Shown: one piece after another, positions 1 to 64,000 of the stretch | Layout of the letters: the number at the start of each line of letters is the position of its first letter | Position numbering within the stretch: the first letter of the stretch is position 1 | Assembly: GCF_013033515.1 (NCBI RefSeq) | Contig: NZ_WQEG01000001.1 | Span: 248,001-312,000, forward strand | From: Ruegeria sp. HKCCA6707 | GTDB lineage: Bacteria; Pseudomonadota; Alphaproteobacteria; Rhodobacterales; Rhodobacteraceae | DNA length: 64,000 bases | Direction of reading: 5' to 3' | Translations under genes and position numbers: made by a program | The notes under the pieces: generated by a model | What the model was told of the DNA's origin: nothing | Seen by the model: the letters and a program-made list of their open reading frames with translations, nothing else | The model's database searches: none

Positions 1-2326
1 TTACCGGCATGTCGATATGATCGATGGCCTTTCCGCCCGAATTCAGCGCATCCAGAACCGCATTGACCACAGCGGGCGGCGAACCAATCGCTCCAGCTTC
101 ACCACAGCCTTTCACACCCAGAGGGTTGTGCGTACACGGCGTCTGGCTGGAATGATCCACACCATAGAACGGCACGTCATCTGCACGCGGCATGGCATAG
201 TCCATGAAGGACGCGCTCAGCAGTTGGCCGTTCTCGTCATAGGCACAGTTCTCAAGCAACGCCTGCCCGATCCCCTGGCCAATTCCGCCATGCACCTGGC
301 CGTCCACAATCATCGGGTTGATGATATTGCCAAAGTCATCCGCAGCCGTGAACGCCTCGATGCTGACCTTCCCGGTTTCGGGATCAACCTCAACCTCGCA
401 GGCATAGGCCCCAGCGGGATAGGTAAAGTTGGCAGGATCATAGAAGGCGGTCTCTTCCAGCCCCGGCTCAACCTCCAGCGGGAAGTTATGCGGCACGTAA
501 GCTGTCAGGGTCACATCGCCCCAGGCCACCGACTTGTCGGTGCCTGCGACGCTGAATTGACCATCCTTCAACTCGATATCCGCCTCGGACGCTTCCAGCA
601 GGTGGGCTGCGATTTTCTTGGCCTTATCGATCACTTTCTCGGTCGCGCGCACCATCGCAGAGCCGCAGACCGCAAGGCTGCGTGAGCCATAGGTGCCCAT
701 GCCAAACGGGATCTTCGAGGTGTCACCATGCACGATCTCGACCATCGACTCGTCAATGCCGATCATGTCCGCCACAACCTGCGGGAAGGCGGTCTCATGC
801 CCCTGCCCGTGGCTATGTGCCCCCACCATCACACTGATCGAGCCGGTGGCATTCACGCGCACGGTCGCAGCATCATAAAGACCCGCGCGTGCACCCAGCA
901 TACCGACGATATTCGACGGGGCGATTCCGCAAGCCTCAATATAGCAGTTGATGCCCAAACCGCGCAGCTTGCCCTTGGCTTCGCTCTCAGTCCGACGCGC
1001 GGCAAAGCCCGCGATGTCAGCAGCGGCCTCAAGCTTGTCCATCGTTCCGTGATAGTCACCGGTGTCATAGGTCAGCGCCACAGGCGTGTCATAGGGGAAC
1101 TGAGTGACAAAGTTCTGGCGGCGCAAGGCAATCGGATCGACCCCCAACTCACGCGCGGCTTTGTCGATCACGCGTTCCAGCTGATAGGTCGCCTCGGGGC
1201 GGCCTGCCCCACGATAGGCATCGACCGGAACGGTGTTGGTAAACATGGCCTTCACATTCACCTGAATGACCGGCGTCTTGTAGTTGCCCGCCATCAGCGT
1301 GCCATGCAGCCAGGTCGGAACCGAACTGGAGAAGGTCGACAAATACGCACCCAGATTGGCGTAAGTATTTGTCCGCAGAGCGATAAAGTTGTTATCCGCG
1401 TCCAGCGCCAGTTCGATCGTGCTGACATGGTCGCGGCCCTGCGCGTCTGACATGAACGCCTCGGACCGGCTCGATGTCCACTTGACCGGACGGTTACAGG
1501 CCTTGGCCGCAAAGGTGCAGAACGCCTCTTCTGCATAGTGGAAGATCTTGGTGCCAAACCCACCGCCCACATCCGGGGCTACAACGCGCACCTTGTGCTC
1601 GGGCAGGCCCAGCACGAAGGCACACATCAGCAGCCGGATCACATGCGGGTTCTGTGACGTGGTATAGAGCGTGTATTCGTCTGTGCCGCGGCTGTATTCG
1701 GCCAGCGCCACACGCGGCTCCATCGGGTTTGCCACCAGACGGTTATTGACCAGATCCAGAGTGGTCACATGGGCCGCATTGGCAAAGATCCCGTTGATCT
1801 TGTCATTGTCTTCTTCGCCCAGATGCCAATCGTAGCAGATGTTGTTTTTCAGGTCGTCATGCACCAGCGTCGCGCCCTCTTGCGCGGCGGCTTTCATGTC
1901 CAACACGGCTGGCAATTCGTCGAGATCGACCTCAATCGCTTCGGCCGCGTCACGCGCCTGTTCCAGACTGTCGGCCACGACTGCGGCAATCGGGTCCCCC
2001 ACATGGCGAACCTTGCCTTGCGCCAGAATGGGGTGCGGCGGCTCCTGCATGGGCGCACCATGCCGGTCAGTGACTTCCCAACCGCAGGGCATACCGCCCA
2101 CGCCTTCGAAATCCTTACCGGTAAACACTTTGACCACGCCCGGCATCGCCTCAGCGGCTGACGTGTTGATACTGTTGATCCGTCCATGCGCGATGTCCGA
2201 GCGCAGGAAATACACATGGGCCTGGCCATGCGCGTTGATGTCGTCGGTGTAATTGCCTGCTCCGGTCAGAAAGCGTACGTCCTCGCGCCGCTTGGAACTG
2301 GCTCCGATGCCACTGTCTTTGGGCAT
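1..2326 (-). CDS. coxL: Aerobic carbon monoxide dehydrogenase large subunit, form II (CoxL-like), 3' end cut by window
   Basis: Molybdenum hydroxylase large subunit of the xanthine oxidase family. It would carry the molybdopterin cytosine dinucleotide active site and work with CoxS (2Fe-2S) and CoxM (FAD). The reading frame is open from the ATG at 2326 to the left edge, 775 codons; about 15-20 C-terminal residues are probably missing. The active-site loop reads AYRGAGR at residues 370-376. That is the form II (BMS) signature; form I enzymes, the proven CO oxidisers, have AYXCSFR. An ideal AGGAG-type ribosome site precedes the ATG. It lies 83 bp downstream of coxS, the S-L order typical of form II clusters, so coxM would be expected just past the left edge. 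Whether form II enzymes oxidise CO in vivo is disputed; another aldehyde or purine-like substrate is possible. Confidence 0.93.
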
Positions 2327-2409
2327 TGCTTGTTCTCCTCCGATAAACGGATGCGTCCGGCGCATCCCTTACGTCTCTCACGGGCGTCTCAATCACGCCC
2401 GCAGCGGCA

Positions 2410-2895
2410 TCATTCCGCAGCGATGCTGCTGACGTCCTGGCCCGATGCGGCCATGATCGCCTTGACGATGTTATGATAGCCGGTACAGCGGCACAGATTG
2501 CCTTCCAGATACTTGCGAATCTCAGCCTCGGACGGGCGCGGCTTGTCTTTCAGCAAAGCCGCAGCGCTCATCACCATGCCCGGAGTGCAGAATCCACATT
2601 GCAGCCCGTGATGATCCTGAAACGCCTGCTGGATGACATTCAGCGTACCGTCCTCGGCGGCCTGCCCTTCGATTGTGCCCACATCGGCACCATCCGCCTC
2701 AAGCGCCAGCATATTGCATGATTTCACGGCTTCGCCGTTCACATGCACCACACAAGCGCCACATTGCGCCGTGTCGCAGCCGACATGTGTTCCGGTCAAA
2801 GACAGGTGATCGCGTAGAAAACTGGACAGCAATGTCCGGCCTTCGACGTCACCGCTCACGGACTTACCGTTCACGGTCATTGAGACCTGTGTCAT
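2410..2895 (-). CDS. coxS: Carbon monoxide dehydrogenase small subunit, 2Fe-2S protein (CoxS)
   Basis: Iron-sulfur subunit that passes electrons from the molybdenum centre to the FAD subunit. The 161 residues fit the family (about 150-170). The N-terminal plant-type ferredoxin cluster uses C40, C45, C48 and C60. The C-terminal four-helix cluster uses C100, C103, C135 and C137 (QCGFC and CRC motifs). The ATG at 2895 was chosen because GGGAGG lies 5 bases upstream and the family begins near [10 protein letters not shown]. The frame stays open further upstream, but the extra 44 residues do not look like the family. It is followed by coxL on the same strand. The 150 bp upstream are AT-rich and probably hold a promoter. 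Confidence 0.95.
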
Positions 2896-3019
2896 GAGAT
2901 CCTCCCAATTTGGTGTTTTCGTTGGGCCCGAGTTAAACACGGGAAAATTTGTTTGAGAACAAAAATATTTGCTTGATTTTTCAGCCAATTCACCCAGCAA
3001 GCCTTCGCAGGCATCGCCC

Positions 3020-3035
3020 TTACGCAAAAGCGTAA
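3020..3035. promoter_or_regulatory. Perfect inverted repeat TTACGC-AAAA-GCGTAA upstream of coxS
   Basis: A 6-bp perfect inverted repeat with a 4-base spacer lies between the MoeA-like gene (stop at 3049) and coxS. It could be an operator for the coxSL transcript or a small hairpin. No poly-T run follows the hairpin on the minus strand, so a terminator is unlikely. The AT-rich stretch at about 2930-2990 between it and coxS could contain the coxS promoter, but I cannot pick a -10/-35 pair with confidence. Confidence 0.3.
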
Positions 3036-3048
3036 AACTGACGTAGCG

Positions 3049-4050
3049 TCACTTGCGGCGCTGCGCTCGGGGTTGTGGGCGTGTCGGGATCTCTTTCAGC
3101 AGCCCGCCGACGCCCATGCCGGCAATATCTGCTGCCGTGGTTTCAATCCCGCAAGCTACCCGAGACAGCACCCAATCGGCCCCGTTCAGCGCCGGAGACC
3201 GCGCGCAGCCCGGAAGGCCGATCACCGGCCGCGCGCCCAAACTGCCCAGAAACAAGAGGTTACCGGGGTCCACGGGCATCCCGAACCGGTCCACATGCCC
3301 ACCAGCCACGCGCACCGCATCGGGCGCGACATCCTGCGGGTCCGACGTGGCCGAGCCTGTCAGGATCAGCGCAACATCGCCTTGCAGACCTTTCAACGCC
3401 GTGCTCAGCGCGTCAACGCGATGGGGTACGACTTGCACATCCGTCAGATCCATCCCCAATGCTTCAACCCTACCGCGAATGGCTGTGATCCCTTTTTCAT
3501 TGGCGGGCCCTCCCGGTATGTCGGTCACCACCAAACCAGCACTGTGATGGATGGGTTGTGCAAGGCGAATAGCGTCCTGCGCAAAGCGGGCTGCTTGCAT
3601 CACATCGCCGCCAGGCACCGCATAAGAGATTACCTTGATCGTGGCGACCATGCCGCCTTCACCCATCTGCTGGTATTGGGGCACGGTTGCGACGGTGATC
3701 ATCGGGTTGACCTGATTAACCGCGCTTAACGCCTCGAGATCCAGAACCGCCACCCCCGGGCCATCGGCCAGCAGATTGACGCGTCCTGTAAACGGCTCGG
3801 TCACGCGCAAATTGGCGGATTTCGGATCGGGCGTCAGAGCGGCTGCAAGCTGCCGCGCGGCCTCGTCTTCGTGACAATCGCCGGGCTCCAGTCGGGCAAC
3901 GGTGACCTCGGCAATGCCTGCGGCAGACAGTGCCTCAAGATGCGCTTCATCCAGCGCGATACCCTTGCGCAGCTTTCGACCGCCTGCCTGCACGGAATGC
4001 GCCAGAATCGCCCCTTGTGCCTCAGCAACAGGGACCGGGCCGAACTTCAC
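3049..4050 (-). CDS. Molybdopterin-binding protein, MoeA/MogA-like domain
   Basis: A 333-residue protein with a C-terminal molybdopterin-binding fold. The GSATSDPQDVAPDA segment corresponds to the ligand loop of MoeA/MogA proteins. An N-terminal domain opens MKFGPVPVAEAQGAILAHS, typical of molybdopterin-binding proteins encoded beside molybdenum hydroxylases. It lacks the full MoeA architecture, so it is more likely an accessory factor for cofactor maturation or insertion than the housekeeping MoeA. It overlaps the xdhC-like gene by 4 bp (ATGA), indicating translational coupling, and precedes coxS-coxL. The exact reaction is inferred. Confidence 0.8.
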   Translation of the reverse strand: MKFGPVPVAEAQGAILAHSVQAGGRKLRKGIALDEAHLEALSAAGIAEVTVARLEPGDCHEDEAARQLAAALTPDPKSANLRVTEPFTGRVNLLADGPGVAVLDLEALSAVNQVNPMITVATVPQYQQMGEGGMVATIKVISYAVPGGDVMQAARFAQDAIRLAQPIHHSAGLVVTDIPGGPANEKGITAIRGRVEALGMDLTDVQVVPHRVDALSTALKGLQGDVALILTGSATSDPQDVAPDAVRVAGGHVDRFGMPVDPGNLLFLGSLGARPVIGLPGCARSPALNGADWVLSRVACGIETTAADIAGMGVGGLLKEIPTRPQPRAQRRK

Positions 4051-5015
4051 GCTTTGCCTCGCAGCACAGCGGTCATCTGAGCCAGAATGGCAACGGCAAT
4101 TTCGGCAGGGCTGGCCGCGCCGATATCCAGCCCAACAGGGCCATGAATGCGTGCGATCTGCTCTTGTGTGAACCCGGCCTGCGTCAACCGATCTACCCGT
4201 TTGGCATGGGTCCGGGTCGACCCCAATGCACCGATATAGAAGACGCCCGCCGACAAAGCGGCCTCGAGCGCAGGATCATCCAGTTTGGGATCATGGGTCA
4301 GCAATACAATGGCCGTGCGACTGTCCAGACCCAGCTTCATCACCGCCTCATCGGGCCAGTCGGTGAGAATTGTCTCACCCGGGAACCGTTCGTCCGAAGC
4401 AAAAGCCTCACGCGGGTCAACGATTGCCGGATCGTAACCCGCTATCCGCGCCATCGGCACAAGGGCCTGCGCAATATGCACCGCGCCCACCACGATCAGG
4501 CGCAGCGGCGGGTTATGCACCGCCACAAAGGTCTGTCCGTCTTCGTCAAAGCCCGACCGATCCATCCGAACGCGGTCGGCATGCGCATTGCGGCGCAGCG
4601 CGCGGTGTCCGGTTTCGACATTCACCTCATAGACCAGTGGCTCGCGCCTTGCCCGGGCCTGCACCAACTCGGCCAGCATCGCCTCGGGCAGAACCTTGCC
4701 CACAGGTTCGACCAGCACGCGGATCGTCCCGCCACAGGCCAGCCCGACGGCAAAGGCATCCTCGTCGCTGACTCCGAATTCCAGCAGACTGGCATCGCCT
4801 TCTTCGATCGCTTCCAAGGCTTCGACGATCACAGCGCCTTCGACACACCCGCCCGAGACCGAGCCTTCGATGCGCCCATCGCCGCCAATCACCAGTTGAG
4901 AGCCGACGCGCCGCGGGGCGCTGCCCCATGTTTCGACAACGGTGGCCAGAGCGGCCCCGGTCCCGTCGCGATACCACTTCAGCGCTGTTTCGGGACTGCT
5001 GTCGAATCTGTCCAT
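4047..5015 (-). CDS. XdhC/CoxF family molybdenum cofactor insertion and maturation protein
   Basis: A 322-residue member of the XdhC/CoxF/CoxI family. XdhC homologues bind the molybdenum cofactor and promote its sulfuration and insertion into xanthine-oxidase-type enzymes. Diagnostic segments are ATVVETWGSAPRRVGSQLVI near the N-terminus, SVSGGCVEG, LACGGTIRVLVEP, and a C-terminal Rossmann-like part (LIVVGAVHIAQAL, LLTHDPKLDDPAL, YIGALGSTRTHAKR). The C-terminus ends GLDIGAASPAEIAVAILAQ, as expected. It is the first gene of the xdhC-moeA-like-coxS-coxL transcript. An inverted repeat (5050-5073) lies 35 bp upstream of its start. Confidence 0.9.
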   Translation of the reverse strand: MDRFDSSPETALKWYRDGTGAALATVVETWGSAPRRVGSQLVIGGDGRIEGSVSGGCVEGAVIVEALEAIEEGDASLLEFGVSDEDAFAVGLACGGTIRVLVEPVGKVLPEAMLAELVQARARREPLVYEVNVETGHRALRRNAHADRVRMDRSGFDEDGQTFVAVHNPPLRLIVVGAVHIAQALVPMARIAGYDPAIVDPREAFASDERFPGETILTDWPDEAVMKLGLDSRTAIVLLTHDPKLDDPALEAALSAGVFYIGALGSTRTHAKRVDRLTQAGFTQEQIARIHGPVGLDIGAASPAEIAVAILAQMTAVLRGKA

Positions 5016-5049
5016 CTTGGCCTCCGCTCCCTATCCGCCCCAACATAAG

Positions 5050-5073
5050 CAGCTTTCGCAAATTGAAAAGCTG
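5050..5073. promoter_or_regulatory. Inverted repeat CAGCTTT-N10-AAAGCTG in the divergent promoter region
   Basis: A 7-bp inverted repeat with a 10-base spacer, so the half-site centres are 17 bp apart. It sits in the 204-bp region between the divergent xdhC-like gene (start 5015) and the secreted protein gene (start 5220). The geometry suits a dimeric regulator, but no regulator gene lies next to it and chance occurrence cannot be excluded. Confidence 0.2.
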
Positions 5074-5219
5074 ACTGGGCGCTCATCCAAGCAACAAACA
5101 GCCCCCAAAGGTGCAAATATTCAGAATCGATTGATTGAATGTGTCGGGCGTTCTAGCGTGCTGATACGTTCAGGTGGGCATTAGACAAGCCCCCGGCGAT
5201 TTCAACACAGGAGACAAAA

Positions 5220-5720
5220 ATGAAACGCATTTTTACTGTCGGCGCTGCACTGGGTCTATTGATGTCGACAGCAAGCTATGCCGACAGCTTTCTGCGCTAT
5301 GGCGAGGTCGAAGGTTGGAAGGTCTTTATCGATGAAGACAAGAAATCCTGTCTGATCGAGGCGGTGGACGATTCGGAAAACGTGGTTCAGATGGGTCTGA
5401 CCGAAGATCGCGGTGTTGGATATGTTGGTGTCTTTACCAAGGCGGAAACCGACATCAAACGCGACGAAAAGGAGGCGGTGGCGATTCTGATCGGTGACAA
5501 CATCTATGTTGGCGAGGCGACCGGAATGCGCGGCAACATCACCAAAGGCTATTCCGGCGGGTATGTGCTGTCTGACGATCCGCAATTTGCCGAAGATCTG
5601 GCCAAGCAAAAGGTGATGGTGGTGTTTCCCGAAAAGGAATTTGCCTTCACCGTTGACCTGACGGGCACCTACAAAGCCATGGAAATGGCGCGCAAGTGCA
5701 ACGCGGAACAGCTGTCTTAA
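5220..5720 (+). CDS. Secreted hypothetical protein, 166 residues, possibly IalB-like
   Basis: The N-terminus MKRIFTVGAALGLLMSTASYA is a clear Sec signal peptide, cleaved after ASYA-D. The mature part is about 145 residues, acidic, beta-rich by eye, with two cysteines (one in KKSCLIEA, one in ARKCNAEQ) that could form a disulfide. The layout resembles small periplasmic proteins of the invasion-associated locus B (IalB) type, but similarity is too weak to assign. AGGAGA lies 6 bases before the ATG. It is the only plus-strand gene inside the cox cluster. Its stop codon overlaps the coxE stop by 4 bp (convergent). Function unknown. Confidence 0.85.
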   Translation: MKRIFTVGAALGLLMSTASYADSFLRYGEVEGWKVFIDEDKKSCLIEAVDDSENVVQMGLTEDRGVGYVGVFTKAETDIKRDEKEAVAILIGDNIYVGEATGMRGNITKGYSGGYVLSDDPQFAEDLAKQKVMVVFPEKEFAFTVDLTGTYKAMEMARKCNAEQLS

Positions 5721-6976
5721 GCCGACAGCGCCGCCATCAATCGGGCTTTCTGCCCCTGGTCGTCGGGTTCAGAGATCACGGCGGCCAGATCTTGAAGCGA
5801 TGTAATCGAGTGTCCGGCGCGGAAACTGTCCACATGAGGCAGCATCGCGGCCACCCCCTGCGCCTTGGGGGCGAACCCGTCCCACCGCAAAAGCGGGTTC
5901 AGCCAGATCAGGCGTTTTGAGGACAGGTGCAGGCGCTCGATCTCTTTCTCCAGTCCTTCAGGGTCTCCGCGTTCCAACCCGTCGGTGATCAGCAGCACCA
6001 CGGCCCCCTGCCCCATGACCCGCCGCGACCAGTCGCGATTGAACTGATGAAGGCAATCGCCGATCCGCGTCCCGCCCTCCCAATCCTGCGCTTCGGCCCC
6101 GGCAGCGGCCAGCGCCGCATCCACATCGCGCTGATGCAGATGGCGGGTGATGTTGGTCAGGCGGGTGCCAAAGGTAAAGGCATGAACCTTGGCCCAGCCC
6201 GCACCTTTTGCATTCGAGACCGTATGCAGAAAATGCAGGATAATCCGGCTGTACTGGCTCATCGAGCCCGAGATATCACAAAGCGCCACCAGATTGGGCC
6301 AGCGGGGTTTGGGATGCTGTCGGGCAATGTCGCGCAGCTCTCCGCCCTGGCGAATGGCTGCGCGCAGGGTCCGGGCACGGTCGATGCGGTAGCCCAGATG
6401 ACTGGCCTGCCCGCGCCGCGACATGATCGGTTTGACCGGCAAGGACATTTGCGCCAGAACCCGTTTGGCCTGCGCGATCTCGGCGGTGCTCATCTGTTCA
6501 AAGTCGAGATTGCGCAACCTCTCCTCGGATGAGGCGGTTTGGGTGGCGTCAATCTCAATCTCGGTCTCGCCCTCGTCCTGAGCAACCGGTTCAGGTGCGT
6601 CCTGTTCAACGCCGTCCAGCAGCGCTTCTGCCGCGCGCTTTTCCCCGGCATCGGCCTTGCGTTCTTCCTGCACGCCCCGGATGGCCGGCAGCATCATGGC
6701 CATCATATGTTCCATATATCGAGGATCGCGCCAATACATGCGGAAGACCTGCGCAAAGACAGTGCGATGTTCGGGGCGGTTTACGAAACAGGCGTGCAGC
6801 GTCCAATAGAAATCCTGCTTTTCGGTGAAGCCAGCCGCTTGCACCGCCCGGATCGCATCAATCACACGCCCCGGCCCGATCGGCAGCCCCGCCTTGCGCA
6901 GCGCACGAGCAAAATGCGTGATATTCTGCGCCAGCTTGGGGTTGTCGGGGATATCGGGAGGGAGCAGTTCAGCCAT
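5717..6976 (-). CDS. coxE: VWA-domain protein CoxE
   Basis: A 419-residue CoxE-family protein. The N-terminal region (residues 1-110) is the conserved helical CoxE segment. Residues 105-150 are an acidic, low-complexity linker. The C-terminal von Willebrand factor A domain has the metal-ion-dependent adhesion site D234-x-S236-x-S238. In Oligotropha, CoxD (AAA+ ATPase) and CoxE act together in assembling the copper-sulfur-molybdenum site of CO dehydrogenase. In form II clusters the role is inferred. The start overlaps the preceding kinase gene by 8 bp, so coxD, kinase and coxE look like one transcript. Confidence 0.92.
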   Translation of the reverse strand: MAELLPPDIPDNPKLAQNITHFARALRKAGLPIGPGRVIDAIRAVQAAGFTEKQDFYWTLHACFVNRPEHRTVFAQVFRMYWRDPRYMEHMMAMMLPAIRGVQEERKADAGEKRAAEALLDGVEQDAPEPVAQDEGETEIEIDATQTASSEERLRNLDFEQMSTAEIAQAKRVLAQMSLPVKPIMSRRGQASHLGYRIDRARTLRAAIRQGGELRDIARQHPKPRWPNLVALCDISGSMSQYSRIILHFLHTVSNAKGAGWAKVHAFTFGTRLTNITRHLHQRDVDAALAAAGAEAQDWEGGTRIGDCLHQFNRDWSRRVMGQGAVVLLITDGLERGDPEGLEKEIERLHLSSKRLIWLNPLLRWDGFAPKAQGVAAMLPHVDSFRAGHSITSLQDLAAVISEPDDQGQKARLMAALSA

Positions 6977-7514
6977 CTACTTTTCCGAGATGGGTAAGGA
7001 TTTCATTCGCAGCTGCTTGAGCCGCCATTTTCGAAACGTCCAAGACCACTGCTTCGTCAGGAACAAACAGCGTATCCGTCTGTCGGATAGATGCCAGAAC
7101 GTTGGCATCCATCAATTTGGCACCACCCTTTCGGGATGGGTCCCGCAATCTTCGCTGATTTTCCTCTACGGAGCTATCCAATACAAAAAGATACAAAGGC
7201 GCGTTGCGATCATTAGCAAGGTCCAGTGTTGGTTGGAACAATGGCAAAGCGGCCGGTTCATCCGCCAACGCGTCGGTAAGAACGATGGGCACGTCCTTGG
7301 GCAAACGGCGAGCGTGATCGAAAATGAGGTGTCGAACCTCTTCGCGCATGGCGACGCTCTCGGGTGTATTGCGGGCATAGATCGCGCGCGCAGCATCCAG
7401 CATCAGGTGGTTATGGATCAGCCGGCCACCCAAAGTCTCAGCCAGTATCCGTCCGATTGTCATTTTGCCCACACCGGGCCAACCGCCAATATGGATAACG
7501 GGCGCGACACTCAT
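6969..7514 (-). CDS. Small P-loop nucleotide kinase-like protein inserted between coxD and coxE
   Basis: A 181-residue P-loop protein with Walker A GWPGVGKM at residues 11-18, preceded by a beta strand (APVIHIG). Overall it resembles small AAA_33/shikimate-kinase-like phosphotransferases, with a lid-like segment rich in arginine (NQRRLRDPSRKGGAKL). No substrate can be assigned. It starts 4 bp after the coxD stop and overlaps coxE by 8 bp. It is thus embedded in the coxDE transcript, although canonical clusters have coxD and coxE adjacent. It could be a late insertion of an unrelated kinase or a functional accessory. Confidence 0.85.
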   Translation of the reverse strand: MSVAPVIHIGGWPGVGKMTIGRILAETLGGRLIHNHLMLDAARAIYARNTPESVAMREEVRHLIFDHARRLPKDVPIVLTDALADEPAALPLFQPTLDLANDRNAPLYLFVLDSSVEENQRRLRDPSRKGGAKLMDANVLASIRQTDTLFVPDEAVVLDVSKMAAQAAANEILTHLGKVDG

Positions 7515-7518
7515 CGGA

Positions 7519-8427
7519 TCAAGCTGGTTCCAGACTTGCCTTGGCCTCGTCTAATATCCGTTTGGCCTCGGATCCTTGTAGTTTCTGGATGTCATCCTGG
7601 TATTTCAGGATCGCGCCCAGCGTGTCGCCGATCACCTCGGGGCTGAGGTTCATGACATCAAGGGCGAGCAGGCATTTGGCCCAGTCGATGGTTTCGGCCA
7701 CGCCCGGTTTCTTGAACAGGTCTTCGGTGCGCAAACGCTGGACAAAGGCCACAACCTCTCGGCTGAGGCTTTCAGCGGCTTCGGATGCGCGGGCGTGCAG
7801 GATTGCGATTTCGCGTTCGAAATCGGGGTAGTCGACCCAGTGATAGAGGCAGCGACGTTTCAGCGCGTCGTGGACTTCGCGGGTGCGGTTCGAGGTGACG
7901 ATCACGATCGGAGGTTCTGGCGCTTTGACGGTGCCAAGCTCGGGGATCGTCACCTGAAAATCACTGAGCGCTTCGAGCAGGAAGGCCTCGAACGGCTCGT
8001 CAGTGCGGTCAAGCTCATCGATCAGTAAAACCGGCGCGCCGTTTTCATCCGGGCGCATGGCTTGCAGCAAGGGACGTTCGATCAGGTAGTCATCTGAGAA
8101 CAGCTCGTCCTGCAGAGCAGCCCGGTCGGCCCCGCCAGAGGCTTCGGCTGTGCGAATGGCCACCATCTGTGCGGGGAAGTTCCATTCATAGACCGCCGAG
8201 GACGCATCCAGACCTTCGTAACATTGCAAGCGGATCAGTTGGCGGTTCAGACCGGCGGCCAGAGCCTTGGCGATCTCGGTCTTGCCGACACCAGCCTCAC
8301 CTTCCAGAAACAGCGGGCGGCCCAGTTTGAGCGACAGGAACACAACCGTCGCCAGGGCGCGGCCACAGACATAGCCTTGCGTTGCCAGCATCTGCTGGAC
8401 CGCATCGATGGAATTTGGCTGCGTCAT
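7519..8427 (-). CDS. coxD: MoxR-type AAA+ ATPase CoxD
   Basis: A 302-residue MoxR-family AAA+ ATPase. Walker A GEAGVGKT is at residues 43-50, Walker B LLIDELD at 134-140 and sensor 1 at IVTSNRTREVHDALKRR. The start at 8427 was chosen because AGGAGG lies 5 bases upstream and the family begins close to the first helix; a longer frame upstream adds 33 unconvincing residues. CoxD-type ATPases act with VWA partners, here coxE two genes downstream, as chaperones for metal-site assembly in CO dehydrogenase. Confidence 0.93.
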   Translation of the reverse strand: MTQPNSIDAVQQMLATQGYVCGRALATVVFLSLKLGRPLFLEGEAGVGKTEIAKALAAGLNRQLIRLQCYEGLDASSAVYEWNFPAQMVAIRTAEASGGADRAALQDELFSDDYLIERPLLQAMRPDENGAPVLLIDELDRTDEPFEAFLLEALSDFQVTIPELGTVKAPEPPIVIVTSNRTREVHDALKRRCLYHWVDYPDFEREIAILHARASEAAESLSREVVAFVQRLRTEDLFKKPGVAETIDWAKCLLALDVMNLSPEVIGDTLGAILKYQDDIQKLQGSEAKRILDEAKASLEPA

Positions 8428-8590
8428 GGATCCTCCTGCCCTGTTATCGGCTAAAAGGTCATGCCGCTGCACGGGCGTCAAGACCTTGGCCTGCCTCAGA
8501 GCTACGCTGGCTGCGTGCAGAGGCAAGTTTTTTGTCGGGTCAGGTCTGCGGTTGGTTGGTCTTTTGCCGCAGCTGTGCTAGCGCAGGCCC

Positions 8591-9628
8591 ATGACCGATA
8601 GCCTGACACTCCGCCGTCCCGACGACTGGCATTTGCACCTGCGCGACGGCGCAATGTTGCAAGCCGTTCTACCTGAAACCGCGCGCCATTTTGCCCGTGC
8701 GATCATCATGCCTAACCTTGTTCCACCAGTGGTGCGAGGCGATCAGGCCGCCGCCTATCGTGACCGTATTCTGGCCGCCCTGCCCAAAGACATGTCGTTC
8801 GAGCCGTTAATGACGCTTTATCTGACCGAGGACACCGATCCCGAAGATGTGGCTGCGGCCCATGCCAGCGGGTTGGTCAAAGCGGTCAAGCTGTACCCGG
8901 CGGGGGCGACAACAAACTCGGCCTCGGGCGTGCGCGATTTCAACAAGGTGCGCCCGGTGCTTGAGAAAATGGCCGAGATCGGTCTGCCCATGTGTGTTCA
9001 TGGGGAGGTCACCGACGCAGAAGTCGACATCTTTGACCGTGAAGCGGTGTTCATTGACCGCGTACTGGACCCGATCCGCAGATCCACCCCGGGCCTGCGT
9101 GTGGTGATGGAGCATATTACCACCTCAAACGGTGTGGAGTATGTCAAAGCCAACGCGACCGATCTGGGGGCGACGATTACGGCGCATCACCTGATCATCA
9201 ACCGCAACCATATCCTGGTTGGCGGGATCAAACCGCATTATTACTGCCTGCCTGTTGCCAAGCGCGAGGAGCATCGCTTGGCCCTGGTCGCGGCGGCGAC
9301 CTCGGGCGATGCGCGGTTCTTTCTGGGCACTGACAGCGCGCCTCATACCGATGACAACAAGGAAATGGCCTGCGGCTGCGCGGGTTGTTTCACTGCGACC
9401 AATACCATGTCGCTGGTGGCCGAGATGTTTGACCGGGCGGATGCGCTGGACAAGCTGGAAGGGTTTGTGTCGCTCAACGGGCCTGGGTTTTACAGATTGC
9501 CGGTCAATGAAGACACCATCACCCTGTCCAAAGGTGCGCCGGTCGAATATCCGGCCAAGATCGAGTCTGGAGACGGGCCCGTCACCGTGTTCGACCCGGG
9601 CTTTCCCCTGCATTGGCGCGTGGTCTAG
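8591..9628 (+). CDS. pyrC: Dihydroorotase, class II (PyrC)
   Basis: Catalyses reversible cyclisation of N-carbamoyl-aspartate to dihydroorotate in pyrimidine synthesis. It is 345 residues, the normal class II length. Zinc-binding H14 and H16 are in the HLHLRDG motif, and the predicted carbamylated lysine is K99 in [13 protein letters not shown]. Further metal histidines occur in MCVHGEV and TAHHL, and the catalytic aspartate in LGTDSAPH. It is divergent from coxD and converges with the MmgE/PrpD gene, the two stop codons sharing CTAG (4-bp overlap). Confidence 0.97.
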
Positions 9629-10920
9629 CCGTTCAGATGCGCCGCCAAATCCGCTGCGCGCCCGCCGGTGCGCAGCATTGACCAGATCTCGTCAACCTCG
9701 TCTCGTCCGATCAGCTTGGCCGCTTTGGCCCTGACCCGATCTTCCCGGTCGGCCAGCGGCAGGGGCGCTTGCAAGTCATGTTCGGCCTCCAGCCGCGCAC
9801 CATCGCGGCGCAACAATGCGAGCTTTGCCTGAGTTTCCGACAGGCTGTCATCAGCTTCAACCGTGATCCGGTCAGCCAAGGACTTCAGCCTCGGGTTCTG
9901 ACAGATTTGATCCGTAAAGCTTTCAGGCAGCGCCGTATCATAGCCCAAAGCCTGCATCGCGGTTACAGTACGATAGGAAAACTTTGCCCCCAGCCCCGTG
10001 GTCGGGTTCACCTGATTGCAGACACTCATCCAGCGCGGATGGGTCTTGACCTTGATCTCGGCCACCTCTGGCTCAGCGATATCCAGCTCGCGCGCGGCCT
10101 CAAGCGCTGCGTGCAGGCCGTGGCAACAGGCATGGAATTTGTGGCTGACCGACTCGAACAGCCAGTCGTGGCCCAAGCCCTGCAAGGCACTGTCGGTGTC
10201 ATTCTCACCCAGATGGGTCGCCCCGAACCCAAATGTGCCCTCAAGCGCCTGATCATTCGATTGAAACCCGGCGGCGATCAACAGCGCGGCCTCAAGCCCG
10301 TTGGTAGCGGCGAGGCCTGCGTTATAAGGTTTGCCCATCGTGCCGAACTGGGATTTCTGGCCCGCCGCACGTGTCGCTGTCAGACCCAGAACCTGTCGCA
10401 TCTGCGCGGGATCGAACCCCAGCAATCGCCCGCAGGCGACTGCGGCCCCGAATGCACCGGATGTGGCTGTCTGATGGAAACCCGCCTGATAATGTGCCCG
10501 CCCCAGCCAAAGACCAACACGAATGGAAAGCTCCATTCCGATCAGCGCAGCTTCGAGCAGATCGACGATCGGTTTGTCCTTTGCTTCGGCCAGAGCCAGC
10601 GCTGCGGGCAAAATAGCAACCGAGGGGTGACCGATATGAGCAAAATGGGTGTCGTCGTAGTCCAACGCGTGCGAGATGGTGCCATTCACCAACGCAGTCG
10701 CACGCAGCGGTGCGGTGCTGCCACCAAACAAATGCGCCTGCCCTGCGCCCGCTTCGGCCAGAACCATATCCCGAACGATCTTTGACACCGGCTCGTCCTT
10801 ACCGGCGCAACCGACTGCGATCCAGTCGAGCATCGACAACGATGTCACAATCCGCGTTTGCAAGGTCGTCGAAAGCGGGGCGCAGGCAAAGTCGGCAAGT
10901 GCGTTTGTCAGTTTGGCCAT
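9625..10920 (-). CDS. MmgE/PrpD family protein
   Basis: A 431-residue protein of the MmgE/PrpD family, which includes 2-methylcitrate dehydratase and cis-aconitate decarboxylase. The conserved dyad is visible: [14 protein letters not shown] and [15 protein letters not shown] in the N-terminal half, and [17 protein letters not shown] further on. Substrate cannot be predicted, as many members act outside the methylcitrate cycle and no prpB or prpC lies nearby. The ATG at 10920 was preferred over a GTG three codons upstream. Confidence 0.9.
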
Positions 10921-10958
10921 GACCTGCACTCTAGCGTGCGCTAGCCGTGGGTAAAGCC

Positions 10959-11402
10959 TTAGCCGTAGAGATCAGCTGCCCGCTGTTCAAAGGCACGAAC
11001 GATTCGATGCATGGCCTCGTTGAAAACAACGCCAATGATGCCCTGCAAGATCGCGTTCTTGAACTCAAAATCCACATGGAACGAGATGTTGCACCCTTGC
11101 TCGGTGTCTTCAAACTGCCAATCGGATTTCATGTATTTGAACGGTCCGTCCAGATATTCGGTATCGATCCGTTTGGCTGCGTCGAACAGTGTTACCCGGC
11201 TGCCGAACCTTTCCCGAAACACTTTGAACGAGATCACCAGATCCGCCTCCATCACCTGGCCTTCACCTTCGGCATAGGTCCGGCGAATGCGGGCGGCTGC
11301 GCACCAAGGCAGGAACTCGGGGTATTTCGCGACATCTGCAACCAGATCATACATCTGCTGAGCGGTGTAGGGCAGAGAGCGGGTTTCCGAGTGGGTGGGC
11401 AT
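10959..11402 (-). CDS. COQ10/RatA-like START-domain protein
   Basis: A 147-residue polyketide cyclase/START-superfamily protein. The opening MPTHSETRSLPYTAQQMYDL and the segment VAKYPEFLPWC are hallmarks of the COQ10/RatA (YfjG) family. In eukaryotes COQ10 binds ubiquinone and helps respiration. E. coli RatA was described as a ribosome association toxin, but in ubiquinone-making alphaproteobacteria a coenzyme Q chaperone role is more likely. No antitoxin gene is adjacent. It is divergent from hpt with a 73-bp gap that must hold both promoters. Confidence 0.9.
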   Translation of the reverse strand: MPTHSETRSLPYTAQQMYDLVADVAKYPEFLPWCAAARIRRTYAEGEGQVMEADLVISFKVFRERFGSRVTLFDAAKRIDTEYLDGPFKYMKSDWQFEDTEQGCNISFHVDFEFKNAILQGIIGVVFNEAMHRIVRAFEQRAADLYG

Positions 11403-11475
11403 GGTATCCGGGCATTAACTGGTGACAATGCCGCGTGATTTCGTATGTTGCGCGCGAAAGATCAAGGGGGCAGTG

Positions 11476-12018
11476 ATGAGCGAGCGCGCATATGTGATAG
11501 ATGAGATGATCTCGGCCAAGGCCATCGCCGCGCGGATTGAGGAACTCTGCCGCGAGATCACCGAAGAGTTCGCAGGCACCGACAAGCTGGTGGTTGTGGG
11601 CCTGTTGCGCGGCAGTTTCGTCTTTATCGCTGACCTTGTGCGCGAGCTGGATTTGCCCATCGAGGTCGATTTCCTCGAAGCCTCCTCTTACGGCGACTCG
11701 ATGGAAAGCAGTCGAGAGGTGCGTATTCTCAAAGACTTGCGGGGCGCAATTGAAGGGCGTGATGTGCTGGTGGTCGAGGACATCGTCGATACCGGACACA
11801 CGTTGAACCATGTCACCAACTTGCTGCAAAGCCGCCAGCCCGCGCGGTTGAAATCCATCGCCTTGCTCGACAAGCCCAGCCGACGCGAGGTCGATTTCCG
11901 ATCAGACTGGATCGGGTTCGAAATCCCGGATGAATTTGTTGTGGGCTATGGGATCGACTATGCGCAGCGCAACCGCAACCTGCCCTTTATCGGCAAGGTG
12001 CGGTTCGTCGAAGAGTGA
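11476..12018 (+). CDS. hpt: Hypoxanthine phosphoribosyltransferase
   Basis: Purine salvage enzyme converting hypoxanthine (or guanine) and PRPP to IMP (or GMP). It is 180 residues, the usual length. The PRPP-binding motif is [16 protein letters not shown], the pyrophosphate loop is in [12 protein letters not shown], and the C-terminus has the base-binding segment [18 protein letters not shown]. The ATG at 11476 (SERAYVID) follows AAGGGGGCA. A longer frame from 11422 adds 18 non-conserved residues. Confidence 0.96.
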
Positions 12019-12022
12019 CCCC

Positions 12023-12196
12023 ATGAACCCGCGCCATCTGCTTCGCATGTCGAAATGGGCGCGCCGGCCACCATCAGAACGTCGGGTGAAACTGGTGTTT
12101 GGCATGCTGCTTGCCTGCGGGGTATTGGCGGGTATTCAATATCTTGGCTGGTGGCCGGATTGGGCCACGCTGGAGCCCGCGAAGTTCAGGCCCTGA
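12023..12196 (+). CDS. Small single-pass membrane protein, 57 residues
   Basis: The ATG at 12023 lies 4 bp after the hpt stop. The peptide begins MNPRHLLRMSKWARRPPSE, a basic N-terminus, followed by a hydrophobic helix (about residues 23-43, LVFGMLLACGVLAGIQYLGW) and a short tail. This layout is of a kind I recall downstream of hpt in Rhodobacterales. The reading frame overlaps the convergent M20 gene by 11 bp. Function unknown; hpt and this gene probably share a transcript. Confidence 0.65.
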   Translation: MNPRHLLRMSKWARRPPSERRVKLVFGMLLACGVLAGIQYLGWWPDWATLEPAKFRP

Positions 12197-13337
12197 CGCC
12201 CAGTACCTGATCAATTGCTGCAAGGAAGATACCCGTTCCGATGGGGATAAGCGCATCGGGAAAATCATAGTCCGGGTTGTGCAATTGCGGCTGTTCCGCG
12301 CCGGAGCCCAACCAGAACATCGCCGACTTGGCGGATTTGCCAAACTGACCGAAATCTTCGGAAAACCGTTGAGGGTCGGACACTTGCGCGCACGAAACCT
12401 GCTGTGCCGCACAGGCAGAGGCAAGCACCGCAACGGCCTCGGCGTTGTTGATACAAGCCTCAAACACATCGTCATAGCTGATCTGAACCGATAGCCCCTC
12501 GTCACGTGCAACGTCCTGCACCAAAGCCTCTGCCTCGGCGATCAACTGTTCCATACGAGCGTCCGTCACAGTGCGCAGAGTCACCCAAAGTTCAGCCTCA
12601 CCCGGAGCAACGCCAAAAGTCGCTGCCCCAAGCCGGGAATGCGTAACTGTGGTCAGAGCATAATCGGTATTCAAAGCCGCTGCTGGGCCAAGCCCGGCCA
12701 AAGCGTGCATCAGACGCGCCAAAGCACCTGCGGGAGACACCCCATCCTGTGGCGCGGCGGCATGAGAGGTTTTGCCCGTCAGAACAATCCGCATCCCGCG
12801 CGACGCACAATTGGCTGGGCCCTGACACAGCTCGACCGTGCCAAGAGCCAGCCCGGGCAGGTTGTGCAGCGAAAACACATAGTCCAGACCCAACTCTTCG
12901 AACCGGGAATCCGCGCGATAGGCGATGGCACCCTGCCCGGTTTCTTCGGCGGGCTGGAAGATCAACACCACGCGCCCGCGTGTCGGGCGACGCGCAGCAA
13001 GGGCCTGAGCGACGCCCAGAACCATGACCATATGTCCGTCGTGACCACAAAGGTGACCCTTGCCAGGGACCTGCGACACATAGGGCTGATCTGAGATCTC
13101 CTGGATCGGCAATCCATCCAGCTCACAACGGATGCCAACCACCGATCCGTCTTGACCACTGTCGTAGATCGCCGCAATCCCATGCCCGCCCAGACCGGTC
13201 AGAACCTGATCAGGCGCAAAACCTTGCAACAACTCAACAATGCGGGCGGCGGTGCGCTCTTCCTCACCGGACAGTTCGGGACTTTGATGCAAGGCGTGGC
13301 GACACTGGGTTAGCCACGCCTGCTGTTCAGGCGTCAT
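12186..13337 (-). CDS. M20 family amidohydrolase (hippurate hydrolase/IAA-amino acid hydrolase type)
   Basis: A 383-residue zinc amidohydrolase of the M20D subfamily. Visible motifs are the metal-binding [12 protein letters not shown], the catalytic [11 protein letters not shown] (general-base glutamate), the dimerisation domain with [17 protein letters not shown], and the C-terminal HNPDYDFPD. Members cleave N-acyl amino acids, hippurate or similar amides. The exact substrate is unknown. It overlaps lipA by 4 bp and is likely co-transcribed behind it. Confidence 0.92.
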
Positions 13338-14284
13338 ACTTGGCCCAGTTTCTTCTGCCGAGCGGCGCGCAGCCGGGCAAAATCATCTCCTGCATGATAG
13401 GAAGACCGGGTCAAAGGCGTGGCCGAAACCATCAAGAACCCTTTGCCAAAGGCGGCTTTCTCATAAGCTGCGAATTCTTCGGGCGTGACAAAGCGATCTA
13501 CGCGGTGATGTTTGGGCGTGGGCTGCAAATACTGGCCGATGGTCAGGAAATCGATATCGGCAGCGCGCATGTCATCCATGACCTGACGCACTTGCTGTTC
13601 CTCTTCCCCCAGACCCACCATGATACCGGATTTGGTAAAGATCGACGGATCCATCTCTTTCACCCGTTGCAACAGGCGCAGTGAATGGAAATAGCGCGCA
13701 CCTGGGCGAACTTCGGGGTAAAGGCCGGGGACGGTTTCCAGATTGTGGTTGAACACATCCGGCTTAGCCTCAACCACGATCTCAAGCACAGACGGGTCGC
13801 ATTTCAGGAAATCGGGCGTCAGGATTTCGATGGTTGTCTTGGGCGAGCGATGGCGCACCGCACGAATGGTCTGCGCGAAATGATCCGCGCCGCCATCCTT
13901 CAGATCATCACGATCCACCGAGGTGATCACCACGTGATTAAGCCCCAGCTTCTCAACCGCATGGGCCACGCGGCCCGGTTCGAACACGTCCAACTCGTCG
14001 GGCCGACCCGTGGCGATATTGCAGAAGGTGCAGCCGCGGGTACAAATCTCGCCCATTATCATCATGGTGGCGTGGCCCTGGCTCCAGCATTCGCCGACAT
14101 TGGGGCATCCGGCCTCTTCGCAGACCGTGACCAGATTGTTTTCCCGCATGATCTTATGCGTGTCTGCATAGCCCTTGCCACCGGGCGCTTTCACACGAAT
14201 CCACTTTGGCTTTTTCGGCTGATCGTTGTCGGGCCGATGGGCCTTTTCAGGGTGGCGTTGCTCGGGAATTTTCAGATCACGCAC
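13334..14284 (-). CDS. lipA: Lipoyl synthase (LipA)
   Basis: Radical SAM enzyme inserting two sulfurs into octanoyl chains on lipoyl domains. The radical SAM cluster is C81-x3-C85-x2-C88 (CTRGCTFC). The auxiliary cluster uses C55, C60 and C66 ([12 protein letters not shown]). The C-terminus has the conserved RSSYHAG segment whose serine ligates the auxiliary cluster. The start chosen is a GTG at 14284, giving [18 protein letters not shown] (316 residues), because AGGA lies upstream and the family opens this way. An in-frame ATG 15 codons upstream would add a short tail and cannot be excluded. Confidence 0.95.
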
Positions 14285-14392
14285 GAGAGGTTTTCCTGAC
14301 TTCGGGTCAAACTTGCATACGCCTAACATAGTGCAAGCCTCACCTCCAGCCCAGCGACGCATGGCCGCTATGCGTTTAGCAGCCCCCCGAGA

Positions 14393-15508
14393 TCAACCAA
14401 TCAATCGGTCCGGCTCAGCCTGTTCTTCGTAATGCCGTTTCAAGCGCTGCAAGGCGATGCGCAGCACGATCTTGCCGGATCGCGCCGACCAACCCATGCG
14501 TTTTTCCGCCAATTCCAACCCTTCCAGATAACAGCAGCAGCGCAGCGCAACATCGCTGAGCCCCGGCCCCAGATCTGACAGCGCAGCAACAACACGATCG
14601 CGGGCGCCGCTTGAACCTTGAGCGCCGGACAGCTGTCCATCGTTCCGCGAACCTTTCCCGGCGGTCAGAAAATGCTCCCAATTCTGGGCCACTTTCGGGC
14701 CGATCTGAGCCAGCTCAAAATCTTCACGCAAGCGCTCGCCCGCAGTGACCAGACTCTCGTCCAGAAACGGTTTGCCATCCCTGTCACGCCGTCGCGCCAA
14801 CGCGATCAGCGGGCTTTCAGCCGAGCTGTATCGGGCGCGCGCGAGCTTTTTCGGTCGTCCGGGACCAGTCGCGGACTTGGCGTTGAATGGCAGGAAATCA
14901 GTCTGTGCCTCGGCCATGCCAAATTCATTTCGCGACCTTGCACGGTTTTCCGCCTCAGCCACCAGATGGCTGAGCGCCGCGCGGCCGGAAGTCGAAATCC
15001 GATAGCGGGAAATACGACCGGGATTGTCGCAGGTTATCCATTCCTTAAGCGCCAGCGCTTGTGCAATCTTGCATTCCACAACCGCCGTTTTTGTGGTGCC
15101 GCCGTCCCCGTTGTCACGGACGACCACAGCCTTGTCCATATCTTCGGCAACAGCAAGAACAGAGCCGGTTTCACACATGCGGCGCAATACGCGCAAAGCC
15201 TCGCGGTCGAACTCTTCATCATAGGCGGCAAGCGGATTATCCGCGTCGGCGCCATACATATGTGATCCTGCCACCTGCCCCGGTTCGTCTGTAAAATGCG
15301 TATCTGCCAACCGCTGAAGGGCCGCATCCACCAAGGGATCATCCCGACGCATTTCAATACGCCGGATTTGCCTGAGAATAGTCGAGGCATGGCACCCCTC
15401 GGTTCGCGCAATATCCCTGATCGATCGCCCCGACTCGGTATGTGCCAGGTATCGCTGCGCCCCTTCCGGGACCCATGCAGGAACGGTGAAAGCCATGCTG
15501 TTTTCCAT
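14393..15508 (-). CDS. DUF6456 domain protein with N-terminal helix-turn-helix
   Basis: A protein of about 371 residues. The N-terminal 50-60 residues (SGRSIRDIARTEGCHASTILRQIRRIE) form a helix-turn-helix resembling resolvase or transposase-type DNA-binding domains. The C-terminal 150 residues match the Rhodobacterales DUF6456 region, with a cysteine-rich ALRCCCYLEGLELAEKRMGW segment. It is probably a DNA-binding regulator; targets unknown. The start is uncertain: ATGs at 15508 and 15496 are both possible. A near-match to the CtrA consensus lies about 57 bp upstream. Confidence 0.8.
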   Translation of the reverse strand: MENSMAFTVPAWVPEGAQRYLAHTESGRSIRDIARTEGCHASTILRQIRRIEMRRDDPLVDAALQRLADTHFTDEPGQVAGSHMYGADADNPLAAYDEEFDREALRVLRRMCETGSVLAVAEDMDKAVVVRDNGDGGTTKTAVVECKIAQALALKEWITCDNPGRISRYRISTSGRAALSHLVAEAENRARSRNEFGMAEAQTDFLPFNAKSATGPGRPKKLARARYSSAESPLIALARRRDRDGKPFLDESLVTAGERLREDFELAQIGPKVAQNWEHFLTAGKGSRNDGQLSGAQGSSGARDRVVAALSDLGPGLSDVALRCCCYLEGLELAEKRMGWSARSGKIVLRIALQRLKRHYEEQAEPDRLIG

Positions 15509-15564
15509 ATTTATTTGCCCTCGTCGACAAAACAAAATGCCAATCTCTGTCGCCGGATTCTTAG

Positions 15565-15579
15565 TTAACCAAATCTAAC
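15565..15579 (-). promoter_or_regulatory. Possible CtrA binding site (TTAG-N7-TTAAC on the minus strand)
   Basis: On the minus strand the sequence reads TTAG-N7-TTAA(C), one mismatch from the alphaproteobacterial CtrA consensus TTAA-N7-TTAA. It lies in the 241-bp divergent region between the DUF6456 and DUF6477 genes. One degenerate match in an AT-rich promoter can occur by chance. Confidence 0.25.
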
Positions 15580-15749
15580 TAGAGGTGCTTTCGTTACTCG
15601 TTCGTTAATCTCGGACGACAGGGAGCAGAATTGGTTCAAAAAGATAAACACTCGTGAAACCAACGTTCGGGGCGAAGCTGGGCAAGGCAACACCCGCTTA
15701 GGTTGTGCAACAACATGGCCAAAGAAATTCTGACCCAAGGAGCCTTCCC

Positions 15750-16049
15750 ATGCAGGACTTGATGACCATGATTTCAGCATTGCGCCGCCCCCGTCTTTTG
15801 ACCCGCGCGGCTAAGATCGGCGCCCAGGATTATGATCGCGAACGGCATTTGCAACGTGTTCTGGGGTATGGGTCCCTGCCATCAACGGGTGCCGCGCTGA
15901 TGCGTTTGATCGAGGTGGAGCGGGACGTGAATGACCTGCGGCAAGATGAGGATGCGGCCTACTCGCTGGTCAGGCATTTGGACATATTGATCGTTTTGAT
16001 CGGCGAAGCGCAGCTGTATCAGGCCAGCCGCGCCTCGCATTACGCCTGA
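15750..16049 (+). CDS. DUF6477 family protein
   Basis: A 99-residue protein starting MQDLMTMISALRRPRLLTRA, the typical opening of the small Rhodobacterales DUF6477 family. It continues QDYDRERHLQRVLGYGSLPS and ends in a helical LIVLIGEAQLY segment. AAGGAG lies 6 bases before the ATG at 15750. It is divergent from the DUF6456 gene and abuts the convergent MttB-like gene. Function unknown; no signal peptide or membrane segment. Confidence 0.88.
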   Translation: MQDLMTMISALRRPRLLTRAAKIGAQDYDRERHLQRVLGYGSLPSTGAALMRLIEVERDVNDLRQDEDAAYSLVRHLDILIVLIGEAQLYQASRASHYA

Positions 16050-17594
16050 TCAGGTGAACGCGTCGGGCATCGACGCCTTTTTATCGGCCACATAAGCTTC
16101 GAGCGCGGCTTGAATGGCTGGGTCCATCTGCGGTTGCTTATAGTTGGCAAGCAGATGCTCAACCCGCGCCGATGCCAGCGCTCGCGTATCGCGCGCGCCC
16201 TCTTCCTCCCAGGTCTCGAACGGCTTGTAATCCAACAGGTCGGTTTTCCAGAAAGCTTCCTTGAAATTGGCCTGTGTGTGGGCACATCCCAGATAGTGCC
16301 CGCCGGGACCAACCTCGCGGATCGCATCCATGGCCTGAGCATTTTCGTCATAGGCCACGCCTTTGGCCAGCCCGTGCAACACGCCCAACTGGTCGGCATC
16401 CATGACGAATTTCTCAAAATCGGCGACCAGACCGCCTTCAAGCCAGCCACACGCGTGCAGCATGAAGTTCACACCTGCCATCAGCCCCATATTCAGCGAA
16501 TTCGCTGTTTCATAGGCGGCCTGCGCATCGGGAAGTTTCGAGCCACAGAACGACCCAGCAGACCGGAACGGCAGACCCAGACGCCGCGCCAGTTGACCCG
16601 CGCCATAGGTCACGTGCGATGCTTCGGGTGTTCCGAAGGTCGGCGCACCCGAGTTCATATCGATCGAAGAGACAAATGCCCCAAAGATTACAGGCGCACC
16701 CGGACGAATGATCTGTGTATAAGCCACACCCGCCAAAACCTCGGCCAGAACCTGCGTCAACGTCCCCGCAACCGAGACCGGAGCCATTGCGCCACCCACG
16801 ATAAAGGGCGACACGATGCAGGCCTGATTGTTCTTGGCATAAACCTCAAGCGCGCCCATCATGATATCGTCAAAGGTCATGGGCGAGTTGATGTTGATCA
16901 GCGAGGTCATCACCGTGTTGTTCTGTACGAACTCTTTGCCGAACAGGATTTCGCACATCTCAACCGAATCCTGCGCACGGCTTGGATCGGTGACCGAGCC
17001 CATGAAGGGCTTGTCGGAAAGCGTCATATGCGCCAGCAACATGTCCAGATGGCGCTTGTTCACCGGCACATCGGTGGGTTCGCACACTGTTCCACCCGAA
17101 TGGTGCAGCCATTTGGACATATAGGCCAGCTTCACGAATTTGTTGAAATCCTCCATCGTCGCATAGCGCCGACCACCCTGGGCATCGCGCACAAAGGGAG
17201 GGCCGTATACCGGTGCCAGAACCAGGTTGCGGCCACCGACAACAACGGATTTCTCTGGGTTTCGGGCATGTTGCGTAAAGCTGCTGGGCGCCGTCTTGAT
17301 CAACTCACGTGCCAGTCCGCGCGGAATGCGTACACGCTCGCCTTCAATCTCGGCCCCCACATCGCGCCAACGTTCAAGTGCGGCCGGGTTATCAACGAAA
17401 TTGACCCCGATCTCGGCCAGTACCGTCTCGGCGTTTGTCTCGATGATCTCAAGCGCTTCGTCGTTGAGAACCTCGAAATTGGGAATATTGCGTTCGATAT
17501 ATTTCGCAGTCTCGATCTTGACTGCAGTGCGCTCGGCCCGCCGTGCCGCGCCACCGCCGCCTCTGGTTCTGCGTCGGGTGTTTGCTTCAGCCAT
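16050..17594 (-). CDS. MttB-family methyltransferase, non-pyrrolysine (trimethylamine/betaine type)
   Basis: A 514-residue member of the MttB superfamily (COG5598). The frame has no internal TAG, so it is a non-pyrrolysine member. Characterised non-pyrrolysine members demethylate quaternary amines such as glycine betaine, passing the methyl to a corrinoid protein. Conserved segments include FVDNPAALERWRDVGAE, SGGTVCEPTDVPVNKRHLDM, GSVTDPSRAQDSVEM and GPGGHYLGCAHTQANFKE. The N-terminus is arginine- and glycine-rich (RRRTRGGGGAARRAER), an unusual basic tail. No corrinoid protein gene is adjacent, so the methyl acceptor is unclear. A dimethylglycine dehydrogenase-like gene starts at 63500, too far away to be one operon. 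Confidence 0.88.
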   Translation of the reverse strand: MAEANTRRRTRGGGGAARRAERTAVKIETAKYIERNIPNFEVLNDEALEIIETNAETVLAEIGVNFVDNPAALERWRDVGAEIEGERVRIPRGLARELIKTAPSSFTQHARNPEKSVVVGGRNLVLAPVYGPPFVRDAQGGRRYATMEDFNKFVKLAYMSKWLHHSGGTVCEPTDVPVNKRHLDMLLAHMTLSDKPFMGSVTDPSRAQDSVEMCEILFGKEFVQNNTVMTSLININSPMTFDDIMMGALEVYAKNNQACIVSPFIVGGAMAPVSVAGTLTQVLAEVLAGVAYTQIIRPGAPVIFGAFVSSIDMNSGAPTFGTPEASHVTYGAGQLARRLGLPFRSAGSFCGSKLPDAQAAYETANSLNMGLMAGVNFMLHACGWLEGGLVADFEKFVMDADQLGVLHGLAKGVAYDENAQAMDAIREVGPGGHYLGCAHTQANFKEAFWKTDLLDYKPFETWEEEGARDTRALASARVEHLLANYKQPQMDPAIQAALEAYVADKKASMPDAFT

Positions 17595-17724
17595 GCGAAT
17601 ATCCCGCCTTTATGCTTCTGAATGCTACGATTTGAACGTGGTGGTACAGGACACCTAACACGCTCTGCCGGTGTATTGCGGCGCTATTGGGGAAAAAGCG
17701 ACATATGACGCTGAGTGACAAAGC

Positions 17725-18165
17725 TCAGCCCAAGGCCTGCTCCAATGTTACCGTGTTCCCGTCAGCGCCCGTTTCAGCCCATCCCATATGCCGATACATT
17801 GCCCGTGTGGCGGTCATTTTGACATGCGTTTTCAGAATCATACGCGTCAATCCTTTATGAACAGCCTGATCTTTCGCCACCTTCAGCAGCCGTTTCGCCA
17901 ACCCCTGCCCTTGTGCCCAGGGACTGACCGCCAGATTAAACACCATGATTGCGTCATCGACCCGTTCAAAAACGACTACACCCAAGACGTCCTGTCCACG
18001 CGCTGCAACATAAACGTCATGTGCGGCGATTTCCTCTTCGACCCCACCCGAAACATCCGGCAAATCCGGCAAATCCCGCAGGGCCTCCGCATAGGCCGAT
18101 TGGATACAGGCGCGAATAGGTGCGGCATCTCCTTGGACGGCTTTTCTCAGTTCAATTTCAGGCAT
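17725..18165 (-). CDS. GNAT family N-acetyltransferase
   Basis: A 146-residue acetyltransferase with the GNAT acetyl-CoA loop in VSPWAQGQGLAKRLLKVA (QGQGLA motif A) and the C-terminal motif B segment HVKMTATRAMYRHMGW. The substrate cannot be inferred. The start at 18165 follows GGAGGG, and a longer frame upstream adds 17 residues that do not resemble the family. Divergent from guaA with a 91-bp gap. Confidence 0.88.
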   Translation of the reverse strand: MPEIELRKAVQGDAAPIRACIQSAYAEALRDLPDLPDVSGGVEEEIAAHDVYVAARGQDVLGVVVFERVDDAIMVFNLAVSPWAQGQGLAKRLLKVAKDQAVHKGLTRMILKTHVKMTATRAMYRHMGWAETGADGNTVTLEQALG

Positions 18166-18256
18166 ATGACCCTCCGATATGATGCATCTGCCAATAGAAA
18201 GCGAGTTGCCGCTCATTCTGCTTGCACTGCGCAGTCTTGCAACCTAATAGCCAGAC

Positions 18257-19831
18257 ATGACCCAGGACACCCACGACCGCCTTCTCATCATCGACTTTGG
18301 CAGCCAGGTAACGCAACTGATTGCACGCCGCCTGCGCGAGTTGAATGTCTATTGCGAAATCCACCCTTATCAGAATGTCACGATGGATTTCGTGCGCCAA
18401 ATGGCCCCCAAAGCTGTCATCTTTTCGGGCGGCCCGGACAGCGTCACGCGCGAGGGCTCGCCTCGTGCACCGCAAGAGATTTTTGACTATGGCGTGCCCA
18501 TTCTGGGCATTTGCTATGGCCAACAGGTGATGATGCAGCAACTGGGTGGCAAGGTCGAAGGTGGCAAGATATCTGGCGGTGGCGGCACCGCAGAATTCGG
18601 GCGCGCTTTTGTCACGCCCGGCCAGCCGCTTGATATTCTGGAGGGTTGGTTCGCAGACGGCGACGAGCAGGTCTGGATGAGCCATGGCGACCATGTCAGC
18701 CAGCTGGCACCGGGGTTTGAGGTTTTTGGAACCTCGCCCAACGCGCCCTATGCCATTACAGCCGACACTGACCGGCATTTTTACGCCGTGCAGTTCCACC
18801 CCGAGGTTCACCACACCCCCAATGGCGCGCGGCTCTATGAAAACTTCGTGCGCCTGGCCGGGTTCACAGGCGACTGGACCATGGGCGCCTATCGCGAACA
18901 GATGGTCGAGGCGATCCGCACCCAGGTTGGCGACAAAAAGGTCATCTGTGCTCTGTCGGGCGGTGTCGACAGCTCGGTCGCGGCCGCGTTGATCCACGAA
19001 GCCATTGGCGACCAGTTGACCTGCGTGTTCGTCGACCACGGGCTTTTGCGCAAGAACGAGGCTGCTGAAGTCGTCGGCATGTTCCGCGATCACATGAACC
19101 TGCAAGTGATCCATGCGGACGAGACCGAGCTTTTTCTGGGCGAGCTTGAAGGCCAAAGCGATCCCGAGAGCAAGCGCAAAATCATCGGCAAGCTGTTCAT
19201 CGACGTGTTCCAGAAATATGCCGATCAGATCGAGGGCGCTGAGTTTCTGGCGCAAGGCACGCTCTACCCCGATGTGATCGAATCCGTGTCATTCTCGGGC
19301 GGCCCCTCGGTCACGATCAAATCGCACCACAATGTCGGCGGCCTGCCGGAAAAGATGGGTCTGAAACTGGTCGAACCGCTGCGCGAGCTGTTCAAGGACG
19401 AGGTCCGCGCGTTGGGCCGCGAACTGGGCCTGCCCGACAGCTTCATAGGTCGCCACCCCTTCCCCGGCCCGGGCCTTGCCATCCGCTGCCCCGGCGAGAT
19501 CACGCGCGACAAGCTGGAGATCCTGCGCGAGGCAGATGCGATCTATATCGACCAGATCCGCAAACACGGTCTTTACGACGAAATCTGGCAAGCCTTTGTC
19601 GCCATCCTGCCCGTCCGCACAGTTGGTGTTATGGGCGATGGGCGCACCTATGACTATGCCTGCGCCCTTCGCGCCGTGACATCGGTGGACGGCATGACCG
19701 CAGATTATTACCCGTTCAGCCACGAGTTCCTCGGTGAAACCGCAACCCGCATCATCAACGAGGTGAAAGGCATCAACCGATGCACCTATGACATCACCTC
19801 GAAACCTCCGGGCACGATCGAGTGGGAATGA
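18257..19831 (+). CDS. guaA: GMP synthase (glutamine-hydrolysing)
   Basis: Converts XMP to GMP using glutamine and ATP. Class I amidotransferase domain: nucleophile C86 in LGICYGQQ, with H182 and E184 in FHPEV. The ATP pyrophosphatase domain has the P-loop SGGVDSS at residues 235-241. The C-terminal dimerisation domain ends in the classic [14 protein letters not shown]. It is full length at 524 residues. The two FkbM genes follow on the same strand after 24 bp, but their different composition suggests they are a later addition. Confidence 0.98.
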
Positions 19832-19855
19832 GACCAAATAAGGAGGGTATTGGGC

Positions 19856-20758
19856 GTGCAGAACGATCAAATAAAAAAAGGCATCGAACTATTTGGCCAC
19901 GAAATCATTCGGTCGAAACGTACCAATGCCGCCAGAGAACAACTTAGCCGGTTGCGCGGTGAGTTGAACGATTCCCTTACGAAAATTGGGAAACTCACCG
20001 ATAGACAAACTGCACTTAGAACCGAGCTTTCTGCGCTTAGAGCTGAACTCGATCAGACCCGACGGGAGCTGACAGCAAGCGAAAAACGCTCCGAGGAAGT
20101 GCCCGAACTCCTTGATCTCGCTTTGCAAGCTTCGGGCTGCAAACAGCCATCGCGCGCTCAGTTGAAGCAAGACATTTTTGTTTTGCTTCAAACAAAATTC
20201 AAGACCGGCGGCTACTTTGTGGAATTTGGCGCGACTGACGGATTAGGTCTGAGCAATACATACCTTCTTGAAAAGAACTTTGGCTGGACAGGGATCCTGT
20301 CTGAACCGGCACCAATGTGGCACGCAGCATTAAAGCAGAACCGAACCGCCGCGTTAGACTTTGACTGCGTTTGGAAAACCACAGGCGATCTGCTAGATTT
20401 CAACATGGTCGAAGACGGAGAGTTTTCGACAGTCAACGAGTTCACCCGCAGCGACCAGCACGCCGAAGTCCGGCAATCTGGGCAAGTTCTGAAAGTCAAA
20501 TCCGTTTCGCTGAACGACTTGCTAGAACGGCATAATGCTCCGCGCCATATTGATTATCTGTCGATCGACACTGAAGGCAGTGAATATGAAATCCTAAGCA
20601 ATTTCGATTTCTCGAAACACGACATTCAGATCATCACCTGCGAGCATAATTTCACCAAAATGGGCGATGAGATATTCGAGCTGTTGAGCAGCAAAGGGTA
20701 TACACGCGTGTTGGAAAATACCTCAAGATGGGATCATTGGTACGTCAAGACCGATTGA
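19856..20758 (+). CDS. FkbM-family methyltransferase with N-terminal coiled coil
   Basis: A 300-residue protein. Residues about 25-82 form a charged coiled coil (LSRLRGELNDSLTKIGKL and following). The rest is an FkbM-type SAM-dependent methyltransferase: motif I YFVEFGATDG at 120-129, and later LSIDTEGSEYEIL and IITCEHNF. FkbM enzymes O-methylate sugars or polyketides; the substrate here is probably a surface glycan (inference). The start is the GTG at 19856 because AGGAGGG lies 8 bases upstream; a TTG at 19850 is too close to it. It looks lower in GC than its neighbours. Confidence 0.85.
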   Translation: MQNDQIKKGIELFGHEIIRSKRTNAAREQLSRLRGELNDSLTKIGKLTDRQTALRTELSALRAELDQTRRELTASEKRSEEVPELLDLALQASGCKQPSRAQLKQDIFVLLQTKFKTGGYFVEFGATDGLGLSNTYLLEKNFGWTGILSEPAPMWHAALKQNRTAALDFDCVWKTTGDLLDFNMVEDGEFSTVNEFTRSDQHAEVRQSGQVLKVKSVSLNDLLERHNAPRHIDYLSIDTEGSEYEILSNFDFSKHDIQIITCEHNFTKMGDEIFELLSSKGYTRVLENTSRWDHWYVKTD

Positions 20759-20802
20759 TGCAGCACTTTGATTTGCCAAACTATCCTTAAAAGGAACACA
20801 TT

Positions 20803-21834
20803 ATGAGTAGAGTGTTGTCGAATATCGCTCAGGCTTTTGGCTACAGACTGGTCAAGGGCGAAGAGGAAACACCTACTGACCCAGTTGCTTCAACTGATCC
20901 AGTTGTGGAGAACATCGAACCAGAAGTCACAACTGAGCCCGACACGCCGGTGGTTGAGCAGGATTGGACGAGCTATGCCGACCCAGAAACCCTGGGCAAA
21001 GGTGAACTCTTTGACGAACGCGCCCGGGACGTTACTTCAGACCCTCTGAACCTTTTGATAGATAGGGTGCCTCAGGCGGGTTATGTCGACACCGAAGGTA
21101 ACGTCATCTTACACAATGGTAACCGAGTCGCCGTTAGTGGTGAGTACTCATACTACGGAGAATTCTCTGACGTCCTGATTACGAACCGTGGCGTACACGA
21201 ACCGCTTGAGGAATATTGTTTTCAACAGGTTTTGAAACGCCTGCGCTCAACCGCTCCCAAGATGTTAGAATTGGGTGCTTATTGGGCCCATTATTCGATG
21301 TGGCTGAAGCTTGTTTATCCGCAGGCAGATTGCACCATGGTCGAACCCGAGGAACAGAACATCGAAGCCGGAAAACGTAATTTTGAGCTAAATGGTTTCG
21401 ACGGAACTTTCATTCAGTCCTTTGTATCTAAAGACCAATTCTCGGTTGATGCTTTCATGAAAGAAACCGGGTGTGAACGTTTGGACATTTTGCATTCGGA
21501 TATTCAGGGATATGAGGTCGAAATGCTCGAAAATGCTCAGACAACCTTGTCCGAGAAACGAGCAGATTTCGTTTTCGTTTCAACTCATAGCGACGCGCTA
21601 CATGATACTGTGATCGCGTCACTCAAGTCCGTCGGCTATCGCATCGAAGCGTCATCTTCCTTTGAAGATCACAGCACCAGTTTCGACGGGTTTGTTCTGG
21701 CAAGCAGCCCTGAGGTTCCGGCGCTGTTCAAATCGTTCCGACCCTGGGGGCGTCACGAAATCGCTGCGGCCAGTGGCGTTGAGATTTTGGAAAAGCTCTC
21801 AGTCGACCTGGCTGCTACGACCCAAGCCGAATGA
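20803..21834 (+). CDS. Second FkbM-family methyltransferase
   Basis: A 343-residue protein. An acidic, proline- and threonine-rich N-terminal region (residues 20-60, with repeated DPV/PEVTTEPD-like runs) precedes a methyltransferase domain. Motif I is KMLELGAYWAHYSMWLK, an acidic loop follows in CTMVEPEEQNIEAG, and LHSDIQGYEVEML resembles the FkbM core. AAGGA precedes the ATG. It is 44 bp from the first FkbM gene and overlaps the following EamA gene by 4 bp (ATGA). Base composition is again less GC-rich. The substrate may be a glycan. Confidence 0.82.
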   Translation: MSRVLSNIAQAFGYRLVKGEEETPTDPVASTDPVVENIEPEVTTEPDTPVVEQDWTSYADPETLGKGELFDERARDVTSDPLNLLIDRVPQAGYVDTEGNVILHNGNRVAVSGEYSYYGEFSDVLITNRGVHEPLEEYCFQQVLKRLRSTAPKMLELGAYWAHYSMWLKLVYPQADCTMVEPEEQNIEAGKRNFELNGFDGTFIQSFVSKDQFSVDAFMKETGCERLDILHSDIQGYEVEMLENAQTTLSEKRADFVFVSTHSDALHDTVIASLKSVGYRIEASSSFEDHSTSFDGFVLASSPEVPALFKSFRPWGRHEIAAASGVEILEKLSVDLAATTQAE

Positions 21835-22724
21835 ACGCCGTCGCCAAAGCCGGGCTTTGGATGACCGGGGCGATTGCCTCGTTTACGTCGATGGCGGTGG
21901 CTGGGCGCGAATTGAGCACAACGCACGACACGTTCGAGATCATGTTTTATCGCAGCCTAGTTGGCGTTTGCGTGGTTTGCCTGGTTCTTACGTTCACCGG
22001 AAAGTGGCATCAGGTTTCTACCCACAAGCTTGGTCAACACGGGCTGCGCAATGTTCTGCATTTCACCGGGCAGAACCTTTGGTTCTATGCCATTGGTGTC
22101 ATCCCTCTGGCCCAGGTCTTCGCGTTGGAGTTTACGCAGCCCATTTGGGTCATCCTATTGTCGCCGCTTTTGCTGAAAGAGCGTCTTACGCCTCTCAAAG
22201 TTATTGCGGCACTTATCGGATTTGCCGGAATTCTGATGGTTACGCGCCCCGGTACGGCGCCGATCAGTCTTGGACTGGTCACCGCGGCTCTGTCGGCCGT
22301 ATTCTTTGCGCTGACAACAATCACGACCAAGTCGCTGACCCGCTTTGCCAGCATCGGTTGCATTATGTTCTGGCTGACCGTGATGCAGGCCATATTGGGT
22401 CTTGTCGCGTCGGGCATTGATGGTGAGATCACCCTGCCCAATGGCAGTACCGTACCTTTCCTTTTGTTGGTTGGATTTGCCGGTTTGCTCGCACATTTCT
22501 GCATCACAAATGCGCTGGCCATTGCGCCCGCAACGGTCGTCATCCCTTTTGATTTCGCGCGTCTTCCGACTATCGCGATCGTCGGGATGCTCTTGTATCA
22601 CGAGCCGATCGACCTCTGGACCCTGTTGGGTGCCATTGTGATATTTGCGGGTATCTACCTGAATGTTCGGTCCGAGAATCGTAACGAATCTGCAACAGTC
22701 CGTAACGTCAAGACCTCAAAGTAA
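21831..22724 (+). CDS. EamA/DMT family transporter
   Basis: A 297-residue inner-membrane protein with about ten hydrophobic segments and two EamA repeats (RPGTAPISLGLVTAALSAVF near the centre). Members are typically exporters of metabolites or amino acids. The start overlaps the second FkbM gene by 4 bp. It is probably translated with that gene, though no shared function is obvious. No substrate can be predicted. Confidence 0.88.
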   Translation: MNAVAKAGLWMTGAIASFTSMAVAGRELSTTHDTFEIMFYRSLVGVCVVCLVLTFTGKWHQVSTHKLGQHGLRNVLHFTGQNLWFYAIGVIPLAQVFALEFTQPIWVILLSPLLLKERLTPLKVIAALIGFAGILMVTRPGTAPISLGLVTAALSAVFFALTTITTKSLTRFASIGCIMFWLTVMQAILGLVASGIDGEITLPNGSTVPFLLLVGFAGLLAHFCITNALAIAPATVVIPFDFARLPTIAIVGMLLYHEPIDLWTLLGAIVIFAGIYLNVRSENRNESATVRNVKTSK

Positions 22725-22780
22725 CGCGGGGTCACCAGTTGACGGAACTTTAACGTATAAGGGAGTAACAGCCCGGTAAC
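22681..22780 (+). repeat. Clustered GTAAC pentamers before the outer-membrane protein gene
   Basis: The pentamer GTAAC occurs at 22681, 22702, 22721, 22765 and 22776, with a TTAAC variant at about 22750. Two further inverted elements lie nearby: GGTCACC (22730-22736) pairs with GGTGACC (22788-22794), and CCCGG (22772-22776) with CCGGG (22785-22789). The stretch ends about 60 bp before the ATG of the FadL-like gene. It could be a regulatory region or a folded leader, or chance. Confidence 0.3.
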
Positions 22781-22842
22781 ACCGCCGGGTGACCTCAGAC
22801 AAGAGCAGTTTTCCGGCATTGGACAGTGTAAGGGAGAATAAT

Positions 22843-23988
22843 ATGAGGAAAGCGCTGTTTAGCGCTTGCGCCGTGTGTGTCGGAGCGACAACAGCGCAGG
22901 CAGGTGGTCTGGATCGCAGCGGCCAACCGATAACCCTGATCTTCGAAGAAGGAAACTATGCAGAGTTTTCTGTATCGAGGACCAACCCGGATGTCGAAGG
23001 GACCGACCTGACCAACCAAAACCCATTCGGAACGCCCACAGGGAACGTTGCGCAGGACTTCAACCAAGTTGGTGCGGGGGTAAAGTACCAATTCAATGAC
23101 CAATTCTCGGCCGCACTGATCTATGATCAGCCCTTTGGGTCGGATATCAGCTATCCCACGCCGTCGGGCAATCCAACGCAGCCAGGATCGCTGCTTTTGG
23201 GTGGGACCGAGGCGTTTGCCGAATCTGACAGCTATACAGCCTTGTTGCGCTACAAGTTCGACCCCAACTGGAGTGTGCACGGTGGCGTGCGCTACCAACA
23301 GGTTGAGGGTAATATCCAGCTGCAAGGCCTGGCTTATGGTCCATTCTCGGGTTACGGGATCGACCTTGATCGCGAGGGAGGTTTTGGCTGGGTTCTGGGT
23401 GCCGCCTATGAGATCCCGGATATCGCACTGCGGGTTGCCCTGACCTATCAGTCGAAGATCTCTTTTGACTTCGACACCACGGAAAGCTCGCCTTTGTTCC
23501 CGGTCACCCTGACCGGAACGCAAGAGGTTGAGACACCACAATCGGTCAATCTGGACTTTCAGACTGGCGTTGCTCAAGACACGCTTCTTTTCGGCAGCGT
23601 ACGGTGGGCCGACCACAGTCAGACGCAGTTGAGCACAACCGCCGTTGGGCCGCTTCCCAGCGTCGAGCTGATTGACCTCAACAACTCGTTCACCTTCAAC
23701 CTGGGCCTGGCGCACCGCTTCAACGAAAACTGGGCGGCTTCGGTCAACCTCGGCTATGAAGAAGCGGATGACGACGATCTGGTATCGCCGCTTGCTCCGA
23801 CCAATGGCTTCAGAAGCATTGGTGTTGGTTTGCAATACACCCATGAAAACATGCGGATCAGCGGTGGCTTGCGGTACACAGATCTGGGTGACGCGTTCGC
23901 AGAAACCGGCACACCAGACGTTGCGCGCGCAGATTTCAGCGGCAACGACGCCGTAAGCTTTGGGATCCGCGTAGGCTTCAGCTTCTGA
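22843..23988 (+). CDS. Outer-membrane transport protein, OmpP1/FadL type
   Basis: A 381-residue outer-membrane beta-barrel candidate. The N-terminus MRKALFSACAVCVGATTAQA is a Sec signal peptide cleaved before GGLDRSGQ, the usual FadL-type opening. The remainder is rich in alternating polar/aromatic strands and ends in the C-terminal SFGIRVGFSF with terminal F, as in barrels. FadL relatives import long-chain fatty acids or hydrophobic compounds. AAGGGAG precedes the ATG. A strong terminator follows at 24062-24089. Confidence 0.88.
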   Translation: MRKALFSACAVCVGATTAQAGGLDRSGQPITLIFEEGNYAEFSVSRTNPDVEGTDLTNQNPFGTPTGNVAQDFNQVGAGVKYQFNDQFSAALIYDQPFGSDISYPTPSGNPTQPGSLLLGGTEAFAESDSYTALLRYKFDPNWSVHGGVRYQQVEGNIQLQGLAYGPFSGYGIDLDREGGFGWVLGAAYEIPDIALRVALTYQSKISFDFDTTESSPLFPVTLTGTQEVETPQSVNLDFQTGVAQDTLLFGSVRWADHSQTQLSTTAVGPLPSVELIDLNNSFTFNLGLAHRFNENWAASVNLGYEEADDDDLVSPLAPTNGFRSIGVGLQYTHENMRISGGLRYTDLGDAFAETGTPDVARADFSGNDAVSFGIRVGFSF

Positions 23989-24061
23989 GCCTGTGCCGAA
24001 GGGTGCTCAACACGTTCAAATCTCTGCGCTGAGCCCCTTGACCAAATGGGATGACACGACC

Positions 24062-24089
24062 AAAACCCTGCCTGACGGCAGGGTTTTTT
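24062..24089 (+). terminator. Rho-independent terminator after the FadL-like gene
   Basis: Perfect 7-bp stem CCCTGCC/GGCAGGG (24066-24072 and 24077-24083) with a TGAC loop, followed by six T residues and preceded by AAAA. It lies 78 bp after the FadL-like stop and before the next EamA gene. The A-run on the left also permits some termination from the opposite strand. Confidence 0.85.
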
Positions 24090-24137
24090 GCGCATGATCC
24101 GGGTCGTCGCCGCGATCTGTGCGTGACAAAGACAACC

Positions 24138-25034
24138 ATGGCTTTGCAAAAAACACTTACGGCAAAAACCTGGATGGAATTCGTCCTTTTGGGCGTGATT
24201 TGGGGCGCATCTTTCCTGTCAATACGCGTCGCTCTGGATGTTGTGCCCGTGGTCACGTCGGTCTTTCACCGCGTGTTCTGGGCCAGTTTGGTCCTTTGGA
24301 TCGTCATTTGGCTCAGACGTGTCCCCCTGCACCTAAGCGCGCGCCATTGGCTGGCTTTTCTGGTCATGGGGCTGTTGAACAATGTGCTACCCTTTTCCCT
24401 GATGGCCTGGGGTCAGCTTTATGTTGAGACCGGGCTGACCTCGATCCTGAACGCAGCCACCGCGATATTTGGTGTTTTGCTGGCGGCGGTGTTTTTCAAA
24501 GACGAACGCCTGACCCCGCTCCGGCTGCTGGGTGTCACGCTTGGGTTTCTGGGGGTGTCAATTGCAATAGGGATACAGAATTTCACCAGCCTGAACCCAG
24601 CAAGCCTGGCCCAACTGGCGATACTTGTGGGCACCGTCTCTTATGCCTGCGCCGCCGTGTGGGCCCGAAAACACCTGACCGACCTGCCACCTCAGGTGGC
24701 TGCGGCGGGCATGTTGACTAGTGCCACCCTGATGATGGCACCGATCACGCTGGCTGTAGATGGTGTACCGACCTTTGCGCTGCCTTGGCAGACGCTGCTT
24801 GCGATTGGATATTATTCTATCATCGCCACGGCAGGTGCCTATCTGCTCTATTACCGCGTGCTGGCCAAAGCGGGCAGCGGCAATCTGATGCTGGTCACCC
24901 TAATCATCCCGCCCGTGGCGATTGTCCTGGGCGCAACCATGCGCGATGAGGCGCTGTCGCCCAACGCCTATCTTGGCTTTGCCATTCTGGCCCTCGGTCT
25001 GATCCTTCTCAGCCGTGCCAACCGACAAGATTGA
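24138..25034 (+). CDS. EamA/DMT family transporter (second)
   Basis: A 298-residue polytopic protein with the EamA signature near the start (LLGVIWGASFLSIRVALDVVPV) and a second repeat. It ends in a short cytoplasmic tail after the last helix. It is a probable exporter of unknown substrate. The ATG at 24138 was chosen because the longer frame begins inside the preceding terminator; a GTG five codons upstream is also possible. The ribosome site is weak. Confidence 0.85.
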   Translation: MALQKTLTAKTWMEFVLLGVIWGASFLSIRVALDVVPVVTSVFHRVFWASLVLWIVIWLRRVPLHLSARHWLAFLVMGLLNNVLPFSLMAWGQLYVETGLTSILNAATAIFGVLLAAVFFKDERLTPLRLLGVTLGFLGVSIAIGIQNFTSLNPASLAQLAILVGTVSYACAAVWARKHLTDLPPQVAAAGMLTSATLMMAPITLAVDGVPTFALPWQTLLAIGYYSIIATAGAYLLYYRVLAKAGSGNLMLVTLIIPPVAIVLGATMRDEALSPNAYLGFAILALGLILLSRANRQD

Positions 25035-25083
25035 CGCCGCGCCCGGCCCGATTTAGCTAGGGCAAAACAAGAGGCTGCGGAAG

Positions 25084-25956
25084 ATGATCTATAACTCGGC
25101 AAAGGACTGGCGCGAGGCGGCGCGAAAGAAAGTGCTGTTCTTTGGCATGTCGGGGCTTGGCAAAACCTATGTCTCGAACGCGCTGCGCGACGCGGGCGAC
25201 TGGTTTCACTATTCCATCGATTACCGCATCGGCACGCGCTATATGGGCGAATACATCACCGACAACGCCAAGGCACAGGCAATGAAAGTGCCGTTCCTAC
25301 GTGAACTTCTGCTGTCGGATTCCATCTATATCGGCTCGAATATCTCGTTCGAAAACCTGACGCCGGTTTCGGCCTATCTGGGCAAACCGGGCAACCCGGA
25401 TCTGGGCGGGCTAGAGATATCGGAGTACCGCCGCCGGCAAGAGCAATTCCGACTGGCCGAGATCCATGCCTTGTTGGATACAGAATATTTCATCGACCGC
25501 GCTGAACGACTGTATCACTATCCCAATTTTATCTGCGATACGGGCGGGTCGATCTGTGAATGGGTTAACCCGGACGATCCAAACGATCAGATCCTGTCGG
25601 AACTGTCGCGCCAGACGCTGATGATCTGGATACAAGGTGATGACGCCCATACCGAAGAACTGATCCGCCGGTTCGACAAGGCTCCTAAGCCGATGTCCTA
25701 CCAGGCCGAATTTTTGGACCAGATGTGGGAGGAATACCTCAAGCAGGAAAACTGTGCCGCGTCCGAGGTCGACCCGGATGCCTTCGTGCGCTGGACCTAT
25801 GCCCGTGCGTTGGCTCATCGTCAGCCCCGCTATCAGGCGATGGCCGACTATTGGGGCATTACGGTTACCGCCGATGACATTGGCAAGGTCCGTGACTCGG
25901 GCGATTTCGATGAGTTGATCGAACGCACCCTTGAGGCTCGCGCCAACCCGACCTAA
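25084..25956 (+). CDS. P-loop ATPase-like protein of unknown function upstream of metA
   Basis: A 290-residue protein with a Walker A-like segment [17 protein letters not shown] at about residues 18-34. The GMSGLGKT loop is like that of adenylate or shikimate kinases. It also has a [20 protein letters not shown] region and a C-terminal helical part with several tryptophans and tyrosines. I recognise no known enzyme. It lies 38 bp upstream of metA on the same strand, so co-transcription is possible. A GCGGAAG ribosome site precedes the ATG. Confidence 0.8.
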
Positions 25957-25994
25957 GTATCAGGCCTTGTTTATACTTTTGGAACGCCACCCTC

Positions 25995-26942
25995 ATGCCG
26001 ATCAAGATCCCGTCCGACCTGCCTGCCTTTGACGTCCTCAGCCAAGAGGGTGTTATGGTCATGGACGAAGATCAGGCCACCCGTCAGGATATCCGCCCCT
26101 TGCGTATTGGGCTTCTGAACCTGATGCCCAAGAAAATTCAGACCGAGAACCAATTCGCGCGTCTGATCGGGGCCACGCCCCTGCAGATCGAGCTGTCTCT
26201 GATCCGCATGACGGAACACAAGACCAAGAATACAGCCGCAGCTCATATGGCCGAATTCTACAAGCCGTTCCAGGAGGTCAAGGATCAGAAGTTTGATGGC
26301 TTAATCATCACCGGCGCGCCGATTGAGCATCTGGAGTTTGATGCGGTCACCTATTGGCAAGAGCTGGGCGAAGTTTTCGATTGGACCCAAACCAACGTAC
26401 ACTCCACTTTCGGTGTTTGCTGGGGCGGAATGGCAATGATCAACTATTTCCACGGTGTGAAGAAGCACATTCTGGACGCCAAGGCCTTTGGGTGTTTCCG
26501 ACATCAGAACCTTGTGCCCGCTTCACCGTTTCTGCGAGGGTTTTCTGATGATTGCGTCATTCCCGTAAGCCGCTGGACCGAAATGAAACAAGCCGAGATC
26601 GACGCAGCGGAAGGTCTGACAACACTCTTGGGCAGTGACGAGGTTGGGCCTTGTCTGGTTGAGGACCCGGCCCATCGTGCGCTCTATATATTCAATCATT
26701 TCGAATATGACAGCGACACGCTGAAACAGGAATACGACCGGGATGTTGCCAATGGCACGCCGATTAACGTGCCCATGAACTATTACCCTGACGATGACCC
26801 GACCCGGGCGCCTCAAAACCGATGGCGCAGCCATGCGCATCTGCTTTATGGCAACTGGATCAGTGAGATCTACGAAACCACCCCGTATGACATCACACGG
26901 ATCGGTGTCGAGAAAACCGATCTGAGGTCCGGATCAAGCTGA
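25995..26942 (+). CDS. metA: Homoserine O-acetyltransferase, MetA family
   Basis: Activates homoserine for methionine synthesis. It is 315 residues and aligns without gaps to MetA numbering. Catalytic C142 sits in FGVCWGGM, with H235 and E237 in NHFEYDS. Position 111 is glutamate (GAPIEHLEF). In this family a glutamate here selects acetyl-CoA and a glycine selects succinyl-CoA, so acetylation is predicted. The name homoserine O-succinyltransferase often given to such proteins would be misleading. The 38-bp upstream gap is too short for a SAM-II riboswitch, and none is seen. It shares 1 bp with the next gene. Confidence 0.94.
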
Positions 26943-27889
26943 TGCGTGTCGCGGTCCTTTTGCTTGTGGTGTTGGTGCTGATGTGGGGCTTTGCTCTATG
27001 GCGGTCTTACCACCAGACCGCTGAAGCCGAGACCGCATTTCCTGCCGAGGGCCAGTTCGTTGACGTCGACGGCATCCGCATCCACGCCGTGGTGATGGGC
27101 GAAGGCCCTGATGTGGTCCTGATCCATGGTTCGAACGGCAATACCCGCGACATGACCTTTGCTTTGGCACCGATCTTGTCCGATCGCTATCGGGTGATCG
27201 TCTTCGACCGACCCGGACTGGGCTATTCCGACAGCTTCAACCCCAACGGCGAAACTATTGAGGAACAAGCAGAAGTTCTGCAAAAGGCCGCGGCGCAACT
27301 GGGGGCTGAAAAACCGATTGTCGCGGGGCAAAGCTATGGCGCATCAGTGTCATTGGCTTGGGCCGTGACACGCCCAGACAACTTATCTGCCTTGGTTCTT
27401 ATGGCGCCACCCGCAATCCCTTGGGAAACGCCATTGAGCGGGTTCAACCAGATGGCGTCTACGAAGGTCGGCGATGCGCTTGTCTTGCCCTTTGTGTCGA
27501 GCTTTGTGCCGCAATGGTTTGTGGACAATGCATTGGATCAGGTTTTTGCACCGCAAACCGCCCCTGAAGGTTATGCGGACCATTTTGGCCCTGATCTGAC
27601 GATTCGACGCGGCTCGATGCACACCAACGCCCGTCAAATGGCCAACCTTCTGGATGAAGTAACCGAATTGCAGCCACGGTATGGGAATATTTCCGTTCCG
27701 ACCGAGATCGTGCATGGCACCGCTGACACGACCGTAAGCCTGGATTGGCACGGCCCGGGCCTTTTGGCGCAGATTCCCGGGGCAGAGTTGGTGGAGTTGG
27801 ACGGCATAGGCCACATGCCACAGATCGTGGCAGCCGACGCCGTTGCTGAAGCAATTGACCGGGCCGCTGAACGTGCGGGTTTGCGTTAA
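26942..27889 (+). CDS. Membrane-anchored alpha/beta hydrolase
   Basis: A 315-residue hydrolase with an N-terminal membrane segment (RVAVLLLVVLVLMWGFALW) that could be a signal anchor. The alpha/beta hydrolase fold shows the oxyanion region LIHGSNGNTRDM, the nucleophile elbow AGQSYGAS (G-x-S-x-G), an acid in VHGTADTTVSL and the histidine in DGIGHMPQ. Substrate unknown. Its start codon overlaps the metA stop by one base (TGATG), implying coupled translation. Confidence 0.87.
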   Translation: MRVAVLLLVVLVLMWGFALWRSYHQTAEAETAFPAEGQFVDVDGIRIHAVVMGEGPDVVLIHGSNGNTRDMTFALAPILSDRYRVIVFDRPGLGYSDSFNPNGETIEEQAEVLQKAAAQLGAEKPIVAGQSYGASVSLAWAVTRPDNLSALVLMAPPAIPWETPLSGFNQMASTKVGDALVLPFVSSFVPQWFVDNALDQVFAPQTAPEGYADHFGPDLTIRRGSMHTNARQMANLLDEVTELQPRYGNISVPTEIVHGTADTTVSLDWHGPGLLAQIPGAELVELDGIGHMPQIVAADAVAEAIDRAAERAGLR

Positions 27890-27937
27890 TCTCTTGTGTA
27901 ATCCATAGTAAGTTATGGATTTTATGGCGAGGTGCGG

Positions 27938-28807
27938 ATGACCCATACTACAAAAGGGGCAATCAAGAAGTATTTCAAGAAAGACGCTCCCAAGGACGTT
28001 CGCAAAGCGATTGAGACCTCCAAGAAAGGCGAGATCCTGACGCCCAGCTATCCCTACTCAGAGAAAATGAAATCCAATGACTATTTCGATCAGATGGACG
28101 CGCTCCAGATCGAACTGGTCAAGATGCAGGCCTGGGCCAAAGAAACCGGACAACGGATCGCCTTGATATTCGAAGGCCGGGATGCCGCTGGAAAAGGCGG
28201 AACAATCAAACGGTTCCGAGAAAACCTTAACCCACGTGGTGCGAGAAATGTAGCGCTGAGCAAACCCTCTGACGCTGAGCGGAGCCAATGGTACTTCCAG
28301 CGTTACGTGCAGCATCTGCCCTCGGCCGGGGAAATCGTGTTTTTCGACCGCAGTTGGTACAATCGTGGCGTGGTCGAAAACGTCTTTGGCTTTTGCACGC
28401 CCGAAGAACGCGAGCGTTTCTTCCGACAAGTTTTGCCACTGGAAACCGGGTTTGTGAATGACGGCATAACACTTTTCAAGTTCTGGCTGAACGTCGGTCG
28501 CGCAGAACAGCTAAATCGGTTTCTTGCGCGTGAGGAAGACCCGCTAAAGCAATGGAAACTCAGCCCGATCGATATCGCAGGTCTGGACAAATGGGACGAG
28601 TACAGCAATTCGATCGAGGAAACACTGACCCGGTCCCACACGGATCGGTCTCCCTGGACTATCGTCCGGTCAGATGACAAAAAGCGTGCCCGCCTTGCTG
28701 CGATCCGCACTGTTCTGAGCGCGCTGAACTATGACCAGAAAGACCCCGGCGCTGTAGGCTCACCCGATCCCAAGATTTGCGGTGGACCGGAACTTTGGGA
28801 TGCGTGA
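27938..28807 (+). CDS. ppk2: Polyphosphate kinase 2 (PPK2)
   Basis: A 289-residue PPK2 enzyme that phosphorylates nucleoside di- (or mono-) phosphates from polyphosphate. Walker A-like GRDAAGKGG lies at residues 80-88, the Walker B-like [10 protein letters not shown] at 135-144 and the conserved [15 protein letters not shown] lid between. The short length suggests the single-domain class I type. Start chosen at ATG 27938 because GAGGT precedes it; the GTG six bases earlier is too close. Likely role: polyphosphate-driven nucleotide regeneration under stress. Confidence 0.93.
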
Positions 28808-28900
28808 CCCTCAAACGCCGATCACTGTTGGACGCTACTGGCTGTGTGCTCTATGTCTATGCATCCAGGCGGCAAGCAGTCAGAAAAAGATGACCCGGGC

Positions 28901-29515
28901 ATGAGCAAACGCGGCTATCATCACGGAAACCTCAAACAAGCCTTGATCGAGGCCGCGCTGTCGCTGATCGAAGCCAAGGGTCCAACCGGATTCACCCTGT
29001 CTGAGGCGGCCAAGACCGCTGGTGTAACCCCAGCAGCAGTCTATCGCCATTACCAGGGGCGCGAGGATCTAATTGCCGAGGCCGCGCGCCAGGGGTTCGA
29101 AATATTCGCTGACTTGATGCAATTTGCCTGTGACAAGGGTCAGCCGTCCGCTCTGGCAGCGTTCGAGGCAACCGGTCGCGCCTATCTGGCCTTTGCCCGC
29201 AAACATCCAGGCCATTACATCGCCATGTTCGAAAGTGGCATTTCGGTCAACCGCACCCCCGAACTGGCGATGGCCGCAAACCGTGCCAAAGGGGTTCTCG
29301 AAAAGGCTGCCGAAGATCTGTCGCGTCACATCCCACCGGAGAAACGTCCACCCGCTTCGATGTTCAGTGCCCATATCTGGGCGATGAGCCATGGGGTGGT
29401 CGAACTGTTTGCCCGCAACACAGGCGCCACTTCACCCTACCCCCCCGAAGACCTGCTGGAAACCGGCATAGGTATTTATTTACGCGGCCTCGGCCTCGTG
29501 CCCCAAGACGACTAG
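28901..29515 (+). CDS. TetR/AcrR family transcriptional regulator
   Basis: A regulator of about 204 residues. The N-terminal TetR helix-turn-helix is clear: HHGNLKQALIEAALSLIEAKG, then LSEAAKTAGVTPAAVYRHYQGREDL. The C-terminal ligand domain resembles the WHG type, ending in the helical FSAHIWAMSHGVVELFA. The start is uncertain: ATGs at 28853, 28859 and 28901 are in frame; none has a good ribosome site and the family best fits 28901. It ends convergent with the cyclase gene (2 bp apart). Target genes unknown, though ppk2 is nearest upstream. Confidence 0.85.
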   Translation: MSKRGYHHGNLKQALIEAALSLIEAKGPTGFTLSEAAKTAGVTPAAVYRHYQGREDLIAEAARQGFEIFADLMQFACDKGQPSALAAFEATGRAYLAFARKHPGHYIAMFESGISVNRTPELAMAANRAKGVLEKAAEDLSRHIPPEKRPPASMFSAHIWAMSHGVVELFARNTGATSPYPPEDLLETGIGIYLRGLGLVPQDD

Positions 29516-29517
29516 CC

Positions 29518-30576
29518 TTAGAACGAGCGCGTTCTTTGCGGCGTGCTCAGGCGCGAGGTGACGTTGACCAGATCCATGACACCCATGCCTTTGATGTCTA
29601 CCGGACCAATTTCGGTGATCTGAAATTCGTCGATCAAGGCATAGGTCATATCCGCCGGCGCCGCGATATGCATAGGTTTTGCAAAAACCTGAAGACGTGA
29701 CGCGGTATTCACCGCCGGACCAAACACGTCATAAACATATTTCTGCACCCCAACCACCGAACCAACGGCGGGCCCAGTGGCCAGCCCGACACGTGCCTGC
29801 CACTTATGCGGATGGCTTTCGTTGCGCCGTTCCAGATACCGCAGGAAGCGCACCGCGCAATGGGCCACGGCGGTGGCATGATCGGGGGTTTCATCCGGCA
29901 TCCCGGAAACCGCCAGATACGCATCGCCAATCGTCTTGATACGCTCGCACCCGAACTGTTCAACGATGCGGTCAAAGGCCGTGAAAATATCGTTCAACTC
30001 GCTGAGCGTGACAGTCGGGTCAGTTTTGGCGGCAAAATCCGTGAACCCAACGAAATCCAGCATCACAACCGAGACTTCCTTGTAGAGCTGCGGGGTCACG
30101 ACGCCAAAGGTCTTGAACTCTTCATAGACCGCGCGCGGCATCAGGTTCAGCAACAGACGCTCGACGCGCTCTTTCTCGCGCTCCAACTCTCGGGTGTTGC
30201 GTTCAACCATGGTCGAATAGCTGTCGATCATGCTTTCCAACTCGCGGATACGCGTGATGTTCTGGAATTCGACCACCAGCACTTGCTCTTCCAACCCATT
30301 GGCCAGCGATACCGTCGTTGCAAAAATCAACGTGCGGCGTTTGGGCTTGATCTGAAGCTCGGCCGAATATTGCAGACCCGATTGCTTGACGTCTTCTAAC
30401 TCGCGCAGATCCAGATCCGGGAAGAACTCGGGCAGCGTTTGGCCAGGTTCAGGCGTGCCGAACCATTCCGCAAAGGGACCATTGTGGAACACAAAGGTCA
30501 GGTCAGACGCGCGCAGCACCGCGACGCCCACACCAATGGCGCGCAGCAGATGTTCATTGATGGCCAGAATGCTCAT
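29518..30576 (-). CDS. PAS-domain class III adenylate cyclase
   Basis: A 352-residue protein. Residues 10-110 form a PAS-like sensor (GVAVLRASDLTFVFHNGPFA), then a coiled linker (110-150) and a class III nucleotidyl cyclase domain (165-345). Metal-binding aspartates are D174 (LDFVGFTDF) and D218 (IKTIGDAY). The base-selecting residues K214 and D283 and the transition-state residues N290 and R294 are present, which points to ATP and cAMP rather than GTP. No membrane segment is seen. Its start overlaps the upstream globin gene by 4 bp (ATGA), so the two are translationally coupled. Confidence 0.92.
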   Translation of the reverse strand: MSILAINEHLLRAIGVGVAVLRASDLTFVFHNGPFAEWFGTPEPGQTLPEFFPDLDLRELEDVKQSGLQYSAELQIKPKRRTLIFATTVSLANGLEEQVLVVEFQNITRIRELESMIDSYSTMVERNTRELEREKERVERLLLNLMPRAVYEEFKTFGVVTPQLYKEVSVVMLDFVGFTDFAAKTDPTVTLSELNDIFTAFDRIVEQFGCERIKTIGDAYLAVSGMPDETPDHATAVAHCAVRFLRYLERRNESHPHKWQARVGLATGPAVGSVVGVQKYVYDVFGPAVNTASRLQVFAKPMHIAAPADMTYALIDEFQITEIGPVDIKGMGVMDLVNVTSRLSTPQRTRSF

Positions 30577-30941
30577 GCAGGGGTCCGAACGACGATAATC
30601 CCACGCTTTTCTTCGATCGCAGCCAAGGCAATTTCGATATCACGAGGCGCCATCCCGTGATGCTCCAGCGCTTGCGCAAACAACGCACTCATCTCGTCGA
30701 AATCGCTATGTGAGATGTTCAGGTGGCGATGCACGGCTTCGATCCGTTCGTCGCTGAAGGACGCCGGACCACCGACCAGAGATGACACAAACTTGGTTTG
30801 ATGGTCGATCAGACGCGGCATGTCGATGTCGTCGAAATAGTCACCAATTTCGTCGGAATCCAAAGCCCATTCATAGAAGGTCATTACGATACGGCTGATG
30901 GTTTTGAACCCGCCGTATTTTTCATAGATCGTCTGACTCAC
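30573..30941 (-). CDS. Truncated hemoglobin (group 1-like)
   Basis: A 122-residue truncated globin. It has the group 1 opening IYEKYGGFKTI, the B helix IVMTFYEWALDSD with B10 tyrosine (residue 23), the loop and E helix YFDDIDMPRLIDHQTKFVSS, then GGP and the proximal histidine in EAVHRHLNIS (residue 71). It could bind O2 or NO. It has no ATG start. TTG 30953, GTG 30950 and GTG 30941 are in frame, and I prefer 30941, which gives MSQTIYEKYGG. The cyclase overlaps its stop codon, so the globin may feed gas state to that enzyme (inference). Confidence 0.88.
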   Translation of the reverse strand: MSQTIYEKYGGFKTISRIVMTFYEWALDSDEIGDYFDDIDMPRLIDHQTKFVSSLVGGPASFSDERIEAVHRHLNISHSDFDEMSALFAQALEHHGMAPRDIEIALAAIEEKRGIIVVRTPA

Positions 30942-31047
30942 AACTCGCACCAATCTGAATTCAAGTGGTCAACACAACCACGCTATATCAGTTTGGGTCT
31001 TTTGTTAACGATTAACGCGTAAACACTTGTCCGAAACGCGAATTTGT

Positions 31048-31890
31048 TCAGACTTTCAAGTCGTCTGCACAAGGAATGTACCCCACATATCCCCCCTGAT
31101 CTAATAGCCGGGTTTGCGCCCCTAGACGCCAGTAGAGCTTGCGAGTTGCAGCCCGAAGTTCCCGGCGCACACGAAACCAGGCTGGGCCCTTGTCCAATCC
31201 GCTGTTGGTCTTGATATCCTGTGTTCGCTCACTGGCGGCGACGGGTGCTTCGACTTCGGTTTGGCTGGCCGACCAGATCATTTGAACGCCAACTGCGGGA
31301 AAGCACTGATACATGCGCCAACCCGGACGCGGCAGCGAGACGAAATCATCCAAATGGTCCGAATAGCTTTCCGACCAACCCAGCAGTTTACGACACGCCT
31401 CTTGCGACACCACGTAGGCTGCCGCGCTTGGCGCCATTTCCAGCATGGGGCGCACCACAATCGATCCGATGGTTGTCTCAGCACCGAATCGCAAGGATCG
31501 CGGCGAATAGTCAAGCTTTACAAAATCGAATTCAGATGGATTGCGCAGAAGTTCTGTTATCACAGCGCCCGCGCCTGCTGACATTTCCACATCATCTTCG
31601 AAAACGGCAACAGCCGGTGCATCGCGCTCGAGCGCTTGCCGCCAAACCAGGCGGTGACTTTCGAAACAGGCTATTTCGCTGCGTTTCAAGCCCCAGCGGG
31701 TGCCGGTTCCGGGGACATAGCCGTTTTGATCCAAAGCAGCGTCCTGACCCGCATCAATCGCTCTGACCCGATGGGCGCTGTTTAACCCTGCCCGAGCGAA
31801 TTGCGTCTCCATGAAACGTTTGCGCGCCGGGACGCGATCAAGATTGATATAGTGCACAAAGTCCCCAGGTTCTTCGATGACATGCTGCAC
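31048..31890 (-). CDS. Glycosyltransferase family 25 (LPS type)
   Basis: A 280-residue glycosyltransferase family 25-like protein. The N-terminal VHYINLDRVPARKRFMETQF segment, the central SEIACFESHRLVWRQAL and the acidic AVFEDDVEMS match the family's nucleotide-sugar and EDD regions. Members add galactose or similar sugars to lipopolysaccharide. The start is a GTG at 31890 with AAGGGG 7 bases upstream. It is divergent from the eight-histidine membrane protein; the 287-bp region between them is AT-rich. Confidence 0.82.
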   Translation of the reverse strand: MQHVIEEPGDFVHYINLDRVPARKRFMETQFARAGLNSAHRVRAIDAGQDAALDQNGYVPGTGTRWGLKRSEIACFESHRLVWRQALERDAPAVAVFEDDVEMSAGAGAVITELLRNPSEFDFVKLDYSPRSLRFGAETTIGSIVVRPMLEMAPSAAAYVVSQEACRKLLGWSESYSDHLDDFVSLPRPGWRMYQCFPAVGVQMIWSASQTEVEAPVAASERTQDIKTNSGLDKGPAWFRVRRELRAATRKLYWRLGAQTRLLDQGGYVGYIPCADDLKV

Positions 31891-32177
31891 GGACTACCCC
31901 TTGAGAAAGCGCGGATATCTGCCCCTTGTGTGACAGTCTCTGCCCTTTGGGTCAAATCGCTTTACCCGCCCGCCTGGCGCGGCTTCTCGACCGTTTTCAA
32001 CGCACTTAAACTGTATACATTTTCGAAACAAAGCTCTGAAATACATGTTTTTACCTGTGATTACGGCGCTACACCAATGTCATTGCAAGGCCCAATTTGC
32101 GCCATTCTTCTTGGTTAAGATCATGACCAAGTGGTACCCATCTCACAAAAAACAAAAAGCTTTCGAGGATTTACGCA

Positions 32178-33236
32178 GTGACCGACGCATCGCTTCCGAC
32201 CCGCACCTATGCCGAGCTTCCTTGGCTCAGAAACGCACGCTTTGATACCGGCTTCATTATCGGGCTGCTGGCCCTGTCCTGTATCACAGGCGCCGTGGTA
32301 CTGATCGAGCCGTCATTGTTCTATCCGATACTGGTTATCGATCTGTGGTTCCTGGGCTATCACCACGTGATCGCCACCTACACGCGCATCTGCTTTGACA
32401 AGCAAAGCTATGCCGAGAACAAGAACATGTTGTTCATCCTGTTGCCACTCGTGGTCGTCGGCACTTTGGGCGTTGCGTGGGTCTTTGGCCTCTGGGTCAT
32501 CGTAACGATCTATTTCTATTGGCAGTGGTGGCACTATGCCCGTCAGAGCTGGGGCATTTCGCGCGCCTATCGCGGCAAGGATCCGCAGGCGAAATACGAA
32601 GATGGTTGGCTGGATCAGGCGATTTTCTACGCGCTGCCGATCTTTGGCATCCTCAGTCGCTCTGCCGAGCAGCAGCCAACATTTATTGGGCTAGAGCTGT
32701 GGTCAGCGCCGGTTCCGCCGCAAGTTGCTGCAATCGCCGGATATATCACTCTTGCCCTTCTGGCCTATTGGGTCGTTGCCCGCGTCATGGCGGCGCGCGA
32801 AGGGCGTCTGGCCATCGTTCATTCGATGTATATGCTGTCGCATTTTGCGATCTTCTATCTGGCCTATGTTGGCACCAGTGACATCACGATCGGCTGGCTG
32901 ATGATCAACATCTGGCACAACGCGCAGTACATCCTGTTCGTCTGGATGTTCAACGTCAAACGCTTCAAGGACGGCGTGGATCCCGATGCCAAGTTCCTGT
33001 CCTATATCTCGCAGCCACAGCGGTTGTGGCTCTATCTTCTGACCTGCATCGTGATCACCGGCGTGGTGTATTGGGGCGTTCTGCGCGCCATCGACTGGGT
33101 GTTCTTTGCCGGTCTGTCGGCCACCATCGTTCTCTATCAGATCGTGAATTTCCATCACTACATCGTGGACAGCAAGCTGTGGAAAATGCGCAAGCCGAAA
33201 ATCCGCGAAACGCTGGATCTGAACACGCAAGGCTGA
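32178..33236 (+). CDS. Polytopic membrane protein with eight histidines, function unknown
   Basis: A 352-residue protein with roughly 8-9 hydrophobic segments. Histidines cluster in or at membrane edges: H62-H63 (YHHVIATYTR), H119 (QWWHYARQ), H215 and H222 (HSMYMLSHF), H247 (IWHNAQY) and H326-H327 (NFHHYIVDSKLW). Eight histidines are also the hallmark of membrane di-iron desaturases and hydroxylases, but the spacing differs, so this is not a standard desaturase. Start is a GTG at 32178 with GAGGA eight bases upstream. It is followed after 4 bp by a flippase-like gene and then a GT-C gene, suggesting envelope lipid or glycan work. Confidence 0.85.
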   Translation: MTDASLPTRTYAELPWLRNARFDTGFIIGLLALSCITGAVVLIEPSLFYPILVIDLWFLGYHHVIATYTRICFDKQSYAENKNMLFILLPLVVVGTLGVAWVFGLWVIVTIYFYWQWWHYARQSWGISRAYRGKDPQAKYEDGWLDQAIFYALPIFGILSRSAEQQPTFIGLELWSAPVPPQVAAIAGYITLALLAYWVVARVMAAREGRLAIVHSMYMLSHFAIFYLAYVGTSDITIGWLMINIWHNAQYILFVWMFNVKRFKDGVDPDAKFLSYISQPQRLWLYLLTCIVITGVVYWGVLRAIDWVFFAGLSATIVLYQIVNFHHYIVDSKLWKMRKPKIRETLDLNTQG

Positions 33237-33240
33237 TCCG

Positions 33241-34233
33241 GTGGAAACCGTCCAGCTGCCGTCCAAGGACAGCGCGTCCCCCGAGGGGTCGCGCTTTCCT
33301 GGCGCAATTTTCGGATCTCCATCCGGCGCGTCGGGGTCATCAGTGACAGACCCGCGTCACGCCCGTAAACGCGCCCTTCTGAGGGTATTCAGCCTGATCC
33401 TCTTGCTGGGGATCGCCGCCAGCCTGATCGATCTGTCCGAGGTCTGGGTACGCCTGCGCGCTATACCGATTTGGATCTTTGCGGTGATGGTTGCCATTCA
33501 GGCCGGGATCGTTTTGATCCTGTCCTGGCGCTTTGCCATCCTGGCCCGCTCAGTTGGTGCAGATCTGCGCCTGAGTGAAGCCACGCGACTGACCTTTTTG
33601 ACCACGTTGGGCAACCTGCTGCTGCCCACCGGCTTGGCGGGCGATGCCGGGCGTGTGCTCTTGGTGCGCAAATACGGGTTGAGCCTGAGCACAGCCATGG
33701 CGGTTGGCGTTTTTGATCGCATCATCGGACTTGCTGCCTTGGGTGCCATCGTTCTTGTTGGCGCCATCGCCGCCGCATCCATCCTGCCAATCTATGTTGC
33801 CCTTGCCGCCTTTGTCGTGCCGACAACGATCACGGTCGCGATCCTTATCTGGTGGCAACGTAGTGCGAAAAACAAAGCGGCTCTGGGCCCGGCGTTCCTA
33901 TCTGTGGCAGGGCTGTCCGCGGCCCTGTCCATCTTTGCTCATCTCGCCTCCATCCTGATCGCTTACCTGTTTTTTCTGGAACAAGGGGCTCCGGTTGGGT
34001 TCTTCGGGGTTTTGGTGCTGTTTCCCGCGGTCTTGCTGGCCGCGACGCTACCGATTTCAGTTGGAGGCTGGGGAACGCGGGAATTCGCTGCCGCCGCAGC
34101 CTTTGCCACCATTGGGGTCGAGGCCCCAACCGCCATTGCAATGGCGGTGATCTTTGGCCTGTCGCAGGCCGTGGCCGCAGCTATCGGCTCGGCTGCAACA
34201 ACCCTGTTTTCTCAGACTGACGCAGCCCGGTGA
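33241..34233 (+). CDS. Lysylphosphatidylglycerol synthase TM-like flippase (UPF0104 type)
   Basis: A 330-residue polytopic protein of the LPG synthase transmembrane (UPF0104/AglD-like) type. A cytoplasmic basic N-terminal segment precedes about eight helices. The conserved segments are LPTGLAGDAGRVLLVRKYG near the middle and LPISVGGWGTREFAA near the C-terminus. Members move or handle polyprenol-linked or aminoacyl lipids. It starts with a GTG 4 bp after the eight-histidine gene and its stop overlaps the next gene's GTG start (GTGA). Confidence 0.85.
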   Translation: METVQLPSKDSASPEGSRFPGAIFGSPSGASGSSVTDPRHARKRALLRVFSLILLLGIAASLIDLSEVWVRLRAIPIWIFAVMVAIQAGIVLILSWRFAILARSVGADLRLSEATRLTFLTTLGNLLLPTGLAGDAGRVLLVRKYGLSLSTAMAVGVFDRIIGLAALGAIVLVGAIAAASILPIYVALAAFVVPTTITVAILIWWQRSAKNKAALGPAFLSVAGLSAALSIFAHLASILIAYLFFLEQGAPVGFFGVLVLFPAVLLAATLPISVGGWGTREFAAAAAFATIGVEAPTAIAMAVIFGLSQAVAAAIGSAATTLFSQTDAAR

Positions 34234-35921
34234 TCGCGCGACACCCTCATATGGCAGGGGTACTCCTGAGCCTGATGTCGGTCGCGTTGATGTTGTTTTT
34301 CTACCATGATCTGTTCTGGTGGCCGGTGGATGAAGGCGTTTACGCCTACATCGCGCAGCGCATGAATGCCGGGTACATTATCCACAAGGATATCATCGAT
34401 CTGCATGCCGGTTACGGCAACCTGCTGAACGCCTGGGCCTTTCGCCTGTTTGGTGAGGACCTGCTGAGCCTGCGCTATCCTTTGATCGCAATCACGCTGG
34501 TGCAGAGCATCATCGCCTACATCCTTCTCGCATCGCGGGGTCCTTTCGTCGCCTGTGTGGGCGGCATTGCCGTTGCGGCCTTTTCCTTTGTGCAATTCCC
34601 GAACCCCAGCGCAAATTGGCACGCCTTGGGCTGGTTCTTCGTTCTGGCCTTGTGCCTGGAAAAGCTGCGGCCGGGGTCCATGCTGCGGCTGTTTCTGGCA
34701 GGCCTTCTGGTCGGCATGTGTTTCTTTACCCGCCAGCTCAGTGGTGTTTTCCTGGCCTTGGGACTGATCTGCGTCTTGCTGGTTGAGGCCCCAAAGGAAC
34801 AGGACAATCCACGAGGTCCGGCCTTGCTGATCGGGGCCATCGCAAGCCTTGGGCTGATCCTCTATGTAGCGACCAAAGATCAGCTTTCGGCCTTTCTCTG
34901 GGCCGGTATCTGGCCTTTGGGCCTGCTGATCACGGCAATGCTGACTGCACGGTTTTCTTGGGGATATGCCGGACGCACCGTGATGTTGGTTCTAGCCGGG
35001 TTTCTGATCGCCGGGCTTCCGCTGGCGATATCAAACCTTTCAAAGGACGCTTTTGGATTCTGGCTCAACGACATGTTGTTTTCGGCGCTGTCGATCCACG
35101 GGCAGGATTTCATCGCACAGGCCAGCTTTTGGAACCTGCTGCAAATGGCGTGGCAGGGTATGCTTTCGGGTGCTGGTCTGGTGGCATCGCTATCCGGTCT
35201 GGCTTGGATCTTTCTGATCCTGACCGTTCCGGCCCTTGGGATTATAGTGAACCGCGATGTGACGCATGTTCAACGCTGCTCACCCACCGCTATTTTGGCC
35301 GTGTTTTGGGCCATCGGCGCTCTGCACTATCAGATCCCGATCTACCTGATGTTTGTCCTGCCCGCGGTGTTGTGCGCGCTGCTGATCTTGCGCGGCACCT
35401 TTGCGCTGTCGGTGATCGTGCTGGCCGTCGCGCTTTGGGCGATTGCGTTTCAGGCCGGTCAACCGGTCGAGCGTGGTTTGACCGGTATCATTGCAGGTGA
35501 ACGGCGCGGCCCACCGGTCCGGGCAGAACTGCCCGGTGTCAGCCTACGGCTGATGCCCGATGACATAGCGGATTTCGAAACCCTGCTGAAAGAACTTGAA
35601 CGCACAGGCTCAGATGACGCTCACCTGATGACCATTCCGGTCGAGCCACAGTTGTACTTCATGACAAATCGCACACCGCCCGTGCGCTATTTCTCGACAG
35701 CCATGGGATTGCTAAGTGACGCCGATGTCACCAACACGATCACCGCGCTGGACGAGGCCGCTCCGCTAAACGTGGTGAACCGAAGGTTTGACAAATACCT
35801 GACCCCGCTCAGCGCGCAGCTTCTGGATCACGTGAAGGCACACTCCGAAGCTCCGTTTCAGGTTGGTCCGTTTGACGTCTACCGCTATGCGCCAGAGGCC
35901 GCATCGACGTCCGCTCCCTAA
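34230..35921 (+). CDS. GT-C-type membrane glycosyltransferase-like protein
   Basis: A 563-residue protein with about 10-12 membrane segments and a periplasmic C-terminal domain. The N-terminal WPVDEGVYAYIAQRMNAG segment carries acidic residues in the first periplasmic loop, as in GT-C (dolichyl or polyprenyl phosphate-sugar) transferases. A donor lipid-sugar could be made by the GT2 protein on the opposite strand. Starts at a GTG overlapping the flippase gene. Its last 113 bp overlap the 3' end of the convergent GT2 gene. Confidence 0.82.
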   Translation: MIARHPHMAGVLLSLMSVALMLFFYHDLFWWPVDEGVYAYIAQRMNAGYIIHKDIIDLHAGYGNLLNAWAFRLFGEDLLSLRYPLIAITLVQSIIAYILLASRGPFVACVGGIAVAAFSFVQFPNPSANWHALGWFFVLALCLEKLRPGSMLRLFLAGLLVGMCFFTRQLSGVFLALGLICVLLVEAPKEQDNPRGPALLIGAIASLGLILYVATKDQLSAFLWAGIWPLGLLITAMLTARFSWGYAGRTVMLVLAGFLIAGLPLAISNLSKDAFGFWLNDMLFSALSIHGQDFIAQASFWNLLQMAWQGMLSGAGLVASLSGLAWIFLILTVPALGIIVNRDVTHVQRCSPTAILAVFWAIGALHYQIPIYLMFVLPAVLCALLILRGTFALSVIVLAVALWAIAFQAGQPVERGLTGIIAGERRGPPVRAELPGVSLRLMPDDIADFETLLKELERTGSDDAHLMTIPVEPQLYFMTNRTPPVRYFSTAMGLLSDADVTNTITALDEAAPLNVVNRRFDKYLTPLSAQLLDHVKAHSEAPFQVGPFDVYRYAPEAASTSAP

Positions 35922-36825
35922 CAATAAAGTCGGGTCGGCGCTTTACCTCTTCATAGATCTTGGCGATGTAAATCCCAATGATGCCCAACCCGATCATCAA
36001 GATTGAGGCAACGATGATCTGCAGCAAGATAACCGTGGTGAAACCCGGAACAGCGGCGCCTGTGATCCACAGCCACAAAGTTCGAAGGCTGAGCGCGACA
36101 GCCAAAAGGCCAAACGCTCCGCCCAGAAACGTCATCAAATGCATCGGCGTGGTGCTGAACGACACGATCGAGTCGAGCGCCAACCGCAGCAATTTGGTCA
36201 TCGACCACTTGCCTTCACCTGCATTGCGCGGCGCAACGGTGAACAGGATCGTGTCCTGCTCGAACCCGACCCAGGCAACCAGCCCGCGATAGAACCGCTC
36301 GCGCTCGGGTAAGGCGATAAGGCAATCGACAATCTCGCGATCCAGCAGTTTGAAATCCGCCGCATTGCCCACATCCATCCCGGCCAAAGCAAAGAACAAT
36401 TTGAAGTAGCATCGTGTCAGAAAGGCCTTGATCGGACCTTCCTCTTCACGGTTTTCCTTGACGGTGTTCACCACCTTGGCGCCCGCCTGCCATTTCCTGA
36501 ACATCTCACGGATCAGTTCGGGCGGGTGCTGCAGATCGGCGTCAATGGTTACGACCGCGTCCCCGCGCGCTGCCTCAAGCCCCGCCGCGATAGCAGCTTC
36601 TTTTCCAAAATTGCGCGACAGGCGCACGCCGTGAATGTCACTGTGCTGTGTGGACAGTTGTTGAATGACCTGCCACGTACCGTCCGACGAGCCGTCATCG
36701 ACCACAATGAACTCAACAGCACACAGATCTTCGGTATGGCCGCGAATGACCGTCAAGCTCTCTTGCAGCCCTTCAGCCTCGTGATGGGCCGGGATAATAA
36801 TGGACAAGAGGATATCAGCGCGCAT
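35809..36825 (-). CDS. Polyprenyl-phosphate glycosyltransferase, family 2 (GtrB/DPM-like)
   Basis: A 338-residue GT2 enzyme with a C-terminal membrane domain. The GT-A domain has VVDDGSSDGTWQV and the metal-binding TIDADLQHPPEL, then the acceptor-side FKLLDREIV and RGLVAWVG. Two C-terminal membrane helices follow (LMTFLGGAFGLLAVALS, and TTVILLQIIVASILMIGLG). The type transfers a sugar from UDP or GDP to undecaprenyl phosphate. The last 37 residues (after FIVRER) are basic and lie antisense to the C-terminus of the GT-C gene. Confidence 0.9.
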   Translation of the reverse strand: MRADILLSIIIPAHHEAEGLQESLTVIRGHTEDLCAVEFIVVDDGSSDGTWQVIQQLSTQHSDIHGVRLSRNFGKEAAIAAGLEAARGDAVVTIDADLQHPPELIREMFRKWQAGAKVVNTVKENREEEGPIKAFLTRCYFKLFFALAGMDVGNAADFKLLDREIVDCLIALPERERFYRGLVAWVGFEQDTILFTVAPRNAGEGKWSMTKLLRLALDSIVSFSTTPMHLMTFLGGAFGLLAVALSLRTLWLWITGAAVPGFTTVILLQIIVASILMIGLGIIGIYIAKIYEEVKRRPDFIVRERTSMRPLAHSGRRQTDQPETELRSVPSRDPEAAR

Positions 36826-37003
36826 GGCACATCACACGAAAACACTGCGGAAAAGCCCGCATTTCGGAAGAATTGACAGTCATTGTTCTGCTCTGACCCG
36901 TTTTTCTCGTTTTCAGAAATCTAACGGCGATCGACCGGCGACGTCCAGCAAAGCGACGGAACATGAGCCAAAGTCAGTGCATATTCTCATGAAAGCGTGG
37001 CAA

Positions 37004-37070
37004 TTTCCCCTCGAACAGCCCTGTCATGCACGTTCAAATGCGGCGATCTCCGAACATTTGAAAGGGGAAA
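37004..37070 (-). ncRNA. Candidate three-way-junction RNA segment directly 3' of tRNA-Ser
   Basis: An 8-bp inverted repeat (37004-37011, TTTCCCCT; 37063-37070, AGGGGAAA) encloses two more pairings: 37033-37040 (TTCAAATG) with 37055-37062 (CATTTGAA), capped by CGG/CCG, and a small ACAG/CTGT hairpin at 37015-37024. The outer stem ends one base before the tRNA CCA end. On the minus strand it would be transcribed immediately after the tRNA. It may be a processing or termination element, a small RNA or an attachment-site remnant. It resembles no RNA family I know. Confidence 0.45.
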
Positions 37071-37160
37071 TGGCGGAGAGACAGGGATTCGAACCCTGGA
37101 GACGGTTTCCCGCCTACACACTTTCCAGGCGTGCGCCTTCGACCACTCGGCCACCTCTCC
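37071..37160 (-). tRNA. tRNA-Ser (anticodon GGA)
   Basis: A class II tRNA of 90 nt on the minus strand, including an encoded CCA. The acceptor GGAGAG pairs with CTCTCC, the T-arm contains GGTTCGAATCC, and the anticodon loop reads CTGGAAA with GGA as the anticodon, decoding UCC/UCU serine codons. A long variable arm is present, as expected for serine tRNA. tRNA-Ser genes are frequent integration sites, but I see no integrase near it. Confidence 0.93.
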
Positions 37161-37249
37161 GTATCGACGGTATGTGAACCATCACAAACGGATTTGCAAG
37201 GCCAGAATGCTTCGAAAAGTTCAGCCGTTTGTTGGGCCTGCCACCACAG

Positions 37250-39670
37250 TCAGGTCTCGTCACCGGTGCCGGAATCCATATCCGGCTCGCTCAGTTCGAC
37301 CGGTGACTTCGAGGGTTCTTTCGGGGCTTCCGGATCCTTGGTTGCGGGTGGCTCAGAAGCCGCGCGCAGTACTTCGGCGTTACGCAGCCAGACATCGCGC
37401 TGTGCGAACGGGATCTCGATCTCTTCTTCTGTAAAGCGACGGTTGATCTCGTGGTTGATGTCCGACTTGACCGAGAGCATCCAGTTCACGTCGCGTAGAA
37501 TCGCACGAATTTCAAAATCCAGCGAATCCGCACCAAACCCCTGGAACACAACACTCGGTGCCGGATTGGCCAGCACCATGGGGTGGGCATTGGCGATCTC
37601 ACCCAATATGGCCTCGACCTTGCGCGTATCCGTGCCGTAGGCCACGCCCACGGGAACGATCACGCGTCCGATTGTGTTGCCGCGGGTATAGTTGGTAACG
37701 ACACCGCTGATCAGATCCGAGTTGGGTACAATGACATCCGACCGGTCGAAGGTCTCGATCCGCGTCGACCGAACCGAGATGTCGCGGACATAGCCCATCA
37801 TCCCGTTCACATCGATCCAATCCCCTTTCGAGATCGGGCGCTCGACCAGCAGGATGATGCCTGAGACGAAGTTCGACACGATGGTTTGCAGGCCGAACCC
37901 GATCCCCACAGACAACGCACCGGCCACAATCGCCAGCGAAGACAGATCGAACCCGGCCACCATGATTGCGACCAGCGCTGCCAGGAAGATACCCACATAG
38001 CCGGTTCCGGCCACAATCGCATTCTGCCCACCGGGATCTATTTTGGTCTTGGGCAACAAAGAACTGCGCAGCCCACCCTGCAGCAAACGCGTCAGCGTAT
38101 AGCCGATGATAAAAATCGCAACAAAGGTCAGGAAATTGCTGGGCGAAATGGTGACGCCGCCAATATCGAACCCTTGCAGAATACGCGTCCAAATCTCGCG
38201 CAAGTCAGTCTCGCGCGCCCCCCAATAAAGCGCGATCAGAGGCAGAGAAAACAATGCCAGCGCAAAACCGATAAGGACAGAGAACAAAGAATCCCGCGCG
38301 GCGTCGCCCTGCCCCGTAATCCAGCCATAAAGCATGCTGAAGAAGCGCTGAAAGATCACCAGCGCGCCAATCAGTATAAGCGTTTTGACCGTTGGAAACA
38401 CGATGCCTTCGGCTGCATTCGTGTAACCGAATACGGCCAGTATCGGCGCAGCGATGCCCAGCAGAAACAAGGCCCGTCGTATGATCTCGACCAATTGGCT
38501 GAACCCGGCCAAGGTGACCGGTTTCCCATCACTGTCCTGGGCATTGGGCCGCCGTATCCGCCGGATTCTCAGCAGTAGAATTGCGGTTCCCACAATCACG
38601 GGGAAAGAAACAACGGCCCGGGTTGCATCCGAGATATTCTCGATCTGCTCAAACAGAACGGCCATCTCGTGCAAGATCAGCATTATTGCAAGCAGATCGA
38701 GGTAGACCCGAAGCTCTTTGGTTCGCGCTTCCGAGAACCTTTTGAACCCTTGCGCCGCGCCCAGCACATAGGCCTGACGCCCGATCCAGTCATAGTAAAA
38801 GATCAACCAGGCCCAGTACGGAATTTGTTCTAGCAACAAAGCGCCGCGCAGACCCGGAATACCCGTCATCTTGACTGCGTTCACAAACGCGACGACCCCA
38901 AGCCAGGGCAGAAGGACACGCAGCAGCGAGACGACAAAGGTTCCGACACCGCTTCCACGTCCACCCCAATGGCGGATATACGCGCCGCCCTGCTCGGACC
39001 AGCGCCGCCCATAGCTGACAAGCACCACCGCCAACGCCACAAGCAGGAATATTCCCAGCCCACGGTTGCGAAGTTGTTCATGCACGACATCGGACGAGAG
39101 ATTTCTGATCGTCTCGTTCCACAGACCTTTGGTCGCTTCGGTGAAGTCGACCCATGCCGGGCGCCAATTGGCTGGATTCAAGGGGGATGGGCCACGTTCC
39201 AGCAATTCCTTGGCCTGGCGTTCGCGCAGGATCTGGTCGATTTCATTGATCAGACCATTGGCCCGCGTAAACGCCTCCTCCGACACAATGCGCGGAACAC
39301 GCAAGCTGTTGAGTTGGCTTTCAAGATGTTCGCGGAGTGTGGCTATTTCCTCAGGCTCGGTCGCGTCACCTTCGGGTTTCGGCCCCAACGCCTCAATCTG
39401 GTTTTGAAGCGTTGCGATACGCTCGGTATTGGCCCCACGCGCCCTGTTGAAATCCTCGCGGTACCCGTCCAGTTCTAGCCGCAGGTTTTCAAGCGCTGCT
39501 TCCGAGGCCCTGTTGGCCTCGATCACTTCTTCTGCGCGATCCGCCGTGCTCAGCCATTTTTGATAATACTCGCTTTGTCGATCCGACAGCTGAGCAGCGG
39601 CCATGCTGCTCAGACAGATCAACCAAAGCGTAAATAGACCAGCAAGCAGGCGAAATCGCCGTGGCATCAT
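37250..39670 (-). CDS. Large mechanosensitive ion channel, MscS family with DUF3772-like N-terminus
   Basis: An 806-residue MscS-superfamily protein. The N-terminal MMPRRFRLLAGLFTLWLICLSSMAAAQ is a signal peptide, followed by a periplasmic helical region (residues 30-190) of the DUF3772 type. About ten membrane helices follow, then the MscS core: pore-helix region near VAGALSVGIGFGLQTIVSN, and a beta domain with ERPISKGDWIDVNGMMGYV. The C-terminus is acidic. It protects against hypo-osmotic shock. Its start overlaps the cysK stop by 4 bp. Confidence 0.92.
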   Translation of the reverse strand: MMPRRFRLLAGLFTLWLICLSSMAAAQLSDRQSEYYQKWLSTADRAEEVIEANRASEAALENLRLELDGYREDFNRARGANTERIATLQNQIEALGPKPEGDATEPEEIATLREHLESQLNSLRVPRIVSEEAFTRANGLINEIDQILRERQAKELLERGPSPLNPANWRPAWVDFTEATKGLWNETIRNLSSDVVHEQLRNRGLGIFLLVALAVVLVSYGRRWSEQGGAYIRHWGGRGSGVGTFVVSLLRVLLPWLGVVAFVNAVKMTGIPGLRGALLLEQIPYWAWLIFYYDWIGRQAYVLGAAQGFKRFSEARTKELRVYLDLLAIMLILHEMAVLFEQIENISDATRAVVSFPVIVGTAILLLRIRRIRRPNAQDSDGKPVTLAGFSQLVEIIRRALFLLGIAAPILAVFGYTNAAEGIVFPTVKTLILIGALVIFQRFFSMLYGWITGQGDAARDSLFSVLIGFALALFSLPLIALYWGARETDLREIWTRILQGFDIGGVTISPSNFLTFVAIFIIGYTLTRLLQGGLRSSLLPKTKIDPGGQNAIVAGTGYVGIFLAALVAIMVAGFDLSSLAIVAGALSVGIGFGLQTIVSNFVSGIILLVERPISKGDWIDVNGMMGYVRDISVRSTRIETFDRSDVIVPNSDLISGVVTNYTRGNTIGRVIVPVGVAYGTDTRKVEAILGEIANAHPMVLANPAPSVVFQGFGADSLDFEIRAILRDVNWMLSVKSDINHEINRRFTEEEIEIPFAQRDVWLRNAEVLRAASEPPATKDPEAPKEPSKSPVELSEPDMDSGTGDET

Positions 39671-40701
39671 ACGTCCTCGAAAACGCCGGGAATGCTGCGC
39701 GGTGCCTCGGTCATCCAGTCCGGCACAGGCAGTTCTTTCTCCCGCAGGAATTCGGGGTTAAACAGCTTGGACTGGTAGCGCGTGCCATAGTCGCACAGGA
39801 TCGTCACAATCGTATGGCCCGGGCCCAGATCTTTGGCCAAGCGCACAGCACCCGCCATGTTGATCGCGGTTGAGCCGCCCATCACCAGGCCTTCCTCGCG
39901 CAGAAGGGCAAAGATATAGGGCAGAGCCTCGTTATCCGTGACCTGATAAGAGTAATCCGGTGTGAACCCTTCGAGGTTTTTGGTGATCCGAACTTGTCCG
40001 ATACCTTCGGCAATCGAGCCACCCTCCATCGCGATTTCACCAGTGGTGTAATAGGAATAGAGCCCCGCGCCCATCGGATCGGCAATGCCGATCTTGACGC
40101 CTTTGGGCTGCAGCACTTCGGCGACACCGGCCAATGTTCCCCCGGAGCCGACAGCGCAGACAAAGCCATCAACCTTGCCTCCGGTCTGCTCCCAAATCTC
40201 GGGCCCTGTGGTTTCCACATGTGCCTGCCGGTTGGCCACATTGTCGAATTGGTTCGCCCAGATCGCCCCGTTCGGCTCGGTTTGCGCCAGTTCTTCGGCC
40301 AGACGGCGCGAATAGTGCACGAAGTTATTCGGATTGCGATACGGAGCCGCCGGTACCTGCACCAGCTGCGCGCCGGCCAGACGCAACATATCTTTCTTTT
40401 CTTCCGACTGGGTTTCAGGGATCACGATCACGGTTTTGAACCCCATCGAGGCCCCGACCAGCGCCAGACCAATACCGGTATTGCCCGCCGTTCCTTCGAC
40501 AATGGTGCCACCGGGCTTCAGCTCTCCGCGTGCGATGGCGTCCTTGATGATGAACAGTGCCGCGCGGTCTTTGACGGATTGGCCCGGGTTCAGGAACTCG
40601 GCCTTGCCGAGAATTTCACAGCCGGTTTCCTCGCTGATACGACGCAGACGGATCAGTGGGGTGTTGCCAACGGCGTCGGCCAGGTCTCGTGCAATGCGCA
40701 T
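39667..40701 (-). CDS. cysK: Cysteine synthase A (O-acetylserine sulfhydrylase)
   Basis: A 344-residue PLP enzyme converting O-acetylserine and sulfide to cysteine. The PLP lysine is in the SVKDRAA motif. The phosphate loop is seen in VGSGGTLAG, and the asparagine loop in EGTAGNTGIGLAL. The C-terminus extends beyond the usual length, but the core is intact. It is co-directional with trgB and trgA upstream, the arrangement described for tellurite resistance in Rhodobacter sphaeroides, where cysK contributes to resistance. Confidence 0.94.
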   Translation of the reverse strand: MRIARDLADAVGNTPLIRLRRISEETGCEILGKAEFLNPGQSVKDRAALFIIKDAIARGELKPGGTIVEGTAGNTGIGLALVGASMGFKTVIVIPETQSEEKKDMLRLAGAQLVQVPAAPYRNPNNFVHYSRRLAEELAQTEPNGAIWANQFDNVANRQAHVETTGPEIWEQTGGKVDGFVCAVGSGGTLAGVAEVLQPKGVKIGIADPMGAGLYSYYTTGEIAMEGGSIAEGIGQVRITKNLEGFTPDYSYQVTDNEALPYIFALLREEGLVMGGSTAINMAGAVRLAKDLGPGHTIVTILCDYGTRYQSKLFNPEFLREKELPVPDWMTEAPRSIPGVFEDV

Positions 40702-40767
40702 GGCGCCCTCTTGTCTATTGGTAGTGCGAAAGATTTACAGGCCACCTGCCGTGACCACAAGCGGCGA

Positions 40768-41886
40768 TCATGGCTGCCGCAATTGATCACGATGACGGGC
40801 CAACCAATGGGCCAAGGTCAGCAGAGGCAGATCCTTGAAGACATGGGTATCAACCATTTGCATAAACTCTTCATAAGGCAGGATTTTGCTGCGGATATCT
40901 TCGCCCTCTGACTGCAAGCCGCCGCTTTCGGTTGTTTCGGTCAGATCTCCCAGACCGACATAGAGATGGGCAAATTCGGTGGATGATCCGGTCGAGGAAT
41001 AGGCCCCCCCGACATAATGCAGTGATGTCAGCTCGGTCTGTGCTTCTTCCATGGATTCGCGATGCACCGCTTGCTCAGGGGTCTCGCCCGGATCGATCAT
41101 GCCTGCAACCGGTTCCCACAACCAGGGCTCGGGATCATCGATCAAAAAAGCCGGCGTGCGAAACTGTTCGACCAACAACACCAGATCGCGCAGCGGATCA
41201 TAGGGCAGCAGAACCACTGCGCTGCCCTGCATCAAAGCACTGCGATGAAGTACCGGCCCCATAGTTCCATCGTGTTGACGATGTTGGAACTCGATCTCTT
41301 CCATCCCGAAATAGCCCAGATAGGCGCGTTTGTGGCTATGTACGATAACGTCCTTCGCAACAGAGCGCGGATCATCGGTCAGCCGTTTGCGCGCCTCAAG
41401 CTTGGCCCAGGCGCGCATTCGAGCTGCCGGGAAAGCTTTGGCAATCTCGGCCGGAGAAAGGATACCGTATTGCGCCATGACGTCCTCGGCCGCCAGAACC
41501 GTCAATGCGCCCCATTCATCCGCCCAATCTTGCAAACTCCAAGGTTTGTCCGGCGTCCAAAGGCCCGGCGCGGGAAAAAACACCAAGGCCTGCGCGGTCT
41601 CTCCATCGGCCAATGCTATGGTTCGCGTATCCAAAGCATAGTCGAAACCACCTTCGTAAAAGTCCAACCTGTCGCGATCTTCCTGGCTCAAGCCGCGGAC
41701 CAAAAGCCCCTGCGCCGCGCCGCCCGGCTTGGCCATGATCATCGGAAAGGACTGATCCTTCACGGCAAAGACCGCATGATCAGACAAAACAGCAGCTTCT
41801 GTTCGAAGATCGCCGGGTTCGCGGTTCAAAACGCGTTCAAGCAACGGCACGTATTGCAGCGTGCCATAGAAAAACAAATCGGACAA
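40768..41886 (-). CDS. trgB: TrgB-like protein: gamma-glutamylcyclotransferase-like domain fused to NUDIX hydrolase
   Basis: A 372-residue two-domain protein. Residues 1-120 resemble the gamma-glutamylcyclotransferase/AIG2 fold (MSDLFFYGTLQYVPLLERVL, and FYEGGFDYAL). Residues 205-360 are a NUDIX domain of the ADP-ribose pyrophosphatase type, with the Nudix box GMIDPGETPEQAVHRESMEE. TrgB is a tellurite resistance determinant; the hydrolase probably removes ADP-ribose or related nucleotides. It lies upstream of cysK and downstream of trgA on the same strand, 30 bp from trgA. Confidence 0.88.
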   Translation of the reverse strand: MSDLFFYGTLQYVPLLERVLNREPGDLRTEAAVLSDHAVFAVKDQSFPMIMAKPGGAAQGLLVRGLSQEDRDRLDFYEGGFDYALDTRTIALADGETAQALVFFPAPGLWTPDKPWSLQDWADEWGALTVLAAEDVMAQYGILSPAEIAKAFPAARMRAWAKLEARKRLTDDPRSVAKDVIVHSHKRAYLGYFGMEEIEFQHRQHDGTMGPVLHRSALMQGSAVVLLPYDPLRDLVLLVEQFRTPAFLIDDPEPWLWEPVAGMIDPGETPEQAVHRESMEEAQTELTSLHYVGGAYSSTGSSTEFAHLYVGLGDLTETTESGGLQSEGEDIRSKILPYEEFMQMVDTHVFKDLPLLTLAHWLARHRDQLRQP

Positions 41887-41916
41887 TGAATTAGATCCTG
41901 TGAATTGGAACAGCCA

Positions 41917-42357
41917 CTATCGCCAGCGTCGATACGCGACTTCGGTCAGCAAGCCTGTGATGACGGCACCAATTGCGAGCGTCAACAGGATTTCCGGGGT
42001 GATCAGCTGTCGACCATATTCAACGCTAAGAGTGAATATCGCCAACACCGCGTCGAATGGTCCGTCATAGCGATGGCGCATGGCCAGGCGGAACATCTCA
42101 TAGACGCCCTGAACAAACAGCCCCCAAAACACCAGAGCCGCCACCCCTGTCAAACCGTTGTTTACTGCCGCGACCCAACCGCGACCTGCACGTTTGCCCA
42201 TGACCTTCCAACCACAGGCCAAACCAAGGCCCATATTCACATATGTGAAATAGCCATAGTCTTTGCCTTCTTCCCCATTCGCAATGATCATTGTCGAAAC
42301 GATGAAGGCGATCACCAGAAGGCAAATACCGGCGACAAGTCTATGGGCAGTGGGCAT
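41917..42357 (-). CDS. trgA: TrgA family membrane protein
   Basis: A 146-residue polytopic membrane protein with about four helices, opening MPTAHRLVAGICLLVIAFIV and ending ITGLLTEVAYRRWR. It resembles TrgA, paired with trgB and cysK in Rhodobacter tellurite resistance. The ATG at 42357 was chosen because the longer frame adds a basic N-terminus overlapping the fatty acid synthase gene. The ribosome site is weak. Biochemical role unknown. Confidence 0.85.
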   Translation of the reverse strand: MPTAHRLVAGICLLVIAFIVSTMIIANGEEGKDYGYFTYVNMGLGLACGWKVMGKRAGRGWVAAVNNGLTGVAALVFWGLFVQGVYEMFRLAMRHRYDGPFDAVLAIFTLSVEYGRQLITPEILLTLAIGAVITGLLTEVAYRRWR

Positions 42358-42374
42358 TTTGCTGTGTCCATCTG

Positions 42375-43583
42375 TTAGTTCGGCTTGGCTATTGTGATCT
42401 GTGTCACATCGCAATTGCCCGTGTCAAAGGCCGCGCCGCAAGCGGTCAAATAATAATTCCACATGCGGCGAAAACGCTCATCAAAGCCCATATCCGCGAT
42501 CTGATCCCATTTGTCGTTGAACGTGTCGTACCAACGCCGCAGGGTCAGGTCATAGCTTTTGCCGAACTCTTTCGATTTCACAACGTCCAGACCTGCTTGC
42601 TGAACCTGCTCTCGCAGGACTGACGGGGCCGGAAGCATACCGCCTGGAAAGATATATTTCTGAATGAAATCAACGCTGTTTCGATAGATGTCCCAGCGAT
42701 GATCTGCCACCGTGATGATCTGCAGAGTTGCCTGAGCCCCCGGTTTCAACCGTTCCCGGACCGTATCAAAATAGGAGGGCCAGTATTTCTCACCCACCGC
42801 TTCGAACATCTCGATCGAGGCGATGCCGTCATATTGGCCCTGTTCGTCGCGGTAATCTTGAAGCTTGAAGTTCACTTTGTCAGAAAGTCCCGCTTTTTCA
42901 ATGCGCTGTCGAGCGAACTTCAACTGTTCTTCGCTGATGGTCAAACCTGTGACCTGCAAGCCGCGCTCTTTGGCGGCATATTCGGCGAAACCACCCCATC
43001 CACATCCGATCTCAAGGATATGATCGCCAGGTTTTGCACCCATCTCGTCGACCATACTGGCATATTTGGCCGTTTGCGCCTTTTCCAGGCTCTCCTGACC
43101 CGTCTCGAATATGGCGCTGGAATAGGTCATCGTCTCGTCCAGCCACAAGGCGTAGAAGTCATTGCCCAGATCATAGTGGTACGAGATGTTTTTCTTGGCT
43201 TGCGCACGATGGTTGCGCTGTAGCCAGAACCGCAGGCGTTCATAGGCGCGCACGAGAAACTGACCGTTGAAATCGTCGTAGAACGCATCTGACCCCAGAT
43301 GCACCAGATCCATGAAAGCGCGCAGGTCCGGCGTGCTCCACTGGCCTTCCAGATATCCGTCCGAAAACCCCAATTCACCTTCCCGCACCAATCGCGAAAA
43401 CACTTCGGGGTCGTGAATGTGGGCCTCGGCAACAGGCCCCGGTTTGGGCCCTTCGACCCGGAAAACGCGCCCATCCGGCAATGTTATATCCAATCGGCCA
43501 GCTTCAAGCAGGCTGATCATTTTGAAGACTTGCGTGAAATACCTGGGCAGGTCTTTTTGCCCTTCCGTGGTGGTCAGTATCAT
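42375..43583 (-). CDS. cfa: Cyclopropane-fatty-acyl-phospholipid synthase
   Basis: A 402-residue SAM-dependent enzyme that cyclopropanates unsaturated acyl chains of membrane lipids. The SAM site is LEIGCGWGGFAEYAA; before it is the conserved YHYDLGNDFYALWLDETMTYSSA segment, and later IEMFEAVGEKYWP. GGGGAGAG precedes the ATG at 43583 by 4 bases; a longer frame adds 19 residues. It ends 17 bp upstream of trgA, so it may head the trgAB-cysK-mscS transcript. Membrane hardening fits a stress locus. Confidence 0.92.
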   Translation of the reverse strand: MILTTTEGQKDLPRYFTQVFKMISLLEAGRLDITLPDGRVFRVEGPKPGPVAEAHIHDPEVFSRLVREGELGFSDGYLEGQWSTPDLRAFMDLVHLGSDAFYDDFNGQFLVRAYERLRFWLQRNHRAQAKKNISYHYDLGNDFYALWLDETMTYSSAIFETGQESLEKAQTAKYASMVDEMGAKPGDHILEIGCGWGGFAEYAAKERGLQVTGLTISEEQLKFARQRIEKAGLSDKVNFKLQDYRDEQGQYDGIASIEMFEAVGEKYWPSYFDTVRERLKPGAQATLQIITVADHRWDIYRNSVDFIQKYIFPGGMLPAPSVLREQVQQAGLDVVKSKEFGKSYDLTLRRWYDTFNDKWDQIADMGFDERFRRMWNYYLTACGAAFDTGNCDVTQITIAKPN

Positions 43584-43652
43584 CCGCTCTCCCCTTTGCG
43601 GTCGTTGCGTCAGGCTATGGCGGGATTCCGTTTCTGGCAAGTTTTCAGTTCC

Positions 43653-45074
43653 TTACTGGGATTTTGTGTTCTCATAACGCATCAATGCGCGCCGCCTGCC
43701 GTCTTGCAGATCAACCACAGGGTTGGGATACGGCGCGTCCGGCTTCAGCCCCCACGCGCGCGGAACCGCTTCGAAATAGGACAGAGCCTCGGCTCCCGGA
43801 TCCGGTTGGCCTTCAGCAATCCAGCGGTGCAGATAGGCCTTGGTCGGATCAAACCGTTCGCGCTGTGTTTCAGGGTTGAAAATGCGAAAGAACGGCGCCG
43901 CATCCGGGCCCGACCCCGCGACCCATTGCCAGCCCATGGCATTTGATGCAGGGTCCCAGTCGGTCAGGCAGTCCGCAAACCAATCCATCCCGATGCGCCA
44001 ATGCGTGATGAGATGCTTGGTCAGGTAGCTCGCCACAATCATGCGGGCGCGGTTGTGCATCCGCCCGGTGACATACATCTGCCTAAGCCCCGCATCGACC
44101 AGTGGTACGCCGGTGCGGGCCTGCTTCCACGCCACAACCTCGGGCGCGTCCGGGTCTGTTTGCCAGTCAAAACTGTTCCATTCAGGTTTCCAGTTCTCGG
44201 TCAGCATGTGGGGCGTGTGAAACATCAGGTGATAGGCAAACTCGCGCCAGACCAACTGCCGCAGATATGCATCCGTGCGGCTTGCGCCCAAAAGACCTGC
44301 CTGTTTGACCCGGTGCCAGATCACGCGCGGGCTGATTTCGCCCAGTGACAGATACTCCGCCATATCAGAGGTCCCGTTGACGGCCAGCTGATCGCGCTGA
44401 TCGGAGTAGTCACTGACATGCGTTAGAAAACGCTCCAACTGATCCAGCGCGCTGTCTTCACCTGGGTGCACGTGAGGCCGCACAACAGATGCGCCCCGCC
44501 GCATGGCTGCGCCCAACGCCCATGCGCCCAGATCGTCCGACCTCGGCCAGCTTTCCGGCGCTGGCAGTAGGGGTGGCGCCGCAACCGTGGAAGACACTTC
44601 ACGCCCCTGAACCGCGCGCCACATCGGTGTGAAGACGCGGAAGGGCTGGCCTGCCTTCGTGGCGACGTCCCAGGGTTCAAATAGCAGTTGACCCGGAAAA
44701 GACCGCGCGTTCAGCCCAGCTTGGGTGAAAAATGCTTTGACGTCTTTGTCTCGCATGACCGAACCGGGATCATAGGCACGCGACCAGTAGATGTCGGTCG
44801 CGCCGGTCTCGCGTACCACATCTTGCAGCACGTCCTGAGCGTTGCCCTTGCGCAGGATCAGCCGGCTGCCGTGTTTGCGCAAAGCGGCATCGAAAGCCTC
44901 AAGCCCCAGCCCAAGACGCCATTTGGGCGCGGCGCCCAGAGCCCGGGCGAGGTCATCGCAGATAAACAGAGGAACAATGGGTCGCCCGCTTTGCATCGCA
45001 GCGTGCAGGGCCTGATGATCGGTCAGGCGCAGATCGCGCCTGAACCACATGATGATGGGTTTCTGTCCTGTCAT
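43653..45074 (-). CDS. phrB: Deoxyribodipyrimidine photolyase
   Basis: A 473-residue class I photolyase/cryptochrome. The N-terminal antenna-binding Rossmann domain starts IIMWFRRDLRLTDHQAL. The FAD-binding domain shows LRQLVWREFAYHLMFHTPHM, then WKQARTGVPLVDAGLRQMYVTGRMHNRARM and the C-terminal WDPASNAMGWQWVAGSGPDA segment. Repairs cyclobutane pyrimidine dimers with light. Co-directional with cfa but 70 bp apart; both fit exposure of a surface-water bacterium. Confidence 0.94.
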   Translation of the reverse strand: MTGQKPIIMWFRRDLRLTDHQALHAAMQSGRPIVPLFICDDLARALGAAPKWRLGLGLEAFDAALRKHGSRLILRKGNAQDVLQDVVRETGATDIYWSRAYDPGSVMRDKDVKAFFTQAGLNARSFPGQLLFEPWDVATKAGQPFRVFTPMWRAVQGREVSSTVAAPPLLPAPESWPRSDDLGAWALGAAMRRGASVVRPHVHPGEDSALDQLERFLTHVSDYSDQRDQLAVNGTSDMAEYLSLGEISPRVIWHRVKQAGLLGASRTDAYLRQLVWREFAYHLMFHTPHMLTENWKPEWNSFDWQTDPDAPEVVAWKQARTGVPLVDAGLRQMYVTGRMHNRARMIVASYLTKHLITHWRIGMDWFADCLTDWDPASNAMGWQWVAGSGPDAAPFFRIFNPETQRERFDPTKAYLHRWIAEGQPDPGAEALSYFEAVPRAWGLKPDAPYPNPVVDLQDGRRRALMRYENTKSQ

Positions 45075-45125
45075 CTTATCCGCCCCGCCGTTTTTTTAGT
45101 GTTACGAAACAGGCCGGATATCGGA

Positions 45126-46352
45126 TCACAAAACGCGATCAAGCGCCTCTAAAAGCTGATCTATTTCCTGTTTAGAGGTATAATGCGTGAAACTCAGCCG
45201 CAGCACACCCTTTTCCAGATCAACCCCCATCGCCTGCAAAGGCCGAACCGCATAGAAGTCGCTGCCTCCGGCCATGATACCATGCTCAGCCAGCTGAGCC
45301 GCCACGGGTTCCGCTTCGGTATTCAGGGCCAATGCAACCGTCGGTGCGCGACACGTGGCGTCGGACGGGCCGATCAAGCGCACAGCATTGCGCGATTTGA
45401 CCGCGTCCAGAACCGGTTGCAAGAGCTCGACCTCATGCGCGCGCATCAGGTCATGCACAAACGCGCCGCGCTTGGCCGCACCTTCTGCGGGTCCACCGTG
45501 GTGATCACACAGTTGATCGAAGTAATCCGCCATGCCCGCACTGGCAGCGACTTGCGCATGATCTGGCCCTGCTGGGGTGAAGCGTTTATAGAGCACATCA
45601 CCATTGAAGAAATGCGCCTGATTGGGCAGCAATTGCCCCAGATTGCGCCGGATGACCATGCAGCCCTGATGCGGTCCATAGGTTTTATAGGCCGAGAACA
45701 GATAGATATCGGGACCAAGATCGCCAACATTGGGCAGACCATGCGGCGCATAAGACACGCCATCCACGCAAACGAAAGCCCCGGCCGCGTGCGCAATCGC
45801 AGTGATCTGAGTGACCGGGTTGATCTCGGCCACCACGTTTGAACAATGGGGAAAACAGACCAGACGTACCGAGTCATCCAGCAAGGTTTCCAGATCATTG
45901 GGGTTCAAAGACCCGGTATTGGGGTCAATCTTCCATTCGCGGATTTCGATCCCGTCCTCGGACAGACGACGCCACGGGCCCGAATTCGCCTCGTGGTCCT
46001 GATTGGTGACGATAATCGCCTCGCCGGGTTTCATCCACTGACGGAACGCATTGGCCAGAACATAGGTGTTCTGAGTAGTCGACGGTCCAAAGCTTAGCTC
46101 ATCGGTGTCGACACCCAGCATCGCCGCCAGGCGCATCCATGCTTCGTCCATTTCAGCACCGCCCAGCGTGCTGGCCTCGAACGGCGAATAGGGTTGGACT
46201 TTGCGTTGCGTATAGAACCGCTGCAGCCGGTCGATCACGGGCTTGCATGTATAAGACCCGCCCGCGTTTTCAAAAAACGCCTGACCTTGCAGGCTGGGCT
46301 CGGAAAAGGCCGGAAACTGTGCCCGAACGAATTCAATATCCAAGGTGCTCAT
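45126..46352 (-). CDS. Class V PLP enzyme, cysteine desulfurase-like but lacking the catalytic cysteine
   Basis: A 408-residue fold-type I PLP enzyme of the SufS/CsdA superfamily. The PLP lysine is K223 in FSAYKTYGPH, with the aspartate D197 in VCVDGVSY and ENAGGSYT near the start. The segment where desulfurases place their persulfide cysteine reads GGSDFYAVRPLQ (residues 363-372), with no cysteine. So it is not a canonical cysteine desulfurase; an epimerase or lyase role, as in isopenicillin N epimerase relatives, is possible. AGGAGC lies before the ATG. Confidence 0.85.
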   Translation of the reverse strand: MSTLDIEFVRAQFPAFSEPSLQGQAFFENAGGSYTCKPVIDRLQRFYTQRKVQPYSPFEASTLGGAEMDEAWMRLAAMLGVDTDELSFGPSTTQNTYVLANAFRQWMKPGEAIIVTNQDHEANSGPWRRLSEDGIEIREWKIDPNTGSLNPNDLETLLDDSVRLVCFPHCSNVVAEINPVTQITAIAHAAGAFVCVDGVSYAPHGLPNVGDLGPDIYLFSAYKTYGPHQGCMVIRRNLGQLLPNQAHFFNGDVLYKRFTPAGPDHAQVAASAGMADYFDQLCDHHGGPAEGAAKRGAFVHDLMRAHEVELLQPVLDAVKSRNAVRLIGPSDATCRAPTVALALNTEAEPVAAQLAEHGIMAGGSDFYAVRPLQAMGVDLEKGVLRLSFTHYTSKQEIDQLLEALDRVL

Positions 46353-46546
46353 CACACATCGCTCCTTCGTCATCTTTATGTCCATCGAAGGGCAGCCCGC
46401 CTGTTCTTCGGGGCTGCACCGAAAACAAGGCAGGTCTTCCAGCCAGCCGTGTCAGATGCACGGCAGCCCGCACCTCGATCCAAAGCGCAGACGACACAAA
46501 TAAGCCCAGCGACGGTCACTCCGTCAACCCGTGAGGTCAGGCAGTC

Positions 46547-47296
46547 TTAGCCTTGAACCTTGGTATAGGTCCCCTCACCTGCCAGGATGCCACGGAAACC
46601 ACCAGGCTCATCCAGACCAAAGACGATCAATGGCAGATTGTTGTCGCGCGCCAAAGCGATAGCCGAGGCGTCCATGACCCGCAGACGTTTGGCCAGAACA
46701 TCGTCATAGGTCACCGTGTCATAGCGTACAGCATCCGCATGAACCTTGGGGTCCTTGTCATAGACACCATCCACCCCGTTCTTACCCATAAAGATCGCCT
46801 CACAGGCCATTTCGTTAGCGCGCAGCGTCGCGGCGGTGTCAGTGGTGAAATAGGGGTTGCCGGTTCCGGCGGCAAAGATGCACACACGTTGTTTTTCCAG
46901 GTGGCGCACGGCGCGGCGACGAATATAGGGCTCGCAGACCTCATCCATGCGGATGGCCGAGATCACCCGGGTGAAAACGCCCACCTCTTCCAGAGCCGAC
47001 TGCATCCCAAGCGCATTCATCACGGTGGCCAGCATGCCCATGTAATCGGCTGTCGTCCGCTCCATCCCCTGTGCCGAGCCGCTTAGTCCGCGAAAGATGT
47101 TGCCGCCCCCGATCACCATGCAGATCTCGACGCCCATATCGTGCACCGACTTCACCTCTTGCGCGATACGTTGCACGGTTGGCGGATGCAGGCCGAATCC
47201 CTGATCCCCCATCAGCGCTTCACCGGATATTTTCAGCATCACGCGTTTATAAGTTGTTTTTGGCGTCTCTGTGGGTTCTGTGGGGGAAAGGCTCAT
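46547..47296 (-). CDS. pyrH: UMP kinase
   Basis: A 249-residue hexameric uridylate kinase. The amino acid kinase fold has [14 protein letters not shown] near the start, [11 protein letters not shown], then [19 protein letters not shown]-like and TDTAATLRA segments. An N-terminal extension of about 17 residues precedes the core. CGGAG lies 6 bases before the ATG. It is divergent from miaA, whose start is 97 bp away. Confidence 0.96.
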
Positions 47297-47393
47297 ATTG
47301 CGCTCCGGGCTGGCACGGGGTTATTTTGCGCGCAAAATGAAGCAAAACACCCGCAGGTTCAATGCGGTTGCAACCGAAGTAAGGCGACCACCA

Positions 47394-48287
47394 ATGGCCG
47401 ATAGCAGCATGACCCGGCTGTGGAAGCAATTGCCAACGATCCCAAAGGACAAACCTGTGCTGATCGCGGGCCCGACCGCTTCGGGAAAATCGGATCTGGC
47501 GCTTGAGATTGCAGAACAGTTTGGCGGTGTGATTGTGAATGCGGATGCCAGTCAGGTCTATGACTGCTGGCGCGTCATTTCAGCCCGCCCTTCAGTCGAG
47601 GATGAGGCCCGCGCGCCACATCGGCTTTATGGCCATATCCGTTATGATCAAGTCTACTCGACCGGTCATTGGCTGCGCGAGGTCACGCCCTTGCTGCACG
47701 GTGGACCGCGCCCCATTATCGTTGGCGGTACTGGCTTGTATTTCACCGCTCTGACCGAAGGCATGGCCGACATTCCACCAATTCCGCCAGAAATCCGGGC
47801 CAAAGCCGATCAGCTTTCCTTGTCGGCGCTGATTGTCGGAGTGGACCTTAAGACGCTGCAAGGCCTGGACAGCAACAACCGTGCGCGGGTTCAACGCGCC
47901 TGGGAAGTTCAGGCTGCCACCGGACGTTCTTTGTCGGATTGGCAGGCCAATACCCCACCGCCGACACTGGCGCTAACCCACACAGTGCCAATTGTTTTTG
48001 ACGTCAAAAAAGACTGGCTTGAGCATCGGATCCGACAGCGTTTCGACAAAATGCTTGATATGGGCGCGTTAGACGAAGTCGCCGCCATGCGTAGCCGGTA
48101 CGACCCGTCGCGCCCGGCTTGCAAGGCGATCGGCGTTCCCGAGCTTATGGCTTACCTTGAAGGTACCATGTCGCTGGATGACGCAAGGGACAGAGCGACG
48201 ATAGCCACACGGCAATTCGCCAAACGGCAGCGCACATGGTTTCGCGCGCGGATGAAGCACTGGCACCGGATAAACCCATTGGGTTGA
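47394..48287 (+). CDS. miaA: tRNA dimethylallyltransferase
   Basis: Adds an isopentenyl group to A37 of tRNAs reading codons starting with U. It is 297 residues. Walker A GPTASGKS is at 26-33, [13 protein letters not shown] follows, and [19 protein letters not shown] and the C-terminal [15 protein letters not shown] are diagnostic. The ATG at 47394 was taken because AAGG precedes it; an ATG 15 bases later is also possible. The tRNA-Ser at 37.1 kb has a GGA anticodon and is not itself a substrate class. Confidence 0.94.
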
Positions 48288-48617
48288 GGGCCACCAAAAC
48301 CGGCTAATAAATCAAACTGTTACCAGCCCGTCAGACCAACACCTGAAAATCCGGGCAGCACATCTTGTCGACACGCCCCTCAGAAGCCAGACACCGACAT
48401 AGATGTCGCGCTATGGCGCTAACAAAAATTGAGGATGTCGTTTTTGTATCATTGATGTCGATTTCTCACATTGACCTCACGGATTTTCTGGTGCGGAATA
48501 CGGCCATGGGGACGCGTGGAATCCGAAAAACAGAACTGTTGGCGCTGCTGTTGCTCACCCAAGGGTGCGCATAGCGCCGGATTCCACCAAGAACTACCGT
48601 GTCACAGGGAGACATCG
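48288..48617 (+). promoter_or_regulatory. 330-bp intergenic region between miaA and the ABC transporter with folded leader
   Basis: No convincing full gene. GATGTCG occurs three times between about 48400 and 48460. From 48506 a folded segment begins: a 10-bp outer stem 48516-48525/48578-48587 (GTGGAATCCG with CGGATTCCAC). It encloses two hairpins, AACA/TGTT near 48529-48540 and GGCGCT/AGCGCC at 48541-48546/48573-48578, the latter with an inner CACCC/GGGTG. A 22-codon frame (48506-48574, starting [12 protein letters not shown], ending LTQGCA) crosses the same region. Promoter position unresolved. Confidence 0.45.
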
Positions 48618-50288
48618 ATGACTAATCAGACACAAGTTGAAAGCCCGGTCCATTGGGCCGCAGAAATGCATGCCAAGGAATATCGGGACGGCAACCTGAG
48701 CCGCCGTGAATTCATGGCGCGTGTTACTGCTTTGGGCGTTGCGGTACCAACCGCCTATGGCCTGATCGGCCTGCAGACACCCGCTGCCGCGCAAGAGCCG
48801 CAGCGTGGAGGCACCATCCGCTATCAGATGGAAGTACGCGCGCTGAAAGATCCGCGTACCTACGACTGGACGCAGATCGCGACCTACACGGCGGGCTGGC
48901 TGGAGTATCTTGTTGAATACAACAACGACGGTAGCTTTAAGCCAATGCTGCTGGAAAGCTGGGAAGCCAATGAGGACGCCACCGAGTACACTTTGAACGT
49001 GCGCAAAGGCGTAAAGTGGAACAACGGTGATGATTTCACCGCCGAAGACGTGGCTCGTAACATCACCGGCTGGTGCGACGGCGCGCTCGAAGGCAACTCG
49101 ATGGCTTCGCGCATGGCATCGTTGATGGACGAAAGCACACAGCAAGCTGCGGACGGGGCGATCACCGTCGTCGACTCGCACACTGTCAAGCTGAAGTGCA
49201 ACGCGCCGGACATCACCATCATTCCGGGCATGGCCGACTATCCGGCGGCGATTGTGCACAGCAGCTTTGACGCAAATGACATGCTGGGCAACCCGATCGG
49301 CACCGGATTCATGAAGCCCGAAAGCCACGAAGTTGGCGTGAAAGGCGTTCTCGTTCGCAACGAAGATTTCGACTGGTGGGGCTACGAGGCCGGCAAAGGT
49401 GGCTATATCGACCGGATCGAGTTCATCGATTACGGCACCGATCCCGCAGCGTTCCTGGCGGCCTATGAGGCCGAAGAGATCGACATGAACTGGGAATCGG
49501 TTGGCGAATTTGTCGACATTTTCGATGGTATCGGCCTTGTACGCTCGGAAATCCCGTCTGGCTTCACCATCGTCATTCGTCCAAACCAGTTGGCCGAAGA
49601 TGCAGATGGCAACAAGATCTATGGCGACAAACGCGTTCGTCAGGCTTTGGCCATGGCGGTGGACAACGAAGTCTGTCTGGAACTGGGCATGTCCGGCTAT
49701 GGCATCCCGGCCGAGAACTGCCATGTGGGCCCGATGCACCCCGAGTTTGACTCGGCTGTAACGCGCATACCCTATGACCCGGCAGGCGCCAAAGCGCTGA
49801 TGGACGAAGCGGGCATGGGTGATTTCGAGCATGAAGTTCAGTCGATCGACGATGACTGGCGCCGTAATACGACCGCCGCTGTTGTTGCTCAGTTGAACGA
49901 CGCTGGGATCAAGGCCAAGCACACGGTCCTGCCCGGCTCGACCTTCTGGAACGATTGGACGAAATACGCGTTCTCGTCGACCAACTGGAACCACCGCCCG
50001 CTGGGCACGCAGGTTCTAGCGCTGGCCTATAAGTCGGGTGTTGCCTGGAACGAGTCCGGCTTTGCCAACGAAGAGTTCGACACGCTGCTGGCCGAGGCCA
50101 ACTCTCTGGCTGACGTGGATATGCGTCGCGAGGTCATGGCCAAGCTACAGGCGATCATGATCGACGAAGGTGTAACCATCCAGCCGTATTGGCGCACCGC
50201 TATCCGCCACCACCGTGACAATATGGTGGGTGTCGAAAAGCACATCGCGGATCTGCCGCAACTTTATAAGTTCGGCCTTACGTCCTAA
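48618..50288 (+). CDS. Peptide-type ABC transporter substrate-binding protein (family 5)
   Basis: A 556-residue periplasmic binding protein of the SBP_bac_5 (DppA/OppA) family. A Tat signal is evident: [20 protein letters not shown] with twin arginines, then a hydrophobic stretch ending PAAAQ. The mature part starts [12 protein letters not shown]. The ligand domain shows [20 protein letters not shown] and the C-terminal [18 protein letters not shown] precedes the ATG at 48618. Ligand could be oligopeptides or other compounds. It is followed by an attenuator-like hairpin and then permease and ATPase genes. Confidence 0.92.
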
Positions 50289-50301
50289 GCCGAAACTTCT
50301 T

Positions 50302-50332
50302 AGCCGCGCCCAAACCCGGGCGCGGCTTTTTT
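50302..50332 (+). terminator. Hairpin with T-run between substrate-binding protein and permease genes
   Basis: A 10-bp stem AGCCGCGCCC/GGGCGCGGCT (50302-50311 and 50318-50327) with an AAACCC loop, then six T. As a partial terminator it would lower permease expression relative to the binding protein, the common pattern in ABC operons. It is followed 81 bp later by the permease gene. Confidence 0.75.
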
Positions 50333-50413
50333 GTCCTGACGACAGCGACCAAAAACAGACAGCGACGCGACAGGTAAAATCAAACCTGCGCCAGCCTACC
50401 AACAGGGGCTAAC

Positions 50414-51460
50414 ATGGGACTTTTTATATTAAGGCGGGTCGGGATCATGCTGCTGACAGCATTGTGCCTGACATTCCTGGTATTTTACCTGACCAATCTA
50501 TATCCCAACCTGGAAAAGCTTGCGAAGACGCAAGGCAACTTCCGCATGTCGGACGAACAGGTTGAAAGCTTTCTTGAAAAAGGCGGCTATCTGCAATCGA
50601 CACCTGTGAAATACGGCGAATGGCTGGGCGTTCTGCCCTCGTATCGGCACACGAACGAGGATGGAACGGTTCAGGGACGTTGTATTCTGCCTGGCCAAAC
50701 GGCGGAAGAATCTCCGAATTTCTGTGGCATCCTGCAAGGATACTGGGGCTACTCCACTGTCTTCAAAGAAGAGGTCTCGACCGTTGTTGGCAACCGCCTG
50801 GCCCTGACCGGGCGGCTGATGTTCTGGGTCATGCTACTGATGGTTCCGTCTGCGCTGATCCTGGGCATTCTGGCGGGTATGAAAGAAGGCTCGGCCACCG
50901 ACCGGACGCTGTCGACCTTTGCCATCACAACGACGGCGACGCCGGAATATGTCTCGGGCGTGATCTTTATCGCGATCTTCACATCATCGGCGGTGGGTTT
51001 GAAATGGTTCAAGGGGACCGCCACGCAGGCGATGGAAAATCCGACTTTCGAGAATTTCTTCTTACCCGTGCTCACCATTGCGCTTTACGGGATGGGCTAT
51101 ATCGCCCGAATGACCCGCGCTTCGATGACCGAGGTGATGACCGCGCAATATATCCGCACCGCGCGGCTGAAGGGCGTGTCTTTCCCCAATATCGTCATGA
51201 AACACGCGCTGCGCAACGCGCTGATCGCCCCCTTCACCGTCATCATGCTGCAGTTCCCATGGCTGCTGAATGGTGTGGTGATCGTCGAGACCCTGTTTAA
51301 CTACAAGGGGTTTGGATGGGCTCTGGTGCAAGCGGCGGGCAACAACGACATTCAGCTTCTGCTGGCGATTTCGGTCGTGTCGGTCTTTGTGGTTCTGGTG
51401 ACGCAGCTGATCTCGGATATCGGCTATGTCTATCTGAACCCACGTATCCGCATTTCATAA
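50414..51460 (+). CDS. ABC transporter permease, DppB type
   Basis: A 348-residue inner-membrane permease with the binding-protein-dependent transport signature. The N-terminus MGLFILRRVGIMLLTALCLTFL is the first helix; a periplasmic loop of about 100 residues follows; the conserved cytoplasmic EAA-like loop is RTARLKGVSFPNIVMKHALRNALIAPFTV. AACAGGGGC precedes the ATG. It pairs with the next permease 13 bp downstream. Confidence 0.93.
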   Translation: MGLFILRRVGIMLLTALCLTFLVFYLTNLYPNLEKLAKTQGNFRMSDEQVESFLEKGGYLQSTPVKYGEWLGVLPSYRHTNEDGTVQGRCILPGQTAEESPNFCGILQGYWGYSTVFKEEVSTVVGNRLALTGRLMFWVMLLMVPSALILGILAGMKEGSATDRTLSTFAITTTATPEYVSGVIFIAIFTSSAVGLKWFKGTATQAMENPTFENFFLPVLTIALYGMGYIARMTRASMTEVMTAQYIRTARLKGVSFPNIVMKHALRNALIAPFTVIMLQFPWLLNGVVIVETLFNYKGFGWALVQAAGNNDIQLLLAISVVSVFVVLVTQLISDIGYVYLNPRIRIS

Positions 51461-51473
51461 GGAGGGTGAGATT

Positions 51474-52937
51474 ATGGACCCATTGACCTGGACCGGCTCA
51501 ATCGCCTTTCTGAACCCCCTGCTGGGGATCGCTCTTGCCATCATGGTTCTGTCCATTCTGGTTTGGATCCTGGCCAGCATCGTGCTGCCAGAGCCACAGA
51601 TGACGGTGAATCCGGATGGCACGCTTACGTCGGGCTCGGGGGTGCGAAACTTTATCCAATCGATGATGCGGCTCAGCTTCCTGGCCAGCGTCGGATTGGG
51701 AGTTGCCTATATCGTGCTGGGTGTTTTGTTGGGCACCGGCGCGGGCATCATCGGTGCGATGTCACAGCAATTCCTGCCCGTTTGGGTGTCACTGATCATC
51801 CTCTACGCCATGTCGATCGCCTATAAGCGCAGGCTGGGCCTTTACGGCAAGCTCTTTGACAGCCCCATCGGCATGATTGGGTTTGGCCTTGTGATGTTCT
51901 GGGTCTTCACCGGCATCTTCGGGGCGATGGATCTGATCGTCACCCATGACCCGCTGTCGCAGGTCTCGGGTATGAAGAACAAGGTGCCTGGCACACCGCT
52001 GCCCGCATCCGAGGACGGGGCTTATGCGTGGTACCTTCTGGGTGGCGACAACCTGGCGCGCGATGTATTCAGCCGGATGGTCAAAGGTGCCTGGATTGTG
52101 GTGCAAATCGCACCGCTGGCGACCATGTTTGCCTTCATGATCGGGATTACGCTGGGTTTGCCCGCAGGGTATTACGGAGGGCGACTGGATACGCTTCTGT
52201 CCTTCCTGGCCAACCTGATCCTGGCCTTCCCGGTGATCTTGCTGTTCTATCTGCTGGTCACGCCCGAAATCGTGGCAACAGGTGTGCCGAACTATATGGC
52301 GGCCATTTTGTTCGTGTTCCCGATCATCTTCCTGGGTGTTCTGCTGAATTCACGCTATTACACACGCCCGAAATTCCGAACGCCTTTGCTGATCGGAGTT
52401 CTGGGCGTTGCGGGATGGCTTTATTTGTCGCTGATCTCGACGGGGGGCTATGTCATCGACACGGATGACTACCGCATTTGGGGTTTGCCCACGCCTCTGG
52501 ATCTGTTCGATATTCCCGGTGGTATACTGGTGGTCTTTGTGTCGGTGGTCTTTGTGAACTCACCCACCGTGTTCCGCATCGTGCGCGGCCTGGCGCTGGA
52601 CATCAAAACCCGCGACTATGTGGCCGCGGCACAGACCCGGGGTGAAGGGCCGTGGTACATCATGCTGTGGGAGATTCTGCCCAACGCGCGGGGCCCGCTG
52701 ATCGTCGATTTCTGCCTGCGCATTGGCTATACCACGATCCTTCTGGGCACATTGGGGTTCTTTGGGCTTGGCCTGCCACCCGAGAGCCCTGATTGGGGGT
52801 CAACGATCAACGAAGGGCGCAAGCTCTTGTCGATCTATCTGCACCCTGCCCTTCCACCTGCTCTTGCCTTGTTGTCGCTGGTTCTGGGTTTGAACCTGCT
52901 GGCCGATGGCCTGCGCGAGGAAAGTCTGAAGGATTGA
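51474..52937 (+). CDS. ABC transporter permease, DppC type, unusually long
   Basis: A 487-residue permease. Usual DppC proteins are about 280-310. Here an extra N-terminal region of about 130 residues has three membrane segments, and a further stretch of about 100 residues is inserted within the core between NLILAFPVILLF and the EAA-like loop RDYVAAAQTRGEGPWYIMLWEILPNARGP. The core otherwise looks intact. AAGGAGG precedes the ATG, with 13 bp to the first permease. The additions may reflect a specific partner or substrate. Confidence 0.9.
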   Translation: MDPLTWTGSIAFLNPLLGIALAIMVLSILVWILASIVLPEPQMTVNPDGTLTSGSGVRNFIQSMMRLSFLASVGLGVAYIVLGVLLGTGAGIIGAMSQQFLPVWVSLIILYAMSIAYKRRLGLYGKLFDSPIGMIGFGLVMFWVFTGIFGAMDLIVTHDPLSQVSGMKNKVPGTPLPASEDGAYAWYLLGGDNLARDVFSRMVKGAWIVVQIAPLATMFAFMIGITLGLPAGYYGGRLDTLLSFLANLILAFPVILLFYLLVTPEIVATGVPNYMAAILFVFPIIFLGVLLNSRYYTRPKFRTPLLIGVLGVAGWLYLSLISTGGYVIDTDDYRIWGLPTPLDLFDIPGGILVVFVSVVFVNSPTVFRIVRGLALDIKTRDYVAAAQTRGEGPWYIMLWEILPNARGPLIVDFCLRIGYTTILLGTLGFFGLGLPPESPDWGSTINEGRKLLSIYLHPALPPALALLSLVLGLNLLADGLREESLKD

Positions 52938-52948
52938 TGTGATCTGTG

Positions 52949-52994
52949 CTGGGGGTTCTGCCCCCAGACCCCGGGATATTTTTAGCCAGATGAA
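52949..52994. repeat. Roseobacter-type intergenic repeat (GGGATATTTTTAGCCAGATGAA class)
   Basis: Palindrome CTGGGGG/CCCCCAG (52949-52955 and 52961-52967) followed by ACCCCGGGATATTTTTAG and CCAGATGAA. I recall this hairpin plus trailer as a short element repeated in intergenic spaces of many Rhodobacterales genomes; this is recollection, not a search. It lies between the long permease and the ATPase gene, inside the operon, so it may affect mRNA stability or processing. Confidence 0.6.
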
Positions 52995-53027
52995 TGGGAT
53001 CCCCGCATCTGGTGAGGAGACGGCAAG

Positions 53028-55115
53028 ATGAACAAAATGGCGGATTATGATGGCCCGATCTTGGAGATCGATAAGCTTTCGATTTCGTTTTTCACCCGGC
53101 TGAGAGAAATTCCCGCTGTTATGGATTTCTCGGTAAGCGTGCAGCCCGGTGAGGCTGTCGGGCTGGTCGGGGAATCGGGGTGCGGCAAATCCACCGTGGC
53201 TCTGGGCGTCATGCAGGATCTGGGCAAGAACGGTCGCATTGTTGGTGGATCAATCAAGTTCAAAGGCCGCGATCTGGGCGAGATGACCACCGAAGAGCTG
53301 CGCGACATTCGCGGCAATGAGATCGCCATGATCTATCAGGAACCGATGGCCTCGCTGAACCCGGCGATGAAGATCGGCAAGCAGTTGATGGAAGTGCCGA
53401 TGATCCACGAGGGTGTCGGCGCGGAAGAAGCCTATGCCCGCGCGTTGGAGGTTGTCACCGATGTGCGCCTGCCCGACCCTGAGCGGATGCTGAACTCGTT
53501 CCCGCATCAATTATCTGGTGGTCAGCAGCAGCGGATCGTAATCGCGATGGCGCTGATGTCGAAGCCTGCGCTTTTGATCCTGGATGAGCCGACAACCGCG
53601 CTGGACGTGACGGTCGAGGCCGCCGTGGTCGAACTGGTCAAGGATCTGGGCAAGAAATACGGCACCTCAATGCTGTTTATCTCGCACAACCTGGGTCTGG
53701 TTCTGGAAACCTGTGACCGGCTGTGCGTGATGTATTCGGGTGAAGCGGTCGAGCGCGGCTCGATCAAGGATGTATTTGACGACATGCAGCACCCTTATAC
53801 GCAGGCGCTGTTCCGGTCGATCCCGTTGCCTGGGGCAGACAAGAACGCGCGTCCTCTGGTGGCAATTCCAGGCAACTTCCCCCTGCCCCACGAGCGCCCG
53901 CCGGGATGCAATTTTGGTCCGCGCTGCGACTATTTCGAAGAAGGGCGCTGCGACGCCAAGGACATTCTGATGGAGGCCGTGCCGGGCAATGATCGCCACC
54001 ACACGCGCTGTCTGAAGTTTCAGGAGATTGACTGGAACGCGCCGATCACCGTGGGCGAGCAGAAAGAAAAGGCCGAGATCGGCCGAACCGTTCTGAAGAT
54101 GGACAACCTCAAGAAATATTACGAGGTAGCTGCGAACGCCCTGTTCGGTGGGGGTGCGACCAAGGTGGTCAAGGCCAATGAGACCCTCAGCTTTGAGGCG
54201 CATGAATCCGAGACGCTGGCCATTGTTGGCGAGTCCGGTTGTGGCAAGTCGACCTTTGCCAAGGTGTTGATGGGGTTGGAAACGGCCACCGATGGCCAGA
54301 TCCTGCTGGACAATCGCAATATCGAAGCGGTGCCGATTGAGGAGCGCGACGCCAAAACCGTGGGCGAAGTGCAAATGGTGTTTCAGAACCCCTTTGACAC
54401 GCTGAACCCGTCGATGACGGTGGGCCGTCAGATCATCCGGGCATTGGAAATCTTTGGCGTCGGAGAGTCTGAGGCGGACCGGAAGAAACGGATGCTTGAA
54501 CTGTTGGATCTGGTCAAGCTGCCCCGCGCCTTCGCTGATCGCATGCCACGTCAGTTGTCGGGTGGGCAAAAACAACGTGTGGGCATCGCCCGAGCCTTTG
54601 CCGGGGATGCGCGGATTGTGGTGGCTGACGAACCGGTCTCGGCCCTCGACGTATCGGTGCAGGCGGCTGTGACCGATCTGTTGATGGAAATCCAGCGCGA
54701 GCAGAAAACCACGCTGCTCTTCATCAGCCACGACCTGTCCATTGTACGCTATCTCAGCGACCGGGTGATGGTCATGTATCTGGGCCATGTGGTCGAGTTG
54801 GGCACAACCGATCAGGTCTTTGCCCCGCCCTATCACCCCTATACCGAAGCGTTGCTGAGCGCGGTTCCAATTGCCGATACCTCTGTCGAGAAACAGCATA
54901 TCGTGCTTGAAGGCGATATCCCGTCGGCCATGAACCCACCGCCGGGTTGCCCGTTCCAGACACGCTGCCGCTGGAAATCCGAAGTTCCGGACGGGCGCTG
55001 TGAATCTCATGTCCCTCCGGTACAGACCCTAGCGGATGGCCATCAGGTCAAATGTCACCTCTCTGAGGACATCCTGGCGCGCATGGAGCCGGTGATCAAA
55101 GTCGCGGCAGAGTAA
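53028..55115 (+). CDS. ABC transporter ATP-binding protein with two fused nucleotide-binding domains (DppD-DppF type)
   Basis: A 695-residue protein with two complete ATPase domains in one chain. Domain 1 has Walker A GESGCGKST at 48-56 and signature LSGGQQQR. Domain 2 (from about residue 355) repeats GESGCGKST and LSGGQKQR, with Walker B segments in both. Each domain is followed by an oligopeptide/dipeptide-type C-terminal region with cysteines (PPGCNFGPRC and PPGCPFQTRC) that may bind iron-sulfur. It energises the two permeases upstream. Ends at a strong terminator. Confidence 0.94.
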   Translation: MNKMADYDGPILEIDKLSISFFTRLREIPAVMDFSVSVQPGEAVGLVGESGCGKSTVALGVMQDLGKNGRIVGGSIKFKGRDLGEMTTEELRDIRGNEIAMIYQEPMASLNPAMKIGKQLMEVPMIHEGVGAEEAYARALEVVTDVRLPDPERMLNSFPHQLSGGQQQRIVIAMALMSKPALLILDEPTTALDVTVEAAVVELVKDLGKKYGTSMLFISHNLGLVLETCDRLCVMYSGEAVERGSIKDVFDDMQHPYTQALFRSIPLPGADKNARPLVAIPGNFPLPHERPPGCNFGPRCDYFEEGRCDAKDILMEAVPGNDRHHTRCLKFQEIDWNAPITVGEQKEKAEIGRTVLKMDNLKKYYEVAANALFGGGATKVVKANETLSFEAHESETLAIVGESGCGKSTFAKVLMGLETATDGQILLDNRNIEAVPIEERDAKTVGEVQMVFQNPFDTLNPSMTVGRQIIRALEIFGVGESEADRKKRMLELLDLVKLPRAFADRMPRQLSGGQKQRVGIARAFAGDARIVVADEPVSALDVSVQAAVTDLLMEIQREQKTTLLFISHDLSIVRYLSDRVMVMYLGHVVELGTTDQVFAPPYHPYTEALLSAVPIADTSVEKQHIVLEGDIPSAMNPPPGCPFQTRCRWKSEVPDGRCESHVPPVQTLADGHQVKCHLSEDILARMEPVIKVAAE

Positions 55116-55123
55116 GGGCAAAT

Positions 55124-55149
55124 AAGGCCGGTTTTCAGACCGGCCTTTT
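55124..55149 (+). terminator. Rho-independent terminator of the ABC transporter operon
   Basis: A stem of about nine base pairs, AAGGCCGGT/ACCGGCCTT (55124-55132 with 55139-55147), with a short TTTCAG loop; the T-run overlaps the right arm and ends near 55149. It lies 9 bp after the ATPase stop and before the convergent lytic transglycosylase gene; it could work in both directions. Confidence 0.75.
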
Positions 55150-55195
55150 CCCACAAAATCCAAAACTGCGTTGAAATCGCATTGGTCTGGCGCGG

Positions 55196-55774
55196 TTAGC
55201 TGCCCCAGATCACTCGTACATAGTTCTGGGTTTCTTTGTACGGGGGAATGCCACCATATTTCTCGACCGCTTTTGGGCCTGCGTTATAAGCGGCCAATGC
55301 CAGTGGCCAGGATTTGAACTTGCGATATTGCCAGGACAGATACCGCGCCCCGCCTTCAAGGTTCTCAAGCGGATCATGAGGATTCACACCCAAAAGCCGA
55401 GCGGTTTGCGGCATCAGTTGCGCCAACCCCAGCGCACCCTTGTGCGATACGGCTTGCGGGTTCCAGCCGCTTTCCTGCTGAACCAAACGCAAAAACAGCT
55501 CTTCAGGAACATTGTGCTGGCGGGCGAATTTGCGCGCGTGTTCAAGATATTGGCCTTTGTAGTTGCCGTTGTATCTTTTAACCAAGGCGCTGCGTTGCGT
55601 TTTCGGCTTCAGCCGTTCAGAGTCGCGATATTGGCTTGCGGCCCGACCATCGAGCACTTTGGACTGTTTCAGAAATATGTCCTTGCGGCTTTTGCTGGAC
55701 AAGGTTTGCGCGTGCGCAATGACCGTTGTCATGCACAGGGCCAGGACAGAGAACCCGCCAACCAGATACCGCAT
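55196..55774 (-). CDS. Lytic transglycosylase (SLT domain)
   Basis: A 192-residue secreted murein hydrolase. The signal peptide [22 protein letters not shown] is followed by a basic linker and an SLT domain with the catalytic glutamate in [15 protein letters not shown]. Then come [17 protein letters not shown], the substrate groove [16 protein letters not shown], and [15 protein letters not shown]. Cleaves peptidoglycan with 1,6-anhydro product. The ATG at 55774 is preferred; a longer frame adds 22 residues before the signal. Confidence 0.92.
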
Positions 55775-55980
55775 CAAAGCTATTCCTGCTCGCTCAAAAA
55801 CTTCGTGGATTATAGGTATCGCGGCTGAAAATGAAAGCATGGTTAAGCGATCGCTAAGATTTTGCGGTTCACAGTTGCCTGATGAACCAGTGTTTCAACA
55901 GCGCTTCAGGCCGTATAGGGTCAGGGCGGAAAAACGCGCCAGATTCGGGCGCGATGAGACAAAACAGAACGAGGGAAGTT

Positions 55981-56472
55981 ATGGCGGGCTCAGTCAACAA
56001 GGTCATTTTGGTTGGAAATCTCGGCCGAGACCCAGAGGTTCGGTCTTTCCAGAATGGCGGCAAAGTATGCAACCTGCGCATTGCCACATCCGAGAACTGG
56101 AAAGACCGCAACACAGGCGAACGGCGCGAACGCACGGAATGGCATTCGGTTGCAATCTTCTCGGAACCGCTGGCCCGCCTCGCCGAGCAATATCTGCGCA
56201 AGGGCAGCAAGGTTTATATCGAAGGCCAGTTGGAAACCCGCAAATGGCAAGACCAGTCCGGCCAGGATCGCTATTCGACCGAAGTGGTTCTGCGCCCCTA
56301 TCGTGGTGAACTGACTTTGCTTGACAGTCGAGGTGGCGAAGGTGGCGGCGCGTCGGGCGGCTATGGCGGCGGCGGACAGGCCGGTGGTGGCTATGGCGAC
56401 CCTTACGGCGCGCCGTCCAGCGCCCCTGCACCCGCGTCGCGCGGGATTGATGACGACGAGATCCCGTTCTAA
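55981..56472 (+). CDS. ssb: Single-stranded DNA-binding protein
   Basis: A 163-residue SSB. The OB-fold (1-110) starts [20 protein letters not shown] and contains the conserved [20 protein letters not shown]. The glycine-rich middle (about 118-140) is followed by an acidic tail ending DDDEIPF, the canonical partner-binding tip. GAGGGA precedes the ATG at 55981. I see no clear LexA box. The M50 protease gene follows 18 bp later. Confidence 0.97.
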
Positions 56473-56490
56473 CCCAAACGGAGACGATCA

Positions 56491-57561
56491 ATGGCATGGT
56501 CCTTCTCACTCGGCCGCGTGCTCGGCTCAGAGCTGAGGGTCCATGTCACTTTCTTTCTGCTGCTGGCCTGGGTTGGTTTCGCTGCTTATTCCAGCGGTGG
56601 GATATCGGCGACAATCAATAATCTGATTTTTGTACTGGCCTTGTTCGCTTGCGTTGTAGCGCATGAATTTGGCCATGCGCTGATGGCGCGCAGATACGGT
56701 ATCCGCACCCCTGACATCACGCTTCTGCCTATTGGCGGCCTGGCCCGTTTGGAACGATTGCCGGAAAAGCCCGTACAAGAGGTTCTGGTGGCGCTGGCCG
56801 GCCCTGCCGTGAACGTTGCCATCTGGCTTGTATTGATTGTGCTGGGCGCGCGCATGCAGCCCGATACCCTGTCCCAGATCGACCAGCCCCATGTCGCTTT
56901 GTTGAACCGGCTGGCCTATGTCAATCTGGTCCTCGCGCTGTTCAACCTGATCCCGGCCTTTCCGATGGATGGCGGGCGGGTGTTTCGCGCGCTGTTATGC
57001 CTGAAGATGGACCGTGTGAAAGCCACGCGCATCGCCGCTTTTGGTGGTCAGATGGTGGCCGTCGGCTTGGGTTTTCTGGGTCTGACAACGGCCAATCCGG
57101 TTTTGGTCCTGATCGCCGTTTTTGTCTTTATCGCAGCAGGTTCCGAAAGCCAGGATGTCGCCATGCGGACCATCGCCCGCCGTGTCATGGCCCGTGATGC
57201 GATGATCAGCAGCTATCATGCGCTGACCCCCGAAGACACTTTGACAACAGCTGCCCAGGCAGTCATCCACACCACACAGCACGAATTTCCGGTTCTGGAT
57301 CACAACGGAGACCTGTTGGGGTTCGTCACCCGCAACCGCCTGTTTGCCGCGCTGGCCGACGAAAGCCCACGGACGGCCCCGGCGACGTCAATTATGGAGA
57401 CCGACATCCCGAGGGTCGCGTTAACAACAGAACTCGACACAGTATTGGACAAGCTGCACAGGGGTGCTGCGGCCATCGCTGTGTGCACCAAAGCCGGGCA
57501 TATGGTCGGCTATATCACCCTCGAAAACATCGGCGAGTTCATGGTGATCCAAGGGCGTTAG
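56491..57561 (+). CDS. Membrane-embedded M50 zinc protease with CBS domains (site-2 protease, SpoIVFB type)
   Basis: A 356-residue intramembrane zinc protease. Zinc ligands H58 and H62 with E59 are in AHEFGHALM, and the third-ligand aspartate D160 is in FPMDGGR. There are about six membrane helices in the first 210 residues, then two CBS domains (residues 220-350). Such proteases cut membrane-bound regulators. Its substrate is unknown; the CBS pair may sense adenine nucleotides. It is 18 bp downstream of ssb, but the link is probably only positional. Confidence 0.92.
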   Translation: MAWSFSLGRVLGSELRVHVTFFLLLAWVGFAAYSSGGISATINNLIFVLALFACVVAHEFGHALMARRYGIRTPDITLLPIGGLARLERLPEKPVQEVLVALAGPAVNVAIWLVLIVLGARMQPDTLSQIDQPHVALLNRLAYVNLVLALFNLIPAFPMDGGRVFRALLCLKMDRVKATRIAAFGGQMVAVGLGFLGLTTANPVLVLIAVFVFIAAGSESQDVAMRTIARRVMARDAMISSYHALTPEDTLTTAAQAVIHTTQHEFPVLDHNGDLLGFVTRNRLFAALADESPRTAPATSIMETDIPRVALTTELDTVLDKLHRGAAAIAVCTKAGHMVGYITLENIGEFMVIQGR

Positions 57562-57570
57562 AGAGGATCC

Positions 57571-58683
57571 TCAGCGCACAGCCAGGGCGTCTTCGAGAAC
57601 TTTCAGAACCGACTCGCGGGGTACATCCGCTGTCACAAAGGCCTGCCCGATCCCGCGCACGAGGATAAAGCGCAACTGCCCATCGATCACCTTTTTGTCC
57701 TGCGCCATCAGGTCAACAAGCGCCTCGGCACCCGGAAGATCGCCGGGGATATCGGCCAGGTCGGTCTTCATACCCATGGTCTTCAGATGCGCCCGGACGC
57801 GGCTTGGGTCTTCCTGAGAACAAAGGCCAAGCTGCGCCGAAAGCTCAAAGGCCAGCGCACAGCCCACCGCCACGCCTTCACCATGCAGCAGCCGGTCAGA
57901 ATACCCGGTCGCGGCCTCAAGCGCATGACAGAATGTGTGCCCCAGGTTCAAAAGCGCGCGGTCGCCCTGTTCGGTTTCGTCCCGAGCAACGATGTCGGCC
58001 TTCATCTGGACAGAGCGTGTGACTGCCCGAACACGTGTGGCCATATCTCCGGCCGAGAGCGCGGGGCCGTTTCGTTCGAGCCACTCAAAGAAATCGGAAT
58101 CGCCCAGCAACCCGTATTTCACCACTTCGCCATAGCCCGCCAGAAAATCGCGGGCCGTAAGTGTGCCCAGAACCGAAGTATCCGCCAACACCAGCGACGG
58201 TTGATGGAATGCGCCGATCAGGTTCTTACCTTGCGGCGCATTGATCCCAGTCTTGCCACCGACCGAACTGTCGACCTGCGCCAGCAGAGAGGTCGGGATC
58301 TGTACAAAACGAACACCGCGCCGCAACACTGCCGCAGCAAAACCCGCCAGATCGCCGATGACACCGCCGCCAAAAGCGACAACCACGTCGCGGCGCTCGA
58401 TCTTTTCGGCCAGCAACCATTCGACCGCGCGTTCGAAATGTGGCCAGCTTTTGGTGCTTTCCCCTGCAGGCAAGGCCAAAGAGGTCATCTCGATACCGGC
58501 TGAGGCCAAGCCGTCGCGCAGCGCCTCCAGATGCAGGCTTGCGACAGTTTCATCCGTCAACACAGCAACTCGCGGGCGCGGCAGCAAGGGCGCGATCCGG
58601 GTACCGGCCTGAGCCAGAAGGTCCGGGCCGATCTCAACGTCATAAGAGCGCGCGCCCAGGTCTACATGTACGGTTTGATGCAT
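57571..58683 (-). CDS. aroB: 3-dehydroquinate synthase
   Basis: Second enzyme of the shikimate pathway, converting DAHP to 3-dehydroquinate. It is 370 residues. Conserved elements are VAFGGGVIGDLAGFAAAV, PTSLLAQVDSSVGGKTGIN, HQPSLVLADTSVLGTL and the metal histidine in LLNLGHTFCHALE. Its ATG immediately follows the aroK stop, with no gap, so the two are translated together. Confidence 0.96.
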   Translation of the reverse strand: MHQTVHVDLGARSYDVEIGPDLLAQAGTRIAPLLPRPRVAVLTDETVASLHLEALRDGLASAGIEMTSLALPAGESTKSWPHFERAVEWLLAEKIERRDVVVAFGGGVIGDLAGFAAAVLRRGVRFVQIPTSLLAQVDSSVGGKTGINAPQGKNLIGAFHQPSLVLADTSVLGTLTARDFLAGYGEVVKYGLLGDSDFFEWLERNGPALSAGDMATRVRAVTRSVQMKADIVARDETEQGDRALLNLGHTFCHALEAATGYSDRLLHGEGVAVGCALAFELSAQLGLCSQEDPSRVRAHLKTMGMKTDLADIPGDLPGAEALVDLMAQDKKVIDGQLRFILVRGIGQAFVTADVPRESVLKVLEDALAVR

Positions 58684-59271
58684 TTAGGTTCGTTCCAATA
58701 CGTCCGGGCGCGTAAGCAGAGATCTCAGGACCCGGTCAACCATGTCTTCGATGGCCGTATCTCCGTCAGATTCGGCGATCAGATCGGCCTTCTCATAAAT
58801 CGGCACGCGGGCCTCGTACAGCGCACGTAGGGTGGCATAGGGGTTTTCAGTACGCAGCAATGGGCGCGTATCCTTGTGGCGCACCCTGTTCCACAATACC
58901 TCCAGATCCGCGCGCAACCAGACGGACACGCCACGCTCGGTGATCATATTTCGGTTCTTTTCCGTCAGGAAAGCGCCGCCACCGGTGGACAGAATGCCCT
59001 TCTTTTCGCTCAGCAAACGGCCAATCACCTGGCTTTCCTTAGCACGAAAAAAGGCCTCGCCGTCCCGCGCAAAGATCTCGGGTATGGTCATATTCGCCGC
59101 CGATTCGATCTCGGCATCGCTGTCAAGAAACGGAACACCCAACCGAGCCGCCAAAGCGCGACCCACAGCGGTTTTTCCGGCCCCCATCATGCCCACCAAA
59201 ACAACGGTTTTGTGCAGGCTATAAGACGGCGCCAACTCGACACTGGACGTATTATGCTTAAATTCGCTCAT
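58684..59271 (-). CDS. aroK: Shikimate kinase
   Basis: A 195-residue P-loop kinase phosphorylating shikimate. Walker A GMMGAGKT is at 27-34; the shikimate-binding aspartate and arginine appear in FLDSDAEIE and FRAKESQV; LSTGGGAF is the Walker B-like loop. An N-terminal extension of about 20 residues precedes the core. Together with aroB it forms the normal Rhodobacterales aroKB pair, divergent from the small membrane protein gene at 59351. Confidence 0.95.
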   Translation of the reverse strand: MSEFKHNTSSVELAPSYSLHKTVVLVGMMGAGKTAVGRALAARLGVPFLDSDAEIESAANMTIPEIFARDGEAFFRAKESQVIGRLLSEKKGILSTGGGAFLTEKNRNMITERGVSVWLRADLEVLWNRVRHKDTRPLLRTENPYATLRALYEARVPIYEKADLIAESDGDTAIEDMVDRVLRSLLTRPDVLERT

Positions 59272-59350
59272 TTCATCGTGAATGACGTGATCTTGAGGAA
59301 AATGCCAGTTATAACTTGGTCAAAACCAAAAATAGAGGCAGCGTCGAACA

Positions 59351-59500
59351 ATGGGCCGTTTGTTAAAATTTCTGCTCTACGTCATATGTCTGGGGTTCAT
59401 TGGGCTGGTGGGCTATGCCTATGTCGGCCCCTTTTTCGGTGTCGACTTTTCAGCACCGCAAACTGAAATACGAGAGCCGGTCACCCTGGATGCAGATTAA
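59351..59500 (+). CDS. Small membrane protein, 49 residues
   Basis: ATG at 59351 with GAGG about 12 bases upstream. The peptide is MGRLLKFLLYVICLGFIGLVG (hydrophobic helix) and then a short periplasmic tail ending VTLDAD. It resembles small proteins I recall upstream of xerD in Rhodobacterales. It overlaps the next gene by 11 bp in another frame, indicating coupled translation. Function unknown. Confidence 0.65.
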   Translation: MGRLLKFLLYVICLGFIGLVGYAYVGPFFGVDFSAPQTEIREPVTLDAD

Positions 59501-61010
59501 ACCTGCCTTGCTGGCGATTGTTTTGGCCGGACCGGCGCAGGCACAGCAACCGCTTTCGGCGATTGACTGGCTGACCGCCCAGCCCGAGAACCTGCCCGGC
59601 ACAGTGTTGTTAGAACCGCCTGTCGCGCTGGAAGGTGGGCAGCCTTCCATCGAGGTCGTACCACTGGAAACGCTTTCGCCCCCTGTGGGGCTGGTTTCAT
59701 CTTCGGTTACCGGGCTGCCTGTAAACCTTTGGAAGAATAGTGACGCGGAACGGCTGGCCGAGCTGTTGCAGCGCGTCCGCGTGCGCGAGCATCCGGCTAT
59801 GCAACGGTTGCTGTTCACGCTGTTATTGACCGAGGCACGCCCTCCATCGAACAGCGACAGCCCAGATAAGCTGCTGTTGGCGCGGCTGGATCGCTTGATG
59901 AAATTGGGTGCGGCCGATCCGGCGCAATCGCTGGTTCAACTGGCTGGACCGACCGATAGTTTGGACAGGTTTCAACGCTGGTTCGATGCCACGCTTCTGA
60001 CCGGGGACGAAGATCGCAGCTGCTCGGCCCTGATCGCGCAACCCGGGCTGTCGCGGGACTATGCCGCGCAGATCTTTTGCAAAGCCAGGCGTGGCGATTG
60101 GCCATCGGCAGCGCTGACACTTGAGGCCGCGCATGCGCTTGAGCTTCTGCCAGCAGAGGAACTGGACTTGCTGGATCGGTTTCTCAGCCCTGAATTGTTC
60201 GAAGAGGCCAGTTATCTGCCACAGCCTGAAGATCCGGATCCGCTGACCTTCCGCCTGTTTGAGGCGATTGGAGAACGTCTGCCCTCGGCCCCGTTGCCGC
60301 GCGCCTTTGCAAACGCGGATTTGAGGGATGTCGCAGGATGGAAAGCACAGATCGAAGCCGCCGAGCGACTGACCCGGATCGGCGCGCTGACACCCAATCG
60401 CCTGCTGGGGCTTTATACCGACCGATCCCCCGCGGCCTCGGGCGCGGTTTGGGATCGCGTTGCTGCCGTCCAACGGTTCGAGAAAGCGCTGCAATCGGGT
60501 GATACGCAAGCCATCGAGCAGGCCTTGCCCGAGGTTTGGGAACAACTCAGTCGGGTTGGTCTGCAGGTTCCCTTTGCCGAGCTATTTGCCCAGCGTCTGA
60601 GCGCATACCGATTGGACGACCTCAATGTGGAAAACTTGAGGTGGCGCGTTCTTTTGCTGTCAGAGCTTTACGAGGACGCCGCTAAGGTCGCACCCTCTGG
60701 CCCCACATCGAACCCGTTCCTGGCGGCATTGGCGCAGGGTGCACCGGGCCGCGCGCCTTCCCCCTCGCCCATGGCGGACGCCATCGCCGAAGGCTTTGCC
60801 TGGTCTGCGCCAATACCGTCTGACATCGACGCCATGCTGAGCAATGACCAGCTGGGCGAAGCCATTTTGGAAGCCATGATGCTGTTTGGCCATGGGGCGC
60901 GAGGCAATCTGGTTGACCTCACCGCCGCTATTGCCACCTTCCGCCGCGTTGGGCTCGAAGACATCGCGCGCCGCGCCTCTCTTCAGGTTCTGATCCTGGG
61001 CGGGGCCTGA
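59490..61010 (+). CDS. Secreted hypothetical protein with helical repeats, 506 residues
   Basis: Starts MQIKPALLAIVLAGPAQAQQ, a short signal peptide cleaved after QAQ. The mature part is mostly alpha-helical, with alanine- and leucine-rich helices that may form tetratricopeptide-like or Sel1-like repeats. No catalytic motif is apparent. The ATG at 59490 overlaps the small protein's stop; a longer frame is open to 59400, but the signal peptide start is better. It ends 2 bp before xerD. It likely functions in the periplasm; role unknown. Confidence 0.82.
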   Translation: MQIKPALLAIVLAGPAQAQQPLSAIDWLTAQPENLPGTVLLEPPVALEGGQPSIEVVPLETLSPPVGLVSSSVTGLPVNLWKNSDAERLAELLQRVRVREHPAMQRLLFTLLLTEARPPSNSDSPDKLLLARLDRLMKLGAADPAQSLVQLAGPTDSLDRFQRWFDATLLTGDEDRSCSALIAQPGLSRDYAAQIFCKARRGDWPSAALTLEAAHALELLPAEELDLLDRFLSPELFEEASYLPQPEDPDPLTFRLFEAIGERLPSAPLPRAFANADLRDVAGWKAQIEAAERLTRIGALTPNRLLGLYTDRSPAASGAVWDRVAAVQRFEKALQSGDTQAIEQALPEVWEQLSRVGLQVPFAELFAQRLSAYRLDDLNVENLRWRVLLLSELYEDAAKVAPSGPTSNPFLAALAQGAPGRAPSPSPMADAIAEGFAWSAPIPSDIDAMLSNDQLGEAILEAMMLFGHGARGNLVDLTAAIATFRRVGLEDIARRASLQVLILGGA

Positions 61011-61012
61011 CC

Positions 61013-61966
61013 ATGGCTGCACAGGTCGCACAGCATCAATGGATTTCGACTTTCCTAGAGGCACAGGCCGCCGAGCTTGGGGCCGCGACCAACACGCTTC
61101 TGGCTTATGGTCGTGACCTGAAGGACTTTGCCGACTGGTTGGATAAACAAGGGTCCGACTTTGCCAAAGCCGACCGCGACCAGATCGAAGGTTACCTGAT
61201 CGATTGCGACGCTCAGGGTTTGTCGCAATCAACGCGGGCGCGGCGTTTGTCGGCGATCAAACAGATCTATCGCTTTGCTTTTGAGGAAGGCTGGCGCGAC
61301 ACCAACCCCGCGATCCAGATCAAAGGGCCTGGTCGCCAGAAACGCTTGCCCAAAACGCTGGACGTGGCCGAGGTCGACAAATTGCTGGACGCCGCTCGCC
61401 AAACCGGACGCAGCCCCGCTGATCGGGTCCGCAACACCTGCTTGATGGAACTGCTCTATGCCACCGGAATGCGCGTGACCGAATTGGTTTCGCTGCCGGT
61501 CTCGTCAGCGCGGGGCGATCCGCGCATGTTGCTGGTCTTGGGCAAAGGCGGCAAGGAACGGATGGTGCCTCTTTCGCCACCCGCGCGGGATGCACTGGCT
61601 GAGTGGCTGCGCGCCCGGGATGAGGCTGAAGACGAAGCTGTTGCGAAAGGCAAGCAGCGGTCTCGGTTTCTATTTCCCTCCCGTGGCAAGTCAGGGCATC
61701 TGACCCGGCACAGGTTTTTTCTGCTGGTCAAGGAACTGGCCATCAGCGGTGGTGTACCAGCAGAAAAGGTCACCCCACATACCCTGCGCCACGCCTTCGC
61801 CACGCATCTTCTGGCCAATGGTGCGGATTTGCGTTCGATCCAGACCCTGTTGGGACATGCAGATGTCGCCACGACCGAGATTTACACGCATGTTCTGGAC
61901 GAACGGCTGGCGGAACTGGTTTTGGAACATCACCCGCTGGCGAAAGACCCAGACGACAAGGGCTAA
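61013..61966 (+). CDS. xerD: Tyrosine recombinase XerD
   Basis: A 317-residue tyrosine recombinase for chromosome dimer resolution. The N-terminal SAM-like domain (1-105) is followed by a catalytic domain with R154 (TGMRVTEL), K178, H256 and R259 (HTLRHAFATHLL), H282 (LLGHADV) and the nucleophile Y291 (EIYTHV). It lies in a housekeeping context (aroKB on the other side), so it is the cell's own XerD and not a phage integrase. It follows the secreted protein gene by 2 bp. Confidence 0.95.
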   Translation: MAAQVAQHQWISTFLEAQAAELGAATNTLLAYGRDLKDFADWLDKQGSDFAKADRDQIEGYLIDCDAQGLSQSTRARRLSAIKQIYRFAFEEGWRDTNPAIQIKGPGRQKRLPKTLDVAEVDKLLDAARQTGRSPADRVRNTCLMELLYATGMRVTELVSLPVSSARGDPRMLLVLGKGGKERMVPLSPPARDALAEWLRARDEAEDEAVAKGKQRSRFLFPSRGKSGHLTRHRFFLLVKELAISGGVPAEKVTPHTLRHAFATHLLANGADLRSIQTLLGHADVATTEIYTHVLDERLAELVLEHHPLAKDPDDKG

Positions 61967-61983
61967 CCCCTTGATCCAAGGGG
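61967..61983 (+). promoter_or_regulatory. Hairpin immediately after the xerD stop
   Basis: Perfect 7-bp repeat CCCCTTG-ATC-CAAGGGG starts at the base after the xerD stop. There is no T-run, so it is not a typical terminator. Overlapping pairs follow (GGGG with CCCC, and GCATCC with GGATGC), which could fold the xerD-corC spacer. It may stabilise the xerD transcript end or mark a processing site. Confidence 0.35.
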
Positions 61984-62029
61984 GACGCATCCCCATAACG
62001 GATGCAGAAACACCAACAACCAAGGACCG

Positions 62030-63337
62030 ATGGAACCCACATCCTCTCTGATCGACGGCGCATTCTGGTTTACATCAGGCGCTATCTTGCTTTTGCTTTT
62101 TCTGTCCGGCTTTTTCTCGGGATCGGAAACCGCGCTGACAGCTTCATCTCGCGGGAAATTGCGCGCCCAGGCCGACAAAGGTTCGCGCGGGGCAAAGAAA
62201 GCGCTGGAAATCACCGACGATAATGAACGTCTGATCGGCTCGGTCCTTCTGGGCAATAACCTCGTGAACATTCTGGCGGCCTCGCTGGCCACGGCCTTAT
62301 TCACCCGGTTGTTCGGTGAAAGCGGTGTGGCGCTGGCGACGCTGGTGATGACCCTGCTGGTGCTGATCTTTGCCGAGGTTCTGCCCAAGACCTATGCCAT
62401 CACCAATTCGGAAAAAGCCGCCGCAGCTGTGGCCCCGATCATCAGCGTTGTGGTCACTGTCTTTTCGCCCATCGTAGCCGCAGTGCGGCTGTTGGTGCGC
62501 GGCGTGCTTCGCCTCTTCGGCGTTCAGATCGACCCCGATAGCAACATTCTGGCCGTGCGCGAAGAAATTGCGGGTGCTCTGCAACTGGGCCATTCCGAAG
62601 GCGTTGTCGAAAAGGAAGACCGCGACCGTATCCTGGGTGCTTTGGATCTTGGCGATCGTGCGGTCGAAGAAATCATGCTGCACCGCTCGAATATCGAGAT
62701 GATCGATGCCGACGCCGCGCCCGAGGCAATCCTGAAACAGTGTCTGGAAAGCCCACATACACGCCTGCCCGTGTTTCGGGACGAGCCGGAAAACATCGTG
62801 GGTGTCGTTCACGCCAAGGACTTGTTCCGCGCCATGTATGCGCAGGTTGGTGGCAGTGACGGCAATACCGATCGTCTCACCGGCTTTGACATCGCCAAGG
62901 TCGCCAACGATCCCTATTTCGTACCGGAAACGACCACGCTTGACGATCAGATGCGTGAATTCCTGCGAATGCACAGCCATTTCGCGCTGGTGGTCGACGA
63001 ATATGGCTCGCTACGGGGCCTGATCACGCTTGAGGATATTCTGGAAGAGATCGTGGGTGAGATCGCCGACGAATTCGATATCGACGAAGACCTGCCCATC
63101 ACCCGCACCGAAGACGGGCAGTTTCTGGCCGAGGGCGCCATGACCATTCGGGATATCAACCGCGCGATGGACTGGTCTTTGCCCGACGACGAAGCAAATA
63201 CTTTGGCGGGGCTGGTCATTCACGAAGCTCAGATGATCCCGATCATTGGTCAGGTTTTCTCGTTCCACGGCTTCCGGTTCGAGGTCACCGCGCGCGAGGG
63301 CAACCGGATCACCGGGCTGAAAATCCGTCCTTTGTAA
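62030..63337 (+). CDS. CorC/CNNM-type transporter (DUF21 + CBS + CorC_HlyC)
   Basis: A 435-residue membrane protein. DUF21 domain (1-190, about four helices, with FFSGSETALTASSRGKL), a CBS pair (210-345) and a C-terminal CorC_HlyC domain (350-435). The family includes bacterial Mg2+/Co2+ efflux or CorC-related proteins and some labelled hemolysin C. Ion specificity cannot be read from the sequence. It is 63 bp from xerD, on the same strand. Confidence 0.93.
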   Translation: MEPTSSLIDGAFWFTSGAILLLLFLSGFFSGSETALTASSRGKLRAQADKGSRGAKKALEITDDNERLIGSVLLGNNLVNILAASLATALFTRLFGESGVALATLVMTLLVLIFAEVLPKTYAITNSEKAAAAVAPIISVVVTVFSPIVAAVRLLVRGVLRLFGVQIDPDSNILAVREEIAGALQLGHSEGVVEKEDRDRILGALDLGDRAVEEIMLHRSNIEMIDADAAPEAILKQCLESPHTRLPVFRDEPENIVGVVHAKDLFRAMYAQVGGSDGNTDRLTGFDIAKVANDPYFVPETTTLDDQMREFLRMHSHFALVVDEYGSLRGLITLEDILEEIVGEIADEFDIDEDLPITRTEDGQFLAEGAMTIRDINRAMDWSLPDDEANTLAGLVIHEAQMIPIIGQVFSFHGFRFEVTAREGNRITGLKIRPL

Positions 63338-63421
63338 AGTCACGTTGAACTGCGGCAAGCCGTGCGCGGCCCGGAGTTACCTGCCGCGCCGCTCGTGGCC
63401 CCAATTCGTCCACAGCGATCT

Positions 63422-63442
63422 ACGACATGTTTTGTCGTTTTT
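63422..63442 (+). terminator. Weak terminator-like hairpin after the CorC-like gene
   Basis: Stem ACGACA/TGTCGT (63422-63427 and 63433-63438) with loop TGTTT, followed by TTTT. It lies 85 bp after the CorC-like stop and before the dehydrogenase gene. The stem is short, so confidence is modest. Confidence 0.4.
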
Positions 63443-63499
63443 CGTCTTGCGCTCTGACCGCCGCCGCGCAGACTGACGCCAACAATATCGGAGAGTTGC

Positions 63500-64000
63500 A
63501 TGAAACTTCAAACCCGCGTGGCGGTCATCGGCGGTGGAGTCGTTGGTTGTTCGGTCCTCTATCACCTGACCAAGCTGGGTTGGTCGGATGTTATGCTGCT
63601 GGAACGGTCCGAGTTGACCAGCGGTTCGACCTGGCACGCGGCGGGCGGGTTTCATACGCTCAATGGCGACACCAACATGGCCGCGCTGCAAGGCTATACC
63701 ATTCGTCTCTATAAAGAACTGGAAGAGATCACCGGCATGTCCTGCGGCCTGCACCATGTGGGGGGCGTGACGCTGGCCGACAATCAGGACCGGTTCGACA
63801 TGCTGCTGGCCGAACGGGCCAAGCACCGGTTCATGGGGTTGGAAACCGAGATCGTTGGCCCCGATGAGATCAAGAAAATCGCCCCGATCACCAACACCGA
63901 TGGCATCCTGGGCGCGCTCTATGATCCGCTGGACGGGCATCTGGATCCGTCGGGCACGACGCACGCCTACGCCAAGGCGGCCCGCATGGGTGGTGCCTCA
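63500..64000 (+). CDS. FAD-dependent dimethylglycine/sarcosine dehydrogenase-like protein, 3' end cut by window
   Basis: The first 167 codons of an FAD-dependent amine dehydrogenase. It opens MKLQTRVAVIGGGVVGCSVL, the ADP-binding GxGxxG fold, then LLERSELTSGSTWHAAGGF, the flavin attachment region of sarcosine/dimethylglycine dehydrogenases (histidine of the WHAAG motif). The rest, including any folate-binding GcvT domain, lies beyond the window. It would oxidise a methylated glycine and pass one-carbon units to folate. GGAGAG precedes the ATG by 4 bases. Confidence 0.88.
   Translation, partial: MKLQTRVAVIGGGVVGCSVLYHLTKLGWSDVMLLERSELTSGSTWHAAGGFHTLNGDTNMAALQGYTIRLYKELEEITGMSCGLHHVGGVTLADNQDRFDMLLAERAKHRFMGLETEIVGPDEIKKIAPITNTDGILGALYDPLDGHLDPSGTTHAYAKAARMGGAS

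Follow-up and report, generated by a model that had tools for sequence, protein, structure and literature searches.

The window, by which we mean the whole 64,000-nucleotide stretch of DNA analysed, comes from a marine Roseobacter-type bacterium. The locus under study is a set of four genes, the first of which encodes the protein that we call the core protein:

32178..33236, plus strand, core protein, a polytopic membrane protein of 352 amino acids with a GTG start.
33241..34233, plus strand, flippase-like membrane protein, PF03706 / TIGR00374 (PF03706 E = 3.8e-31).
34230..35921, plus strand, polytopic protein of 563 amino acids, presumed GT-C glycosyltransferase from gene order and from homologues beside core genes in loci L003, L004 and L182.
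35809..36825, minus strand, polyprenyl-phosphate GT2 glycosyltransferase (PF00535 E = 2.6e-30).

The gene layout described in the initial annotation was reproduced throughout. The flippase ORF begins at 33241, four bases past the stop of the core gene, and the ORF of the 563-aa protein starts at 34230 within the flippase stop, giving the reported GTGA overlap. The GT2 ORF is convergent with the 563-aa ORF, and their tails overlap by 113 bases. Profile searches confirm the PF03706 match of the flippase-like protein and the PF00535 match of the GT2 protein. NCBIfam scores under the family cut-offs were obtained for the GT2 protein with PgfS (E = 2.2e-68) and with ArnC (E = 6e-42), and in the PDB it matches sll0501 (E = 3.2e-67) and ArnC (E = 8.2e-39) over about 300 residues each. 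The GT-C label is presumptive. For the 563-aa protein neither Pfam nor NCBIfam gave a family at E <= 1, and its best PDB match is an exonuclease at E = 0.24; on the other side are gene order and the analogous place being held by a PMT_2-type transferase in L008 and an Alg9-type transferase in L013. A tRNA-Ser gene is located just past the four-gene set.

Translation of ORF 32178-33236 gives exactly eight histidines, H62, H63, H119, H215, H222, H247, H326 and H327, at the positions first reported. We judge the number eight unremarkable by itself. What exceeds chance is the invariance of these residues: all eight are conserved across 18 aligned homologues, an alignment with 97 invariant columns out of 352 (P = 2.7e-5). 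In an alignment of 29 divergent superfamily rows, H63, H119, H247, H327, Q123, G126, Q250, Y251 and W335 are invariant, and D331 is kept in 28. H62, H215 and H222 occur in only 8, 7 and 10 of the 29 rows, mostly within the window's clade, and therefore eight is not the family number; H326 also varies in the wider superfamily, to a lesser degree. The histidines of this previously undescribed superfamily are H63, H119, H247 and H327.

The core protein matches no Pfam family at E <= 1 and has no convincing match in NCBIfam or the PDB. The same three collections gave no convincing match for 18 superfamily members, and no paper on the family was found in the part of the open-access literature covered. 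A viral collection gave no relative with alignment A1 and one, L054, with the superfamily alignment A3, and a plasmid collection gave none for the window protein or for L054. For all counts, L094 was left out as spurious and L028/L019 because their gene order is that of L007, and L018 and L020 were counted as L024 and L025.

Two AlphaFold2 models of the core protein have pLDDT values of 74.5 and 66.9, and both fall below 50 at residues 307-352, a stretch that includes H326 and H327. The first model predicts about ten helices, and alignment hydropathy alone gives only six merged hydrophobic segments. The charge pattern is consistent with an N-in/C-in topology, with the caveat that the K/R content of outer loop 162-182 (1.17 per sequence) equals that of the weakest inner loop, 61-77. 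Foldseek searches with the model of pLDDT 74.5 found no match in the PDB (best E 1.7) or among viral models (best E 1.9). The best VIA-align partner is sensory rhodopsin II (Z 6.2, rmsd 5.5 over 164 residues), in a range that indicates a common arrangement only.

A link to a known family came from profile comparison with the Brp/Blh beta-carotene dioxygenases (PF15461). Global alignment of the whole superfamily with eight Brp/Blh sequences scored 23.75 (P 1.6e-4, 262 columns), against up to 22.9 for rotated profiles, in which the true order is largely kept. The seven most divergent members scored 37.8 (P 4.5e-7, probability 87%, 251 columns), this subset having been picked after the fact as the one strong case of four profile subsets tried. 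None of 165 reversed or block-shuffled profiles of the divergent set reached 37.8 (best 20.8), and six other membrane families scored 8.6 or less in the same comparison; NnrS, considered as a relative, was rejected with a global score of 5.0 over 10 columns. In both global alignments H63, H119, H247 and H327 pair with histidines of Brp/Blh, and Y251 pairs with the second His of the HxxxH motif. A profile built from five divergent members recovers the window protein in its own genome at E 2.1e-24, which ties the bridge group to the core protein.

Other forms of the comparison gave lower signals. Local alignment of the superfamily with Brp/Blh reached a probability of 1.6%, and the local score (22.4 for Brp/Blh, 23.8 for FA_desaturase) does not discriminate, 3 of 60 block-shuffled profiles reaching it. 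With only three Brp/Blh sequences in the profile the probability was 0.1%. Neither the window's clade alone (global 4.2) nor the PHF-type clade alone (global 6.2) gave a significant score, and both alignments were out of register. At the level of single sequences most superfamily members were inseparable from 41 other membrane proteins: of the first six Brp/Blh sequences, two outscored the whole set of 41 controls locally and one did so globally, two further ones fell in the control range, and a Brp/Blh profile placed none of 33 superfamily members above all controls. PF15461 itself was not matched by the window protein (E <= 1), by 18 members (E <= 1) or by nine further or divergent members (E <= 10). 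Remote homology to Brp/Blh is moderately supported.

Replacement of Blh His21, His78, His188 and His192 by Ala reduces activity to below 5% (PMC9227343). By motif order the first three correspond to H63, H119 and H247, the studied Blh sequence itself lying outside our alignment, and the equivalent of His192 is Tyr (Y251) in all 29 rows. No full-length phytoene synthase match was found in 6 of 17 clade genomes, that of the window included. The window genome has one PF00494 match, of 87.6 bits over half of the profile. Matches of about 60-88 bits span about half of the profile in this way, and we take them to be the NDUFAF6-like group. A carotenoid substrate for the core protein is unlikely, because one histidine of Blh is replaced by an invariant Tyr and the genome has no full-length phytoene synthase match; native beta-carotene cleavage was set aside on the latter ground.

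Of the 26 loci of the window's clade, 23 have a decorating module no more than 7 kb from the core gene. Acyltransferase-3 (AT3) is found in 11, in one case as a fragment, while six loci have a Dlt-like operon and six have glycosylation genes; the remaining three (L024, L025 and L045) have no module. Cultured carriers include Yoonia vestfoldensis DSM 16212, with AT3, and Shimia gijangensis DSM 100564, with glycosylation genes. The Dlt-like module is an ACP/adenylation/MBOAT/SGNH operon with an extra sulfotransferase-like gene. AT3 and Dlt-like MBOAT-SGNH systems have been reported to acylate extracytoplasmic acceptors (PMC12148441, PMC9833829, PMC12423673). The window's own gene set accounts for four of the six glycosylation loci. 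It is also present in L003 and L004 (both Roseobacteraceae) and, reordered, in L182, which belongs to another family of Alphaproteobacteria and shows identities of 44% for the core protein and 31%, 33% and 50% for the others. L008 carries a second, unrelated glycosylation set beside the core gene, composed of a GT2, a PMT_2/TPR protein and GtrA. Preservation of the four-gene arrangement among relatives is mixed: 4 of the 26 clade loci have the same set, and among the other 22 loci, 19 carry another kind of module, whole or in part. These alternative partners strengthen the connection with envelope lipid or glycan decoration that was proposed from the window alone.

Placed on the tree, the 23 labelled rows require at least seven module switches. 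Loci outside profile building also gave matches, to AT3 in L083, L086, L183 and L006 (the last a fragment) and to GT-C, GT2 and flippase in L182. Control stretches totalling 800 kb from two genomes yielded no match to AT3, MBOAT, SGNH, flippase, GT-C or sulfotransferase, and two matches each to GT2 and adenylation. None of the three modules was complete in the 26 other superfamily loci.

The analysis establishes the superfamily, its invariant residues, the module association and the module switching, and we infer the metal, the oxygenase chemistry, the substrate and the order of steps. Our tentative proposal, which we hold at somewhat less than even confidence, is that the core protein is a membrane metallo-oxygenase-like enzyme of a Brp/Blh-related superfamily that modifies a non-carotenoid envelope lipid as the acceptor for the neighbouring machine. 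H63, H119, H247 and H327 would probably bind a metal, iron or another, that lies buried in the part of the membrane nearer the cytoplasm. The enzyme would oxidise or otherwise modify a membrane or envelope lipid, and the product would serve as extracytoplasmic acceptor for the transmembrane decorating machine of the adjacent genes. In the window, the GT2 would put a sugar on polyprenyl phosphate, the flippase would carry the loaded carrier across the membrane and the GT-C protein would pass the sugar to the acceptor. In relatives, the AT3 or the Dlt-like ACP/adenylation/MBOAT/SGNH operon would be the machine instead.

The core protein could alternatively be a metal-dependent enzyme other than an oxygenase (a hydrolase, isomerase or group transferase) acting on the same envelope acceptor in the style of CREST, which we consider unlikely. 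Membrane hydrolases, too, are marked by three to four histidines together with an invariant acidic residue, and the His to Tyr change relative to Blh may signal a different chemistry. CREST hydrolases have three His, one Asp and one Ser in SxxxH and HxxxH motifs (PMC3146951). Neither motif is present in the core protein, with L59 in place of Ser before H63 and with H247 followed by Y251, a Tyr in 29 of 29 rows. CREST is set apart by these motifs alone, outside the profile comparison, in which Brp/Blh was the sole link found.

It is likewise improbable that location explains the association, with variable envelope loci near mobile regions gathering genes of this kind and the core protein acting independently. 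None of the 24 congeners has the core gene, and its occurrence in the family is patchy, at 6 of 394 genomes when its own genome and two distant homologues are counted; the tRNA-Ser gene and the three loci that have no module point the same way. Against this are the tight spacing (4 bp here) and the overlapping ORFs in L044 and L081, as well as the recurrence in several families and the rarity of such genes in the control stretches.

Still less probable is that the core protein lacks catalytic activity and, as a scaffold or acceptor-binding subunit, offers the acceptor to the adjoining machine. For some GT-C systems a second protein that recognises the acceptor has been suggested (PMC8035078), and the core stays constant while the machines change. 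However, a set of invariant polar residues inside the helices (four His, two Gln and a Tyr) typically belongs to a catalytic site, and none of the modules is complete in the 26 other superfamily loci.

An eight-histidine di-iron desaturase or hydroxylase with altered spacing, the likeness drawn in the initial annotation, is hardly credible: the eight histidines are invariant within the window's clade and the local FA_desaturase score is as high as that to Brp/Blh, but there is no HX3-4H or HX2-3HH box among histidines 62, 63, 119, 215, 222, 247, 326 and 327, no PF00487/PF04116 match (FA_desaturase or FA_hydroxylase), variation at H62, H215, H222 and H326 with a family number other than eight, and a global score to FA_desaturase of 5.5 over 12 columns.

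The metallo-oxygenase-like reading has a wider form, which we regard as possible and on balance rather doubtful. The superfamily would be a new group of membrane-embedded metallo-oxygenases, sister to Brp/Blh with a Tyr in the metal motif, whose substrate would be an envelope lipid that needs neither carotenoid nor hopanoid synthesis. Within one clade the core would be fixed, and caps (sugar, acyl, aminoacyl/sulfate) would be swapped by exchange of the whole machine. To our knowledge, Brp/Blh enzymes are known only for carotenoid cleavage. A wide group of their relatives in genomes that have no full-length phytoene synthase match would, if true, mean that the fold performs other membrane chemistry. 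Three known kinds of machine exchanged around one constant protein point to a common envelope acceptor, which should be findable since lipids of strains with the same core and different modules can be compared.

Among known systems, fatty acid desaturases and hydroxylases resemble the core protein in being polytopic and histidine-rich, with eight histidines in the window's clade, whereas the core lacks histidine boxes and has a different family-level invariant set. Brp/Blh shares the motif order and rough spacing, (P/H)H, H(F/Y), H-x-x-x-(H/Y) and (P/H)H, and in global profile comparison it aligns in register over the full length with the superfamily and with its divergent members. It differs in having the second His of HxxxH where the core superfamily has Tyr, and the core gene has no rhodopsin neighbour among the genes scanned around it. 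The Dlt-like MBOAT-SGNH and AT3 systems appear here as alternative partners of the core, in 6 and 11 of the 26 clade loci, whereas the covered parts of PMC12148441, PMC9833829 and PMC12423673 assign no role to a Brp/Blh-like protein. Three-component transmembrane glycosylation (GT-A/GtrB-type, flippase and GT-C) also modifies LPS and O-antigen in the periplasm (PMC8035078). The three neighbours of the core gene in the window, a GT2, a putative flippase and a presumed GT-C transferase, resemble such a system, and L008 has its classical GT2, PMT_2 and GtrA form. In contrast to that form, the window has a PF03706 protein where GtrA would be, and the systems described here have an extra histidine membrane protein as their constant partner.

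The window (G000:C1:248001-312000) belongs to a genome of 4.54 Mb. The four genes that the initial annotation had grouped around an eight-histidine membrane protein were confirmed at the coordinates listed here, together with other features of the window.

32178-33236, +, histidine protein (352 residues, polytopic)
33241-34233, +, flippase-like protein
34230-35921, +, presumed GT-C protein
35809-36825, -, GT2
31048-31890, -, glycosyltransferase family 25 (LPS type), divergent from the histidine protein gene
37071-37160, -, tRNA-Ser (GGA), directly past the four genes and possibly an island boundary
51037-51215, -, Ruegeria cis52 sRNA, full-length Rfam match (148 bits)

Against Pfam and NCBIfam the histidine protein gave no hit at E <= 1, and against PDB sequences none at E <= 10. 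Scans of 18 superfamily members against Pfam and NCBIfam gave a best match of only E 0.0066, and a profile of the 18 matched no PDB chain.

The gene is absent from all 24 congeners compared. A family-level search matched 6 of 394 genomes, counting its own genome and two distant homologues, and a sequence-pattern search of 84,980 species genomes, whose reach is limited to close relatives, found 16 loci. Profile searches matched 12 of 398 genomes in the phylum, 23 of 385 in the class (one judged spurious), and 3 of 13 and 4 of 16 in two further families of Alphaproteobacteria. A profile built from five divergent members alone recovered the window protein at E 2.1e-24; therefore the divergent members are true relatives. 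The near-identical loci L011, L012 and L017 are divided in their assignment between Bryobacterales (Acidobacteriota) and Alphaproteobacteria, which would reflect mis-binning or recent transfer. Genome G495 has two copies of the superfamily gene, a single MAG contig (L014) holds one member of window type and one of PHF type (1623-2597 and 7998-9038), and another PHF-type member lies on a contig from a viral collection (L054). A COX15/CtaA gene in the same orientation lies upstream of a divergent member (L092:6225-7337), separated from it by a 107-aa frame.

Partner genes were sought within 7 kb of the core gene at 26 loci of the window's clade, using profiles trained on part of these loci; matches at L006, L010, L013, L017, L083, L086, L182 and L183 fall outside the training set.

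Partner modules at loci of the window's clade
Flippase, GT-C and GT2 (glycosylation): window, L003, L004, L182
GT2 with unrelated GT-C types (glycosylation): L008 (with GtrA), L013
Dlt-like operon: L002, L009, L010, L011 (stops at the locus end before MBOAT), L012, L017
Acyltransferase-3 (AT3): L005, L006 (fragment), L007, L014, L015, L016, L044, L081, L083, L086, L183
No module: L024, L025, L045

Some loci are near-identical and hence not independent (L009/L010, L012/L017). L008 and L013 come from the same MAG, and the PMT/TPR and GtrA genes of L008 have homologues in L013. The Dlt-like operon comprises sulfotransferase-like, adenylation, SGNH-like and MBOAT genes and a small frame whose WDSL/WDSM motif we take to be ACP-like; in a domain scan of L002 only, the SGNH/AlgX match was weak (E 0.0032). 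Dlt-like operons with the extra sulfotransferase-like gene occur here in Gram-negative bacteria (L002:9213-14070, L012:9094-14114, L017:9121-14141). At its GT2 end the glycosylation set is extended by a methyltransferase gene at L003:12656-13537 (-), where it is PF13489, and at L004:5403-6446 (-), where the gene belongs to the same cluster; this cluster has no member in the compared window stretch.

A control of 800 kb from two genomes contained no AT3, MBOAT, SGNH, flippase, GT-C or sulfotransferase match, and two GT2 and two adenylation matches. Another 26 superfamily loci, L184 and L185 among them unaligned, gave one weak AT3 match (L048, E 5e-12, two genes off) and adenylation matches in three (L026, L090, L092). 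On a tree of the 26 clade proteins, where long branches make some deep placements unsure, the three module states need at least seven changes among 23 labelled rows.

As described in excerpts of the sources, AT3 and MBOAT-SGNH proteins transfer acyl groups (PMC12148441, PMC9833829, PMC12423673), and three-component systems transfer sugars (PMC8035078), to extracytoplasmic acceptors. The three kinds of module have the membrane side in common, not the donor, and possibly the acceptor. The constant histidine protein is therefore best placed as a candidate for making or modifying this acceptor.

An alignment of 18 homologues from the window's clade has 97 invariant columns out of 352, and these include all eight histidines (P = 2.7e-5 by chance). 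Among 29 divergent rows, H63, H119, Q123, G126, H247, Q250, Y251, H327 and W335 never vary, D331 is kept in 28 and H326 in 25, and H62, H215 and H222 in 8, 7 and 10, respectively. The working set thus shrinks from eight histidines to four, with H326 in addition. The lysine and arginine counts, for which the helix positions of model 1 were used, agree with a ten-helix protein that has its N and C termini in the cytoplasm: these residues are common in loops 1-19, 61-77, 130-143, 200-213, 258-280 and 334-348, intermediate in 162-182, and scarce in 44, 104, 231-236 and 301-308. This topology would place H63 and H327 towards the cytoplasm, with H119 and H247 about mid-membrane, depths compatible with one buried site, short of proof.

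The superfamily was compared with eight sequences of the beta-carotene 15,15'-dioxygenase family Brp/Blh (PF15461), two of which are plasmid-borne and adjoin bacteriorhodopsin genes. Global profile alignment scored 23.75 (P 1.6e-4, 262 columns), against maxima of 7.97 for reversed profiles (65 rotations) and 16.1 for block shuffles (60), and up to 22.9 for rotated profiles in true order; the local score was not distinctive. The seven most divergent members, a subset picked after the fact, reached 37.8 in the global comparison (P 4.5e-7) and 36.5 in the local one, more than any of the 165 nulls or of six other membrane families. No signal came from profiles of the window's clade (4.2) or the PHF clade (6.2) taken separately, and single sequences mostly did not separate from 41 control membrane proteins. 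Weak partial PF15461 matches under the cut-off (25 and 22 bits) occur at L101 and L102, whose genomes belong to the same family as holds PHF-type members. Judged from these alignments, the link to Brp/Blh is likely, not proven.

Phytoene/squalene synthase was scanned for in 19 genomes, 17 of them with a window-type core. Full-length matches above 200 bits were found in 11 of the 17; the other six, the window's own included, gave partial matches only (31.7-87.6 bits), and in these a home-made carotenoid is unlikely as the substrate. The core enzyme may work like Blh, in which, according to an excerpt of a review (PMC9227343), alanine in place of His21, His78, His188 or His192 leaves < 5% activity. 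In the global profile alignment of the superfamily with Brp/Blh, H63, H119, H247 and H327 stand opposite Brp/Blh histidines, and the second histidine of the Brp/Blh HxxxH motif shares its column with Y251 of the superfamily.
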